Below are positions 1 through 54,597 of a DNA stretch of 54,597 nucleotides, in pieces. The notes under the pieces are model-generated. The model had not been told where the DNA came from. It did not search any database and saw only the letters and a program-made list of their open reading frames with translations. How positions within the stretch are numbered: position 1 is the stretch's first letter; each line of letters begins with the position of its first letter. The translations under genes were made by a program, and so were the position numbers. The stretch is from Lysobacter sp. Root690 (GTDB lineage Bacteria > Pseudomonadota > Gammaproteobacteria > Xanthomonadales > Xanthomonadaceae), in NCBI RefSeq assembly GCF_001427785.1, contig NZ_LMHM01000014.1, positions 89,319-143,915 of the forward strand, written 5' to 3'.

Positions 1-60
1 TTACAAGCTTCGCAGCGCTGGATGAACTGCCAGGCTTCAAGCGCGAGCGACATGGTCTAC

Positions 61-90
61 CTGTAGGAGCGGCGCAAGCCGCGACCGCGA
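61..90 (+). repeat. REP-like dispersed repeat, copy 1
   Basis: A 30-bp copy of a GC-rich repeat with core GTAGGAGCGGCGCAAGCC followed by GCGACCGCGA. The core GCGGC-GCAA-GCCGC can fold. The same unit recurs at 22951, 23005, 33831, 33969 and 34052, always between genes. The flanks 1-60 and 91-201 show no convincing gene. Confidence 0.75.
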
Positions 91-201
91 AAACACAACC
101 ACGACGCCGCTTTCGATCCGGCCCGGTGCCCACCGATCGGATCGAATCCCCCAATGAAGCCGGCCCGCGATCGCATCACGAACCGGCCCCATTACCAAAC
201 C

Positions 202-1806
202 TCACCGCACCTCGAACTCATAAATCCGCGTAGCCGGATCGCCGTTCTGCGTCGGCGTGGTCACGTTGAGCTTGATGTAACGCGCCGACGTAGCAGTGAT
301 CGCATGGGTCGAAGTGCTGGCGGTGTTCGCGCTCGAGCTCACCGGCGTGCTCCAGGTGCTGCCGTTGCTCGAGGTCTGAATGGTGAACGCCTTGCTGTTC
401 CAACTGGCCGATTCGCCGCCCGCGCCGGCATGCTTGACGGTGAAACCGCTGACCGTCTGCGCCGAACCCAGGTCGACCTGCAGCCATGCTGGCGAGGCGA
501 GCGAACAGAACTTGTCGGTAGTGCCGCCGGAGGTGCTGCCGTTGACCGCCTTCGCCGCCGATTCGTTGCTGTTGCACGCGGCCGAACTGGTGACCGGTTT
601 GTTGAGCGCCAGGTTGACGTTGCCCGCGCCCACCGACACCGTCTGGGTCTTGGTGTGGCTCGCGCCGCCGTTGTCGGTGACGGTCAGGCTGACGGTGTAG
701 TTGCCGGCGCTCGCGTAGGTGCGCGAAGGATTGGTCGCGGTGGACGTGCCGCCGTCGCCGAAGTTCCAGCTGCGCGAGGCGATGCTGCCGTCGGCGTCGC
801 TGGAGGAGTCGCTGAAATTCGCGGTAAGCCCGCTGATGCTGACCCCGAAGTTCGCCACCGGCGCGGTGTTGCCGCTGAGGGCGTTGTTGATCGCCGCCGC
901 GTATTGCGCGCTGGTGCCTTGCGCCCAGCAGGCCTGGATGTCGTCGTACAGCCACAGGAAGCCGCCGCTGATGCCGGCGCTGGTCTTCCAGCCGGCCATG
1001 CGCGTGTTGACCTGCGCCGGACTGTCGCCGGCGCTGCAGCCGCTGCCGTGCTTGGTCCACAGGCCGGGCATGACGGTCATGCCCATCGCCGTGTTCCAGG
1101 TGGCCGGGTTGTTGCCGGCGCCGCCGTCGTAAACCTGCAGGTAGATGCGGTCGACCGAGGCGCCCAGGTTGTCTTTCACGCCCTTCCAGAAGCTTTGGTT
1201 GGTGTAGGGCGCGAAGGTGATCTTGTAGCCCAGCCCGACCAGCATCTGGCCGAAGGTGGTGGTGTCGGCGACGTTGTAGTGGCTCTCGTCGTCGAAGTTG
1301 ACCGCATCGGCGCCGGTGGCGGTCTTCAGCGCCTGGAAATTGCGGTACAGGATGCTGCCGCTGCCGGTGCCGCAGACCAGGGTGGTGCCGCAGCCGGCGG
1401 CGGTGCCGTTGGCCAGCTTGGACATGCGCTCGAAGTCGGGCACGCCCCAGGCACCGATCGAGACCTCCACGCGCTTGACCGAGGTCGGCGCGGTTTTCAG
1501 CGTCGCCAGTCGCGCCGGCCAATCGGCGTCGGCACCGACGTAGGCGCCGTTCTTGACGATCGGGATGTCGTTGTAGACCAGGTCGCCGTTGTCCTCGATG
1601 TGGATGCTCCACAGGAACACCGTGGTGAACCCGGAGTTGCGCAGATCGTTGATCACGGTCTGGCCGCCGGAATAGAACGGGCCGCCGCCGAAGATCGCCG
1701 ATTCGGCGCCGATCGCGGCCGGCGCGGCCAGGGCGAGGGTCAACGCGGCGAATGCGGGCGCGAGCCGGCGGCGGGTGGCGGACGGTTTCTGGTGCGACTT
1801 CGACAT
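202..1806 (-). CDS. Secreted GH18-like glycosidase with PKD and F5/8C domains
   Basis: This encodes a 534-residue exported protein. An N-terminal signal peptide ends in an APAAIGA region near residue 33. Residues about 35-310 look like a GH18 TIM barrel: the catalytic strand reads DAVNFDDE (D167, N170, D172, E174), matching the family DxxDxDxE with Asn at the second Asp and the catalytic Glu kept. A PKD domain follows (about 312-395, SRSWNFGDG), then a discoidin/F5/8 type C or CBM32-like domain (396-534, NLALNKPVTSS ... RIYEFEVR). Expected role is hydrolysis or binding of chitin, peptidoglycan or another amino-sugar glycan outside the cell. The start ATG has an AGGGGA-type ribosome site a few bases upstream. 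The PKD module closely resembles those in the proteases at 35767, 43502 and 45986. Substrate is not determinable here. Confidence 0.8.
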   Translation of the reverse strand: MSKSHQKPSATRRRLAPAFAALTLALAAPAAIGAESAIFGGGPFYSGGQTVINDLRNSGFTTVFLWSIHIEDNGDLVYNDIPIVKNGAYVGADADWPARLATLKTAPTSVKRVEVSIGAWGVPDFERMSKLANGTAAGCGTTLVCGTGSGSILYRNFQALKTATGADAVNFDDESHYNVADTTTFGQMLVGLGYKITFAPYTNQSFWKGVKDNLGASVDRIYLQVYDGGAGNNPATWNTAMGMTVMPGLWTKHGSGCSAGDSPAQVNTRMAGWKTSAGISGGFLWLYDDIQACWAQGTSAQYAAAINNALSGNTAPVANFGVSISGLTANFSDSSSDADGSIASRSWNFGDGGTSTATNPSRTYASAGNYTVSLTVTDNGGASHTKTQTVSVGAGNVNLALNKPVTSSAACNSNESAAKAVNGSTSGGTTDKFCSLASPAWLQVDLGSAQTVSGFTVKHAGAGGESASWNSKAFTIQTSSNGSTWSTPVSSSANTASTSTHAITATSARYIKLNVTTPTQNGDPATRIYEFEVR

Positions 1807-2275
1807 GGAGCGGTCCCCTGCGATGAGCGTCGGCGGCGACGCATTGGCGGCAATGCGCGTTCCCGCGTCGCGATGGCGGGCGCGGCGCGGGAACGCAGTC
1901 CTTGTCGCCGTGCGGCGACGGGGCGACAGTGCGAGCGCGGATTTCGGCGTGTCAATATTTGGATCGATTTAAAACAGGTAAATTCGTTTAAACCCGGCGC
2001 GGTCGCGAAGTTTTTCCTGAGCAATCAAGGTGCTGTACCGGTTCGCGTGCGGACGCGCGGATTCGACGCGGCGCACAGATCGCCAACGCGGTGCGTTGCG
2101 TCGCAGCACGGTTTCGCGCGGCCGCCGGATTCGCGCGGCGTACGCGTGCGGTTCGCGCGTCACGGATCGCGAGTCGACGCCTTGCACTCCGATTCGCGGC
2201 AACCGGCGCAATCCGGACCAGCGACCGATCGCGTTACGATGGCGCCCCTTTCCGCCGATCCCGTCCGCGCCGCCC
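1807..2275. other. Intergenic region between divergent genes
   Basis: About 470 bp separates the minus-strand GH18-like gene from plus-strand prmC. Most is GC-rich, with one AT-rich island at about 1945-2005. On the minus strand a TTGACA hexamer lies at 1955-1950, but no good -10 follows at normal spacing. No small gene is convincing. Confidence 0.4.
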
Positions 2276-3103
2276 ATGACCCGCATCGATGCCCTGCTGC
2301 GCGAGGCGCGCCAACGGATGGACGCGGCCGATGCCGAATTGCTGGTCTGCCACGCCCTCGGCAAGTCGCGCAGTTGGTTGTTCGCGCATGCCGACGAAAT
2401 GTTGGACGAGACGAAGGCGCAAGCGGTGCGCGAACTGATCGCCCGCCGCGCCGATGGCGAGCCGGTGGCCTACCTGACCGGCTCGCGCGGGGTCTGGCGC
2501 TTCGATCTGCGGGTCACTCCGGCGACCTTGATCCCGCGTCCGGAAACCGAGCGGCTGGTCGAACTGGCCTTGCAGCGTCTGCCCGAATCCGGCGCGTTCA
2601 CGCTCGCCGACCTGGGCACCGGCAGCGGCGCGATCGCGCTGGCGATGGCGATGGAGCGGCCGTCGGCGCGGGTGATCGCGGTCGATGTCAGCGCGCAGGC
2701 GCTGGAGGTCGCGCGCGGCAACGCCGCGGCGTTGGGGCTGGAGCGCGTGGAATTCCGTCAGGGCGATTGGTTCGCGCCGCTGGCCGGCGAGCGTTTCGAC
2801 CTGATCGCCAGCAATCCTCCGTATATCGAATCCGACGATCCGCATCTGCGCCAGGGCGATCTGCGTTATGAGCCGGCCAACGCGCTGGCCTCGGGCGAAG
2901 ACGGCCTGGATGCGATCCGCGTCATCGCCCGCGAAGCGCCTTCGCATCTGCGTCCGGGTGGTTGGTTGTTGATCGAACACGGATGGACGCAGGGCGAGGC
3001 GGTGCGCGCGTTATTGCAGTCGGTGGGGCTGATCGAGGTCGCGACCGAACAGGATTGGGAAGGCCGCGACCGGGTCAGCCTGGCGCGCCGCGCGCCGGAC
3101 TGA
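2276..3103 (+). CDS. prmC: Peptide chain release factor N5-glutamine methyltransferase PrmC
   Basis: PrmC (HemK) methylates the Gln of the GGQ motif of release factors RF1 and RF2 using S-adenosylmethionine, which speeds translation termination in the cytoplasm. The 275-residue product has the usual small N-terminal helical domain followed by a Rossmann methyltransferase fold. Visible motifs are [11 protein letters not shown] for SAM binding and the diagnostic NPPY at residues 180-183, which contacts the substrate glutamine. The frame is open upstream to 2030, but the ATG at 2276 gives the family's length and the typical [11 protein letters not shown] beginning. The pip gene follows 121 bp downstream on the same strand. 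Confidence 0.95.
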
Positions 3104-3224
3104 AGCGTCGCCCGCATCCAGGCGGGCCGATCGATGCGAGTATCCGCGCACAGACCGCCGCATGCGCGCGCGATCGGCCGGCCGGTCCCGGTAAACTGGC
3201 GCATCCCCGACTGCGAGACCTGCG

Positions 3225-4166
3225 ATGCGCACGCTCTATCCCGAGATCGAACCCTTCGACACCGGCACGATCCAGGTCGACGATCGTCACAGCCTGTATT
3301 ACGAACAGTGCGGCAACCCGAACGGCAAACCGGTGGTGCTGCTGCACGGCGGTCCCGGCGCGGGTTGCAGCCCGAAGATGCGGCGCTTTCACGACCCGGC
3401 CAAGTACCGCATCGTGCTGTTCGATCAGCGCGGCGCCGGTCGCTCCACCCCGCATGCGGATCTGGTCGGCAACACCACCTGGGATCTGGTCGCGGATATC
3501 GAAAAACTGCGCGTGCAGCTCGGCATCGAGCGCTGGCAGGTGTTCGGCGGTTCGTGGGGCGCGACGCTGTCGCTGGCATACGCGCAGACCCATCCGCAAC
3601 GCGTCACCGAACTGGTCCTGCGCGGCATCTTCATGTTGCGGCGCTGGGAGCTGGAATGGTTCTACCAGGAAGGCGCCTCGCGTCTGTTCCCGGATGCGTG
3701 GCAGCACTATCTCCAGGCGATTCCACTGGTCGAGCGCCACGATCTGATCAGCGCGTTCCATCGCCGCCTGACCAGCGAGGACGAACAGACCCGGCTCGAC
3801 GCCGCGCGCGCCTGGAGCGTGTGGGAAGGCGCGACCAGTTTCCTGCATGTCGACCAGGACTTCGTCAGCGGCCACGAAGACGCCAAGTTCGCGCTGGCGT
3901 TCGCCCGCATCGAGAACCACTATTTCGTCAACGGCGGCTTCTTCGAAGTCGAAGACCAGTTGCTGCGCGACGCGCACAAGATCGCCGACATCCCCGGGGT
4001 GATCGTGCACGGTCGCTACGACGTGGTCTGCCCGCTGCAGAACGCGTGGGACCTCAAGCAGGTGTGGCCGAAGGCGGAGCTGAGCATCACCCCGGCCTCG
4101 GGCCATTCGGCGTTCGAAATCGAAAACATCGACGCGCTGGTGCAGGCGACCGATCGTTTCGCCTGA
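3225..4166 (+). CDS. pip: Proline iminopeptidase (alpha/beta hydrolase)
   Basis: Proline iminopeptidase removes N-terminal proline from peptides in the cytoplasm. The 313-residue protein has the alpha/beta hydrolase fold with HGGPGAG near the oxyanion hole and the nucleophile elbow GGSWG. The inferred triad is S110 (GGSWG), D266 (GRYDVV) and H294 (SGHSAFE). The length and these positions agree with the well-studied Xanthomonas campestris enzyme, which supports both function and taxonomy. The region between S110 and D266 holds the helical cap (LRGIFMLRRWELEWFYQEGA) that shapes the proline pocket. No partner gene is evident. Confidence 0.96.
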   Translation: MRTLYPEIEPFDTGTIQVDDRHSLYYEQCGNPNGKPVVLLHGGPGAGCSPKMRRFHDPAKYRIVLFDQRGAGRSTPHADLVGNTTWDLVADIEKLRVQLGIERWQVFGGSWGATLSLAYAQTHPQRVTELVLRGIFMLRRWELEWFYQEGASRLFPDAWQHYLQAIPLVERHDLISAFHRRLTSEDEQTRLDAARAWSVWEGATSFLHVDQDFVSGHEDAKFALAFARIENHYFVNGGFFEVEDQLLRDAHKIADIPGVIVHGRYDVVCPLQNAWDLKQVWPKAELSITPASGHSAFEIENIDALVQATDRFA

Positions 4167-4184
4167 TCGCCTGCCGACTTGACC

Positions 4185-4212
4185 GCGGCGTCGGGCTTCG
4201 GCCCGATGCCGC
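4185..4212. terminator. Hairpin after pip, no T-tract
   Basis: A long near-perfect stem, GCGGCG-TCGGGC / GCCCGA-TGCCGC, closes a TTCG loop at 4197-4200, starting 18 bp past the pip stop. There is no run of T, so it may be a weak terminator or an mRNA 3' stabiliser. Confidence 0.45.
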
Positions 4213-4516
4213 TGGAAAAACCGCTTAACCGCTGCGATAGCGGCCGCGCCATCGCAGCGCTTCGTGCCATGCCGGAGTCGTCGCTCCCGACTTCGCCGCC
4301 GATTGTCGGCACGCGCCGTCGCGTTTCGATCCGTTCGCTTCGGATGCGGCGTAATTAATGTGCGTGCGCATAGCTTGTTTAATACAGGCCGTTGTTGAAT
4401 TTCGCGCAAATCGCGGCACAGCAAACTCATAAAGCCCCGCCGCGCGCCCTTCGCGCCGCTGCTTTTCAGCCGAAATTACCCCGCCCGTACAGCGCGCACG
4501 GCACCCCGCCGTTTGC

Positions 4517-4545
4517 TTGACATTTCTCTGATCAGAGTGTGATTC
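4517..4545 (+). promoter_or_regulatory. Candidate sigma-70 promoter of glycan operon
   Basis: A perfect -35 TTGACA (4517-4522) is followed after 17 bp by TGATTC (4540-4545) as a weak -10. It lies in a sharply AT-rich island (about 4515-4575) inside GC-rich DNA, 120-150 bp before the first glycan gene. The inferred transcript would have a long leader. Confidence 0.5.
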
Positions 4546-4557
4546 TCTAATCAGAAT
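4524..4557. promoter_or_regulatory. Tandem operator-like repeats over the promoter
   Basis: The 13-mer TTCTCTRATCAGA occurs twice, at 4524-4536 and 4543-4555, with a 19-bp period (about two helical turns). The first copy contains the perfect 12-bp palindrome CTCTGATCAGAG (4526-4537); the second has arms ATTCT/AGAAT (4542-4546, 4553-4557). Both lie between and over the putative -35 and -10, as expected for a repressor site. The cognate regulator is not identified. Confidence 0.55.
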
Positions 4558-4666
4558 AAATATTTCACGAGTTGTTTAACGCCGCGGCGATGCGGGGATT
4601 TCGCCGGTGGTGATTTGAGTGGGGGCGGGCGCGGTGCGTCCGGGTCACGAGGGTGCGGGGCAGGGG

Positions 4667-7009
4667 ATGTCGAAGAACAGTTCACTACATCGGCTGGGTC
4701 AGCCGTGGGCGCTGGTGCCGTTGCAGCAATTGCTGGAACAGCCCGACCCGTCCGACGCGCGGTCTCGCTACATCGCCGAGGGTGACGATCCTCAATTCGA
4801 GGTGCGCGCGGCTCACGGGGGCGCGTTGCCGGCGACCGGCTGGTACCTGTTGACGGTGGATTTCGCTGTCGACGACGGCGCGATCGTCGCGCCGTGCCTG
4901 TACCCCGATTATGGCAGCGGCCTCAACGAATCCATCCGCATCGACCTGGCCGATCCGAGCGCGAACGGACGCTCGCGGACGGTGATCGTGATCGGCCCGT
5001 CGCTGCTGGCGTTGCGTTTCGATCCGACCGAATGCGGCGCGTGCTTCGGCCTGCGCCGTTTCGATTTCCAGCCGATTTCGCGCGTGCGCGCGGTGTTCGA
5101 AATGCTGCGCGGCATCCAGCGCATCACCCGGCGATTGCTGTGGGAAGACGCGTTGACCGCGTTCGCGTTGTTTCTCAGCCGGGCCTTGCGCGGCAGGGTC
5201 GGCGCCGGCGGCGAACTGCTCGCGCAACGCTACCGCCGCACCCTGCGTCAGCGCGCGCATTCGTATCAACAGTGGCTGGCGCGGTTCGGCGGTCATCTGT
5301 CCGAGCGTGCCGGCGCCGCATCGATCGACCCGGCCGGCGACGGCCCGCTGATCTCGATCGTGCTGCCGGTGCGCGACACGCCGCTGCCTTGGCTGCGCCG
5401 CTGCATCGACAGCGTGCTCGCCCAGACCTATCCGAACTGGCAACTGTGCATCGCCGACGACGCCTCCTCCTCGGGCGCGGTCAAGCGTCTGTTGCGCGGC
5501 TACGCCAGTCGCGACCCGCGCATCGCCGTGCATTTCCGCGAGAACCACGGGCATATCTGCGAGGCGAGCAACAACGCGATCGATCTGGCGCGCGGCGAGT
5601 TTATCGGCTTCCTCGATCACGACGACGAACTGCATGTCGATGCGCTGGGCGAAATGGCGCGGGCGATCGGCGAGCATCCCGATGTGCGCTTGCTGTACTC
5701 CGACGAGGACAAGATCGACGAATCGGGCGATCGCTACGAGCCGCATTTCAAACCGGCCTGGAATCCGGACCTGCTGTGCGGGCAGAACTATGTCTGTCAC
5801 TTCACCGTGATCCAGGCCGAACTGGTGCGCGAGCTGGGTGGATTGCGTCCCGGCTACGAAGGCGCGCAGGACCACGATCTGATCCTGCGTTGCGCCGAAC
5901 GCATCCAACCCGATCAAATCGTGCATGTACCCAAGGTGCTGTATCACTGGCGCTCAAGCGGTGAATCCACGGCGCAAAGCGGCGGCAGCAAGCCCTACGC
6001 GCTGGATGCGGGCAGGCGCGCGATCGAGGATCACCTGGGCCGCACCGGCGTGGACGCGAGCGTTGAGGTGACGCAGCATGGCTATTACCGCACGGTGCGC
6101 AAGCTCGGCGCGGAACCGCCCCAGGTATCCGTATTGGTGCCGACCCGGGATCGCGCCGACCTGTTGAAGAAGTGCATCGCCAGCTTGCTCGAGCGGACCT
6201 CCTATCGTTCGTACGAAATACTGGTGATCGACAACGGCTCGACCGAGCCGTCCGCGCTGGCCTACCTCAACCAGCTTCGAACGCGCGAGCGTGTCCGCGT
6301 TATCGAGTATCCGGGCACTTTCAATTTTTCCGCGATCATCAATCATGGCGCGCATCATGCAGCGGGCAGCGTGCTGTGCCTGCTCAATAACGACACCGAA
6401 ATAATCGCCGCCCAATGGCTGGACGAATTGGTGTCGCATGCTACGCGCACCGAAGTCGGCGCCGTAGGCGGCATGCTGTACTACCCCGGAGACACCATCC
6501 AGCACGCGGGGGTGATCCTCGGCGTCGGCGGCATTGCCGGCCATGCCCACGTCCACCTGCGTCGCGGCAGCAACGGTTACCTCGGGCGCGCGGGTGTCGT
6601 GCAGAACATGAGCGCCGTCACCGGCGCCTGCCTCGCGATACGGCGCGAGGTGTTCGACGAGGTCGGCGGCATGGACGAGGGCCTGGCCATCGCGTTCAAC
6701 GACATCGACCTGTGCCTGCGTATCCACGAACGCGGCTATCGCAACGTGTGGACGCCGTTCGCCGAACTTTACCATCACGAATCGGCGAGCCGCGGACACG
6801 AAAACACGCCGGAAAAACGCGCGCGCTTCCGCACCGAGACCGACATCATGCGCCAGCGCTGGGGCGACCTGTTGCTCAACGATCCCGCCTATAACCCGAA
6901 CCTGTCGTTGAACAGTCTGCATTTCGAGCTGGCGTTTCCGCCGCGTTCCATGGCCAGCCGCGTCTCGGGCGCCGTTCGGCCTTCCCATTGCGTACTGGTG
7001 AGCCCATGA
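4667..7009 (+). CDS. Two-domain GT2 family glycosyltransferase
   Basis: A 780-residue protein with a roughly 220-residue N-terminal beta-rich region of unknown role and two GT2 (GT-A fold) domains. The first begins near residue 229 (ISIVLPVRD), with DDASSSG and the metal-binding FLDHDDEL, and the family motif YSDEDKID. The second begins near residue 486 (VSVLVPTRDRADLL), with DNGST, LLNNDTE and FNDIDLCLRI. Such double GT2 proteins assemble O-antigen or capsule repeat units from nucleotide sugars at the inner membrane's cytoplasmic face. The frame is open from a GTG at 4619, but ATG 4667 is preferred because a purine-rich GGGGCAGGGG precedes it. Its stop overlaps the next start as ATGA (7006-7009), implying translational coupling to the exporter permease. 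Confidence 0.9.
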   Translation: MSKNSSLHRLGQPWALVPLQQLLEQPDPSDARSRYIAEGDDPQFEVRAAHGGALPATGWYLLTVDFAVDDGAIVAPCLYPDYGSGLNESIRIDLADPSANGRSRTVIVIGPSLLALRFDPTECGACFGLRRFDFQPISRVRAVFEMLRGIQRITRRLLWEDALTAFALFLSRALRGRVGAGGELLAQRYRRTLRQRAHSYQQWLARFGGHLSERAGAASIDPAGDGPLISIVLPVRDTPLPWLRRCIDSVLAQTYPNWQLCIADDASSSGAVKRLLRGYASRDPRIAVHFRENHGHICEASNNAIDLARGEFIGFLDHDDELHVDALGEMARAIGEHPDVRLLYSDEDKIDESGDRYEPHFKPAWNPDLLCGQNYVCHFTVIQAELVRELGGLRPGYEGAQDHDLILRCAERIQPDQIVHVPKVLYHWRSSGESTAQSGGSKPYALDAGRRAIEDHLGRTGVDASVEVTQHGYYRTVRKLGAEPPQVSVLVPTRDRADLLKKCIASLLERTSYRSYEILVIDNGSTEPSALAYLNQLRTRERVRVIEYPGTFNFSAIINHGAHHAAGSVLCLLNNDTEIIAAQWLDELVSHATRTEVGAVGGMLYYPGDTIQHAGVILGVGGIAGHAHVHLRRGSNGYLGRAGVVQNMSAVTGACLAIRREVFDEVGGMDEGLAIAFNDIDLCLRIHERGYRNVWTPFAELYHHESASRGHENTPEKRARFRTETDIMRQRWGDLLLNDPAYNPNLSLNSLHFELAFPPRSMASRVSGAVRPSHCVLVSP

Positions 7010-7797
7010 GCCTATTGTTCACGCATCTTCTGCACAGCTTGAGGCGACCGGACCATTGGGTCTATGGAAGCTGGCTGGATACCGTAGTCAAATACCGAAA
7101 GACTCGCTTGGGCATTGTCTGGCTGTTGATTCCCACGGTCGTATACATCTGGGGCATCGGCGGTTTCCTGGCCGCGTTGCAGCCAGGCGTCAGCGGGCCG
7201 AATTTTCTGGCGCACGTCGGCATGGGCTTCCTAGTGTTTAGATTTTTTTCGACTGTGCTGATCGACGCTACATCGGTCTTCGCCAACAGCCAGTCCTACA
7301 TCTATGACGGTCATGTGCGCCTGACCGATTTCGTTCTGCGATCCGTGGCGCGGTCGTTCTATTACTTCCTGCTTTCCCTGCCCGTGGTTGCGATTGCCGT
7401 ACTGGCTTCGCCGCAATTCGACCCGGCCGGACTAGCGCCATCGATCGCGGGCATGGCGGTGGTTGTGCTGAACCTGTTTCTCTACGGCGTACTGTTTTCG
7501 ATCGCGGGGGCTCGCTTCCCGGATCTGCACGAACTGATGGGCAGCGCGATCATGGCGTTGTTCTTGATCACGCCGATTGTCTGGTACTCGAGTGCGGCCT
7601 CTGCGGAGACATTGCATGGCCAGTTGATGCGATTGAATCCGCTGTATCACTTGCTGGCGGTGGTGCGTGGTCCGTTGCTCCAGGAAGCTGTCGAGCCGAC
7701 GACCTATGCCTATCTGGGCGGGCTCACGCTGGTGGGCGTATTGCTTGCGTCCGTTGTCTACGGCGCGAAGGCACGTCGCGTGCCCGTTTGGCTTTGA
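7006..7797 (+). CDS. wzm: ABC-2 type polysaccharide export permease (Wzm-like)
   Basis: A 263-residue inner-membrane protein with about six hydrophobic segments (for example LGIVWLLIPTVVYIW, FYYFLLSLPVVAIAVLA, GMAVVVLNLFLYGVLFSIAG, AIMALFLITPIVWY). The N-terminal YRKTRLGIVWLLIPT and the RLNPLYHLLAVVRGPLL segment are typical of Wzm/KpsM/TagG permeases, which move a finished undecaprenol-linked glycan across the inner membrane. It pairs with the ATPase 10 bp downstream. The start overlaps the upstream stop by ATGA. The symbol denotes the type of function; the exact polymer is unknown. Confidence 0.9.
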   Translation: MSLLFTHLLHSLRRPDHWVYGSWLDTVVKYRKTRLGIVWLLIPTVVYIWGIGGFLAALQPGVSGPNFLAHVGMGFLVFRFFSTVLIDATSVFANSQSYIYDGHVRLTDFVLRSVARSFYYFLLSLPVVAIAVLASPQFDPAGLAPSIAGMAVVVLNLFLYGVLFSIAGARFPDLHELMGSAIMALFLITPIVWYSSAASAETLHGQLMRLNPLYHLLAVVRGPLLQEAVEPTTYAYLGGLTLVGVLLASVVYGAKARRVPVWL

Positions 7798-7807
7798 GGT
7801 TGAAACC

Positions 7808-8935
7808 ATGACTGTATGCCTGAACGTCCATGACGTATCCCTAGAATTGCCTTTGGATCTGCAGCGTGGCTCGACCGCGGGCGCCATGGGTTTCAAGGCC
7901 GCGCTATCCGGCAGTGTGCGTCGCTATGCCACCGTATTGTCGCGAATCGAATTTGCTGCTCGCGAGGGCGACAGAATTGCGTTGATCGGATTGAATGGTG
8001 CGGGAAAGAGCACGCTGCTGCGGGTGCTCAACGGCGCGTTGGCTCCCACCCGTGGCTCGGTCGAGCGTCGCGGCACCATGCAATCTCTGCTCAACGCGAC
8101 AATTGGATTTTCGGAATATGCGTCGGTCACCGAAAACATCATCCTCCGCGGCACTGCGATGGGTCTACGGCGCCGACAGCTGCTGCACGCACTGGGCGAC
8201 ATCCTGGACTTCTCCGGCCTGCGCGATCGCGCGAATTACCGATTGCACGCCCTGTCGTCCGGACAGCGAATGCGCTTGGGGTTCGCGATATCCACCTGTG
8301 TTCAGCCCGACATTTTGCTGATGGATGAGTGGATCGCCACCGGCGACGCTGCGTTCATGGAGCGTGCGCGAAGTCGCATGGAGGACCGATTCAATCACAG
8401 CAGGATCGTGGTGATGGCAAGCCACGGAATAGAGCTGCACAGGCGTGTGTGCAACAAGGCGCTGGTGATGGACAACGGAAAGATGCGCTATTTCGGCGAT
8501 ATAGAAGAAGGCATAGAGGCCTATCAGGACATCGTTTCCAGGGTCGGCGCGCAGTTGCAGACGCAGGCCCGTGCATCCGATCCCTTGTTGTTCGGACACG
8601 CCACGGGCGTGGTTGAACGGGTACGCATCGTGGAAGGCGGCATCGAGCTGGAAGGTTGGGCGACCGACGACCGGGGCGGCGAGGTCGGCATGGTCCTGGT
8701 CGAAGCAAACGGCGTTCGCGAAATGCTGGAGCCCGAGCGAGTGGATCGCCTGGACGTGCGCCTGCATCTGGCGAAGAAGTCGGGCCGCTATGGATTCCGG
8801 GTGACGATGCTACGGCCGGCGCGCTTCGACCCCGACGGATTCATCAGCACCTTGAGGGTCAGCGCCGGTCGATTGGCGGGGAAGGCCGGTGCGCCGTTGC
8901 CGTTGGCGAACGCCGCGCTAATCGAAATGAATTGA
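7808..8935 (+). CDS. wzt: Polysaccharide export ATPase (Wzt-like) with unusual C-terminus
   Basis: A 375-residue ABC ATPase, partner of the preceding permease. It has Walker A GLNGAGKST (61-69), signature LSSGQRMRLG (149-158) and Walker B ILLMDE (169-174). The KpsT/Wzt-type feature DEWIATGDAAF follows Walker B. After the nucleotide-binding domain a region of about 130 residues (from about 245) contains IELEGWATDDRGGE and SGRYGFRVTM. In O-antigen systems the Wzt C-terminus recognises the capped polymer end; this one does not look like the standard jelly-roll Wzt domain but resembles small GWAxD beta domains found beside glycosyltransferases. The ATG at 7808 gives a normal N-terminus (MTVCLNVHDVSLELP). 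Nineteen bp separate it from the next gene. Confidence 0.9.
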   Translation: MTVCLNVHDVSLELPLDLQRGSTAGAMGFKAALSGSVRRYATVLSRIEFAAREGDRIALIGLNGAGKSTLLRVLNGALAPTRGSVERRGTMQSLLNATIGFSEYASVTENIILRGTAMGLRRRQLLHALGDILDFSGLRDRANYRLHALSSGQRMRLGFAISTCVQPDILLMDEWIATGDAAFMERARSRMEDRFNHSRIVVMASHGIELHRRVCNKALVMDNGKMRYFGDIEEGIEAYQDIVSRVGAQLQTQARASDPLLFGHATGVVERVRIVEGGIELEGWATDDRGGEVGMVLVEANGVREMLEPERVDRLDVRLHLAKKSGRYGFRVTMLRPARFDPDGFISTLRVSAGRLAGKAGAPLPLANAALIEMN

Positions 8936-8954
8936 GACAAGTGGCGAAATAATC

Positions 8955-9824
8955 ATGTTCAAGAAGGCGGCGGTAAAAGCGGTTGAAAAAGCGGAAAATG
9001 CGTCCGCGCTGAACGATGTCGTCAGCGTGATTGTACGTTTCCACGACATACGCGAGCTGCCAAAACTGGAGCGGGCAATCCAGAGCTTGCATGCGCAGAC
9101 AGATGCGGAGATTCAACCAATCGTGGTGACGCAGCGGTTCAGTCCATCGGATGTCGAGGCCACTTCGCGCGCGGTAGCCAGGCAGTGGTTCTTCGATTGG
9201 CTACCCGCCGCCTCGGTGGTCAACTATTCGGACGAAGGGATAGGCGATGCGCGTTCGGATCTGATGAATCTGGGGATTCAAAGACATCTGAAGCTCGGTA
9301 ATCGCTTCCTGGCGTTCCTGGATTACGACGACATTCTCTACACGCATGCCTACAAAATCCTGAAGCGACCGCTGCTGGAAACCCAGGTGGCGGTTTCATT
9401 CGCCGGCATCGAGATGGCGCATGCGGTCGGTATGCGCGATTACGACTTCATATACGACATGAGCTATCCGTTCGTTGGCAAGAATAAGATGGATTTGGTC
9501 AAGGATAATTTTTGTCCTTTGCATTCGTATCTAATCGATTGTTCGAAAATTGATCCATGTGAGCTGTATTTCAGGAGCGAGCTGAGCCGGGTCGAGGACT
9601 ACGACTTCCTGCTGCGCGTCGCCGGGCCCAACCCTTGCGATTTCTCCGCGCTCGGTTGTCGGATAGGCATTTACATCATCCGTAGCGATCACAGTAACAG
9701 CACCCCGAGCAACAACGGAAGCGAAGAGGATCGCGAGAAACAGGAGGTATGGAAGCGCAATCGCGATCGCCTTGACGCCTTGCGCAGTACCTACCAAGTG
9801 AAACTGTTCGCCTCGGATTTTTGA
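8955..9824 (+). CDS. GT2-like glycosyltransferase
   Basis: A 289-residue predicted glycosyltransferase. The fold start VVSVIVRFHDIRELPKLERAI and the metal-binding FLDYDDILY (D123, D125, D126) support a GT-A fold; VEDYDFLLRVA corresponds to the acceptor/base region of GT2 enzymes. It has no membrane segment, so it likely acts at the membrane's cytoplasmic face on a lipid-linked intermediate. The stop is 3 bp from the next start (9828). AT-ending codons are more frequent than in flanking housekeeping genes (for example 9480-9560), hinting at acquired DNA. Donor and acceptor cannot be read from sequence. Confidence 0.8.
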   Translation: MFKKAAVKAVEKAENASALNDVVSVIVRFHDIRELPKLERAIQSLHAQTDAEIQPIVVTQRFSPSDVEATSRAVARQWFFDWLPAASVVNYSDEGIGDARSDLMNLGIQRHLKLGNRFLAFLDYDDILYTHAYKILKRPLLETQVAVSFAGIEMAHAVGMRDYDFIYDMSYPFVGKNKMDLVKDNFCPLHSYLIDCSKIDPCELYFRSELSRVEDYDFLLRVAGPNPCDFSALGCRIGIYIIRSDHSNSTPSNNGSEEDREKQEVWKRNRDRLDALRSTYQVKLFASDF

Positions 9825-9827
9825 TCA

Positions 9828-11519
9828 ATGTTGAACGAAAAATTAGCCGAAATGGCATTGTTGCGTGAGTCGGGCTTGTTCGATCCAGAATATCTGGCGC
9901 GGGCCATAGGCGTGGACCTGAGCAAAGCGGCGAGTGTCCCGGTCGAATTCATGTATCTCGAGAGCCGAGACTACTGGGGCGCCTCCACCTCCGCGCTGTT
10001 TAACGGGCGCTACTATCTGGATAGCAATCCGGATCTGGTCGCAAGCGACGTCAATCCGCTGTTGCACTACGTTACGCATGGATTCTTCGAGGGGCGTGCG
10101 CCCTGTGTTCTGTTCGACATGGACTACATTCTCGAACAGATTCAACCAGGTTCAAGCGGATGGGATCTGGAGCGAAAGCGCGAGCAGTTCCGTCGGTTTC
10201 GCGGACTACGCCATATGTTGCAATGCACCGACGTCGATCCAGGCCCGTTCTTCGAGAACGCGGTGTACCGCAAATCCGAGGGGCGACCGGCCATGAACTC
10301 CGAGGACATTCCATTGGAGCGCTATCTCAACGTCCGAGGGCGCTGCGATGCCGGATACCTGGAATGCAGCTCGCTGGCATCCATGGCGTACTACATGTCG
10401 GACAATCTTGACTTGGAGCAGGCCAACGTCGTCCCATTACTGCATCTGATCCAGTACGGACTCGCCGAAGGGCGACGATTCGCGCCCGACGAGCGGGTTA
10501 GTGCCCAGTTCCTGAGGAACTCCGCACATCTGTCCGGAAACGATGCGTTTCGCAGCGTCAAGGGATTCCTCGCGCATACCAGGGGAACCGGACGCATCGC
10601 CGGGCCTGCGTGGCCGACACCCTATGCCCGCGATTCGCTGCCATCGCTGCGTCATCGAGCCCACGAGCGTCGACGCGATGCGTTCATTGGGATAGTGCTT
10701 TACGACAATAGCGAGGAAGAGCTCAGGCGTCTGGATGCGTCGCTGCGAAATGAAGTGCGCATCAGCGACGGCTATCGTATCGATTGGATGTACTACGTGA
10801 ACGATCCCGAAAACCTTCCGCGATATCGAAAGGTTCTGGGCGACAGGATCATTTTCGACGAGAACTGCGCAAACATCGGCTTTGGTCGAGCGCACAACGA
10901 ATTGATGAGGCGCTGCTTCGATACGGATCGGTTGTACATCGGGGCCAACCCGGATGGGTACTTCACTCCGGGTTGCATAAAGGCCTTGCTTGATTTTTCC
11001 GACTTCTATGGCGATCAGGCCTTGATCGAGGGAAGTGCGGCGCCTATCGATCATCCGAAATGGCACGATCCGGTGACTCTGGATACCGCTTGGGTTTCCG
11101 GTGCTTGCTTCGCGCTGCCCTACAAGCTTTGGACGCAGGTCGGCGGGTTCGACGAAAAGATTCATATGTACTGCGAGGATGTCGATCTGTCGTGGCGTGT
11201 CAGGCTGATCGGTGGCTACCTCAAGGTGTGTCCGGCCGCCCGATTCGTGCATGACGTCACGCCGAGGTTCATCGGCGACAAGGCATCGACGACCGAGCGC
11301 AGCCGCCAGCAATCGATGTTGGCCGGTGGATACTACCTGGCTCGAAAATGGGGTGGGGACGAGCAAGCACAGCGGTTACGCGAGGAGTTCGGTCGACTGG
11401 TCGGCCGCGACAATCTGCATCTTCTCGAAGAGCCGGTGTTCGAGATGGATCGCAAGATCGCGCGAAAGGTCGCGGATTTTTCCCTGCCTAGATTCGCCCC
11501 GTCACGGTTCTGGAACTGA
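9828..11519 (+). CDS. GT2 glycosyltransferase with N-terminal YLxxNPDL modules
   Basis: A 563-residue protein. Residues from about 286 form a GT2 domain: IGIVLYDNSEEEL, NIGFGRAHNELM (rhamnosyltransferase-like), GANPDGYFTPG as the DxD-type site, WVSGACFALP and DEKIHMYCEDVDLSWRVRL. The N-terminal half carries two copies of a short module: YYLDSNPDLVASDVNPLLHY with FFEGR (from about 55) and YYMSDNLDLEQANVVPLLHL with LAEGR (from about 185). The same module occurs in the proteins at 11571 and 14920, suggesting a shared docking or carbohydrate-associated role. Starts 3 bp after the previous stop. Confidence 0.85.
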   Translation: MLNEKLAEMALLRESGLFDPEYLARAIGVDLSKAASVPVEFMYLESRDYWGASTSALFNGRYYLDSNPDLVASDVNPLLHYVTHGFFEGRAPCVLFDMDYILEQIQPGSSGWDLERKREQFRRFRGLRHMLQCTDVDPGPFFENAVYRKSEGRPAMNSEDIPLERYLNVRGRCDAGYLECSSLASMAYYMSDNLDLEQANVVPLLHLIQYGLAEGRRFAPDERVSAQFLRNSAHLSGNDAFRSVKGFLAHTRGTGRIAGPAWPTPYARDSLPSLRHRAHERRRDAFIGIVLYDNSEEELRRLDASLRNEVRISDGYRIDWMYYVNDPENLPRYRKVLGDRIIFDENCANIGFGRAHNELMRRCFDTDRLYIGANPDGYFTPGCIKALLDFSDFYGDQALIEGSAAPIDHPKWHDPVTLDTAWVSGACFALPYKLWTQVGGFDEKIHMYCEDVDLSWRVRLIGGYLKVCPAARFVHDVTPRFIGDKASTTERSRQQSMLAGGYYLARKWGGDEQAQRLREEFGRLVGRDNLHLLEEPVFEMDRKIARKVADFSLPRFAPSRFWN

Positions 11520-11570
11520 GATGCGTCGCTCGCTCGATCGCCCAGACAACGTAAAAAGATCGTCCGGCCA

Positions 11571-14027
11571 ATGAAAAAAGTCATAACGTTTGGAACCTTT
11601 GACCTGTTGCACGACGGACATTTGAGGATTCTGGAGCGGGCGAAATCGCTGGGCGACTACCTGGTCGTGGGCGTGTCCACGGATCACTTGAATGCGCAGA
11701 AGGGCAAGCGTTCCTTCTTCGACCAGAAGCATCGTATGGAATGCGTCGCGGCTCTGAAGGTCGTAGATGAGGTGTTCTTCGAAGACTCGCTGGAGCGAAA
11801 GGATGAATACATTCGCGAGCATGGCGCCGATTTGCTCGTCATGGGTGACGATTGGCGCGGAAAGTTCGACTGGGTCAGTTGCGAGGTAGTGTATCTCACC
11901 AGGACGCCGGGAATTTCATCCACCGAGGTGAAGCTCGAGCTTGGGGATCGCTTCAAATGCAAGCGGGTTCTATTCGGCGATACCTACATCCGCAAACATT
12001 ACGACTGCGCCTTGAGTCTGGTCAACGAACTCACTGCCGCCAATATCGCGCCGATATTCTCGGCAGGCCAGACTCTGCCCAGCGGAGTGGATTGCGATTG
12101 TCTGGTGTATTTCAATCTTCCGATGAGCGCACCGGCGAGCGAGTACGCTAGCAAGCCCAGGGTATTGGTCGATCATGGCGCCAGTCACTTGAAGTGGTTC
12201 TTGTCGAACCCCGCGCGTTTCGACTTCTTCGACGTGATCGTCACCGCAGGACCGGATCACACCAATGCCCTGCTGACGTTCTTTTCCGACATCGGCGGCA
12301 GCTACGGCAAGGTCAGGTCGGCCGGATTCATCAAGTCCGGGCAACTGCTGCAGCCGCCCTTGTTAAGCAGGGAGCAGATCGCGCTCAAGTATGCGCTGAA
12401 CCCCGCGCGGCCCATCATTCTGTTCGCGCCGACCTGGCACATTTCCAATAATCCGGACATGGCAGCCGCGATTTTGGAGATAGCCAAGATCGATAACCAT
12501 GTCGCGTTGCTGCATCCAGAAACCGCGCATCTGGATGTTTCAAGGCTGAATGTCGCGCTGAACGAAAGCGGAGTGGTCAGTGAGCTGCTCAAGCATGCCG
12601 ACTGTGTGGTTTCCGATCTCTCCTCGACGATCTACGAGGCCGCGGCGTTGGGGCGGCCGGTCGTGCAGCTGTTGCTCAGGGAGTATTCCGACAACAATGC
12701 CGTCGTTTATGACTTCCCCTATGCAGCGGGCACGGCCGAGCTGTTTTGTGGCGGGTTGCCGACACGTCCGGATGGAGTGATGCGCGCCGTCGACAGGATC
12801 CTGGCAGCGGACGAGCATGTGTCCGTGGCCTTGCAACGCATGCGTAACAGAATCCTGCATGGTACGAGGATCGAGGCAGGGAGCGTGAAGGCAGTGGCGA
12901 CGGAGATCGCTCGTGCGTGTGACATGGAGCAAGGGCGGTCCCTGGTCGAGCTGCGCGAGCGACGAAAGACGGAGTCCTCTTATTCGGCCGCGCACCAGAA
13001 CTTGTTCTTCTCACGAAACCGCTTGATTGCTCAAAAAGGCGGCAGGTTCAAGGGAGTGAATGAGTCAAGTTCCCGCGAGGCGATCGAGTGCGCTTTGGTC
13101 GCGGTGGATTGGGTGGAGTTGGAATTCTCCCGCTGCGCTGATGGCGTCGTCGTCGCGCGGCAAGGAACCGAGGAAAAATACGGACTCAAACAAGAATTCA
13201 TATCGACATCGACAGAGCAGTTCCTGCTGAGTCGGTTCGAGGGCGGGTTGACGCCGATCGCCGTCGAGGATGCGATCGGGCTTTGCGCGCGAAAGGGGCG
13301 GGCCTTGGTCTGCGGTATTTCAAGTGACCGGGACTACGAATTCACCATCTCGCATCTGGCGAACACATCGCGCTCGGCTGGCTTGATCAATCAGGTGGTA
13401 ATGAAATGCTACAGCGTGGAGCATTTCGATGCCGCGCTCAGGTCGGGTTTTTCAAGAATCATTTTGTCCGTTGAGAAACGTCACGCGAACGATCCGCTCG
13501 GATCGGAGGCCTTCGACTTCATTGACGCGTGCCTCATGATCAATTCGCGTTGCGTGGTCGGTATAGATGTTCCGTACAAGAACCCGTCGATGGTCCTTTC
13601 CTGTCTGGACGATCCGCGCACGCTCGGCCTATATGCGACCTGGAAGCGTGTGTACGTGCATGGGGCGCCGCCGAAGGAGTATGGTCGTATTCTCAACCAG
13701 AATTTTGGCCTGTTCGCGCACGGCTACTCGGCCGCTTACGATTTCTCCGATAAGCCGCAGAATTTTCATTGGCCGACATATCTTTTCCTGCATCCCGACG
13801 TGGCCAGGGCCGGGTTGGCCAATCCTGTCGGTGCGACGTTGCACTATCTCACCTATGGCGCCAACGAGGGTAGGGCCACCCGCTACTCGGCACCCGCGGA
13901 TTTTATGCATGGCGCGTATCTGGACCTGAACCCTGGACTGAGGGACGCGGGCATCAGTGGGGAGCACAGCGCAAAGGCGCACTGGACAAAATACGGAGCG
14001 GTGGAAAATCGACGTTACAGGCGTTAG
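11571..14027 (+). CDS. Fused glycerol-P cytidylyltransferase / CDP-glycerol glycerophosphotransferase-like / GDPD-like protein
   Basis: An 818-residue multidomain protein. Residues 1-130 are a cytidylyltransferase of the TagD/GCT type: GTFDLLHDGH with HxGH at 14-17 and RTPGISSTE near 114, predicted to make CDP-glycerol or a related CDP-alditol from CTP. Residues about 140-460 resemble TagB/TagF glycerophosphotransferases: VLVDHGASHLKW (about 199), LFAPTWH (about 285) and SDLSSTIYEAAALGRPVV (about 348). Residues about 470-725 resemble a glycerophosphodiester phosphodiesterase barrel (AIECALVAVDWVELEF, DGVVVARQ), but the catalytic HRG appears as QKG and the HD as RQ. The C-terminus has two YLxLNPDV-like modules (733-818). 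Predicted role is adding glycerol phosphate to the exported glycan. In Gram-positive teichoic acid systems these activities are separate proteins. Third-domain assignment is the least certain. Confidence 0.8.
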   Translation: MKKVITFGTFDLLHDGHLRILERAKSLGDYLVVGVSTDHLNAQKGKRSFFDQKHRMECVAALKVVDEVFFEDSLERKDEYIREHGADLLVMGDDWRGKFDWVSCEVVYLTRTPGISSTEVKLELGDRFKCKRVLFGDTYIRKHYDCALSLVNELTAANIAPIFSAGQTLPSGVDCDCLVYFNLPMSAPASEYASKPRVLVDHGASHLKWFLSNPARFDFFDVIVTAGPDHTNALLTFFSDIGGSYGKVRSAGFIKSGQLLQPPLLSREQIALKYALNPARPIILFAPTWHISNNPDMAAAILEIAKIDNHVALLHPETAHLDVSRLNVALNESGVVSELLKHADCVVSDLSSTIYEAAALGRPVVQLLLREYSDNNAVVYDFPYAAGTAELFCGGLPTRPDGVMRAVDRILAADEHVSVALQRMRNRILHGTRIEAGSVKAVATEIARACDMEQGRSLVELRERRKTESSYSAAHQNLFFSRNRLIAQKGGRFKGVNESSSREAIECALVAVDWVELEFSRCADGVVVARQGTEEKYGLKQEFISTSTEQFLLSRFEGGLTPIAVEDAIGLCARKGRALVCGISSDRDYEFTISHLANTSRSAGLINQVVMKCYSVEHFDAALRSGFSRIILSVEKRHANDPLGSEAFDFIDACLMINSRCVVGIDVPYKNPSMVLSCLDDPRTLGLYATWKRVYVHGAPPKEYGRILNQNFGLFAHGYSAAYDFSDKPQNFHWPTYLFLHPDVARAGLANPVGATLHYLTYGANEGRATRYSAPADFMHGAYLDLNPGLRDAGISGEHSAKAHWTKYGAVENRRYRR

Positions 14028-14072
14028 CTCGATGGCGTCTTTTCATATCCATGACAAGCAGGTTGGCGCGGC

Positions 14073-14807
14073 ATGAAGCTTCCGCATTTCATCAGCAGTT
14101 ATCTCAATCAAAGTCGCAGCCTGATCGGATCGCACGATATGGCCAGGGCGATGGAGCTGGCGGTGGGTGGGGACTTCGAGACGGTTGGTGTCTTGGAGTT
14201 CTGTTTGCTCAAGCATCTGGGGTTGCGACCGGAGCAATCTATCATCGATGTCGGTTGTGGCAGCGGTCGGCTCGCGGTCCAACTCAAGGATTATCTGGTC
14301 GGAAGCTTCGTTGGAATCGATGTCGTGCCGGAGTTGCATCAGTACGCGCGGACGCTGTGCGGACGAAATGACTGGCGTTTCTACACGGCGCCCGGCGTCA
14401 CGATTCCCGAGCCGGATGAGTCGGCCGATTTCGTCGTGTTCTTTTCCGTATTCACTCACCTGTTGCATGAGGAAACCTATCGCTATTTACGTGAGGCCCG
14501 GCGCGTTCTCAAGCCGGATGGACGAATCGTATTTTCGTTCCTGGAATTTCGTATCGCCTCGCATTGGTTCATTTTCGAAAATTCGGTGCGCGACGAACGG
14601 CCTGAGAAGGTGCTTAATCAATTCATCGACCGCGACATGATCGGCGCCTTCGCCCGTCATCTCGACTTGGAAATTGTTCAGATCCACGATGGCCATCTTC
14701 CGCATATTCCGATTGACCGGACCTTGCGCTGGGCCGACGGACGGGAGGTCCGCGACATGGGGACGTTGGGACAGTCGGTGTGCGTGCTGGGTCGGGCCGT
14801 CGCTTGA
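14073..14807 (+). CDS. Class I SAM-dependent methyltransferase
   Basis: A 244-residue methyltransferase with the SAM motif IIDVGCGSGRLAVQL, the acidic GIDVVPEL at the end of beta-2, and the post-motif LREARRVLKPDGRIVFSFLEF typical of small-molecule or sugar methyltransferases. As part of the glycan operon (45 bp after the upstream gene) it may methylate a sugar, or cap the non-reducing end and so stop elongation, as methyltransferases do in several ABC-exported O-antigens. That role is inferred from context. The ATG at 14073 gives a natural N-terminus. Confidence 0.85.
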   Translation: MKLPHFISSYLNQSRSLIGSHDMARAMELAVGGDFETVGVLEFCLLKHLGLRPEQSIIDVGCGSGRLAVQLKDYLVGSFVGIDVVPELHQYARTLCGRNDWRFYTAPGVTIPEPDESADFVVFFSVFTHLLHEETYRYLREARRVLKPDGRIVFSFLEFRIASHWFIFENSVRDERPEKVLNQFIDRDMIGAFARHLDLEIVQIHDGHLPHIPIDRTLRWADGREVRDMGTLGQSVCVLGRAVA

Positions 14808-14919
14808 ACGACCCACTTGTGCGGCTGAAGGCAGTTGCGTGCCGGCGTGGTGCGTCCGCGTTGTTATTGTCGACGATTCGTGTCCAAGACGGCTGCATCG
14901 GGCGCGGGGATGAATATTC

Positions 14920-15867
14920 GTGAACGCACTTCCACTTCAGGTCGTCGCTGACGAAAGCAACTACGATGAAGCTGCTTATCTGCGCGGGAACGCGGATGTA
15001 GCGCGAGAGGTGGCGGCGGGCCGTTGTGCGAGCGGCCGGGCGCATTTCGATGCGTTTGGTCGGTTCGAGCGGCGCGGTCTGCGTCTGACGATCCCGGCGT
15101 CCTGGAAGCAGGAAAAGCTGGCGAAGGTGCGCCCGCTGCTGAGCGCGGAGATGGAATGCGTGGAGTCGATGGATTGCCTGAATTTTCTGAGCGCGGAACT
15201 TGCCGAAGAGTTCGGCATCGTCGCTACCGAAAACGTCAGCTCCCACGGATACGACCACGAGGCGCTAGGTTTGGTCGAGCGCCATCGCGACGGACTCGTG
15301 CTGGATTGTGGTGCGGGACTGCGCGACATCTATTACCGAAACGTCGTGAATTGCGAGGTCGTGGCTTACGACACCACCGACGTGCTGGCGGTCGCCGAGC
15401 GTCTACCGTTCACCGACGAAAGCTTCGATGCGGTGCTGAGCTTGAATGTACTCGAACACGTCAAGGACCCGTTTCAGGCGGCGCGCGAATTGATGCGCGT
15501 GCTCAAGCCGGGAGGTCAGTTGATGTGCGTGGCCCCTTTTCTGCAGCCGCTGCATGGCTATCCCCATCACTACTACAATATGACCCGGCAAGGCATAGAC
15601 AATTTATTTTCCGGATTGTTGGAGCGGCGCATAGAAGTCTACGGCGCCATGAAACCGATATGGGCCTTGAATTGGTTTCTCACTCGTTACCACGCCGGAC
15701 TGCCGCCCGAGTCTCGCGAACGCTTCGCGATGATGACCGTCGCCGAGCTGATGACCTCTCCGGAGACATTGGAGCTCGACGGGATCAACTTGGGATTGAG
15801 CGCTGGGGCTTGTACCGAATTGGCCTCGGCCCATGCCTTGTTCGGATGCAAGCCCGGTCGCAATTGA
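14920..15867 (+). CDS. SAM-dependent methyltransferase with N-terminal YLxxN module
   Basis: A 315-residue protein starting at GTG. Residues about 14-55 are another copy of the operon's module (YDEAAYLRGNADVAREV ... HFDAFGRFERR). Residues about 120-235 are a methyltransferase core: VLDCGAGLRDIYY, SFDAVLSLNVLEHVKDP and LMRVLKPGGQLMCVAPFLQP. The C-terminal part (HGYPHHYYNMTRQGIDNLF) is common in sugar-associated methyltransferases. It is the last plus-strand gene of the operon, 112 bp after the previous one, and converges on the NUDIX gene with 61 bp between stops. Confidence 0.8.
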   Translation: MNALPLQVVADESNYDEAAYLRGNADVAREVAAGRCASGRAHFDAFGRFERRGLRLTIPASWKQEKLAKVRPLLSAEMECVESMDCLNFLSAELAEEFGIVATENVSSHGYDHEALGLVERHRDGLVLDCGAGLRDIYYRNVVNCEVVAYDTTDVLAVAERLPFTDESFDAVLSLNVLEHVKDPFQAARELMRVLKPGGQLMCVAPFLQPLHGYPHHYYNMTRQGIDNLFSGLLERRIEVYGAMKPIWALNWFLTRYHAGLPPESRERFAMMTVAELMTSPETLELDGINLGLSAGACTELASAHALFGCKPGRN

Positions 15868-15928
15868 ACGGGCGCGCTGCGACAGCGTGTGATCGTTTTG
15901 CCGTGGAATTTGAAGCGCTTGGGGTCGT

Positions 15929-16495
15929 TCAACCCACCGCCGACCCATCCGGATTGCGCTCAATCATCCAAAGCCCCGCCCACAGCTTGAGGTCGAGTTC
16001 GTAGCCTTCCGCCTGTTTCTGCATCAGCCACATCGGCGCGGTGGCGCGCGGGACTTCGTGGACGATGATGTCTTCGCCGGCCACGCCGCCGCCGTCGCCG
16101 ACCTTGCTCAGCTGGGTCGCGCGGACGAAGGCGATGCGTTCGCTGCTCATGCCGGCGGAGGTCGGGCCGGTCAGCAGGACCTCCACGCGCGCGGGGTCCC
16201 AGCCGGTTTCTTCGATCAGTTCGCGTTGCGCTGCCGATTCGAGGGTGTCGTGGTCGTGGTCGTCGCCGACCAGGCCGGCCGGCATTTCGATGGTGCGCGC
16301 GCCCAGCGGCACGCGGTACTGCTCGACGAACAGGATGTTGTCGTCGGGGGTGACGGCGACGATGATCACCGCCATGCCCTTGCCGTGGGTGCGTTCGGCG
16401 TATTCCCAATGGCCGCGGCGCATCATGCGCAGCCACTGGCCGGTGTAGATGGTTTCGATCGGTTGGTCGTGCGCGGTGTGATCGGCTGAGGTCAT
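15929..16495 (-). CDS. NUDIX hydrolase (ADP-ribose pyrophosphatase-like)
   Basis: A 188-residue NUDIX family hydrolase, expected to cleave a nucleoside diphosphate linked to another group such as ADP-ribose. The NUDIX box reads G-x5-D-x7-RELIEETGW (within GLVGDDHDHDTLESAAQ then RELIEETG), with Asp at the usual first Glu. TIEMPAGLVG before the box is typical of ADP-sugar pyrophosphatases. The ATG at 16495 is chosen because the open frame upstream reads as arginine-rich shadow sequence. It lies last in a minus-strand group with the exonuclease and nitroreductase. Confidence 0.88.
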   Translation of the reverse strand: MTSADHTAHDQPIETIYTGQWLRMMRRGHWEYAERTHGKGMAVIIVAVTPDDNILFVEQYRVPLGARTIEMPAGLVGDDHDHDTLESAAQRELIEETGWDPARVEVLLTGPTSAGMSSERIAFVRATQLSKVGDGGGVAGEDIIVHEVPRATAPMWLMQKQAEGYELDLKLWAGLWMIERNPDGSAVG

Positions 16496-16668
16496 TGCGT
16501 TCCTCGCAGGGTCGTCTCGCGTGAGCGAGGCGCTTGGGCGTGGCTGGAAGGGGGCGCGTCGCGACGGAGCCGGCCGGGACCGGCCGCGGCCGTGCGGCGA
16601 CGCGTTCATGTTCTCAGCGTACCGCAGCGGGGCGGGGTCGGTCGGTGCCGCGCCGCGGGCGGGTGATG

Positions 16669-17613
16669 CTACGACGGAACCTGTGACGCGGCGAAGTCCA
16701 GGCCGACCGCTTCGTGCAGCCGGCGCCGGGTCATCGGTCCGAAGCGCAGACGGTCGCACAGTTCCAGCAGGCCGGCCGCATTGGCGGGACCGCGCACAAA
16801 ATGCCCGCTGCTGTCGCCCAGCGGCGCGTCCAGCGCGATCGTGGTGAGTTGCCTGCACAGCAAGGCCTGCGCGCGGTGTTCGCGCAGCCGCGCCGCGGCG
16901 CTGGCGGCGCCGCGCAGGCGCAGGAACGGGACTTCCTCGACCCGCGCCAGCAAGGCATCGAGGGTATCGAAGTGGGCGAGCAGGGCGGCCGCGGTCTTGG
17001 CGCCGATCCCGGGCACGCCGGGAATGTTGTCGACCGCGTCGCCGGTAAGAGCGAGGTAATCGGCGACCTGGCGCGCATGCACGCCCTGGCGCGCGTGCAC
17101 GCCGTCGGCGCCCCAGCGTTGGCCGCGGGCGAAGTCCCATTGTTCGTCGTGGGTATCGAGCAACTGCGACAGGTCCTTGTCGGCCGACACGATCACCCCG
17201 CGGTAGCCGTGACCGCGCATGGCCACGATCGCGCTGCCGATCAGGTCGTCGGCTTCGTACTGCGAATCCGACAGCACTGCCAGGCCGAGCGCGCGGCACA
17301 GCGCCTGGCAGTGGCCGAACTGGCGCTTGAGCGCGTCCGGCGCGGGATCGCGATTGGCCTTGTAGGCCGGATAGATCGCGTTGCGGAAGCAAGAGTCCAG
17401 CGCTTCGTCGAAGGCGACCGCGATATGGCGCGGGCGTTCGCGTTCGATCAGTTCGAGCAGGAAGCGGGCGAAGCCGTGGACGGCGTTGGTCGGCCAGCCT
17501 TCGGCGTCCTGGAACTCGTCGGGGATCGAGTGCCAGGCGCGGAACACGTACAGGCTGGCGTCGACCAGGTAGACCGCGGTAGGCGCGGCCGGTGTGGGTG
17601 CGGCGTTGTTCAT
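16669..17613 (-). CDS. 5'-3' exonuclease / flap nuclease-like protein
   Basis: A 314-residue protein homologous to the N-terminal 5' nuclease domain of DNA polymerase I. It starts with the PIN-like fold (VYLVDASLYVFRAWHSIP), contains VAFDEALDSCFRN, YKANRDPAP, YEADDLIG and SADKDLSQLL acidic metal-binding motifs, and then the helix-3-turn-helix DNA-binding segment LALTGDAVDNIPGVPGIG. It probably removes flaps or RNA primers. It is longer than E. coli ExoIX because of the C-terminal tail. The start at 17613 is 23 bp after the nitroreductase stop, suggesting one transcript. Confidence 0.9.
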   Translation of the reverse strand: MNNAAPTPAAPTAVYLVDASLYVFRAWHSIPDEFQDAEGWPTNAVHGFARFLLELIERERPRHIAVAFDEALDSCFRNAIYPAYKANRDPAPDALKRQFGHCQALCRALGLAVLSDSQYEADDLIGSAIVAMRGHGYRGVIVSADKDLSQLLDTHDEQWDFARGQRWGADGVHARQGVHARQVADYLALTGDAVDNIPGVPGIGAKTAAALLAHFDTLDALLARVEEVPFLRLRGAASAAARLREHRAQALLCRQLTTIALDAPLGDSSGHFVRGPANAAGLLELCDRLRFGPMTRRRLHEAVGLDFAASQVPS

Positions 17614-17636
17614 GGGCTCATTCAAACACGCGGCGC

Positions 17637-18221
17637 TCAGGTCGGCGACCAGGCTTGCGTCAATTCGGCCGGATCGGGGCGCTCGCGTTCGGGCGCATCG
17701 AGCTTCGGCGTGCCGATATGGATGAAGCCGGCGATGCGTTCGTCGGCCTGCAGGCCCAGCCAGTTCGCGACCTGTTGATCGTAGGCCGGCCAGCCGGTCA
17801 GCCAGACCGCGCCGAAGCCGAAGGCCTGCGCCGCCTGCAACAACGCGAAGCACACGCTGCCGACGGTGAGCACGCGTTCGAACTCGGGGATTTTTTCGTC
17901 GGGGCCGAGCTTGGCGATCACGGTGACGATCAGCGGCGCGGAGGAATACCGGCCGCGGTCCTTTTCGATAGCGGCCTCGCCGGCGTTGGGAAACACCTCG
18001 ATGCCGCGTGCGGCGACGCGTTCGCCGAGGGCGTGGCGCGCGTCACCTTCAATGGTGAGGAAGCGGAACGGCACGCGCTTGCCGTGATCGGGCACGCGCA
18101 CGGCCGAGGTCAACATACGTTTAAGGGTGGATTCGTCCGGTCCGGGCGCGGTGAGCTGCTTGGCGGGCACGGATCGACGGCTGTCGAGGGCGATGAGCAA
18201 GTCGGGGGAGGCGGTGGGCAT
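17637..18221 (-). CDS. Nitroreductase family FMN protein (YdjA-like)
   Basis: A 194-residue minimal nitroreductase. The N-terminal LLIALDSRRSVPAKQLTAPGPDESTLKRMLTSA includes the RRS FMN-binding signature, VPDHGKRVPFRFLTIEG is the YdjA-type segment, and GAVWLTGWPAYD ... IGTPKLDAPERERPD completes the domain. Such enzymes bind FMN as dimers and reduce nitro compounds or quinone-like substrates with NAD(P)H. In-frame upstream starts exist (GTG at 18263), but ATG 18221 fits family length. It is divergent from the DUF1631 gene across about 125 bp. Confidence 0.88.
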   Translation of the reverse strand: MPTASPDLLIALDSRRSVPAKQLTAPGPDESTLKRMLTSAVRVPDHGKRVPFRFLTIEGDARHALGERVAARGIEVFPNAGEAAIEKDRGRYSSAPLIVTVIAKLGPDEKIPEFERVLTVGSVCFALLQAAQAFGFGAVWLTGWPAYDQQVANWLGLQADERIAGFIHIGTPKLDAPERERPDPAELTQAWSPT

Positions 18222-18345
18222 GGAAGTAAGTTGAACCTCGGTCACAAAAATGAATGGCGACACATAAATGGACGCATCTAGGCACTATCCTGACCGTGGC
18301 AGTCGCAAACAGACGCGACCGCATCCATCAGGGGGAACTCCGTAC

Positions 18346-20661
18346 GTGTCCGGTCATTTGCACGGCGTCGTTCAGACCACGCGCAGCGATCCGTCGCGCG
18401 TGCTCGAAGAAATCAAACGACAGACGCTCGAGCAACTCGGGGGGCTGCCGGGCACCTTGTATGGACCGATCGAGGAAGCGCTGAAGGCCGACTCGCTCAA
18501 GGGCGACGGTCGCAATCATCATTACGAAGACCAGGCCGCATTGTGGATCCTGCGTCAGCAACAGGCCAGCCATGTGATGGCGTTTCGCCAGCAGGTCGGT
18601 CACGGCTTCGACGCGTTCCGCCAGCCCGGCAGCGTGGTCGGCGGGCTCGGCGGTTCGCCGCTGCAACTGGTCGGCGAGCAGCAACTGGCGTTCGACCTGG
18701 ACGGCGAGCGCCTGACCGAGGCGCTGGAAGTGCGCTATCAGCGCCCGCTGGAAATGATCCGCAGCCGTCTGCAGATGATGTCGCAGGCAATGGGCGCGCC
18801 CGAAGGCGACAACCCGCTAGGCCCGTACCGGCTGGTCAAGGCCTTCACCGCCATCTACAGCGAAGCGCAGGTCAACGAGAGCCTGCGCCTGCGCCTGTTC
18901 CGCCAGTACGAATACGAACTCGCGCGGCTGCTCGGCGACTTGTACGGCCGCGTCAACAATCTGATGGCGACGGCCGGTTACGGTGTCAGCATGGGCGGCG
19001 CAGGCGCGCCCGCGGCACCGGCTCGCGCGGCCGAAGAGCGCCGCGACCGCAACACGCTCGACAGCGTGTTCGACACCGTCCCGCATCGCGAGGCTGCCGC
19101 GTCCGTGCCCCACGACTACAACGCTCATTCCGCCGCGAGCGGCGGTTACGGCGGCGGCCAGGCCGCGCATGCCGGCGGTCACGACAGCCAGCCCAATAAT
19201 CAGACGATTTCGCAGGCCGATGTGGCGGCGATGGCCAGCGAACTGGCCGAATTGCGTTCGCAACTGCACGCCTGGCGCGAGGGCATGGTCAAGGCCGGCG
19301 GTCCGCCGCCGGGGCAGGCGCCGCAGCGTTCGATGGCGCCGCGGCGCGAGCTGCGCATCGACGAAGTGGTCGGCATGGCCTCGCTGTTGCAGCCCGAACC
19401 GCCGGACGCGTACGCGCGCGCGTTGGCGGTGTCCGGACGCCTGGGCGAAACCATCCGCGACCAATTGTTCGACGGCGCGCGCCGGCTCGGCTTTAATCCC
19501 GACCAGACCTGCTTCAGCGCCGAAGAGGACGATGCGATCGATCTGGTCGCGTTGCTGTTCGATTCGCTGTTCCGCAATCACGCCTTGCAGGACCGCGCGC
19601 GGCGCGTGTATGCGCGGCTGGTGATGCCCTACGTCAAGGTCGCGCTGACCGACAACGAGGTGTTCGTCAAACGCGAACACCCGGCGCGGCGCCTGCTCGA
19701 TGCGATCACCGAAGCCTGCGAAGGCAACGACGGCGAAACCCCGCAGGACCGCGATCTGCTCGAGCGCGCTTCTGATATTTCGCAGCGCATCGTCTCCGAT
19801 TACAACGAAGACCTGGCGGTGTTCGAGCTGGCTCACGCCGAACTCGACGCGTTGTTGTCGCAGCATCGGCGCCGGATCGAACTGCAGGAACAGCGCGCGG
19901 CCAAGGCGACCTACGGACGCGAGCGCCTCGGCGCGGCGCGCAGCCAGGCCGACGCGGCGGTGCGCGAACGCATCGGCGAAGGCCGGCTGACCCAGGCGGT
20001 GGCCGATTTCCTGGCCACGCCGTGGCGTCACCACATGGTCCAGGTGCTGCTGCGCGAAAACGAAGATCCCAAGCGCCGCGCCCAGGCGCTGGCACTGGGC
20101 GACGCGCTGGTGATGGCCGACAAGCTCGCCGCCGAGAACCGCGGCCGCGAACTGGCCGATCAGTTGTTGGCGCTGCAGCCGATTATCGTCCAGTGCCTGG
20201 CCAGTTCGGGCCTGGACGACAGCGCGGCCCAGCACGGCATGGCCGGCCTGGTGCGGGCGCTGGCGACCCCGGACAGCGAGCGCGACGAACATGCGCCGCC
20301 GAGCGCGTCGGAGGTCGAGGAAGACATCGCCGAGGAGCGCCGCCTGTACATGGCCGGCGGCGGCGACGGTTCCGGCGCGCACGATCCCTTGCTGGCCGAA
20401 CGCATGCGCCAGCTTGAGCCGGGCGATTGGCTGCGCCTGACCAACACCCAGGGCGAGACCGTCGCGGTGAAGGTCGCCTGGGTCAGTCCGCTGACCTCGC
20501 GTTTCCTGCTGGTCAACCGGCGCGGCGTACGCGCGCTGGTGGCGTCGGCGGAGGAATTGGCGGTATTGGCGGCGTCCGGACGGTTGTTGGTCGGCGCCGA
20601 ACGCACCGCGTTCGATGAAGCGATGCGGCAGGTGCGGCGGCATCTGGATCGGGTGATCTGA
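18346..20661 (+). CDS. DUF1631 family protein
   Basis: A 771-residue cytoplasmic protein of the DUF1631 family, widespread in beta- and gammaproteobacteria and without a firmly established function. Signs are RVLEEIKRQTLEQLGGLP at the start, DPLGPYRLVKAFTAIYSEAQ-like segments, LFDSLFRNHALQDRARRVYARLVMPYVKVAL in the middle, and a C-terminal PilZ-like stretch (RLTNTQGETVAVKVAWVSPLTSRF) with LLVNRRGVR. The frame is open from 18268, but the GTG at 18346 is chosen because GGGGGAA lies 7-8 bp upstream. A low-complexity Gly/Ala/His linker (about 240-300) separates the halves. Confidence 0.82.
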   Translation: MSGHLHGVVQTTRSDPSRVLEEIKRQTLEQLGGLPGTLYGPIEEALKADSLKGDGRNHHYEDQAALWILRQQQASHVMAFRQQVGHGFDAFRQPGSVVGGLGGSPLQLVGEQQLAFDLDGERLTEALEVRYQRPLEMIRSRLQMMSQAMGAPEGDNPLGPYRLVKAFTAIYSEAQVNESLRLRLFRQYEYELARLLGDLYGRVNNLMATAGYGVSMGGAGAPAAPARAAEERRDRNTLDSVFDTVPHREAAASVPHDYNAHSAASGGYGGGQAAHAGGHDSQPNNQTISQADVAAMASELAELRSQLHAWREGMVKAGGPPPGQAPQRSMAPRRELRIDEVVGMASLLQPEPPDAYARALAVSGRLGETIRDQLFDGARRLGFNPDQTCFSAEEDDAIDLVALLFDSLFRNHALQDRARRVYARLVMPYVKVALTDNEVFVKREHPARRLLDAITEACEGNDGETPQDRDLLERASDISQRIVSDYNEDLAVFELAHAELDALLSQHRRRIELQEQRAAKATYGRERLGAARSQADAAVRERIGEGRLTQAVADFLATPWRHHMVQVLLRENEDPKRRAQALALGDALVMADKLAAENRGRELADQLLALQPIIVQCLASSGLDDSAAQHGMAGLVRALATPDSERDEHAPPSASEVEEDIAEERRLYMAGGGDGSGAHDPLLAERMRQLEPGDWLRLTNTQGETVAVKVAWVSPLTSRFLLVNRRGVRALVASAEELAVLAASGRLLVGAERTAFDEAMRQVRRHLDRVI

Positions 20662-20755
20662 GTTACCGCGAGCGGGCGGGCATTAGGAAGCTGCGTTCGC
20701 TGTCGATGCTTGCTTGGCCGTAGCGATGTCCTTATCTCGAGAAGCACTACCACGA

Positions 20756-20780
20756 CGGGGCGAAAGCCCCGAAGTTTTTT
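20756..20780 (+). terminator. Rho-independent terminator downstream of DUF1631 gene
   Basis: A perfect stem CGGGGC (20756-20761) / GCCCCG (20766-20771) closes a GAAA tetraloop and is followed by AAG and six T (20775-20780). Confidence 0.75.
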
Positions 20781-20905
20781 GTGGGAAGGCCTTCAGGCCC
20801 GACGCTTTCGGCTCCGATGCGGCGACTTGACCGGAAGGCGTCGGGGCTGACGCCCGTTCCGCGAAACCTCGCGGGGTCGCGGCGACCGAACGGCTCAGAC
20901 AGGCA
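20781..20905. repeat. Hairpin-rich intergenic repeat-like block
   Basis: Between the terminator and pntA lies a block of short hairpins: GGCCTT-CAGGCC-type pairing near 20790, GGCGTC/GACGCC (20839-20844, 20851-20856) and CCGCG/CGCGG (20861-20865, 20872-20876). It resembles dispersed intergenic elements of Lysobacter and Xanthomonas. The rest of 20662-21033 shows no gene. Confidence 0.45.
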
Positions 20906-21033
20906 CCCAGCTTGGCCCCACGATGTGACCCCAATCCGTTTCCGCGCGCTGCCGCCGTCGCCGTCATCGATCCGAGATCGCACGGCCGCCGGGCATTCCG
21001 CTACGATGCGGTGAACGGGGTACGGAGCGGAGC

Positions 21034-22137
21034 ATGTCGGGCATTACGATTGGCGTTGCGAGCGAAACCGCATCAGGCGAGAAGCGCGTCGCGCTCACGC
21101 CGGAAACCTGCAAGAAACTGGTCGCCCGCGGCGCGCGGGTGCGCGTGCAGCGCGGCGCCGGCCGCGCGGCGAGCTTCACCGACGATGCCTATGTCCAGGC
21201 CGGCGCCGAACTCGCCGACGACGCGGCCGCGGCCGTGGCCGACGCCGAAGTGGTGCTGTGCGTGCAGGCGCCCGATCCGACGCGGCTGGCGACCCTGCGC
21301 GAAGGCGCGGCGCTGGTCGGCCTGCTGCAGCCGCAGGCCGATGCCGCGCGCGGCGAGGCGATCGTCGCGCGCAAACTCAATGCCTTCCCGCTCGAACGTC
21401 TGCCGCGCACCACCCGCGCGCAGGCCATGGACGTACTCAGCTCGCAGGCCGGCATGGCTGGCTACAAGGCGGTGCTGATCGCGGCCCAACTGGCGCCGCG
21501 CTTCTTCCCGATGCTGACCACCGCGGCCGGCACGATCCGTCCATCCAAGGTGCTGATCGTCGGTGCCGGCGTCGCCGGCCTGCAGGCGATCGCGACCGCC
21601 AAGCGCCTGGGCGCGCAGGTCGAGGGCTTCGACGTGCGCCCGGAAACGCGCGAACAGATCGAATCGCTCGGCGGCAAGTTCCTCGACCTGGGCGTCAGCG
21701 CCGCGGGCGAGGGCGGTTACGCGCGCCAGCTCACCGAGGAAGAACGCGCCGAGCAGCAGCGCCGGCTCGGCGAACATCTCAAGAACATCGACGTGATCGT
21801 CTGCACCGCCGCGGTGCCGGGGCGCCCGGCGCCGAAGATCGTGACCGCGGCGATGATCGGCGGAATGAAGCCCGGCAGCGTGCTGGTCGATCTGGCCGCC
21901 GAAACCGGCGGCAATTGCGAACTCACCCGGCCCGGCGAAACCATCGACGTCAACGGCGTGACCGTCGCCGGGCCGTTGAATCTGGCCAGCAGCGGCGCGG
22001 TGCATGCCAGCGAGATGTATGCGCGCAACGTGTTCAATTTCGTCAGCCTGTTCGTCAACGATGGCGCGGTGAATTTCGACTGGAACGACGAATTGCTGAC
22101 CAAGACGGTGTGGCCGGAGCGCGCGGCGCCCGCCTGA
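21034..22137 (+). CDS. pntA: NAD(P) transhydrogenase alpha subunit, NAD-binding part (PntAA)
   Basis: A 367-residue soluble dI component that binds NAD(H). Proton-translocating transhydrogenase couples proton import to hydride transfer from NADH to NADP+, supplying NADPH. The sequence begins ITIGVASETASGEKRVALTPET, typical of the alanine dehydrogenase/PNT N-terminal domain; VLIVGAGVAGLQAIATAKRLGAQVEGFDVR is the Rossmann NAD site, and the RQLTEEERAEQQRRL ... VICTAAVPGRPAPKIVT loop is diagnostic. It ends before the membrane part, as in three-subunit enzymes; the matching membrane subunits are about 3 kb away (25145, 25582). A GGAG site precedes the ATG. Confidence 0.95.
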   Translation: MSGITIGVASETASGEKRVALTPETCKKLVARGARVRVQRGAGRAASFTDDAYVQAGAELADDAAAAVADAEVVLCVQAPDPTRLATLREGAALVGLLQPQADAARGEAIVARKLNAFPLERLPRTTRAQAMDVLSSQAGMAGYKAVLIAAQLAPRFFPMLTTAAGTIRPSKVLIVGAGVAGLQAIATAKRLGAQVEGFDVRPETREQIESLGGKFLDLGVSAAGEGGYARQLTEEERAEQQRRLGEHLKNIDVIVCTAAVPGRPAPKIVTAAMIGGMKPGSVLVDLAAETGGNCELTRPGETIDVNGVTVAGPLNLASSGAVHASEMYARNVFNFVSLFVNDGAVNFDWNDELLTKTVWPERAAPA

Positions 22138-22140
22138 TCG

Positions 22141-22785
22141 GTGAAGCGGATCGTCACCCGCGAGGATGCGATCGCCTGGTTCAAGGACCAGGGTTTCCTG
22201 CATTGGCCGGGCGCCGAGCGTCCGGGCCATATCGGTGTCGCCGGCGAAGCCGAACGCGTGGTGCTGGGTGCCGGCGGGCCCGGGGATCCAGGCACGGTGC
22301 TCGATCTGCATCACGACACCTTTCTGATCGCTCAGAACGGCGCGCGCTGGCAGGTCGTGGCCAGCGCGGCGCAGAGCGACGACACAAGTTTCGATTCCTT
22401 GCATGAGGCCGCGGTCGAAGTCGGCCGCCGTATCAACGCGCTTCGCAACGAACGCGGCCGCGGCCATGACGCGCTCGCCGATGCGCTGTCGCAGTTGCGC
22501 ATGCGTGGCTTCGCGGTGCGCAGCGACCGGCATTGGTCGTCATCGCGCATCTTGCTGTTCGACGTAGCGCAGGGCGACACGTCGGATACCGATGAGATCA
22601 AGCGCAGCCGCGCCGTTTTCAGCCTGAGTTTCGATCCGCGACTCGGGGATTGGCGCGTGCTGGGCTATCGCGAGCCGCATCGCGGCGAGGAAATCAGGTT
22701 CGAAGCCTTGCATGACGCGATCGCCTGGTTGGCGGTGCGGCTGGATGGGGTTGTGGCGGCGGATGCGGGTGGGGTGTTGCGCTAA
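22141..22785 (+). CDS. Hypothetical protein after pntA
   Basis: A 214-residue soluble protein of unknown family, starting at a GTG 3 bp after the pntA stop, so probably cotranscribed. It has no signal peptide or membrane segment. The N-terminal REDAIAWFKDQGFLHWPG and C-terminal FEALHDAIAWLAVRLDG look like related helical segments flanking a beta-rich middle (VLDLHHDTFLIAQNGARWQV). No catalytic motif is recognised. Operon position alone does not establish a link to transhydrogenase. Confidence 0.65.
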   Translation: MKRIVTREDAIAWFKDQGFLHWPGAERPGHIGVAGEAERVVLGAGGPGDPGTVLDLHHDTFLIAQNGARWQVVASAAQSDDTSFDSLHEAAVEVGRRINALRNERGRGHDALADALSQLRMRGFAVRSDRHWSSSRILLFDVAQGDTSDTDEIKRSRAVFSLSFDPRLGDWRVLGYREPHRGEEIRFEALHDAIAWLAVRLDGVVAADAGGVLR

Positions 22786-22950
22786 GGCGCGCGGGCAGGC
22801 GCTATTGCGGCCGATTTATCGAGTTTCCGCGGGTTGCGTCGCGGCGGCGCCTGGCGTTGCGGCGCCCCCTCCTAAGGGGATCGCGTGTTTGAGGCGATCA
22901 CGCTGTGGTGGTGGCCAGATGAAATGCGGTGGCGCCGTGGATGCGGTGGC

Positions 22951-22978
22951 GCGGTCGCGGCTTGCGCCGCTCCTGCAG
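22951..22978 (-). repeat. REP-like dispersed repeat, copy 2
   Basis: Reverse-orientation copy of the element seen at 61-90 (GCGGTCGCGGCTTGCGCCGC then TCCTGCAG). It pairs with the forward copy 27 bp downstream and could form a large cruciform or mRNA stem. Confidence 0.75.
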
Positions 22979-23004
22979 GGGGCCGTCGTAGCCGCGATCA
23001 GGCC

Positions 23005-23029
23005 CTGTAGGAGCGGCGCAAGCCGCGAC
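23005..23029 (+). repeat. REP-like dispersed repeat, copy 3
   Basis: Forward copy (CTGTAGGAGCGGCGCAAGCC then GCGAC) facing copy 2, giving the paired inverted arrangement typical of bacterial REP/BIME units. Confidence 0.75.
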
Positions 23030-23116
23030 ACGCAAGGTTCGATGGCGACGTCATCAGGTCGCCCGGATTAAATAGGCGGTGCGCGCTTGTGGCTTCGGCC
23101 AGCGCCGGGTCAAATC

Positions 23117-23186
23117 GATTCCCGATTCCCGATTCCCGATTCCCGAAACCCGAAACCCGAAACCCGAAACCCGAAACCCGAAACTC
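23117..23186. repeat. Heptamer tandem array (GATTCCC)4(GAAACCC)5 plus one
   Basis: Four exact GATTCCC units (23117-23144), five GAAACCC units (23145-23179) and a variant GAAACTC (23180-23186). The array runs into the stop codon (23185-23187) of the minus-strand DUF3106 gene. A sister array GAATCCC lies at 31155. Confidence 0.95.
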
Positions 23187-23664
23187 AATCCCGCGGCCGC
23201 CGCCCACCCTCGGGCTTCGGCGGCGCGGGATTGGCCTGCACCCAGGCGCGGCGCTGCTCCGGAGTCATGGTGCGCCACTTCTCCATCAGCGCGCGACGCG
23301 CATTGTCGTCCAGGCCGTGCATCTTGCCGAACAGGGCGCGCATCTGGCCGCGCTCTTCCGGGTTCAGATGCTCCCAGCGCTTCATGCCGCGGCGTGCGTC
23401 CTGGCGTTCGTCGGGGCTCATCTGCTGCCAGCGACGGGCGTGTTCGAACATGCGCTCGCGTTCATCCGGCGAGTTGTTCCAGCGGTCGCGCATCGGCGCG
23501 ATCAACTGCTCGCGCTGCGCCGGGCTGAGCTGCTCCCACTTCGGCAGGTTGGCCGCGGACGCGCCCGAAGGCGGGGGCGGCGGCGCGGCGAAGGCCGGCG
23601 CGGCGAACAGGACGCCGACGGCCAGGGCCAGGCCGGCGAAGCGGAGCGTAGCGAGGCGACGCAT
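23185..23664 (-). CDS. DUF3106 exported protein
   Basis: A 159-residue predicted secreted or periplasmic protein. A signal peptide (LRFAGLALAVGVLFAAPAFA) is followed by a proline run and helical repeats with W-x2-MSPDERQ-like units (WEQLSPAQREQL, WQQMSPDERQDA, WEHLNPEERGQM, WRTMTPEQRRAW), the hallmark of DUF3106. Function is unknown. It follows the ECF sigma factor and its putative membrane partner on the minus strand within 10 bp, as this family often does. The stop codon lies inside the last unit of a heptamer array. Confidence 0.85.
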   Translation of the reverse strand: MRRLATLRFAGLALAVGVLFAAPAFAAPPPPPSGASAANLPKWEQLSPAQREQLIAPMRDRWNNSPDERERMFEHARRWQQMSPDERQDARRGMKRWEHLNPEERGQMRALFGKMHGLDDNARRALMEKWRTMTPEQRRAWVQANPAPPKPEGGRRPRD

Positions 23665-23670
23665 GGCGGG

Positions 23671-24123
23671 TTACTCCGTGTGAGTCGGCAGGGCGTCGGT
23701 GTTGGACGCCAGCCACAGGTAAAGATCGGGACTTTCGTCGAGCGCGGCGACCGCGGTGTCGGGGTCGTAGCTGACGTCGACGACCGGGTGGGCGACCTCG
23801 GCGGTGCCGGCGAGCGCGGGCACCGCGGTGACGCCGGGCGCGCTGCCCGAGCTCCCCGGATTGCCGACGAATTGCAGGCCCAGCGCCAGCGCGAACGCGG
23901 CCACGCCGCCGCTGGCCAGGGCCCAGCCGAACACGCCGCCGCGGCGCTGGGCGCGCGCGGTGGAGTCGTTGCGGATTGCGCGCAGGCGCATGCGGGTGTC
24001 CGGGCTGACCTGTTCGACCGCCTGCGCGTACATCGCGCGCATCGCCGCGTCGAAGCGCTGCTCCGGGTCGTCGTGCCGCTGGGACCGCGACGGGTCGCCG
24101 CCGGGTGGGTTGTGAGTGTTCAT
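23671..24123 (-). CDS. Putative membrane-anchored anti-sigma-like protein
   Basis: A 150-residue single-pass protein. The N-terminal cytoplasmic part (about 75 residues, including RFDAAMRAMYAQAVEQVSPDTRMRLRAIR) precedes a transmembrane helix (GWALASGGVAAFALALGLQFVG) and an extracytoplasmic tail (DLYLWLASNTDALPTH). Its start overlaps the sigma factor stop as ATGA (24120-24123), and GGAGG sits at correct spacing for this ATG rather than the one two codons earlier. Position directly after an ECF sigma gene suggests an anti-sigma or signal-sensing role; no ZAS zinc motif is visible. Confidence 0.7.
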   Translation of the reverse strand: MNTHNPPGGDPSRSQRHDDPEQRFDAAMRAMYAQAVEQVSPDTRMRLRAIRNDSTARAQRRGGVFGWALASGGVAAFALALGLQFVGNPGSSGSAPGVTAVPALAGTAEVAHPVVDVSYDPDTAVAALDESPDLYLWLASNTDALPTHTE

Positions 24124-24944
24124 CGCCATTCCTCCAATTGCCGCTGCAGGGCTTCGCGTGCTCGCGACAGATGGGTTTTCACCGCGCCTTCGCTGCAACC
24201 CATCGCCCGCGCGGTCGTGGCGACGTCGAGTTCTTCCAATATGCGCAAGGAAAACGCCTCGCGTTGCCGGCGCGGCAGCTTGGCCAGCGCGTCGGCGAGT
24301 TTGCCGTAGGCCTCGCGGCCGTCGTGGGTGCGCGAGGGGTCGGGGCCGTCGTCGGCCCAGTCCATCGGCGCATCGTCGTCGTCGCGCGCGGCCGGCATCA
24401 GCCAGCGCAGGCGGAAGGTGCGGCGGCGCTGGATGTCGACGATCCGGCTGCGCAGGATGCTCCAGAACAGCGGCGTCCATTCCTGCGGCGGACGCTCGCG
24501 GTAACCGAGCATCTTCATCATCGCGTCCTGCACCGCGTCCAGCGCATCCTCGCGATGGCGCAGGCCGAGTTCGGCGAAACGGAACGCGCGCGTGCCCAGC
24601 CCGGCCAGGAACTCCTCGATCGTCGCCGGCAGACGCGCGGGCGGTTCTTGCTGCGCCTGCTCGTGTCGGGCCTGCTCGTGCCGGGCCTGCTCGAGCCGGG
24701 CGTGTTCCTGCTGGACCTGTTCGATCGAGGCGGTGTCCGGCGGCGCGCTCTCGCGCAGCCTGCTCGTGGACGCAGCCGGGTCCGAGGCCAAGCCTGGCGC
24801 CGTTCGTGGCGTGCCCGGCACGGCCGACTCCGGGCGTGCGCCGGCCGCCCGCCGGTGGTCGTAGCGGTGTTCCAGCGGATCGCTCGGCGGGTCGTTGTCG
24901 ACGCTCACGGCCTCCAGCATACGGGCGCTTGGCGGTAGCAGCAC
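24120..24944 (-). CDS. ECF-like RNA polymerase sigma factor
   Basis: A 274-residue sigma-70 family factor. Region 2 is seen as FRFAELGLRHREDALDAVQDAMMKMLGY ... WTPLFWSILRSRIVDIQRR, and region 4 as LAKLPRRQREAFSLRILEELDVATTARAMGCSEGAVKTHLSRAREAL. An N-terminal extension of about 110 residues contains a Gln/Glu/His repeat (QARHEQARHEQ) and is not part of the usual ECF fold. A GTG start is chosen because a strong AGGAGG lies 5 bp upstream. It is divergent from pntA2 and translationally coupled to the putative membrane partner. Confidence 0.88.
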   Translation of the reverse strand: MLLPPSARMLEAVSVDNDPPSDPLEHRYDHRRAAGARPESAVPGTPRTAPGLASDPAASTSRLRESAPPDTASIEQVQQEHARLEQARHEQARHEQAQQEPPARLPATIEEFLAGLGTRAFRFAELGLRHREDALDAVQDAMMKMLGYRERPPQEWTPLFWSILRSRIVDIQRRRTFRLRWLMPAARDDDDAPMDWADDGPDPSRTHDGREAYGKLADALAKLPRRQREAFSLRILEELDVATTARAMGCSEGAVKTHLSRAREALQRQLEEWR

Positions 24945-25144
24945 CTGGACCTCCTCAACGGCGGCCGACCGGGCCGGGCGGGCGAGTGTGACGGCGGGTG
25001 GTGGTCGGCATGGGCAAATCCAGGCACCGGAATGTGCGGCGCTTACACAATCCGCAAACGTCCCCGCCCCGGATCGGTTGACAGCGCTGGCGCTGCATTC
25101 ACGGACGGTTATGATGCGGCTGACATCGCATGGGGACAGAACGG

Positions 25145-25450
25145 ATGAGCGACGGGTTCGTGGCGCTGTATATCTTCATGCTGGCGGGTATCGCCGGCCA
25201 CGTCATCATTTCGCGGGTGCCGGTGATCCTGCACACCCCGCTGATGTCGGGTTCCAACTTCATCCACGGGATCGTGCTGATCGGCGCGATCATCGTGCTC
25301 GGCCACGCCGACACCACCTTGGAGAAAGCCATCGGTTTCGTCGCGGTGCTGCTCGGCGCGGGCAACGCCGCCGGCGGCTACGTGGTGACCGAACGCATGC
25401 TGGAGATGTTCAAGTCCAGCAAGAAGCCGGCCGGCAAGGCGGGCGGTTGA
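25145..25450 (+). CDS. NAD(P) transhydrogenase alpha subunit part 2 (membrane, PntAB)
   Basis: A 101-residue inner-membrane subunit, the dII portion of the alpha chain in three-subunit transhydrogenases. It shows three hydrophobic segments (LYIFMLAGIAGHVIISRVP, NFIHGIVLIGAIIVLGHA, AIGFVAVLLGAGNAAGGYVVT) and the conserved TPLMSGSNFIHGIV proton-channel segment. It works with PntA (21034) and PntB immediately downstream. ATG 25145 is preferred over 25130 from family length. Normally it directly follows pntA; here about 3 kb of other genes intervene. Confidence 0.92.
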   Translation: MSDGFVALYIFMLAGIAGHVIISRVPVILHTPLMSGSNFIHGIVLIGAIIVLGHADTTLEKAIGFVAVLLGAGNAAGGYVVTERMLEMFKSSKKPAGKAGG

Positions 25451-25581
25451 ATGAGCGCTTTCGTGCCTTCGCCGCGCTCGCCGCGGCCGCCGTCATCGGC
25501 CTGGCGCTGGTCGCCGGCCTGTCTTTCCTCGGTTACGTCCTGCCGTCCGGGCAGCTGTCTTTCTATGGAGCGCGCGTCCTG

Positions 25582-27015
25582 ATGGATCTGTTGCCGATCT
25601 TGGTCAAGAGCAGTTATCTCGTCGCCGCCACCTTGTTCCTGCTGGGCCTGCAGCGCATGGCCTCGCCGGTGACCGCGCGCAGCGGCATCCGCTGGGCCGG
25701 CGCGGGCATGGTCATCGCCACGGTGGCGACGTTCGCGTTGCCGGGTATCGAAAACTTCGGGCTGATCCTGCTGGCGTTGGTGATCGGCACGGGCTTGGCG
25801 TGGGTGTCGGGCAAGAAGGTCGCGATCACCGACATGCCGCAGATGGTCGCGCTGTACAACGGCATGGGCGGCGGCTCGGCGGCGGCGATCGGCGCGGTCG
25901 AACTGCTGCGGCTGTCGGCGCGGATGCCGGCCGATCCGCTGCAGGCGCAGATCGAGCGCGGCGTGATCGCGATGCAGACCCCGAGCGTGTCGCTGGTGCT
26001 GGCGGTGATCGGCGCGGCGATCGGCGCGATCTCGCTGTCGGGTTCGGTGATCGCCTGGGCCAAGCTCGACGGTCGCCTCGACCGGCGCGTGGTGTTCCCG
26101 GGCCAGCAGGCATTCAACGCGATCGTCGCGCTGGCGATGGTCGCGCTGGGCATCGCCGCGTTCATGACCCTCAACGTGCCGATCATCATCGCCTTCTTCG
26201 TGGTCGCGCTCGCCCTGGGCGTGCTGATGACCCTGCCGATCGGCGGCGCCGACATGCCGGTGGTGATTTCGCTGTACAACGCGTTCACTGGCTTGGCGGT
26301 GGCGTTCGAAGGCTATGTGCTCGGCAACGAGGCGTTGATCATCGCCGGCACCATGGTCGGCGCGGCCGGCATGCTGCTGACGCGGTTGATGGCCAAGGCG
26401 ATGAACCGGCCGATCAGCGGCGTGCTGTTCTCGAATTTCGGCGGCGGCGGTGAAGCCCAGGAAATCAGCGGCACCCAGAAGCCGATCGAAGCCGGCGACG
26501 TCGCCGCGATGATGGCCTTCGCCGAACGCGTGGTGATCGTGCCCGGCTACGGCTTGGCGGTCGCGCAGGCGCAGCACAAGATCTGGGAACTCACCCAGAA
26601 GCTGATGGAACGCGGGGTCAAGGTGAAATTCGCGATCCATCCGGTCGCAGGCCGCATGCCCGGGCACATGAACGTGCTGCTGGCCGAGGCTGGCGTGCCC
26701 TACGACCTGATCGTCGACATGGACGACATCAACCCCGAGTTCGCCAACACCGACGTCTCGCTGGTGATCGGCGCCAACGACGTGGTCAATCCGGTCGCCA
26801 AGACCGATCCGGCCTCGCCGATCTACGGCATGCCGATCCTCGACGTGATCAATTCCAAGAACACGATCGTGATCAAGCGCGGCAAGGGCACCGGTTTCGC
26901 CGGCATCGAGAATGCGCTGTTCTATGCCGACAACACCCGCATGCTGTACGGCGACGGCGCGGAAATGGCCAGTGCCTTGGTGTCGGAATTGAAGGGGCTC
27001 GACGGCGGGCATTGA
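25582..27015 (+). CDS. pntB: NAD(P) transhydrogenase beta subunit
   Basis: A 477-residue subunit with multiple membrane helices (dII) and a C-terminal NADP-binding dIII domain. Diagnostic stretches are MPQMVALYNGMGGGSAAAIGA, MPVVISLYNAFTGLAVAFEGY, VIVPGYGLAVAQAQHKIWEL, IHPVAGRMPGHMNVLLAEA and NTDVSLVIGANDVVNPVA. ATG 25582 matches the usual N-terminus (SSYLVAATLFLLGLQRM). The same frame is open further upstream, and a TTG at 25447 would overlap the pntA2 stop and add about 45 residues including one hydrophobic segment, so the true start needs proof. Confidence 0.93.
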   Translation: MDLLPILVKSSYLVAATLFLLGLQRMASPVTARSGIRWAGAGMVIATVATFALPGIENFGLILLALVIGTGLAWVSGKKVAITDMPQMVALYNGMGGGSAAAIGAVELLRLSARMPADPLQAQIERGVIAMQTPSVSLVLAVIGAAIGAISLSGSVIAWAKLDGRLDRRVVFPGQQAFNAIVALAMVALGIAAFMTLNVPIIIAFFVVALALGVLMTLPIGGADMPVVISLYNAFTGLAVAFEGYVLGNEALIIAGTMVGAAGMLLTRLMAKAMNRPISGVLFSNFGGGGEAQEISGTQKPIEAGDVAAMMAFAERVVIVPGYGLAVAQAQHKIWELTQKLMERGVKVKFAIHPVAGRMPGHMNVLLAEAGVPYDLIVDMDDINPEFANTDVSLVIGANDVVNPVAKTDPASPIYGMPILDVINSKNTIVIKRGKGTGFAGIENALFYADNTRMLYGDGAEMASALVSELKGLDGGH

Positions 27016-27052
27016 TCGCTGCGAACGGATCGCTGACAGGAGCGCAGGGAAC

Positions 27053-27538
27053 GTGCGCGAGATACGGCTCAGCCCGCTCGGCCAGCATCTGTCGCTGGCC
27101 CAGATTCGCGGCATCGTTCATTCGGTCGCGCAGCGTATCGGCGTGCGGATACTGACGGTCGACGAACCCGACACTGCGCGGAGTTTTGTCGCGGTGATGC
27201 TGGAAGAACCGCAGTCCTGGGGAACTTCTCGGCGAATCTATCTGTTGTATTCGTTCGACCATGACGCCTGGGCCGTCGCGACGCCGAGCAGACTCGGAAG
27301 TGCGCAGGAGCGCGCGCACGGAGCGCCGCCGCTGGGCTGGACTCATCTGTACGAACCGGAATTCCTCGATCACGAGGGGCTCACCACGGCGATGACGGAT
27401 TTCCATGGCATCAAGCTGTGGTCTTCGCACGATCTGACCAGGCCGGTGCCCGAGGATTTTCCTGCACGCGTGCCGGGCGACTTGGGCTACTGGCGACCGC
27501 AAAGGCTCGGCGACGCTTTGTTCAACTGGTGGGATTGA
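27053..27538 (+). CDS. Hypothetical protein
   Basis: A 161-residue soluble protein from a GTG start with CAGGGA a few bases upstream. No family is recognised. It has WGTSRRIYLLYSFDHDAWAV and an aromatic-rich end (GYWRPQRLGDALFNWWD), without signal peptide or membrane helices. It lies 37 bp after pntB and may be read through from it, but nothing connects the functions. Confidence 0.6.
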   Translation: MREIRLSPLGQHLSLAQIRGIVHSVAQRIGVRILTVDEPDTARSFVAVMLEEPQSWGTSRRIYLLYSFDHDAWAVATPSRLGSAQERAHGAPPLGWTHLYEPEFLDHEGLTTAMTDFHGIKLWSSHDLTRPVPEDFPARVPGDLGYWRPQRLGDALFNWWD

Positions 27539-27669
27539 GCGAATGGGCATCCAAGTCTTGAGCCGATCCCGCGCGGAACCGGCGCAGGGCAAATGGGTGA
27601 CGTTTGGGATTAGGGAATCCGCATCGGCTTGCCGATGATCGACGGCTAAGCCCCGCAGGATTCGTCGTC

Positions 27670-28833
27670 ATGAAGCTACGCGCCGTATCGCTCGCCATTG
27701 CCGCTGCCATGTCGCCGTTCGCCGCCACGAGCCAGGTGATCGGCGTCGCCGTGGATTCGAAGGTGATCCTGAAGGACGGCGCCAGCGCGATCGGGCCCGG
27801 GCCGCATCGCGATTCGGCGGTGTTCTTCCGCTTCGCCGATGGCGCGCTGCGCAGGTTCGGCGAAGTCGACGTGCCGACCAGTTACCTCGGCGCGCCGTCG
27901 TCGGTGGCGGTGTCTGGCGACGGCAAGCTCGCATTGGTCAGCGCATCGACGCGGTTGGACGCGAACGATCCGGGCAAGTACGCCGACGACGATCGCGTGT
28001 CGGTGATCGATCTGAGCGGCAAGACGCCGAAGCTGACGCAAACGCTCGCGCTGGGCGTATCGCCGTCCTCGATCAAGTTGAACCCGGCCGGCACGATGGC
28101 GCTGGTGCCGTCGAGTCCGGGCAACAGCGTCACCGTGGTGTCGGTGCGCGAGGGCCGGATCGCGGTGGTGGATACGCTGAAGATGGCCGCGAACATGGGC
28201 GCGCTCGCGGCCGGCTTCTCGCCCGACGGCAAGCACGTGCTGGTGACCCAGGCCGACGGTCAGCGCGTGGCCATGTACGCGGTCGAAAACGATCGCCTGC
28301 GATTGCCGGCGATCCGCGAGATGGGCGCGGGCATCACCCCGTTCACGCCGTCGTATTGCGGCGACAGCGGCCTGGCCGTGGTCGCCAATTTCGGCGTTCC
28401 CGACAGCGGCAACGGCGATGTCGACACGGTCAGCCTGATCGATCTGTCCGGCGCCAAACCGCGCATCGTCGACACTGTAAGCGTCGGTTCCGCGCCCGAG
28501 GATGTCGCCTGTTCGCCCGATGGCCGTTACGCGGTCGCGGCGGTGCAGAACATGAGCAATCGGCCGAAGGATCACCCCTTCTATTCGCCCGACAGCCTGG
28601 TGGTGCTGTTGAAGATCGAAGGCCGGCGCCTGAAATGGCTGGATCAGGCGCCGTTCGGCGGCTGGGCCGAGGGCATCGGTTTCGCCGACGATTCGCGCAC
28701 GCTGTTCGCGCAGAGCATCGTCGAGCGCGCGATGTACACGTTCCGGATCGAAGGCGATCGCTTGCAGCGCGCGGGCGCGCCGATCGTGTTCGCGAACGGC
28801 GCGCCGGTGGGGATCGGGGTGGCCGGACGTTGA
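27670..28833 (+). CDS. Secreted beta-propeller protein (YncE/lactonase-like)
   Basis: A 387-residue exported protein. The signal peptide is MKLRAVSLAIAAAMSPFAATS. The mature part has repeated blades of the form SPDGKHVLVTQADG, SPDGRYAVAAVQNM and SGDGKLALVSAST, as in YncE-type or 6-phosphogluconolactonase-like seven-bladed propellers. Such proteins bind or act in the periplasm, but no catalytic residues can be assigned. The ATG at 27670 is chosen since it starts the signal peptide. It converges with the DUF1456 gene, 28 bp between stops. Confidence 0.75.
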   Translation: MKLRAVSLAIAAAMSPFAATSQVIGVAVDSKVILKDGASAIGPGPHRDSAVFFRFADGALRRFGEVDVPTSYLGAPSSVAVSGDGKLALVSASTRLDANDPGKYADDDRVSVIDLSGKTPKLTQTLALGVSPSSIKLNPAGTMALVPSSPGNSVTVVSVREGRIAVVDTLKMAANMGALAAGFSPDGKHVLVTQADGQRVAMYAVENDRLRLPAIREMGAGITPFTPSYCGDSGLAVVANFGVPDSGNGDVDTVSLIDLSGAKPRIVDTVSVGSAPEDVACSPDGRYAVAAVQNMSNRPKDHPFYSPDSLVVLLKIEGRRLKWLDQAPFGGWAEGIGFADDSRTLFAQSIVERAMYTFRIEGDRLQRAGAPIVFANGAPVGIGVAGR

Positions 28834-28861
28834 GTCGCGGCCGCGCGCCCGGATCGATCGA

Positions 28862-29332
28862 TCAGCCGCCGCGCACGCGCAAGGTCAGGCCCTTGAGGAA
28901 ATTGCGCAGCATCTGATCGCCGCAGGCGCGGAAGTTCTTGTGATCGCTCTGGCGGAACAGCGCGCTCAGCTCGGGTTTCGATACCGGAAAACCGGCCTGT
29001 TCGAACACCTGGTGCATGTCGACGTCCTTGAGTTCGAAGGCGACGCGCAGCTTCTTGAGCACCAGGTTGTTGCTGACCCGCTTCTCCATCGGCCGCGGCG
29101 GCGCGTTTTCGTCGCGGCCGCGGTAATGGAACACCAACCCGTCGAGGAAGCGCGCGAGCACCGCGTCGGTGCATTCGGCGTAGCCCTCGTCTTCGTCCTT
29201 CTTGAGGAAGGCCTGCACGTCGGCCTTTTCCAGGGCGAAGTCGGGATCGGCGAGCTTGACGATCTCGACCACCTTGAGGTCGCTCAGGTCGAGCATGTAG
29301 CGGATGCTGCGCAATACGTCGTTGGTGATCAT
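28862..29332 (-). CDS. DUF1456 protein (YehS-like)
   Basis: A 156-residue cytoplasmic protein with two DUF1456 repeats: NDVLRSIRYMLDLSDLKVVEIVKLAD followed by the second NNLVLKKLRVAFELKDVDMHQVFEQAGF. This matches the E. coli YehS architecture. Function is unknown. The start MITNDVLR fits family N-termini exactly, so the upstream in-frame proline/arginine-rich sequence is not included. Confidence 0.9.
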   Translation of the reverse strand: MITNDVLRSIRYMLDLSDLKVVEIVKLADPDFALEKADVQAFLKKDEDEGYAECTDAVLARFLDGLVFHYRGRDENAPPRPMEKRVSNNLVLKKLRVAFELKDVDMHQVFEQAGFPVSKPELSALFRQSDHKNFRACGDQMLRNFLKGLTLRVRGG

Positions 29333-29721
29333 GGTCTGTCCTGCCGGGCCGGGCCGCCGGGCCCGGTGGGTGAAGCTGTCGGCCGGCGCGCGGGGCGCCG
29401 CCGTCCGATGGAGTGCCGTCGTCGATGCGGCGCCCGGCGAGAACGCCTGGCGGTCGTCGAGAAGGTGTGCGAGGGCGGATTCTCGCATTTCGGGCGGGGC
29501 TGGGGACGGACGGGACGTAAACGCGCCGGGTTTTGCCTGGATTCGCACGCAGCGGCAGGGCGGCCCGCGTCAGGGGCCGTCCGGAGGCGGTGGACGATTT
29601 AATGCATCGGTCGCGCGCGAAAACGAGGCGCGAAACGGAGGCGGGCCGAGTGGCACGGCTCAATGACGGATCGACCGGCGCCGTAGCCGACGCCGGGTGC
29701 CGGCATCGACGGCGGCCGTGA
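29333..29721. other. Intergenic region upstream of the DUF1456 gene
   Basis: About 390 GC-rich bp between two minus-strand genes. It should hold the DUF1456 promoter, but I see no clear -35/-10, repeat or RNA. Confidence 0.4.
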
Positions 29722-30300
29722 TTACGACTCGCCCGCTCGCGGCTCGGCCCGATTGGGCCATTCGCTGAACACATGGCCGTGCTGCTTGCGGCTGGCATGA
29801 CAGGCCGCGCAGCCGTCGCGATCGGCGTTGCTCAGGCGGTCGGTGGTCGTGCCGACGGCGAATTCGGCGTAGCCCCAGCCGCCGGTCGCGGCGAAGCGCT
29901 TGCTGTCCTTGACCATTACGTCGATCTGCCGGCGCGGGCCCTGGTCGACGATGCCGTCGCCGTGGTCGCGGGTTTCGAACAGGTCGTAGACCAGCACCGA
30001 GCCGTCGGCGTAGCGGCCGCTGCGGTAGCCCTCCAGCGAGCCCGGGTTGGCGTAGATGTGGTGCAGGCCGCCGAAGCGCGGGAACGCGGGGTGCTTGGCG
30101 GTAATCAGGCCGCTGCGGATGTGGGTCCAGCGGGTGTAGCCGCTCGGGTAGGCGATGCGGTCTTCGTCGCGCGTGGCGGTTACGGTAGCGGTAGCGGTAG
30201 CGGTTGCGGCTACGGCCACGGCCGGCGGCGTGGCAGCGTTGGCCCAACAGCTGATGGCGAGGGCGAAGGCGAAGGCGACCGCGCCGAGCATGGTCGGCAT
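29722..30300 (-). CDS. Cytochrome P460 family protein
   Basis: A 192-residue periplasmic c-type haem protein. The signal peptide is MPTMLGAVAFAFALAISCWANA, followed by an Ala/Thr/Val repeat tract encoded by near-exact GCGGTA hexamers. The P460 domain contains YPSGYTRWTHIRSGLI, HHIYANPGSLEGYRSGRYADGS and the haem motif CAACH near the end. P460 proteins oxidise hydroxylamine or act in NO detoxification; the conserved lysine cross-link was not verified. An alternative start at 30372 would overlap the upstream gene, but ATG 30300 sits directly at the signal peptide. Confidence 0.85.
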   Translation of the reverse strand: MPTMLGAVAFAFALAISCWANAATPPAVAVAATATATATVTATRDEDRIAYPSGYTRWTHIRSGLITAKHPAFPRFGGLHHIYANPGSLEGYRSGRYADGSVLVYDLFETRDHGDGIVDQGPRRQIDVMVKDSKRFAATGGWGYAEFAVGTTTDRLSNADRDGCAACHASRKQHGHVFSEWPNRAEPRAGES

Positions 30301-30361
30301 CGGCCGCGATTGCTTGGGTCGTGAGTCATCCGCGGGCGCAACGGCGATGCCGCGATCGCGG

Positions 30362-30859
30362 TCAACGCCCATGACGCGAGCCCCGATCCGACAGCACGCG
30401 ATTCACCGCCCAGGCGATCGGCCAGGCCACGAACGCGATATGCACCGCCACGCTCAGCACGATCCACAGCATGTCCGGCGGCAAGCCCTTGGCGCCGGCG
30501 CGCGAGAGGGGCACGACGATGAAGTTCATCGCCACGAACAGCCACAGGCCGTACACGGTCGAGGCCAGCCACGGATGGCGGCGTATCCAGTCGAGTTTGC
30601 GCGCGGCGGCGGCGTAGACCGCGGCCATGACCAGGGCGATGAAGTAATGCAGGAACAGCCCGAGCGATGCGGTCGCCGCGCCGCCGGCGAACGCCGCCTC
30701 GCGTCCGATCAGGCCGGACGCGACGCTGTGCAGGATGCGTTGCGCGGGAACGTGCTTGGTGAGACCCCAGTAGGTGATCGCGTAGACGATGTCGAGGGTG
30801 CCGGCGATGAGTCCGCCGATGGCGGTCCACAGGGGCAGGGAGCGGGCGGTGGCGGGCAT
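30362..30859 (-). CDS. Small integral membrane protein
   Basis: A 165-residue protein with four predicted membrane segments (LWTAIGGLIAGTLDIVYAITYW, LGLFLHYFIALVMAAVYAAA, VYGLWLFVAMNFIVVPLS, ILSVAVHIAFVAWPIAWAV-like). No catalytic motif is seen and the family is not recognised. It is upstream of, and possibly cotranscribed with, the P460 gene (61 bp gap). Confidence 0.7.
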   Translation of the reverse strand: MPATARSLPLWTAIGGLIAGTLDIVYAITYWGLTKHVPAQRILHSVASGLIGREAAFAGGAATASLGLFLHYFIALVMAAVYAAAARKLDWIRRHPWLASTVYGLWLFVAMNFIVVPLSRAGAKGLPPDMLWIVLSVAVHIAFVAWPIAWAVNRVLSDRGSRHGR

Positions 30860-30998
30860 GGTGGGCTCGGGCTAGGGGATATGGCGGCTGTTGACTGAGT
30901 CGATGTGTCGCGTGGTAGTTGTGAGATGTTGCAGATGCAGTGGTATGCGGTTGGCGTGTCATACGCCGCGAGATCGAGTGGCCTAGTGATCTTGTGGA

Positions 30999-31102
30999 AA
31001 AGTCGCTGGATTCCCGCGTTCGCGGGAATGACGGATTGGAAGTGTTTCGCGCGCTTTTGCTTTTGCTCGTCATTCCCGCGAACGCGGGAATCCAGCGACT
31101 TT
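30999..31102. repeat. Perfect 34-bp inverted repeat, 36-bp spacer
   Basis: Arms 30999-31032 and 31069-31102 are exact reverse complements. Each arm contains its own small palindrome TTCCCGCG-TT-CGCGGGAA. The sequence belongs to the dispersed TCATTCCCGCGAACGCGGGA family also present at 54285 and 54473. The layout resembles a miniature mobile element or a BIME. Confidence 0.9.
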
Positions 31103-31154
31103 GGCGTCATGACTCATGAGCGATTGCATGACCGATGCGCGCCTTTAAAAATCC

Positions 31155-31196
31155 GAATCCCGAATCCCGAATCCCGAATCCCGAATCCCGAATCCC
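31155..31196. repeat. Heptamer array (GAATCCC)6
   Basis: Six exact GAATCCC units ending 7 bp before the stop of the minus-strand AraC gene. Unit and placement match the array at 23117. Confidence 0.95.
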
Positions 31197-31203
31197 CACC
31201 CAA

Positions 31204-32076
31204 TCAAGCCGCCCGCACCACCGCCCGCTCCAACCGCCGCGCCTGCGTCGCCGTCACCCCGAACGAATTCTTGAACGCGCGGCAGAACGCACTCTGGCTT
31301 TCGAAACCCAGCGCCTCGGTGATCTCGCACACCGGCATGCGAGTGTCGCGGACCATGCGCCAGGCGCGGTCCGAGCGCAGGCGCGCGGCGTACTCGGTCG
31401 GGGTTTCGTCAAACACGTCGCGGTAGATGCGGATCAAGTGACAGGGCGAATAGTTGGCGCTGCGGGCCAGACGGTTGAGGTCGAGGCGTATCTCCGGATG
31501 CCGGCGGATCAGGTGCTGCACGCGCAGCAGCCGCAGCAGGGTCTGCTGGCGCCGGCGCTGGGTGCGGCCGCTGCAACGCGGCAGGCGCGCCTGCAGATCG
31601 CGTTGTTGTTCCAGCAGCAGGGAGCACAGGGTGCGGACCAGAGCTTCGCTGTTGGCGGCCAACTCGTCGGGGTGCGCGGCCAGCCGCGCCAGCCGCACCA
31701 GCAGTCGCTGCGCGTCGCGCGGAGCCAGGCCTTCCCAGGGGAACAGGTCCTCGGCGCCTTCGTCCGGGCCGGTCAACAGGTGCGGGCGCCACGCGGCTTC
31801 CGGACCGCACAGGCACAGCCACCAGCACGGCACCCGCGCGCTGCTGCGCAGGCGGCCGTCGCGCCAGATCTGCAGGTGCCCGGGCGCGAGCTCCCAGGTG
31901 CTGTCGGCCGACTCCAGCCGCAGTGGTCCGCGCAGCGGCAGCCACAGCGACAGCCAGCCGCTCGGCAGGTCCAGCTGGACCGCGCGACCGGAGGCGCGGA
32001 CCAGGTGCAGGGTCGGGCGGGACGCCGACAGGTCGAGGTGTTCGGCGAAGTGGATGCGGTGGTGATGCAGGCTCAT
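31204..32076 (-). CDS. AraC family transcriptional regulator
   Basis: A 290-residue DNA-binding protein. The N-terminal part (to about 130) is a cupin-like sensor (GWLSLWLPLRGPLRLESAD, GHLQIWRDG). The C-terminal 100 residues hold two helix-turn-helix motifs: LDLNRLARSANYSPCHLIRIYRDVF and PVCEITEALGFESQSAFCRAFKNSFGVTATQAR. The start MSLHHHRIHFAEH at 32076 is preferred to 32139. It is divergent from the MocR-type regulator, sharing about 275 bp with several CCAAT-type repeats. Confidence 0.9.
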   Translation of the reverse strand: MSLHHHRIHFAEHLDLSASRPTLHLVRASGRAVQLDLPSGWLSLWLPLRGPLRLESADSTWELAPGHLQIWRDGRLRSSARVPCWWLCLCGPEAAWRPHLLTGPDEGAEDLFPWEGLAPRDAQRLLVRLARLAAHPDELAANSEALVRTLCSLLLEQQRDLQARLPRCSGRTQRRRQQTLLRLLRVQHLIRRHPEIRLDLNRLARSANYSPCHLIRIYRDVFDETPTEYAARLRSDRAWRMVRDTRMPVCEITEALGFESQSAFCRAFKNSFGVTATQARRLERAVVRAA

Positions 32077-32119
32077 GCGCGCCTCGTGGGGTGTGCGGCA
32101 GTGGGGGAAGCCACAGCGG

Positions 32120-32340
32120 TTGGCCCCTAAGCTAGCCACCTGAGGCTGTCATCTGGAGGGCCAATTACCCTGGCCTCGAAGGAGCCAATCGGTGCCGGCC
32201 CGGTTCACCCGCGGCGGTCGGCATTGCGCCGGGGGCGCGCCGTCGATGTGCCGGGAACGACCGACTCGCGCCCCACGCCTCGCAAGTCGCCGATTGGCTT
32301 GGCACTATCGGCCGCAAACCCGGCCCGCAGGGGCCAATCC
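32120..32340. promoter_or_regulatory. Repeated RGCCAAT motifs between divergent regulators
   Basis: GGGGCCAA-like sites occur at 32120-32127 (reverse), GGGCCAAT 32158-32165, GGAGCCAAT 32181-32189, ATTGGC 32293-32298 (reverse) and GGGGCCAATCC 32330-32340; another, GGCCAATTGG, lies just inside the MocR gene. MocR regulators typically bind direct repeats by their own promoter, so these are candidate operators. Confidence 0.4.
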
Positions 32341-32351
32341 GGAGCCACGCC

Positions 32352-33797
32352 ATGTATCTGCCGCTGGACGGCCGGGGGCCTTTGCACGGCCAATTGGTCC
32401 GGTCGTTGAAAGAGGCCGTGCTGGCCGGCCGGCTGCCGGCCGGGATGCGCTTTCCGCCGACCCGGCTGCTGTCCCAGCAGCTCGGCGTGTCGCGCAACAC
32501 GGTGCTGGCGGCGTACGAACAACTGCGCGCGGAAGGCTTCATGCAGGCCCGGGTCGGCTCCGGCAGCTACGTGGCCCTGCCCGGCGCGCCGGTGCAGCCG
32601 CGCAGCGAGCCGCCGACGCGGATCGCCGCGCAAAGCGCCTACGCGCGGCGTCTGCGCCGCTATCACGATCACGCCAACATCCCCGGCCGGCGCGCGCCGG
32701 GCACCCTGCACAGCTTCCAGTACGGGGTGCCGTTCACCAATCCGCTGCTGACCTCGGCGTGGGCGCGCGCGCTGTCGCACGCGGCCGCGTACCAACCGCC
32801 GAATTACCCGCCCGCGCAGGGCCTGCCGGCACTGCGCGCGGCGGTGTGCGAATACCTGTCGCTGCGCCGCGGCGTGCAGGCCGCGCCCGAGGACGTGGTG
32901 ATCTGCACCGGCACCCAGCAGGCGATCAGCCTGACCGCGCGGGTGTTGCTCGACGAAGGCGACGAGGTGGCGATCGAGGAGCCGCAGTACTTCGCCGTGC
33001 GCGAAGCGCTGCAGATCCACGGCGCGCGGCTGCTGCCGGTGCCGGTCGACGGCGAAGGCCTGCGCACCGACCTGCTGCCCGAGCGTCCGCCGCGATTGAT
33101 CTGCGTGACCCCGTCGCACCAGTTCCCGACCGGCGCGTTGATGTCGCTGCCGCGCCGGCGCGCGCTGCTGGACTACGCCAACCGGCACGAGTGCTGGATC
33201 TTCGAAGACGACTACGACGGCGAATTCCGCTACGACGCGCAGCCGCACGCGGCCCTGGCCGGGCTCGACGACGGCCGCCGGGTGATCTACACCGGCACGT
33301 TCTCGAAAGTGCTGTTTCCGTCGCTGCGGCTGGGTTACATCGTGGCCCCGCCGGGTTTGCGCGACGATTTCATCAGCGCCAAATGGTGCGACGACTTCGG
33401 TTCGCCCGGGATCGAACAGGCCGCGCTGGCGCATTTCCTCGCCGACGGCGGCTTCGAGCGCCACCTGCGCCGCACCGCCAAGACCTTGAAACAGCGGCGC
33501 GACGTGCTGCTGGAGGCGTTGCGGCGGCTGACCGGCGATGCGGTGCAGATCGACGACTCGCATGCCGGCATGCATTTGGTGGTGTGGCTGCGCGGTCGCG
33601 ACGCGGCCCAGGGCGCGGCGTTCATCGCCTTCGCCCAGACCCGCGGATTGGGCTTGTATTCGATCGCGCCGTACTACTTCGAACCGCCCGATCGCGCCGG
33701 GCTGCTGTTCGGCTACGGCGCGCTGTCGGTGGTCGAGATCGAGGAGGCGGCGCGGATGTTCGCGCATTGCCTGGAGGCGATGGCGTTCGGAGACTGA
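32352..33797 (+). CDS. MocR-type GntR/aminotransferase regulator
   Basis: A 481-residue fusion of an N-terminal GntR winged helix (LKEAVLAGRLPAGMRFPPTRLLSQQLGVSRNTVLAAYEQLRAEGF) and a fold-type I aminotransferase domain. The PLP lysine is K319 in TGTFSKVLFPSLRLGY; ICTGTQQAISL and EDDYDGEFRYD are also typical. Family members (PdxR, GabR, TauR) sense PLP or PLP-amine adducts and regulate vitamin B6, GABA or taurine genes. No such target is adjacent, so the ligand is unknown. Confidence 0.92.
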   Translation: MYLPLDGRGPLHGQLVRSLKEAVLAGRLPAGMRFPPTRLLSQQLGVSRNTVLAAYEQLRAEGFMQARVGSGSYVALPGAPVQPRSEPPTRIAAQSAYARRLRRYHDHANIPGRRAPGTLHSFQYGVPFTNPLLTSAWARALSHAAAYQPPNYPPAQGLPALRAAVCEYLSLRRGVQAAPEDVVICTGTQQAISLTARVLLDEGDEVAIEEPQYFAVREALQIHGARLLPVPVDGEGLRTDLLPERPPRLICVTPSHQFPTGALMSLPRRRALLDYANRHECWIFEDDYDGEFRYDAQPHAALAGLDDGRRVIYTGTFSKVLFPSLRLGYIVAPPGLRDDFISAKWCDDFGSPGIEQAALAHFLADGGFERHLRRTAKTLKQRRDVLLEALRRLTGDAVQIDDSHAGMHLVVWLRGRDAAQGAAFIAFAQTRGLGLYSIAPYYFEPPDRAGLLFGYGALSVVEIEEAARMFAHCLEAMAFGD

Positions 33798-33830
33798 GGC
33801 ACGATTGGCGGCGAAAGCAGCCCGAAGCCT

Positions 33831-33860
33831 CTGCAGGAGCGGCGTAAGCCGCGACCGCGA
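33831..33860 (+). repeat. REP-like dispersed repeat, copy 4
   Basis: CTGCAGGAGCGGCGTAAGCC then GCGACCGCGA; same family as 61-90. Confidence 0.75.
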
Positions 33861-33968
33861 ACCGCAACTGCCGCGCAGGCCTCGGTTCGATTCGTCATGC
33901 AGTCGGCGGTTTTCGGCGGCAGGTGGGCGCTGCTTCGATTGCCGACGGTTACGCCGCCGCCCGGTTGT

Positions 33969-33997
33969 CGCGGTCGCGACTCGCGTCGCTCCTACAG
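33969..33997 (-). repeat. REP-like dispersed repeat, copy 5 (diverged)
   Basis: Reverse-orientation, slightly diverged copy (CGGTCGCGACTCGCGTCGCT then CCTACAG). Confidence 0.65.
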
Positions 33998-34051
33998 GGG
34001 CTCGGTGAAGGAATCGCGCAATCGGATTTGCATCGGGCCGTCCCGAAACCC

Positions 34052-34081
34052 CTGCAGGAGCGGCGCAAGCCGCGACCGCGA
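34052..34081 (+). repeat. REP-like dispersed repeat, copy 6
   Basis: CTGCAGGAGCGGCGCAAGCC then GCGACCGCGA, forward orientation; pairs with copy 5. Confidence 0.75.
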
Positions 34082-34121
34082 ATCACCAACACCGGCGCAA
34101 GCCTCGCTTCGCCTCGATCCC

Positions 34122-34634
34122 TCAGCGCGACGCCACCGCCGCGACGATCAACGCCAGCCCCAGCCAGATCAGGTCCATGCCGGTATTGGCCAGCTGGAAC
34201 AGGATCAGGAAGAAGTTCGGCCCCAGCTTGGAGGCCGAGTCCAGCGGATCCAGGCCCATCACCGCGCCGTACTGGCCCGCGGCGATGCCCCAGTTGGCGA
34301 ACAGCACGATCGCCACGGTCGCCAGCACCCCGAACGCGAGCCGGCGCGGACCCGGGCGCCAGCCGCCCAGGCGCATCATCCAGGCGATGTCGAGCGCGCC
34401 CAGCACCGCCATCCAGCTGCATTGGCGGTCCCAGGCCAGGCTCAGCAGGACCCAGAACGCGGCGAAGCCGAAAATGCCCAGGACCAGCAGCAGCCACGAC
34501 AGCGGGGTCATCCGGCGCTCGCCGCCGGCCCGCGGCTCCGCGCCTTGCGGAGTCTGGCCTTGCGAAGCCTCGCCTTGCGGAGCTTGGCCGCGCGGGGCGG
34601 TCGCGTGGTGATCGGGCGGGACGGCGACGGTCAT
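34122..34634 (-). CDS. Small integral membrane protein
   Basis: A 170-residue protein: a hydrophilic N-terminus with short Gln/Gly repeats (GQAPQGEASQGQTPQG), then about four membrane segments (LSWLLLVLGIFGFAAFWVLL, SWMAVLGALDIAWMM, RLAFGVLATVAIVLFANWGIA, NTGMDLIWLGLALIVAAVA). Family not recognised. It is divergent from sufT with about 100 bp between starts. Confidence 0.7.
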   Translation of the reverse strand: MTVAVPPDHHATAPRGQAPQGEASQGQTPQGAEPRAGGERRMTPLSWLLLVLGIFGFAAFWVLLSLAWDRQCSWMAVLGALDIAWMMRLGGWRPGPRRLAFGVLATVAIVLFANWGIAAGQYGAVMGLDPLDSASKLGPNFFLILFQLANTGMDLIWLGLALIVAAVASR

Positions 34635-34735
34635 GGGCGGAACACTGTGGATGGGGCAAGCCCTACAGCATAGCCGGCCGCGACCGGTAGAATGGCGCGA
34701 CTTGTGCTGCGGCACGGCATCCCCATCTTTCCGCC

Positions 34736-35287
34736 ATGTATTCCCGCAGCAGCGAACCCGTCCGTTTCGAGCGCGATTGCGCCGCCGTCCTCGTGCCGCA
34801 AGGCGAAGAGGTCAATCTGCCTGCCGGCAGCGTGGGTTACATCACCCAGGCGCTCGGCGGCAGCTACACCGTGTTCGTCGAAGGCAACCTGTTCCGCATC
34901 GCCGGCCGCGATGCCGATGCGATCGGCAAGGAGCCGCCCGAGCCGCTGGAGCTGGCCGCCGGCGCCGACGACGAAGCGGTCGAGCAATTGGTGTGGAAGC
35001 AACTGCGCACCTGCTTCGATCCGGAAATTCCGATCAACGTGGTCGAGCTGGGCCTGGTCTACGAGGCCACGGTCAAGCCGCGCGACGACGGCCAGCGCGT
35101 GGTCGAAGTGCGCATGACCCTGACCGCGCCGGCCTGCGGCATGGGCGACATCCTGGTCGACGACGTGCGCAGCAAGCTCGAAATGATTCCGACCGTGGCC
35201 GAGGCCGACGTCGAGCTGGTGTTCGATCCACCGTGGGGCCGGCACATGATGTCCGAGGCCGCGCGCCTGGAAACCGGAATGCTCTGA
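34736..35287 (+). CDS. sufT: Fe-S cluster maturation protein SufT
   Basis: A 183-residue protein with an N-terminal SufT-specific region (VNLPAGSVGYITQALGGSYTVFVEGNLFRIAG) and a C-terminal DUF59/MIP18 domain (LRTCFDPEIPINVVELGLVYE, with LTAPACGMG carrying the conserved Cys). SufT assists iron-sulfur cluster assembly or transfer. It usually sits in a suf operon; here no suf genes are visible downstream, and the next gene is a secreted protease. Confidence 0.9.
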   Translation: MYSRSSEPVRFERDCAAVLVPQGEEVNLPAGSVGYITQALGGSYTVFVEGNLFRIAGRDADAIGKEPPEPLELAAGADDEAVEQLVWKQLRTCFDPEIPINVVELGLVYEATVKPRDDGQRVVEVRMTLTAPACGMGDILVDDVRSKLEMIPTVAEADVELVFDPPWGRHMMSEAARLETGML

Positions 35288-35766
35288 TCGTCGCCGGCGC
35301 GATGGCGCCGGACGCTTACGTATGGCGCGCCGTGGGGCACACGGCATGCGCATCCGATTGTAAGAACTGCAAATCGTGTTCACGGTTTGTGCCCGCGTGA
35401 ACCGTTTTCAGTGCGTAGACGCGGGTTGCGCGTGTGCCTAGGTTGTTGTCCACGGCCACGCAGACGCATGGGCCGTACAGGCCGCCGGGCTTTCGCACCT
35501 TCGACGTTGCGCATCGCGCAAGCCAGGTCGGTTATCCGCCGCGCACCGCGGCACCACTCGGGTCCAATTCGGGATCGCACAGTACGGTCAGTGCCGTGGA
35601 ACGCGCTGGCGGCGCAGCCGCTGCGCGCTACTTTTGTCGGGTGCGACGCCGGTGGCCGCGACGATACGGCGCACCGGACTGCGTGCAGCGGGACGCCGCT
35701 CGCCGTGGACGCGCCCGACCGCAGTCCGCCGCGAGGGCCGGATCCCATCCACACGGAGAGACGTGC
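35288..35766. other. Upstream region of protease 1
   Basis: About 480 bp. It holds the inverted repeat at 35378-35402, slightly AT-richer than its surroundings. A GGAGAG ribosome site precedes the protease ATG. No gene is supported. Confidence 0.45.
35378..35402. promoter_or_regulatory. Inverted repeat upstream of protease 1
   Basis: Perfect 7-bp arms GTTCACG (35378-35384) and CGTGAAC (35396-35402) with an 11-bp spacer, between sufT and the protease gene. It could be an operator. Confidence 0.35.
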
Positions 35767-37578
<1,812 letters not shown>

Positions 37579-38173
37579 TCCGCGTCACGGCGATCAAGCC
37601 CTATCGATTCGATCGGCAAGATTCGAAGCGGTGTGGTTCAAACCGGTGCGGTTCGAAGCAGTGCGGTTTTGAAACGACGCGATTCGAAGCGTCGCGATCC
37701 GAACGGCACTGATCGACAGGCACCGATCGATCGCAGGCATGCGCGCGTTACCGAAGGCGCATGCGCTTGTCCCCTCTCCCGCAGCGCGGGAGAGGGGATT
37801 AAGCGATACCGACACGCGACGATCATGAATTTCATACGGAATAACTAGGAAATCGCCGAACGCGGGATCCGCTCTCCGATTCGTGGCGCGCGTGCTGCGC
37901 CGCAACACCACCACTTATGTGTATGCGGTGAGTATCCGTTGCATCGAAAAAACCCAAATGTGCAACGTCGCTCACACAACGCCCCCTGCAACCACACGGT
38001 AAACCGCTTGTTGGCACTGTTAGTGCAGCCGTAGCGTGTTAGCGCGGACCAGGCAGTCACGAGTCCGTACACAAACAGCGTGGTCGCTGTCGTGTGCAGA
38101 CATGGATGTGGCCACACCCGCCACCACGCGTTGAACGCCGCAAGACGGCACTTCGTTTTTGGGGGTTTCATCC
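37579..38173. other. Intergenic region before protease 2
   Basis: About 595 bp. It contains degenerate short repeats with GGTTCGAAGC/GATTCGAAGC-type units (37620-37710), the strong stem at 37771-37797, and the leader of protease 2. Frames here are arginine-rich and not convincing. Confidence 0.5.
37771..37797. repeat. Perfect 12-bp hairpin CCCCTCTCCCGC / GCGGGAGAGGGG
   Basis: Perfect arms with a 3-nt AGC loop, no T-tract. It resembles a dispersed xanthomonad intergenic hairpin and may stabilise or end the protease 1 transcript. Confidence 0.75.
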
Positions 38174-39952
38174 ATGTCCGACCGCACCATGCGCGTCCTG
38201 CGCAAGCACGCGCTTGCCGCCGCCACCGTGACCGCTCTGTCCTGCGTCGCGGTATCCGCCTATGCCGCCGACCGCATCAACCTCACCGCGCTGGCCAATG
38301 CCGGCCAGCAGGACGAATTCATCGTCAAGTACCGCGACGGCAGCGCCGCGCGCAGCAACGAAGCCACCCTGCTCAAATCCCTCGGCGCCGCCTCGACCGG
38401 GTTCTCCGGCAAGAGCAACGCGCTGGGCCTCAAGCACGTGCGCCGCACCTCGATCGGCGCCGACGTCGTGCGCGCCGGACGCAAGCTCGATCGCGCCGAA
38501 GCCGAATCGCTGATGCGCCAGATCGCCGCCGATCCGAGCGTCGAGTTCGTCGAGCCCAACGCGCGCATGACAGCGTTCTTCACCCCCAACGACACCCGCT
38601 TCGGCGAGCAATGGGGCTACACCGCCTCGGGCATCAACGCGACCCAGGCCTGGGACGTGAGCACCGGCACCGGCGTGGTGGTCGCGGTCATCGATACCGG
38701 CATCGTCAGCCACACCGATCTCAACGCCAACATCATCGGCGGCTACGATTTCATCAGCGACGCCACCGCCGCGCGCGACAGCAACGGCCGCGATTCCAAC
38801 CCGGCCGATCAGGGCGACTGGTTCGCCGCCGCCGATTGCGGCCTGGGTTACGCGAGCAATTCCAGCTGGCACGGCACCCACGTCGCCGGCACCATCGCCG
38901 CGGTCACCAACAACGCCAAGGGCGTTTCGGGCACCGCGTACAACGCCAAGGTCGTGCCGGTGCGCGTGCTCGGCCGTTGCGGCGGCACCCTGGCCGACAT
39001 CGCCGACGCGATCACCTGGGCCTCGGGCGGCACCGTGTCCGGCGTGCCGGCCAATCCGAACCCGGCCGAAGTCATCAACATGAGCCTGGGCGGCAGCGGC
39101 ACCTGCGGTTCCACCTACCAGACCGCGATCAACGGCGCGGTCTCGCGCGGCGTGACCGTGGTGGTCGCCGCCGGCAACAACAACGGCAACGCCTCCAACG
39201 CGCGTCCGGCCAACTGCACCGGCGTGATCACGGTCGGCGCTGTCGACAGCAATGGTGCGCGTTCGGTGTGGAGCAGCACCCAGAAGTCGAACTACGGCAC
39301 CGTGGTCGACGTGGCCGCGCCGGGTTCGAACATCCTGTCGACGCTGAACTCGGGCACCACCACGCCGGGCGCCGAGAGCTACGCGTCCTACGGCGGCACC
39401 TCGATGGCGACTCCGCACGTCGCCGGCGTGGTCGCGTTGATCCAGGCCAAGGTCACCACGCCGAAGACCCCGGCCGAGATCGAGACCATCCTCAAGAACA
39501 CCGCGCGCGCGTTCCCGAGCACGCCGGACCAGCCGATCGGCGTGGGCATCGTCAACGCCAAGGCGGCGCTGGATTCGCTCGGCGGCGGCAACCCGAACCC
39601 GGGCACCCAGACCTACAGCAACGGCACCGACTACAACATTCCGGACAACAACACGACCGGCGTGTCGAGCACCATCACCGTGTCGGGCCGCACCGGCAAC
39701 GCGCCGAGCAACGCCTCGGTGTCGATCAACATCATCCATCCGTACAAGGGCGACCTGAAGGTCGACCTGATCGCGCCGGACGGCTCCGTCTACAACCTGC
39801 ACAACAACAGCGGCGGCAGCGCCGACAACGTCGCCGGCACCTACACGCTGAATCTGTCGAGCGAAACCCTCAACGGCGCGTGGAAGTTGCGCGCGGTCGA
39901 CTCCGGCCCGGCCGACCTGGGCCGCATCGACACCTGGAGCATCACGTTCTGA
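38174..39952 (+). CDS. Protease 2: secreted S8 serine protease with P domain
   Basis: A 592-residue subtilase. Signal peptide to about 31 (VSAYA/AD); a propeptide (FIVKYRDGSAARS ... DRAEAESLMRQIAADPSVEFVEPN) to about 130; catalytic domain with D174 (AVIDTGIV), H233 (HGTHVAGT) and S410 (GTSMATPHVAG); P domain from about 479. It lacks a PKD. The motif RDSNGRDSNPADQGDWF after the Asp region is a subfamily insertion also in proteases 3, 4 and 6. The ATG at 38174 is selected because GGGGG (38161-38165) lies 8 bp upstream, shared with protease 6. The transcript ends at the terminator 40001-40034. Confidence 0.94.
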   Translation: MSDRTMRVLRKHALAAATVTALSCVAVSAYAADRINLTALANAGQQDEFIVKYRDGSAARSNEATLLKSLGAASTGFSGKSNALGLKHVRRTSIGADVVRAGRKLDRAEAESLMRQIAADPSVEFVEPNARMTAFFTPNDTRFGEQWGYTASGINATQAWDVSTGTGVVVAVIDTGIVSHTDLNANIIGGYDFISDATAARDSNGRDSNPADQGDWFAAADCGLGYASNSSWHGTHVAGTIAAVTNNAKGVSGTAYNAKVVPVRVLGRCGGTLADIADAITWASGGTVSGVPANPNPAEVINMSLGGSGTCGSTYQTAINGAVSRGVTVVVAAGNNNGNASNARPANCTGVITVGAVDSNGARSVWSSTQKSNYGTVVDVAAPGSNILSTLNSGTTTPGAESYASYGGTSMATPHVAGVVALIQAKVTTPKTPAEIETILKNTARAFPSTPDQPIGVGIVNAKAALDSLGGGNPNPGTQTYSNGTDYNIPDNNTTGVSSTITVSGRTGNAPSNASVSINIIHPYKGDLKVDLIAPDGSVYNLHNNSGGSADNVAGTYTLNLSSETLNGAWKLRAVDSGPADLGRIDTWSITF

Positions 39953-40000
39953 TCCTTGCACGATGGGCACTTCGCGATGCGAGCGCCCTGGCGTCATGAG

Positions 40001-40034
40001 CGAACCCCGGCTTCGGCCGGGGTTCGTTTTTTTT
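40001..40034 (+). terminator. Terminator of protease 2
   Basis: An 11-bp perfect stem CGAACCCCGGC / GCCGGGGTTCG closes a TTCG tetraloop (40012-40015) and is followed by eight T (40027-40034). The same design ends proteases 4, 5 and 6. Confidence 0.92.
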
Positions 40035-40222
40035 GTGGTTCGATCAGCGTCGAGCGATTGCTTCGAAACCGCTGGATCGAAGGGCGAGCGGTATCGCCGA
40101 AGCCGTTTTGCGCATACCCGAAATCACCTGTCCGGCGACCTCCGTCCGCGTCGGATAAGCGCATATCGCAACAGCGAATCCAATCCGGACAGGTGCATTT
40201 GAAGTGCGTTAAGTGTGCTGTT

Positions 40223-40236
40223 TCAGACGTGTCTGA
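40223..40236. promoter_or_regulatory. 14-bp palindrome upstream of protease 3
   Basis: TCAGAC-GT-GTCTGA, perfect arms of 6 bp, about 130 bp before the protease 3 start in relatively AT-rich DNA. A candidate operator. Confidence 0.4.
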
Positions 40237-40365
40237 TGGTTGCGTGCGCACACGCTGAGTAATTTCAATCCCGAGGGTGGCCGTACGAACGTCCATCCGC
40301 AGCACGCTCCGCATCGAACCTGGAGCGTTTCGCCGCCAACGCCGCCGCTCGCGGCCGTCATCGGG

Positions 40366-42180
40366 ATGTCCGTCATGCCGCTCCGCGCCTCGTCTGTTTC
40401 GCGCATCGTTTCGCTGGTCGCCGCCGTGTCCGCGGCGACGATCGCGATTGCGACCACGCCGTCGCTGGCCGGCGCGCGGGCCGCCCACGCGGCCACGGCA
40501 CGGGTGGCGGGCCATGAGCCGCCGGGTGCGACCATGCAAGAGTTCATCGTCAAATACCGCAGCGGCAGCCGCGCGCGCCGGGATGCCGACAGTCTGCATC
40601 GGGCGTTGCGCGAGGCCGAAGCCGGCTTCGCCCAGGCCGCCGGCCTGCGTCGCGTGCGCCGCGTGTCCACCGGCGCCGATGTGATCCGCGCCGATCGCAC
40701 GCTCGACCGGGCCGAAGCGCTCGCGCTGATGCGGCGCATCGCCAGCGATCCGCAAGTCGAGTACGTCGTGCCCAACGGCAAGGCGCAGGCGGCATTGTCG
40801 CCCAACGATAGCCGCTACTCCGAACTGTGGGCGTTCCACGACTACGACGCCGGCAGCAACACCGGCGAGGCCTGGAACCTGGGCAATGGCAGCGGCGCGG
40901 TGGTCGCGGTGATCGACACCGGCATCGTCGCGCACAGCGATCTCAATGCCAACGTATTGCCGGGCTACGATTTCATCGCCAGCACCTGGCGCTCGCGCGA
41001 CAACGATGCGCGCGACGCCAATCCGCTCGACGAAGGCGATTGGGTCGCGGCCAACGAGTGCTATGCCGGCCACGGCGCGGGCGCGTCGGGCTGGCATGGC
41101 ACCCATGTCGCCGGCACGGTCGCGGCGGTCGGCAACAACCGCAACGGCGTGATCGGGGCCGCCTACGGCGCGCGGATCGTGCCGGTGCGCGTGCTCGGCC
41201 GCTGCGGCGGCGATTTCTCCGACATCATCGATGCCATCACCTGGGCTTCGGGCGGCTACGTGCCCGGCGTGCCGGCCAATCCGAATCCGGCCGAGGCGAT
41301 CAACCTGAGCCTGCTCGGCGCCGGCGTCTGCGATGCGGCGACTCAGGACGCGATCAACGGCGCGATCGCGCGCGGTGTCGCGGTGGTGGTCGCGGCCGGC
41401 AACGGCAATGCCGATGCCGGCGGTTACCGCCCCGGCAACTGCAACGGCGCGATCACCGTCGGCGCCAGCGACGCCGACGGCCGGCGTTCGATCTGGAGCG
41501 GCGGCTACGCGTCCAATTACGGCAACGCGGTCGACCTGGCCGCGCCCGGCAGCACTATCCTGTCCACGGTCGGCGTGGGTGCCACCAAAGTCGCCGGCGA
41601 GGGCTACGCCTATTACAGCGGCACCTCGATGGCGACGCCGCAGGTGTCGGGGCTGATCGCGATGATGCAATCGCTGGCGGTCACGCCGAAAACACCGGCG
41701 CAGATCGAAGCCTTGCTCAAGCAGACCGCGCGGCGTTTCCCGCTCGCGACCGACCGGCCGATCGGCGCCGGCATCCTCGACGCCAAGGCCGCGATGGAAG
41801 CGGTGCGCGCGGCCAATCCGGCGCCCGCGAGCGGCAAGCGGCGTTATCTCAACGACGCCGACGTGATCATCCACGACCACGCCACCGTCGAAAGCGCGAT
41901 CTTCGTATCAGGTCGCAGCGACGCGGCGCCGCTGACCGGCACGCCGGTCAGCCTGACCATCCGCCACAGCTACATCGGCGATCTGAAGGTCGACCTGATC
42001 GCGCCCGACGGCAGCGTCTACAACCTGCACAACCGAAGCGGCGGCAATGCCGACGACATCGTCAAGACCGTCACCGTGAACCTGTGGGGCAAGCCGCTCA
42101 ACGGCGCATGGCGGCTGCGGGTCAACGACAACTACAGCAACGACACCGGCTGGATCGACAGCTGGAGCATCGAGTTCTGA
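40366..42180 (+). CDS. Protease 3: divergent S8 serine protease with P domain
   Basis: A 604-residue secreted subtilase. The long N-terminal signal region ends near 41 (RAAHA/AT). Propeptide as in proteases 2, 4 and 6 (FIVKYRSGSRARR ... LALMRRIASDPQVEYV). Triad D184 (AVIDTGIV), H244 (HGTHVAGT) and S421 (GTSMATPQVSG). Unusually, the residue after SMATP is Gln instead of the near-invariant His. The P domain (492-604) is the most diverged of the set (DADVIIHDHATVESAIFVSG rather than the NIPDNNATGV type). The ATG at 40366 is the best start; 40375 is possible. It is followed by inverted repeats instead of the shared terminator. Confidence 0.9.
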   Translation: MSVMPLRASSVSRIVSLVAAVSAATIAIATTPSLAGARAAHAATARVAGHEPPGATMQEFIVKYRSGSRARRDADSLHRALREAEAGFAQAAGLRRVRRVSTGADVIRADRTLDRAEALALMRRIASDPQVEYVVPNGKAQAALSPNDSRYSELWAFHDYDAGSNTGEAWNLGNGSGAVVAVIDTGIVAHSDLNANVLPGYDFIASTWRSRDNDARDANPLDEGDWVAANECYAGHGAGASGWHGTHVAGTVAAVGNNRNGVIGAAYGARIVPVRVLGRCGGDFSDIIDAITWASGGYVPGVPANPNPAEAINLSLLGAGVCDAATQDAINGAIARGVAVVVAAGNGNADAGGYRPGNCNGAITVGASDADGRRSIWSGGYASNYGNAVDLAAPGSTILSTVGVGATKVAGEGYAYYSGTSMATPQVSGLIAMMQSLAVTPKTPAQIEALLKQTARRFPLATDRPIGAGILDAKAAMEAVRAANPAPASGKRRYLNDADVIIHDHATVESAIFVSGRSDAAPLTGTPVSLTIRHSYIGDLKVDLIAPDGSVYNLHNRSGGNADDIVKTVTVNLWGKPLNGAWRLRVNDNYSNDTGWIDSWSIEF

Positions 42181-42222
42181 TCCGTCGCCGCATCCATCGC
42201 GGCGAGCACGACAGGGGGCGGG

Positions 42223-42252
42223 CCCGGACTTCCGTGGGGGCGGAAGTCCGGG
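42223..42252. terminator. Hairpin after protease 3, no T-tract
   Basis: Perfect 12-bp arms CCCGGACTTCCG / CGGAAGTCCGGG with loop TGGGGG, 43 bp after the stop. No T run, so terminator function is uncertain. Confidence 0.5.
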
Positions 42253-42325
42253 GAACCCGTCGCCGCATGCGACGAGTCATCGAATGACGTTAGAACCGTT
42301 TCCTGCGTGGTGTTGGAGAGCGGCT

Positions 42326-42355
42326 CCCGGACTCCGGTCGCGGCCGGAGTCCGGG
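42326..42355. repeat. Second CCCGGACT-type hairpin
   Basis: Perfect 12-bp arms CCCGGACTCCGG / CCGGAGTCCGGG with loop TCGCGG. It shares the CCCGGACT core and dimensions with the hairpin about 100 bp upstream. Confidence 0.7.
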
Positions 42356-42626
42356 AATCCGTTGGCGATGCGGCTATCGCCTTGAGCGATCGCGCATTGC
42401 GCCAGCCGCGATGGAAGCGAAAAGAAGGTGCACAGGGGCAAGTGAGGGCCGGCGCGGCATGGCCGGTGGTGGAGCGGCAAGCGGATGTGGGCGCAGTGAG
42501 TCGATGCGCCGGTATCCGTGGGTGGAAAGCAGCGATGAGCGAATCGATGACGGCGGTCAGCCATTGGAGGTGCGCGAGGTGGAAACGGGAAACAGGAAAT
42601 AGGAACAAGTAACAGCGCCAAGCAAG

Positions 42627-42753
42627 AGCAACAAGCAACAAGCAACAAGCAGTAAGCAATAAGCAACAAGCAACAAGCAATAAGCAATAAGCAATAAGCA
42701 AAAGAAACAGCAACAAGCAAAAGAAACAGCAACAAGCAAAAGAAACAGCGATA
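42627..42753. repeat. Heptamer AGCAAYA array passing into 19-mer units
   Basis: Ten heptamers of AGCAACA/AGCAATA/AGCAGTA (42627-42696), then three 19-bp units made of AGCAAAAGAAAC plus AGCAACA or AGCGATA (42697-42753). Strong purine/pyrimidine strand bias and low GC contrast with the surroundings. Confidence 0.9.
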
Positions 42754-43501
42754 GCAACAAGAAGTGGGAGTTGCCGGCTGCTTTGGCGTCGAACTTCTGG
42801 CGCCGGCGTATAGCAGTCGACTATGCCGGTGCGATCGGGCCGGCATGAAGTGCGGCAAGCGGCCCCGGGCTTCGATAGTCATCGCGGCCCGGGACCGCGT
42901 TCGGCGGCGCGTGTCGTGAGCAACGAATGCGTCGTCTGCGTGAGTCGAGGGCATTGCATGCTCGCAATCGTTTCGGATCGATCGCAGCCTGCCGCGCTTT
43001 GATTGCCGAATGCGCAGTTCGCGTTCGGGCGGTTCGAGTCTTGCGAGCTATCAACGAATTCGCTCGCGCGGCTCGTGAGGCCGGATGCGCATCAACGACA
43101 AGATCATTCGATCCCGGTGCATTCGATGCATGACTTCAGGCAGCCGAAGCTTCGAAAGCACTTCGATGGTGTCGATGACTCACATTAATTGTGTTTTTAA
43201 GCTGTTTTAAGCGCTACATCGAAAGAGAACATCAAATGCGGAGTAGGGTGATCGCGCCGTTTTTCGTTCCGCACCGATTCGAAATAACCGTTTCGCACAT
43301 TGCGACGCGCATCACTTCGCGGTCGATCGAATCATCCGCAAACGCTTGGTGAAAATGTTTCCGCGCCGCTAGCGTTGGCTCCCGGATCGCGGCCCCACCC
43401 GCATCCATCGCAACGTTCCGCAGGCAAGCGTCCGCCACCGCCCCGTCCGCCAGAGCGTTCCATCTCGCCGCATCGCGGCGCTCACTTGGGATCATCACGT
43501 C

Positions 43502-45547
43502 ATGACGTCTCGTTCGAATCGCATCAATCGCCTGCACCTGCTCGCCGCGGCCACCGCGGTGGCGCTGACCGGCCTGGCCGCGCCCGCGTTCGCCGGCCAG
43601 GTGTATCTGGGCAACCTCAAAAACGAGGGCAACCAGCAGTTCATCGTCAAGTACAAGAGCGGCAGCGCGCCGGCGGCCAGCCCCGCATCGATGTCCGCTT
43701 CGCTGCGCCAGGCCACTTCGGTCGCCGCCATGCCCGCCGCGAGCAAGCGTCCGACGCTGCGTGCGTTGCGTCAGATGATCATGCCCGGCGGCCGCGTCGT
43801 CGCGTCCGACCGCGCGCTCGATCGCGCCGAAGCGATCGCGCTGATGCGCCAGATCGCCGCCGATCCGAATGTCGAATTCGTCCAGCTCGACGGCATCAGT
43901 AAGGCGCTGATGACCCCGAACGACCCCAGCTTCGGCCAGCAATGGCACTATGCCGATACCGCGTTCGGCATCCGCGCGCCGGTCGCCTGGAACACCAGCA
44001 ACGGCAGCGGCGTGGTGGTGGCGGTGATCGACAGCGGCATCCTGTCGCATACCGATCTCAACGCCAACATTCTCCCGGGCTACGACTTCGTCAGCACGAC
44101 CACCGGTCTTCCCGAGGCCGAATGTCGCGAAGCCGGCGGCCAACCCGGATGCGGCAAGTCGGACGACGGCGATGGGCGCGACGCCAATCCGCTGGACTCA
44201 TCGAATATCGTGCACGGTACTCATGTGGCCGGCACCATCGGCGCGGTGACCAACAACGGTGTCGGCGTGGCCGGCGTCGCTTTCGGCGCCAAGGTCCTGC
44301 CGATCCGCGCGTTGGGCAATCAGGGCTTCGGCAGCGATTCGGATATCGCCGATGCCGTGGTCTGGGCATCGGGCGGCAGTATTTCCGGCGTGCCGGCCAA
44401 CCCCAATCCGGCCGAAATCATCAACCTGTCGCTGGGCGGCAACGTGCCGTGCAGCCAGATGCCGGCATGGCAGGCCGCGGTCAACCTCGCCGCGGCCAAC
44501 GGTTCGACCGTGATCGCCGCCGCCGGCAACAGCAACAACGACGTCGCAGGCACCACCCCGGCCGGCTGCAACAACGTGATCTCGGTGGCGGCCAGTTCCA
44601 CGACCGGTTCGCGCTCCTCGTACTCCACCTGGGGCGCGACCATCGACATCACCGCGCCGGGCGGCAACGGTTCGCTGTTCGGCGGCGCCACCGATGTGAT
44701 CTCCACGCTGTCGGGCAATGGCTACGGTGGGATGTCGGGCACCTCGATGGCCGCGCCGCATGCGGCCGGCGTGGCGGCTTTGATCCTGTCGGTGTCGCCG
44801 ACGAAGACCGCGGCGCAGATCGAGCAGATCCTGGAAAGCACGGCGCGGCCGATTGCGGCCAACAAGTGCTCCGGCGGTTGCGGCGCGGGCATCATCGACG
44901 CGGCCGCCGCGGTCGCCGCCGCGGCCGGCGGCACGCCGGGCAACCAGACGCCGGTGGCGAACTTCAGCTCGGCGGTCAACGGCTTGAGCGTGAGCTTCAC
45001 CGACAGCTCGAGCGACAGCGACGGCAGCGTCGCCTCGCGCAGCTGGAGCTTCGGCGACGGCACCACCTCGACCGCGACCAATCCGAGCAAGACCTACAGC
45101 GCGGCAGGGACTTACACGGTGACGCTGACGGTGACCGACAACGGCGGCGCGACCCACAGCAAGACCTCGACGGTCACGGTGAGCGGCGGCAGCGGCGGCG
45201 TGCAGACCTACAGCAACACCACCGACGCGAATATTCCGGACAACAACGCCACCGGCGTGAGCAGCAGCATCGTGGTCTCGGGCCGCAGCGGCAACGCGCC
45301 GAGCAATGCGGAAGTGTCGGTCAACATCGTCCACACCTATCAGGGCGATCTGATCGTCGACCTGATCGCGCCGGACGGTTCGGTCTACAACCTGCACAGC
45401 CGCACCGGCCAGAGCACCGACAACATCGTCAAGACCTACACGGTGAATCTGTCGAGCGAAGCGCTTAACGGCACCTGGAAGCTGCGCGCCGCCGATCGCG
45501 CCGCGCAGGACGTCGGCAAGATCGACAGCTGGAGCATCAAGTTCTGA
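43502..45547 (+). CDS. Protease 4: S8 serine protease with PKD and P domains
   Basis: A 681-residue secreted subtilase. Signal peptide to about 31 (APAFA/GQ); propeptide FIVKYKSGSAPAAS ... AIALMRQIAADPNVEFVQ; triad D177 (AVIDSGIL), H238 (HGTHVAGT), S415 (GTSMAAPHAAG); Cys pairs (CREAGGQPGC, KCSGGC) suggest disulfides. A PKD domain spans about 483-562 and the P domain 568-681. The PKD module is nearly identical to those of proteases 1 and 5. It is likely monocistronic: a 1.3-kb gap lies upstream and a terminator (45600) follows. Confidence 0.94.
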   Translation: MTSRSNRINRLHLLAAATAVALTGLAAPAFAGQVYLGNLKNEGNQQFIVKYKSGSAPAASPASMSASLRQATSVAAMPAASKRPTLRALRQMIMPGGRVVASDRALDRAEAIALMRQIAADPNVEFVQLDGISKALMTPNDPSFGQQWHYADTAFGIRAPVAWNTSNGSGVVVAVIDSGILSHTDLNANILPGYDFVSTTTGLPEAECREAGGQPGCGKSDDGDGRDANPLDSSNIVHGTHVAGTIGAVTNNGVGVAGVAFGAKVLPIRALGNQGFGSDSDIADAVVWASGGSISGVPANPNPAEIINLSLGGNVPCSQMPAWQAAVNLAAANGSTVIAAAGNSNNDVAGTTPAGCNNVISVAASSTTGSRSSYSTWGATIDITAPGGNGSLFGGATDVISTLSGNGYGGMSGTSMAAPHAAGVAALILSVSPTKTAAQIEQILESTARPIAANKCSGGCGAGIIDAAAAVAAAAGGTPGNQTPVANFSSAVNGLSVSFTDSSSDSDGSVASRSWSFGDGTTSTATNPSKTYSAAGTYTVTLTVTDNGGATHSKTSTVTVSGGSGGVQTYSNTTDANIPDNNATGVSSSIVVSGRSGNAPSNAEVSVNIVHTYQGDLIVDLIAPDGSVYNLHSRTGQSTDNIVKTYTVNLSSEALNGTWKLRAADRAAQDVGKIDSWSIKF

Positions 45548-45557
45548 TCGACAGTGC

Positions 45558-45585
45558 GACGCGGCCGCCGCGATGCGGCCGCGTC
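45558..45585. repeat. Hairpin between protease 4 stop and terminator
   Basis: Perfect 11-bp stem GACGCGGCCGC / GCGGCCGCGTC with loop CGCGAT. A near copy follows protease 5 (48205-48234), so it was duplicated with the gene. Confidence 0.75.
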
Positions 45586-45599
45586 GGCATGCTTACGAG

Positions 45600-45622
45600 C
45601 CCGGCTTCGGCCGGGTTTTTTT
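45600..45622 (+). terminator. Terminator of protease 4
   Basis: Stem CCCGGC / GCCGGG with TTCG loop and seven T (45616-45622). A shorter version of the shared terminator. Confidence 0.88.
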
Positions 45623-45779
45623 ATTCGGATGCTTGCCGCGCGGCGCGGATGGCCGACGCGGTCGCGCCGACGTGTATCTGTCCAGCGCGTACGCAGATGC
45701 ATTCGGTATTCGTCGATGCGTTTGCAGGTGCCAAACGACAAGACCACGCCAATGCGAGATGTGGCTTCAATGCACAAGA

Positions 45780-45810
45780 TTTCAGCAGCGGAAAAATTTG
45801 CCTGCTGAAA
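45780..45810. promoter_or_regulatory. Inverted repeat upstream of protease 5
   Basis: Perfect 9-bp arms TTTCAGCAG (45780-45788) and CTGCTGAAA (45802-45810), 13-bp A-rich spacer, in an AT-rich patch about 180 bp before the gene. Rest of 45623-45985 shows no gene. Confidence 0.45.
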
Positions 45811-45985
45811 ATGTGACGGCTCAGACGATTCCGTCCTAGCGACATCGATGTCTCCGCCTTCCATTCGCCCACCCCCTCGCGAAGTATGGATTTCGGATCG
45901 GGGGCAACGGATCCGCGCCCAGGGCCATGCCGCTTGCCGGCATCGGCGCCTTCGAACACAGCAAACCACTTAATCGGGGAATCAA

Positions 45986-48193
45986 ATGCACAACGTGTCC
46001 AACCGTCACCCGCGCGTGCGCGCGCTTACCGCAGCCTTGGCGCTGTGCATGGCAGGCGTCGCCCACGGCGCGCCGCCCGAGCAGCAGTCGCCGGGCGATC
46101 CGAATCGCGTGTGGATCCGCTTCCAGCCCGGCCAGAAGGCCCAGGTCAAGGCGAAGATCCAGCAGACTGTCAGCACGGTGCGGGCGCTGAGCGCCAGCAG
46201 CGCGAAAGCCGCCGGCGTGGTCGCGCCGAGCATCGGCGACGGCAAGACCCATTACGAGTTCGACAACATCAACGCGGTGGTAATGACCTTGCCGGCCGAA
46301 GTGCTGCGCAAGCTGCGCGCCGACAAGAATCTGATCATCGAGCAGGACGTCCCGCGTTATCCGATGGCCGAGTCGCTGCCGTACGGCATCACCAAGGTGC
46401 AGGCGCCCGACGTGGTCGCCACCGGCGCCGACGGCACCGGGGTCAAGGTGTGCGTGATCGATTCGGGCATCAAGGCCGATCACGAGGATTTCGCCGGCAT
46501 CACGATCACCGGTTACGCGCCCAGCGGCCAGTCGTGGAACACCGACACCTGTGGTCACGGCACCCACGTCGCCGGCACCATCGCCGCGGTCGGCGGCAAC
46601 GGCACCGGCGTGGTCGGTGTCAGCCCCGGCAAGGTGTCGCTGCACATCATCAAGTACTTCGACGGCCCGACCTGCGGCTTCAGCTACAGCTCGACTCTGG
46701 TCGACGCGGCCAACCGCTGCGCGCAGGCCGGCGCCAAGGTCATCAACATGAGCCTGGGCGGCGGCCTGTCGAGCACCAGCGAGAACACCGCCTTCACCAA
46801 CCTCTACAACCAGGGCGTGCTGTCGGTGGCCGCGGCCGGCAACGACGGCAATACCAGCAAGAGCTATCCGGCGTCCTACACCAACGTGATCTCGGTGGCC
46901 TCGGTCGACGTCAACAACGTCAAGGCGGCGAGCTCGCAATACAACGACGCGGTCGATATCGCCGCGCCGGGCGTGGACGTGCTGAGCACCTATCCGAAGA
47001 AGGGCACGCCGGTGTCGGTCAACGGCGCCAGCTACGAGGCGACCGGGCTCACCGGCGCGGCGGCGATTTCGGCCAGCGCGCCGATCGTCGACGGCGCGCG
47101 CTGCGCCGCGGCCGGCAGCTGGAGCGGCAAGGTCGTGCTGTGCGAACGCGGCGACATCTCGTTCGGCGACAAGGTCGCCAATGCGAAGAACGGCGGCGCG
47201 CTGGGCGTGGTGATCTACAACAACGTGCCGGGCGCGTTCGCCGGCACCCTCGGCGACGGCGTCACCTCGACCATTCCCGCGGTCAGCGTCAGTCAGGCCG
47301 ACGGCGTGACCTTGCGCGGCCTGGTCGGCCAGACCGCCACGGTCAGCGGCGTGGTCATCTACAACGTCAATGCCTACAGCCTGCTCAGCGGCACCTCGAT
47401 GGCGAGCCCGCACATCGCCGGCGTGGCGGCGTTGCTGTACAGCGCTAAACCGTCAGCGACCACGACCGAAGTGCGTAACGCGATCACCTCCACCGCGCTC
47501 GACCTGGGCACCGCCGGTCGCGACAACGAGTACGGCTTCGGTCTGGTGCGCGCGTTCAATGCGGTCGAAGCCTTGGTCGGCACCGCCCCGGGCAACCAGG
47601 CGCCGGTCGCGAACTTCAGCTCCAGCGTCAGCGGACTGACCGCGACCTTCACCGACAGCTCGACCGACAGCGACGGCACCATCGCCTCGCGCAGCTGGAA
47701 CTTCGGCGACGGCACCACCTCGACCGCGACCAGCCCGAGCAAGACCTACGCCGCGGCCGGCACCTACACCGTCACCCTGACCGTCACCGACAACGGCGGC
47801 GCCACCCACACCAAGACCGCCTCGGTCACGGTCAATGCCAGCGGCGTGCAGACCTACACCAACGGCACCGACGTCAACATTCCCGACAACAACGCCACCG
47901 GCGTGAGCAGCAGCATCGTGGTCTCGGGCCGCACCGGCAATGCGCCGAGCAACGCGGAAGTGACCGTCAACATCATCCATCCGTACAAGGGCGACCTGGT
48001 CGTCGATCTGGTCGCGCCGGACGGCTCGGTCTACAACATCCACAACCGCACCGGTACCAGCACCGACAACGTCAGCGGCACGTTCACCTTCAATCTGTCG
48101 AGCGAAGCCTTGAACGGTACCTGGAAGCTGCGCGCCTCCGATCGCGCGGCGAGCGATATCGGCCGCATCGATACCTGGAGCATCAAGTTCTGA
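45986..48193 (+). CDS. Protease 5: S8 serine protease with PA insertion, PKD and P domains
   Basis: A 735-residue secreted subtilase. Signal peptide to about 28 (GVAHG/AP). The propeptide (RVWIRFQPGQKAQVKAKIQQ ... IIEQDVPRYPM) differs from its neighbours. Triad D159 (CVIDSGIK), H191 (HGTHVAGT) and S471 (GTSMASPHIAG). A protease-associated (PA) domain (about 345-455; GKVVLCERGDISFGDKVANA, GALGVVIYNN) is inserted before the Ser motif, as in Vpr and plant subtilases, and may shape substrate access. PKD at about 538-620, P domain 622-735. GGGGA precedes the start ATG. Confidence 0.94.
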   Translation: MHNVSNRHPRVRALTAALALCMAGVAHGAPPEQQSPGDPNRVWIRFQPGQKAQVKAKIQQTVSTVRALSASSAKAAGVVAPSIGDGKTHYEFDNINAVVMTLPAEVLRKLRADKNLIIEQDVPRYPMAESLPYGITKVQAPDVVATGADGTGVKVCVIDSGIKADHEDFAGITITGYAPSGQSWNTDTCGHGTHVAGTIAAVGGNGTGVVGVSPGKVSLHIIKYFDGPTCGFSYSSTLVDAANRCAQAGAKVINMSLGGGLSSTSENTAFTNLYNQGVLSVAAAGNDGNTSKSYPASYTNVISVASVDVNNVKAASSQYNDAVDIAAPGVDVLSTYPKKGTPVSVNGASYEATGLTGAAAISASAPIVDGARCAAAGSWSGKVVLCERGDISFGDKVANAKNGGALGVVIYNNVPGAFAGTLGDGVTSTIPAVSVSQADGVTLRGLVGQTATVSGVVIYNVNAYSLLSGTSMASPHIAGVAALLYSAKPSATTTEVRNAITSTALDLGTAGRDNEYGFGLVRAFNAVEALVGTAPGNQAPVANFSSSVSGLTATFTDSSTDSDGTIASRSWNFGDGTTSTATSPSKTYAAAGTYTVTLTVTDNGGATHTKTASVTVNASGVQTYTNGTDVNIPDNNATGVSSSIVVSGRTGNAPSNAEVTVNIIHPYKGDLVVDLVAPDGSVYNIHNRTGTSTDNVSGTFTFNLSSEALNGTWKLRASDRAASDIGRIDTWSIKF

Positions 48194-48204
48194 TCCGCCA
48201 TCAC

Positions 48205-48234
48205 GGGCGCGGCCGCGGCGATGCGGCCGCGCCC
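48205..48234. repeat. Hairpin between protease 5 stop and terminator
   Basis: Perfect 12-bp stem GGGCGCGGCCGC / GCGGCCGCGCCC with loop GGCGAT; paralogous to 45558-45585. Confidence 0.75.
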
Positions 48235-48250
48235 TTGCGGTTGATTCGCG

Positions 48251-48277
48251 AACCCCGGCTTCGGCCGGGGTTTTTTT
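48251..48277 (+). terminator. Terminator of protease 5
   Basis: Stem AACCCCGGC / GCCGGGGTT with TTCG loop and T run to 48277. Confidence 0.92.
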
Positions 48278-48365
48278 GTGCGCGGCCAAGACCGATGGAG
48301 CGCGGCCGGCCGCGGGGCCACGCGGTGCCGTCGGCGCCAATGGCGGCGCAACCCTTAGTTGCGAT

Positions 48366-48379
48366 TAGGACTCGTCCTA
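48366..48379. promoter_or_regulatory. 14-bp palindrome upstream of protease 6
   Basis: TAGGAC-TC-GTCCTA, perfect 6-bp arms, about 235 bp before the gene. CGTCCTA also occurs upstream of protease 5 (45832-45838). The remainder of 48278-48612 shows no gene. Confidence 0.4.
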
Positions 48380-48612
48380 TTCGCGGGCATCGGTGATGTG
48401 CGTCTCAAAAAATCGTGATGGCTCGCACGTCTAAACCGTGCCGCGCGGGCCGTGGAGGTTCTAGCGTGAGGTCCAGGGTCCGCGCCGCCGGCGCGGACTC
48501 GCCGTATCCGACCCGCGACGCGCAGACGGTTCCCGCGCGATCGCGACCGGTTCATTGCCGCGCATGCGGCCCAGTGTTCTGACACCAATGTTCTGACAGG
48601 GGGTTTCAACCG

Positions 48613-50463
48613 ATGTCCGCACGTTTCAACTCATTCAATAGTCTCGCCGCCGCCACCGCCCTGGCGCTCGCCGGCGTATCGGGTTCCGCGTTCGCCGCCG
48701 ATCGCGTCGATCTGAGCAGCCTCAATGCCGACAGCGGCGACCGCTTCGGCCGTTTCCTGGTCAAGTACCGCAGCGGCAGCGCGCCGCGCGGCGATGTCGC
48801 CAGCTTCAACAAGGCCATCGGCAGCGCCGCCAGCGCGACCAGCAGCCGCCTCGGCGGCGGCAAGCGCGCGGTGCAGCTCAAGCGTCTGCGCCGCACCGCC
48901 AGCGGCGCCGACGTGGTGCTCACCAGCCGCGCGCTCAGCCGCGACGAAGCCGCCGCGCTGATGCGCCAGCTCGCCGCCGATCCGGCGGTGGAGTCGGTGT
49001 CCAACGATATCCGCATGGTTCCGTACTTCACCCCGAACGACACCAATTTCAGCCAGCAGTTCGGTTTCGGCACCGGCAACGGCGGTATTCGCGCCACCAC
49101 CGCGTGGGACGTGACCAAGGGCGAGGGCACGGTTGTGGCGGTGATCGACACCGGCGTGGTCAGTCACAGCGATCTCAACGGCAATGTCATCGCCGGCTAC
49201 GACTTCATCAGCGGCGATCCGGCGGGTGAGGGCTTGCCGGCGGGCGGCTTCTTCGTCGCCAACGATGGCGACGGCCGCGACGCCAACCCGGCCGATCCAG
49301 GCAACGGTGTCGATGCCGGCCAGTGCGGCGCGAACGGGCAGGCCAGGAACTCCAACTGGCATGGCACCCATGTGGCCGGCACCGTGGCCGCGGTCACCAA
49401 CAACGCCAAGGGCGTGGCCGGCACGGCGCACGCCGCGAAGCTCGTGCCGGTGCGCGTGTTGGGCCGCTGCGGCGGTTACGGCTCGGATATTTCCGACGCC
49501 ATCATCTGGGCCTCGGGCGGTTCGGTGCCGGGCGCTCCGGCCAATCCCAATCCGGCCGACGTGATCAACATGAGCCTGGGCGGCGGCGCGCCGAGCGCTT
49601 GCCCGCAGATCTACAAGGACGCATTGGTCGACGCGGCCGCGCGCGGCACGATCGTCGTCGTCGCGGCGGGCAATTCGAACGCCAACGCCTTGACCGCGGT
49701 CGATGGCACGGGGCAGCCGGTCGGTTATACCCTGACCAATTGCGGAACAGTGATCTCGGTTGGCTCGGTCACTTCGAGCGGCGCTCGCTCGTCTTTCTCC
49801 AACTACGGCGCGGGGGTCGATATCGCCGCGCCGGGGTCCGGCATTCTTTCGACCACCAACAACGGCACCCGCGGACCGACGACGGAAACCTACCTGTCCT
49901 ACGACGGCACCTCGATGGCCGCGCCGCACGTCGCCGGCGTCGCCGCGCTGGTGCAGTCGGTGGCGCCGACGCCGTTGACCCAGGAACAGATGCGCACCCT
50001 GCTCAAGAACACCGCGCGCGCGTTCCCGGTATCGCCGGGCACCAAGCCGATCGGCGCGGGCATCGTCAACGCCGCCGCCGCGGTCGCGGCGGTGCAGGGC
50101 GGTTCGAACCCGGGCGCGCAGACCTACAGCAACGGCACCGACGCGAACATTCCCGACAACAACGCCACCGGCGTGTCGACCAGCATCGCCGTGTCGGGTC
50201 GCACCGGCAACGCGCCCAGCAATGCGCAGGTCTCGGTCAGCATCGTCCACACCTATCAGGGCGATCTGATCGTCGACCTGATCGCGCCGGACGGTACGGT
50301 CTACAACCTGCACAGCCGCACCGGCGCCGGCGCCGACAACATCAACCAGACCTACACGGTCAACCTGTCCAGCGAAGCGCTCAACGGCACCTGGCAGCTG
50401 CGCGCCGCCGATCGCGACGCGCAGGACACCGGCCGGATCGACAGCTGGAGCATCACGTTCTGA
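48613..50463 (+). CDS. Protease 6: secreted S8 serine protease with P domain
   Basis: A 616-residue subtilase close to protease 2. Signal peptide to about 28 (GSAFA/AD); propeptide FLVKYRSGSAPRGD ... AALMRQLAADPAVESV; triad D179 (AVIDTGVV), H250 (HGTHVAGT), S434 (GTSMAAPHVAG); P domain 503-616. It has no PKD. The leader GGGGGTTTCAACCG before ATGTCC matches that of protease 2 (GGGGGTTTCATCC), evidence that coding and leader regions were duplicated together. Ends at its own terminator (50507). Confidence 0.94.
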   Translation: MSARFNSFNSLAAATALALAGVSGSAFAADRVDLSSLNADSGDRFGRFLVKYRSGSAPRGDVASFNKAIGSAASATSSRLGGGKRAVQLKRLRRTASGADVVLTSRALSRDEAAALMRQLAADPAVESVSNDIRMVPYFTPNDTNFSQQFGFGTGNGGIRATTAWDVTKGEGTVVAVIDTGVVSHSDLNGNVIAGYDFISGDPAGEGLPAGGFFVANDGDGRDANPADPGNGVDAGQCGANGQARNSNWHGTHVAGTVAAVTNNAKGVAGTAHAAKLVPVRVLGRCGGYGSDISDAIIWASGGSVPGAPANPNPADVINMSLGGGAPSACPQIYKDALVDAAARGTIVVVAAGNSNANALTAVDGTGQPVGYTLTNCGTVISVGSVTSSGARSSFSNYGAGVDIAAPGSGILSTTNNGTRGPTTETYLSYDGTSMAAPHVAGVAALVQSVAPTPLTQEQMRTLLKNTARAFPVSPGTKPIGAGIVNAAAAVAAVQGGSNPGAQTYSNGTDANIPDNNATGVSTSIAVSGRTGNAPSNAQVSVSIVHTYQGDLIVDLIAPDGTVYNLHSRTGAGADNINQTYTVNLSSEALNGTWQLRAADRDAQDTGRIDSWSITF

Positions 50464-50506
50464 TCGCGCACCACGCTTGTGATTGAAGCGCCAGGTGTCG
50501 CGCAGG

Positions 50507-50533
50507 AAACCCCGGCTTCGGCCGGGGTTTTTT
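50507..50533 (+). terminator. Terminator of protease 6
   Basis: Perfect 10-bp stem AAACCCCGGC / GCCGGGGTTT with TTCG loop and T run. Fourth copy of the shared terminator. Confidence 0.92.
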
Positions 50534-50810
50534 GTTTGCGTCGATGGGGCGGGGTGATGTTGGCGGATCAGACGACGGCGACGGCCGGGACGCGTTCCGG
50601 GCTCGCGGACGATCGCATCGAAGAAGGGGTGATACTCGCTGGCAGGGCCGAGGACCCACGATGCTGGACGATAGCCAGCGACCGTTGGTCGGCAAGTCGT
50701 CCGCTAGCGGCTCTGCGGGTTGGCTGTTTATCTTTTTATAATCAATGACATATCGGATTGGCCATGACTTCGGTGTGCGCGGCGCTGCAAGCGTCGCTCG
50801 CCTCGACCGC

Positions 50811-50838
50811 TTGCAATCCCCTTGTTCGTCATTATGAT
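50811..50838 (+). promoter_or_regulatory. Candidate promoter of tetR
   Basis: TTGCAA (50811-50816) and TATGAT (50833-50838) with 16-bp spacing, 38 bp before the tetR ATG. A separate TATAAT at 50737-50742 lacks a matching -35. Confidence 0.5.
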
Positions 50839-50846
50839 TGAGCAAT

Positions 50847-50861
50847 CACTCATTAATTGAT
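50847..50861. promoter_or_regulatory. Candidate TetR operator O1
   Basis: CACTCATTAATTGAT, just downstream of the tetR -10. Its inverted twin with one mismatch lies at 51497-51511, before the first regulated oxidoreductase gene. Confidence 0.65.
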
Positions 50862-50875
50862 TCCACCCCAGTCCC

Positions 50876-51451
50876 ATGGCCCGTCCCCGCAGCGAAGACA
50901 AGCGCAACGCTATCCTGACCGCCGCGACCCGCGTGTTCGCCGAGCAGGGCCTGGCCGCGCCGACGGCGAAGATCGCGCGCGAGGCCGGGGTCGCCGAAGG
51001 CACCTTGTTCACCTATTTCGCCAACAAGGACGAACTGCTCAACCAGCTGTATCTCGAGCTCAAGTACGAGATGCGCGACGTCATGAGCGCCGGCCTGAGC
51101 CGGGTCGACGAAGCCGACCTGCGCGAACTCACCCATCGGTTCTGGATCGCCTACATCGACTGGGGCGTGGCGCATCCGCACAAGCGCAAGGTCATGACCA
51201 CGCTGATGCTGTCGGACCGGGTCAGCGAGGCCAGCCGCGCCGCCGGCGCGAGCGCGTTCGCCGTGTTCAACGCGCGCATGAACCACAGCGTCGAGCAGGG
51301 CCTGCTGTGCGGGCCGTCGCCGAGTTTCGTCGGCGCGCTGCTCGGCGCGATCGGGGAGGTCACCATGGATTTCGTCGCGCGCGAACCCGGCCAGGCCGAG
51401 CGCTATCGCGAAGCCGGGTTCGAAGCGTTCTGGAAAGCGATCTCCGCCTGA
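50876..51451 (+). CDS. TetR family transcriptional repressor
   Basis: A 191-residue regulator. The N-terminal helix-turn-helix reads RNAILTAATRVFAEQGLAAPTAKIAREAGVAEGTLFTYFANKDELLNQLY, typical of TetR/AcrR proteins. The C-terminal ligand domain is not diagnostic. It precedes an oxidoreductase operon on the same strand, and matching operator-like 15-mers flank it, so it likely represses itself and the downstream genes until an inducer binds. Confidence 0.92.
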   Translation: MARPRSEDKRNAILTAATRVFAEQGLAAPTAKIAREAGVAEGTLFTYFANKDELLNQLYLELKYEMRDVMSAGLSRVDEADLRELTHRFWIAYIDWGVAHPHKRKVMTTLMLSDRVSEASRAAGASAFAVFNARMNHSVEQGLLCGPSPSFVGALLGAIGEVTMDFVAREPGQAERYREAGFEAFWKAISA

Positions 51452-51496
51452 AACCGTCCGTGCTTCAAACGCGGCGCCGAAGGCGGTGTTTTTCTG

Positions 51497-51511
51497 ATCA
51501 TTTAATGAGTG
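51497..51511. promoter_or_regulatory. Candidate TetR operator O2
   Basis: ATCATTTAATGAGTG, the reverse complement of O1 except one base. It includes TTTAAT (51501-51506), a plausible -10 for the downstream gene, so bound repressor would block transcription. Confidence 0.65.
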
Positions 51512-51568
51512 CGTAATCAGTCATTTTTTTACGTCTTCCTCTCAATGCAATCCTCAAGGAGTCATGTC

Positions 51569-52462
51569 ATGTCGAAAGTCTGGTTGGTCACTGGCAGCAA
51601 TCGCGGCCTGGGCCGCGATATCGCCGACGCCGTGCTCGCACGCGGCGATCGTCTGTTCGCCACCGCGCGCGATCCGGCGCAGCTCGCCGATCTGGTCGAA
51701 CGTTACGGCGACCGCGTCCGCGCGTTCGCGCTCGATGTCGTCGACGCCCACGCCGCGCATCGCGCCGCGCGCGAAGCGGTGGATGCATTCGGCCGCATCG
51801 ACGTGCTGGTCAACAACGCCGGTTACGGCCGCATGGCGCCGTTCGAACAGACCGGTGAAGACGAATTCCGCGATCAGATCGAAACCAATCTGTTCGGCGT
51901 GGTGAATCTGTCGCGCGCGGTGTTGCCGATCATGCGCGCGCAGCGCGGCGGCCACATCATCCAGATCTCCTCGGTCGGCGGCCGCATCGGCACGCCGGGG
52001 CTGTCGGCGTATCAGGCGGCGAAGTGGGCGGTCGGCGGTTTCAGCGAAGTGCTCGCGGCCGAAACCGCGAGCTTCGGGGTCAAGGTCTGCACGCTCGAAC
52101 CCGGCGGCATGCGCACCGGCTGGGGCGTGGAGGCGATGGCCGATCTGCCGCAGATGCTGCCCGAGTACGAACAAGCGTTCGGCCCGATGGTCGAGTTGTT
52201 CCGCGGCCTGTTGAAAGGCGACGAGGCCAACCCGGGCATCAGCGCGGGCGCGTCCGGCGATCCGGCGCGCGTGGCGCAGGTCGTGCTCGGCATCGCCGAC
52301 CATCCGCAGCCGCCGCTGCATCTGCTGCTCGGCAGCGACGCGCTGCAATACGCATCGAACGTGGAGACCGCGCGCGCCGAAGCCGGCGAACGCTGGCGCG
52401 CGGTCAGCCAATCCACCGACGCCGCCGCGAGCGGTCCGATCCCCGCGTTTCCCGCCTTGTGA
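51569..52462 (+). CDS. Short-chain dehydrogenase/reductase
   Basis: A 297-residue SDR oxidoreductase using NAD(P)H. It has the glycine motif TGSNRGLGRDIA, the NNAG motif (VLVNNAGYG), catalytic Ser in ISSVGGRIG and YxxxK in SAYQAAKWAV. AAGGAG sits 7 bp before the ATG. First gene of a likely TetR-controlled operon. Substrate unknown. Confidence 0.9.
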   Translation: MSKVWLVTGSNRGLGRDIADAVLARGDRLFATARDPAQLADLVERYGDRVRAFALDVVDAHAAHRAAREAVDAFGRIDVLVNNAGYGRMAPFEQTGEDEFRDQIETNLFGVVNLSRAVLPIMRAQRGGHIIQISSVGGRIGTPGLSAYQAAKWAVGGFSEVLAAETASFGVKVCTLEPGGMRTGWGVEAMADLPQMLPEYEQAFGPMVELFRGLLKGDEANPGISAGASGDPARVAQVVLGIADHPQPPLHLLLGSDALQYASNVETARAEAGERWRAVSQSTDAAASGPIPAFPAL

Positions 52463-52481
52463 TGCGAAAGGCCCACGACTC

Positions 52482-53474
52482 ATGAAAACCTTCACTCTGA
52501 GCGATATCGAAGCGCAACCCGGCCGCCGCGTGGTCATCACCGGCGCGACCGGAGGCATCGGCCTGGAGACCGCGCTGGGACTGGCCGGCGCGCGTTTCGA
52601 CGTGATCCTCACCGGCCGCAATGCCGACAAGGGCGCGGCCGCGCTGCGTAAGATTCGCGACGCGCATCCGCAGGCGACAGTGCGTTACGAAGACCTGGAC
52701 CTGGCCAGCCTGGACTCGGTCGCGCGTTTCGCCGAGCGCTTCGCCGCGCAGCACGAGGCGCTCGACGTGCTGGTCAACAACGCCGGCGTAATGATGCCGC
52801 CGCGGCGCCAGACCACCGCCGATGGTTTCGAACTGCAGTTCGGCACCAATTATCTCGGCCACTACGCCTTGACCGCGCGTCTGCTGCCGCTGCTGCGCAA
52901 GGGCGACGCGCCGCGCGTGGTCAACGTCAGCAGCGGTGCGCACAAGTTGCTCGCCGATATCCACTTCGACGATCTGCAATGGCAGCGTCGCTACCAACCG
53001 TGGCGTGCGTACGCGCAGTCGAAGCTCGCATCGCTGAGTTTCGCGTTCGAACTGCAGCGACGCAGCAACGCCGGCGACTGGGGCCTGATCAGCAACGGCG
53101 CGCACCCGGGCTATGCGCGCACCGATCTGATCGCCAACGGCCCCGGCACCGATGCGTGGCTGACGCGACTGGGCACGCGCTGGTTGCAGCCGTGGGCGAG
53201 CCAATCGGCGGCCGACGGCGCGATGCCGACGTTGTATGCCGCCGCCGCGACACAGGCGCGAGCGGCGGGTTATTACGGCCCGCGCGATCGCTTCGAACTG
53301 CGCGGCCCGGTCACCGACGCGGCGATCGGCGCGCACGCCAAGGACGAAGCCATCGCCGCGCGGCTGTGGGACGTATCGGCGCAGCTGACCGGAGTAAGCT
53401 GGCCCCGAACCCTGATCGACACCGCCGCACCCGCGCGCGGTACCGCGCGGCCCCCATCGGAGCGAACCGCATGA
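52482..53474 (+). CDS. SDR oxidoreductase (retinol dehydrogenase/WWOX-like)
   Basis: A 330-residue SDR with TGATGGIGLETALGL, VLVNNAGVMMPP, NVSSGAHK and YAQSK catalytic motifs, and FGTNYLGHYALTARLLPLL, typical of the retinol dehydrogenase-like branch. It is 19 bp from the preceding gene, and its stop overlaps the next start as ATGA. Confidence 0.9.
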   Translation: MKTFTLSDIEAQPGRRVVITGATGGIGLETALGLAGARFDVILTGRNADKGAAALRKIRDAHPQATVRYEDLDLASLDSVARFAERFAAQHEALDVLVNNAGVMMPPRRQTTADGFELQFGTNYLGHYALTARLLPLLRKGDAPRVVNVSSGAHKLLADIHFDDLQWQRRYQPWRAYAQSKLASLSFAFELQRRSNAGDWGLISNGAHPGYARTDLIANGPGTDAWLTRLGTRWLQPWASQSAADGAMPTLYAAAATQARAAGYYGPRDRFELRGPVTDAAIGAHAKDEAIAARLWDVSAQLTGVSWPRTLIDTAAPARGTARPPSERTA

Positions 53475-54151
53475 AAGTCCTGATCTTCGGCGCGACCGGC
53501 ATGGTCGGGCAGGGCGTGTTGCGCGAATGCCTGCTCGCCGCGGATGTCGAACTGGTGCAGACCGTCGGCCGCGGCGCGACCGGCGGCGGCGAGGCGAAAC
53601 TGCGCGAGGTGGTGCATGCCGACTTCCTCGACTTCAGCGCGATCGAAGACCAGTTGCGCGGCTTCGATGCCTGCTTCTTCTGCATGGGCGTGAGCTCGCT
53701 GGGCATGAACGAGGCCGATTACACCCGCATCACCCACGACTACACGCTGGCCGCCGCGCGCACCCTGGCGCGCTTGAACCCGGCGATGGTGTTCACCTAC
53801 GTCACCGGGACCGGCACCGACAGCAGCGAGCAGGGCAGGGTGATGTGGGCGCGGGTCAAGGGCCGCACCGAAAACGAATTGCAGCGATTGGGTTTCAAGG
53901 CGACCTACCTGTTCCGGCCCGGCGCGATCGTTCCGCTCAACGGCATTGCGCCGAAGGACGCGCGCTTGCGCGCCCTGTACCGCTGGACCAAACCGGTCTG
54001 GCACCTGGCCCGCGCGTTGCTGCCCAGGCAGGTGGCGAGCACCCGCACCATCGGCCTGGCGATGCTCGGCGTTACGCGCACCGGCGCGGACAAGGCGATT
54101 CTGGAACCGGCCGATATCGAGGCGATCGCGCGACGCGAACAGGGCGGTTGA
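53471..54151 (+). CDS. NAD(P)-binding epimerase-like protein
   Basis: A 226-residue atypical SDR with the N-terminal GATGMVGQGVLRECL nucleotide-binding motif and a substrate region (FYVTGTGTDSSEQG-like: VFTYVTGTGTDSSEQGRVMW). It lacks a clear YxxxK, as in NmrA/HIM1-like proteins. The start overlaps the upstream stop (ATGA). The stop lies inside the first unit of a 13-bp tandem array. Confidence 0.85.
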   Translation: MKVLIFGATGMVGQGVLRECLLAADVELVQTVGRGATGGGEAKLREVVHADFLDFSAIEDQLRGFDACFFCMGVSSLGMNEADYTRITHDYTLAAARTLARLNPAMVFTYVTGTGTDSSEQGRVMWARVKGRTENELQRLGFKATYLFRPGAIVPLNGIAPKDARLRALYRWTKPVWHLARALLPRQVASTRTIGLAMLGVTRTGADKAILEPADIEAIARREQGG

Positions 54152-54218
54152 GCAGGACAGTTGAACAGGACAGTTGAACAGGACGGCTGAGCAGGACGGC
54201 TAAGCAGGACGGCTGAGC
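54147..54218. repeat. 13-bp tandem array over a stop codon
   Basis: Five units of the form GYTRARCAGGACR (54147-54211) and a partial sixth (to 54218). The stop of the preceding gene (54149-54151) is in unit 1, so the array extends from the gene end; 13 bp is not a multiple of 3, so unit changes would not extend the protein. Confidence 0.9.
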
Positions 54219-54597
54219 GCGGCCAATAAGGCTTGTAATCGTCATCCCGAAGGAACCCGCCGTACGCAGCGAATGTTTGTAATCGTCATCCCCGCGAACG
54301 CGGGGATCCAGCGACTTGCCGCTCCGCCGATGCCACAAGCACCCGCGACTTCCACGATCGCATTCAGCGCATCGCCGCATCGTTGCACCGTTGCACCGTT
54401 GCATTGTCGCGTCGTCACCGCGACCTGCCGCCTGCACACTTCGTTCTTGCGTGAATCTTCTTTGCCTTTGCCGTCATCCCCGCGAAGGCGGGGATCCAGG
54501 GCTTCATCCAGGCCTGCGCCTGAAGTCTTTGCACAGGCCCTTGCTTCGTGGAGAACGCGGCGCCTTGCGGGTAAAAGCAAATCCCCCCTAGCCCCCC
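54219..54597. repeat. Repeat-rich tail with TCATCCCCGCGAACGCGGGGA units
   Basis: Copies of a hairpin-forming unit at 54285-54317 (GTCATCCCCGCGAACGCGGG core, ending ATCCAGCGACTT) and 54473-54499, and a degenerate start of one at 54241. They match the arms of the inverted repeat at 30999-31102 with C/T changes that keep pairing. No gene is supported here. Confidence 0.8.

Follow-up and report, generated by a model that had tools for sequence, protein, structure and literature searches.

Results

An 818-codon fusion gene and its relatives

The window, by which we mean the whole 54,597-nucleotide stretch of Lysobacter sp. Root690 analysed here, carries at positions 11571-14027 of the forward strand a single ATG-to-stop reading frame of 818 codons with no internal stop. 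The frame begins 51 bases past the stop of the upstream gene and starts straight with the beginning of a TagD domain (MKKVITFGTFDLLH). We divide it as follows, the residue numbers being those of the encoded protein:

11571..11945, + strand: predicted TagD-type CTP:glycerol-3-phosphate cytidylyltransferase domain, residues 1-125 (PF01467, TIGR01518, 1coz, invariant residues)
11958..12920, + strand: predicted short, divergent TagF/TagB-type (PF04464) glycerophosphotransferase domain, residues 130-450, candidate catalytic H202 and H315 (PF04464, hhalign, Cps3D match)
12921..12995, + strand: variable linker, residues 451-475 (mean pairwise identity 14%)
12996..13706, + strand: degenerate GDPD-like domain, residues 476-712 (related to GDPD over the first 50-100 residues, the remainder placed by position only)
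13707..14024, + strand: C-terminal region with two NPDV modules, at 13779-13874 and, as a weak second copy, 13917-14012

The same four-part order runs end to end through proteins of Lysobacter sp. Root916, Pseudoxanthomonas sp. PXM03 and Lysobacter sp. yr284, which are 65%, 59% and 59% identical to the window's protein (the start of the yr284 protein is tentative, and in the alignment its row starts one codon late). The arrangement is therefore neither a chance product nor a fusion created by assembly error; the latter is ruled out by the same fused open frame in three further genomes. Among the four orthologues, mean pairwise identity is 79% in TagD, 67% in the TagF-like part (133-450), 41% in the GDPD-like part and 62% at the C-terminus, compared to the 14% of the linker.

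How widespread is this order? Of sixty relatives, 8 matched at all and 3, the window's own genome among them, did so over the full length; in a family sample of 297 genomes the corresponding numbers were 36 and 4, the four being the window's genome and the three named above. Samples of the class (369 genomes, 279 matching) and of the phylum (398 genomes, 288 matching) contain no extra full-length copy among the matches listed, which were ordered by E-value; many weaker matches in these samples (E above about 1e-13) fall in frames of some 470-560 aa, which we take to be HldE-type proteins. When residues 130-818 were searched against the class, 11 of 369 genomes matched, and only the window's own did so end to end. 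Matches were also found by tblastn in 72 of 72,556 plasmid and 52 of 50,697 phage records, none covering 80% of the query. By these counts the four-part order is genuine and rare, and all its detected occurrences in these samples fall within Lysobacteraceae. The first-pass annotation, made from the letters of the window, knew of no standard family with this order, and the searched samples bear it out, with four genomes among the matches listed. We found no description of a TagD-TagF fusion architecture in the open-access literature, which omits most subscription journals.

We also rejected the idea that TagD-TagF fusions are common elsewhere: the six other long TagD-bearing frames that we scanned have other partners, three (L113-L115) being fused to a GFO/IDH oxidoreductase and three (L116-L118) carrying an N-terminal extension, identified by Pfam as HIT in two of the three. 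Long TagD frames outside these six are L051 (646 aa) and L052 (678 aa), with TagD at the frame end, and L054 (445 aa).

A conserved glycan gene cluster

The fusion gene lies among genes of likely glycan synthesis and export, which we compared with the loci of the three orthologues:

4619..7009, + strand: glycosyltransferase with two GT2 domains, 796 aa (4/4 clusters)
6988..7797, + strand: permease of a Wzm/Wzt-type ABC polysaccharide exporter
7667..8935, + strand: ATPase of the same exporter (true start probably further in)
8955..9824, + strand: probable glycosyltransferase, 289 aa (weak, NF007482 E 0.0015; 4/4 clusters)
9828..11519, + strand: probable glycosyltransferase with two NPDV modules, 563 aa (weak GT2, PF13632 E 0.0014; 4/4 clusters)
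14920..15867, + strand: NPDV module and methyltransferase, 315 aa (1/3 other clusters)

A core of six genes (796-aa GT2 protein, Wzm, Wzt, 289-aa protein, 563-aa protein, fusion) is kept in this order at all four loci, with the five core neighbours of the fusion 51-68% identical across loci. Three downstream genes, named by eye, are likewise common to all four: an exonuclease-like, a nitroreductase-like and a 797-aa gene, the product of the last being only 31% alike in PXM03. The methyltransferase and hexapeptide acyltransferase-like genes in between differ among loci. Matches to the NCBIfam Wzm/Wzt models stay under cut-off, and the best ones include galactan-type Wzm/Wzt. The only match in the genome to PF05159 (capsule synthesis) lies on a different contig; we therefore guess that the product is O-antigen-like rather than a group 2 capsule. 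In the open-access literature that we searched we found no description of a glycerol-phosphate polysaccharide of Lysobacter, nor a glycan structure for any of these strains.

The TagD domain

As the mark of a TagD enzyme we took HxGH and RTxGISTT with catalytic H14, H17 and R113 (B. subtilis numbering). The HxGH and RTPGISSTE stretches on which the first-pass annotation had rested a cytidylyltransferase are both in place, HxGH as HDGH at residues 14-17 and RTPGISSTE at residues 111-119, and their key residues are kept in all four orthologues, where the motifs read HxGH and R111-T112-x-G-(I/V)-S-S-(T/S). Invariant across the four are D11, H14, H17, K44, K46, R55, D94, W95, R111 and T112, along with G114, S116 and S117 of the RTPGISSTE stretch, while P113, I115 and T118 vary; in terms of the STT of RTxGISTT, the first T is S in all four fused proteins and the second is S in one. 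The roles of HxGH, RTxGISTT and K44/K46 in TagD are described in the accessible portion of PMC8262930. Matches to PF01467 (E 3.2e-22, Pfam) and PDB entry 1coz (E 7.3e-40) agree, and in a separate PDB search the glycerol-3-phosphate enzymes 1coz (E 1.3e-44) and 2b7l (E 7e-38) came far ahead of an ethanolamine enzyme (3.2e-19). Homology and residues together make a strong case for assigning residues 1-125 to TagD.

The equivalog model TIGR01518 matches at E 1.8e-39, yet the score of 134.7 bits is below the cut-off of 165.4, which is missed by all four fused TagDs (134.7, 137.5, 113.5 and 139.2 bits); because of this, glycerol is not secured as the alcohol substrate. Five of seven stand-alone TagDs that we scanned miss it too (124.5-133.2 bits), including three with a small PF04464 gene adjoining, while the two beside TPR-TagF polymerases pass (182.1 and 172.8 bits). 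Low scores are thus common to the fused TagDs and to stand-alone TagDs of small gene pairs, which suggests a subgroup of the family rather than outsiders. At E <= 1 the window's genome has no TagD match other than the fused one, so that at this threshold no second CDP-glycerol source of the TagD family was found there.

The predicted transferase domain

The second domain is harder to recognize. PF04464 matches the window's protein at E 1.5e-4 and 21.3 bits, just under the gathering score of 22.1 (23.2 bits in a six-frame search of the window), and the four whole orthologues score 21.3, 33.0, 17.4 and 15.6 bits, one of four above it. A profile of the four orthologues, in turn, finds Cps3D (8qoy) at E 2.9e-6 and TagF (3l7i) only at 0.055. 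With hhalign, the domain aligns to the TagF domains of relatives at Prob 96.4 and 97.3, chiefly in the C-terminal half, and to four small PF04464 proteins at Prob 97.1 over 198 columns with 25% identity, against 0.1 for a reversed control. Note that these small proteins are above the Pfam cut-off and that Pfam covers only their C-terminal half. The TagF-like assignment is thus weak by single sequence and firm by profile, mainly for the C-terminal half, and residues 130-450 would be of GT-B type.

Two histidines are critical in the PF04464 family, according to a figure legend in PMC5974469 and, reportedly, to Schertzer 2005. In the hhalign alignment with the four small TagF-like proteins, D-H202-G falls on F-H-G and L-H315-P on F-H-P, and both histidines are kept in all four orthologues. 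With TagF, a forced global alignment (Prob 98.6) gave no credible placement for the N-terminal half, and a mafft alignment with classical TagF put H202 off the WHG histidine. The SDLSST...GRP stretch, from which a transferase had been read at first pass, is present at residues 348-363, with S351, S352, T353, G361 and P363 invariant in the four orthologues, D349 variable and GRP replaced by GKP in the other three. Family matches, profiles and conserved residues support the original proposal that a cytidylyltransferase and a glycerophosphotransferase-like domain share one chain.

The GDPD-like region

The annotation of a GDPD-like module survives in part. No Pfam family, PF03009 included, matches the region in any of the four members at E <= 10, and a PDB profile search gave 2oog (E 0.34) and 3ks5 (E 1.2) alongside thymidine kinases (0.40 and 0.66), values that are not significant alone. 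Searched against 247 family genomes, the GDPD-like profile matched 17 at E <= 0.01, two of which are fusion genomes; the 15 others (E 0.0017-0.0082) match in the first part of the domain in 14 cases and solely near its end in one (G031). Ten of the 15 became loci, and all eight that were scanned are PF03009 proteins (L072 and L070, a near copy of L069, were left unscanned). Aligned by hhalign to seven of these GDPDs, the region reaches Prob 92.5 over just 49 columns with 33% identity, the reversed control 0.1. Together with the PF03009 relatives, this argues for GDPD ancestry of the first 50-100 residues or so. The half after about residue 560 received no credible family assignment, global hhalign being untrustworthy there.

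What did not stand is an active phosphodiesterase. In the columns that we take to be the catalytic H, E-x-D and H of GDPD, the window's protein, Root916, PXM03 and yr284 have, in this order, Q/H/C/E at the first His, E/E/E/S and E/D/D/S at E-x-D, and Q/E/G/A at the second His. With these residues lost or variable and with no Pfam match in four members, we reject a full GDPD. At the same time, dN is 0.47-0.73 in this part with dS near saturation (five of six pairs could be used for the TagF-like part, and likewise for the GDPD-like and C-terminal ones), which weakly indicates constraint. We found no account of GDPD pseudoenzymes in the open-access literature.

The NPDV modules

An alignment of 14 modules gives the consensus YLxxNPDVAAAGxDPLxHYxxxGxxEGR, and its profile confirms the NPDV modules noted at the outset in the fusion protein, the second copy only weakly (E 0.094); no Pfam family matches this C-terminus. 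Across the 6.3-Mb genome the profile finds five places at E <= 0.1, all within 5.1 kb: the 563-aa probable glycosyltransferase and the fusion have two each, and the 315-aa methyltransferase has one. Note that 150 of 330 first-look candidates were scored and that three of the five places were in the alignment itself. Since all five detected copies sit in three neighbouring genes of the glycan cluster, we suggest that the modules may serve docking. The modules also occur in large PF04464 proteins from this bacterial family; a description of the module was not found in the open-access literature.

Origin of the fusion

Among 16 TagD loci examined, three, in three other genomes of the class (G1000, G984 and G667), have tagD directly 5' of a small PF04464 gene. 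In G1000 a 138-aa tagD and a 343-aa PF04464 frame are in the same phase with the tagD stop codon between them, and the two frames share 22 bases in both G984 and G667. In view of these split pairs, the 818-aa protein resembles a known tagD and transferase gene pair joined into one. At four TagD loci of the window's own family, the downstream frame is 1444-1509 aa long, with NPDV, TPRs, PF04464 and Glycos_transf_1 in all four.

In a tree of 60 TagD domains (BLAST E <= 1e-15; identical rows and rows with fewer than 100 aligned residues dropped) the four fused TagDs form one clade (100/99), nested in a 22-row clade (100/100) that holds four rows labelled small-TagF (4/4 such rows), two labelled classical TagF and 12 unlabelled. 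Set apart from it, 20 rows from the same bacterial family form another clade (98/99), with 12 labelled classical TagF and eight unlabelled. Rows were labelled by searching their flanks, mostly short ones, for motifs, and 36 of 60 rows have no label. From this position in the tree, a single fusion event that started from a small gene pair is the most likely origin. The PXM03 domain groups among those of Lysobacter, so that transfer between genera is conceivable.

Discussion

The reading that we favour, likely though some way from assured, is of a glycerophosphotransferase that supplies its own donor and serves, in Lysobacter and Pseudoxanthomonas, an O-antigen- or capsule-like surface glycan whose pathway depends on an ABC transporter. 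The sequence itself shows the two enzyme domains and their conserved residues, the split gene pairs of other genomes and the loss of GDPD residues; from there we infer a course of events that covers enzyme activity, glycerol as the alcohol, acceptor, GDPD-like binder and NPDV docking alike. The TagD domain would make CDP-glycerol from CTP and sn-glycerol-3-phosphate, for which homology and residues are strong, and the short TagF/TagB-type domain would move glycerol-phosphate from CDP-glycerol to an acceptor, for which they are good; the acceptor is probably the glycan built by the three neighbouring probable glycosyltransferases (two assigned on weak matches), prior to Wzm/Wzt export. The GDPD-derived domain, its phosphodiesterase chemistry presumably lost, might bind either the glycerophosphodiester product or the acceptor, in the way proposed for the SH3b domain of Bcs3, and the C-terminal NPDV modules, probably non-catalytic, may tether the protein to the neighbouring NPDV-bearing glycosyltransferase and methyltransferase. 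The first-pass annotation proposed substrate channelling. The fusion itself suggests coupling of CDP-glycerol synthesis and transfer; the bifunctional CDP-ribitol synthase of H. influenzae is reported to work without channelling (cited in the accessible part of PMC10299916). Taken further, NPDV could be the docking tag of an operon assembly line in which the modules hold glycosyltransferase, synthase/transferase and methyltransferase together, CDP-glycerol is handed on in-chain and the dead GDPD clamps the growing glycan, a speculative picture to which we give rather little credence.

Several other readings need to be weighed. One that is compatible with the two enzymatic steps above is that the protein polymerizes, making poly(glycerol-phosphate) or poly(glycosylglycerol-phosphate) in the manner of Cps3D/Cps7D or TagF, instead of acting as a one-unit, bridging or capping transferase. 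Its profile does match the capsule polymerase Cps3D, and in its bacterial family large PF04464 proteins have NPDV modules too. However, Pfam finds no TPR or glycosyltransferase domain in the fusion chain, as against five of the six large relatives scanned (the sixth has RgpF and no TPR), and in length the transferase part corresponds to the small PF04464 genes found beside tagD. Cps3D/Cps7D need their TPR domain to extend the linker, and Cps7A, also PF04464, is assigned to adding the first glycerol-phosphate (both from the accessible part of PMC11666461). The assignment of Cps7A is why we favour a short-transferase role and consider a polymerase possible but doubtful. It is unlikely, and more so than a polymerase, that a TagD-like cytidylyltransferase fused to its own transferase activates a phospho-alcohol other than glycerol: the missed TIGR01518 cut-off and PDB matches that include ethanolamine-phosphate and choline-phosphate cytidylyltransferases would allow it, but 1coz and 2b7l lead the PDB matches by a wide margin and K44, K46 and R111 are conserved in all four.

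The remaining alternatives concern single domains. PF02350 is a weak second match to the middle domain (E 0.015), and it also matches small TagF-like proteins, so one could read this domain as a UDP-GlcNAc 2-epimerase-like GT-B protein and no phosphotransferase. PF04464 outscores PF02350 in every protein that lists both, though, the pairing with tagD fits CDP-glycerol transfer, and H202 and H315 are kept in all four orthologues, making this very improbable. Hardly more can be said for a GDPD-like domain that actively hydrolyses, trimming or recycling glycerophosphodiesters, the least probable reading of all: its GDPD ancestry is genuine and the Root916 protein retains the first His, E and D, but the second His is replaced in all four (Q, E, G, A) and the first in three, E and D are both S in yr284, and this is the least conserved of the four domains.

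Set beside known systems, the self-supplying transferase that we favour shares family, HxGH, RTxGISxT, K44/K46 and expected reaction with TagD/TarD/GCT (1coz; Cps3B/Cps7B), from which it differs in being joined to its transferase, in falling below the TIGR01518 cut-off and in the S that replaces the first T of STT. The small PF04464 transferases beside tagD, which we take to be of the size class of TagB and CpsA, resemble it in length (343-352 aa versus about 320), in the HG and HP histidines, in the SD-SS motif and in the order tagD then transferase (three genomes), but there the two are separate proteins, and identity is 25% (hhalign). With Cps3D, Cps7D and the NPDV-TPR-PF04464-Glycos_transf_1 proteins it shares the expected PF04464 chemistry and, for the members of the same family, NPDV; their tagD adjoins, whereas TagD is in-chain here, NPDV is C-terminal, and the TPR or glycosyltransferase domain of the Cps3D class is not found. 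The first 50-100 residues of 476-712 align to GDPDs (PF03009) with the DG turn kept, but Pfam gives no match at E <= 10 and the catalytic residues are lost or variable. The nearest precedent that we found is Bcs3, the Hib capsule polymerase, a multi-enzyme glycan machine whose CDP-ribitol is made by another protein (PMC10299916, as far as its text is accessible). Bcs3 likewise has several domains around a TagF-like transferase, with an extra domain proposed to hold the polymer, but lacks a CDP-alcohol synthase, which is Bcs1, and its extra domains are phosphatase, CriT and SH3b.

In this protein, donor synthesis and phosphoglycerol transfer, a teichoic-acid-like chemistry, would be joined in one Gram-negative polypeptide, making it a natural test object for CDP-glycerol channelling by such fusions. 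NPDV is a small module whose detected copies in the genome are confined to three enzymes of a glycan operon, and it could be a means by which they recognize each other. Finally, the protein suggests that a GDPD domain may be kept after loss of its active site, perhaps as a binder of glycerophosphodiesters.

NPDV modules and PF04464 proteins

Three neighbouring operon genes (window 10014-15075) are the only places in the whole genome where NPDV modules, which match no Pfam family, were detected. Large proteins of the TagF/TagB-type family PF04464 in relatives (loci L053-L056) bear these modules as well. A single cluster of genome G070 (L053 987-16000) holds three large PF04464 proteins: the first kind, present once, combines an RgpF domain with four NPDV modules, the other two proteins have TPRs and Glycos_transf_1, and two tagD frames are interspersed with them.

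Outside the window, the Root690 genome has a second, weak PF04464 match (contig C1 802822-803190), which lies within an open frame of 345 aa. Most of the searched genomes of the genus have comparable frames, ~345-480 aa long, mostly with no tagD match. Elsewhere in the Root690 genome, a PF05159 capsule-synthesis match (L123, C16 611277-611702) lies within a 1276-aa open frame.

Other TagD-like chains

In three genomes of the class, a TagD-like domain shares one chain with a GFO/IDH/MocA oxidoreductase; in three further loci it lies C-terminal to a part of ~170 aa, which Pfam identifies as HIT in two of the three, and small PF04464-like frames lie nearby.

TagD-like chains at loci of the genomes searched
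L113 5466-6794, minus, oxidoreductase fusion
L114 5719-7149, plus, oxidoreductase fusion
L115 5805-7181, minus, oxidoreductase fusion
L116 4954-5841, minus, N-terminal part and TagD-like domain
L117 4408-5319, minus, N-terminal part and TagD-like domain
L118 6421-7269, plus, N-terminal part and TagD-like domain

Exporter ATPase

7667-8935, Wzt-like ATPase of the window

Relatives' Wzt-like ATPases (seen in L034 and L035) carry a C-terminal extension of ~100 residues with a GWAxDERG stretch; it has no credible Pfam match and is possibly a glycan-recognition part.
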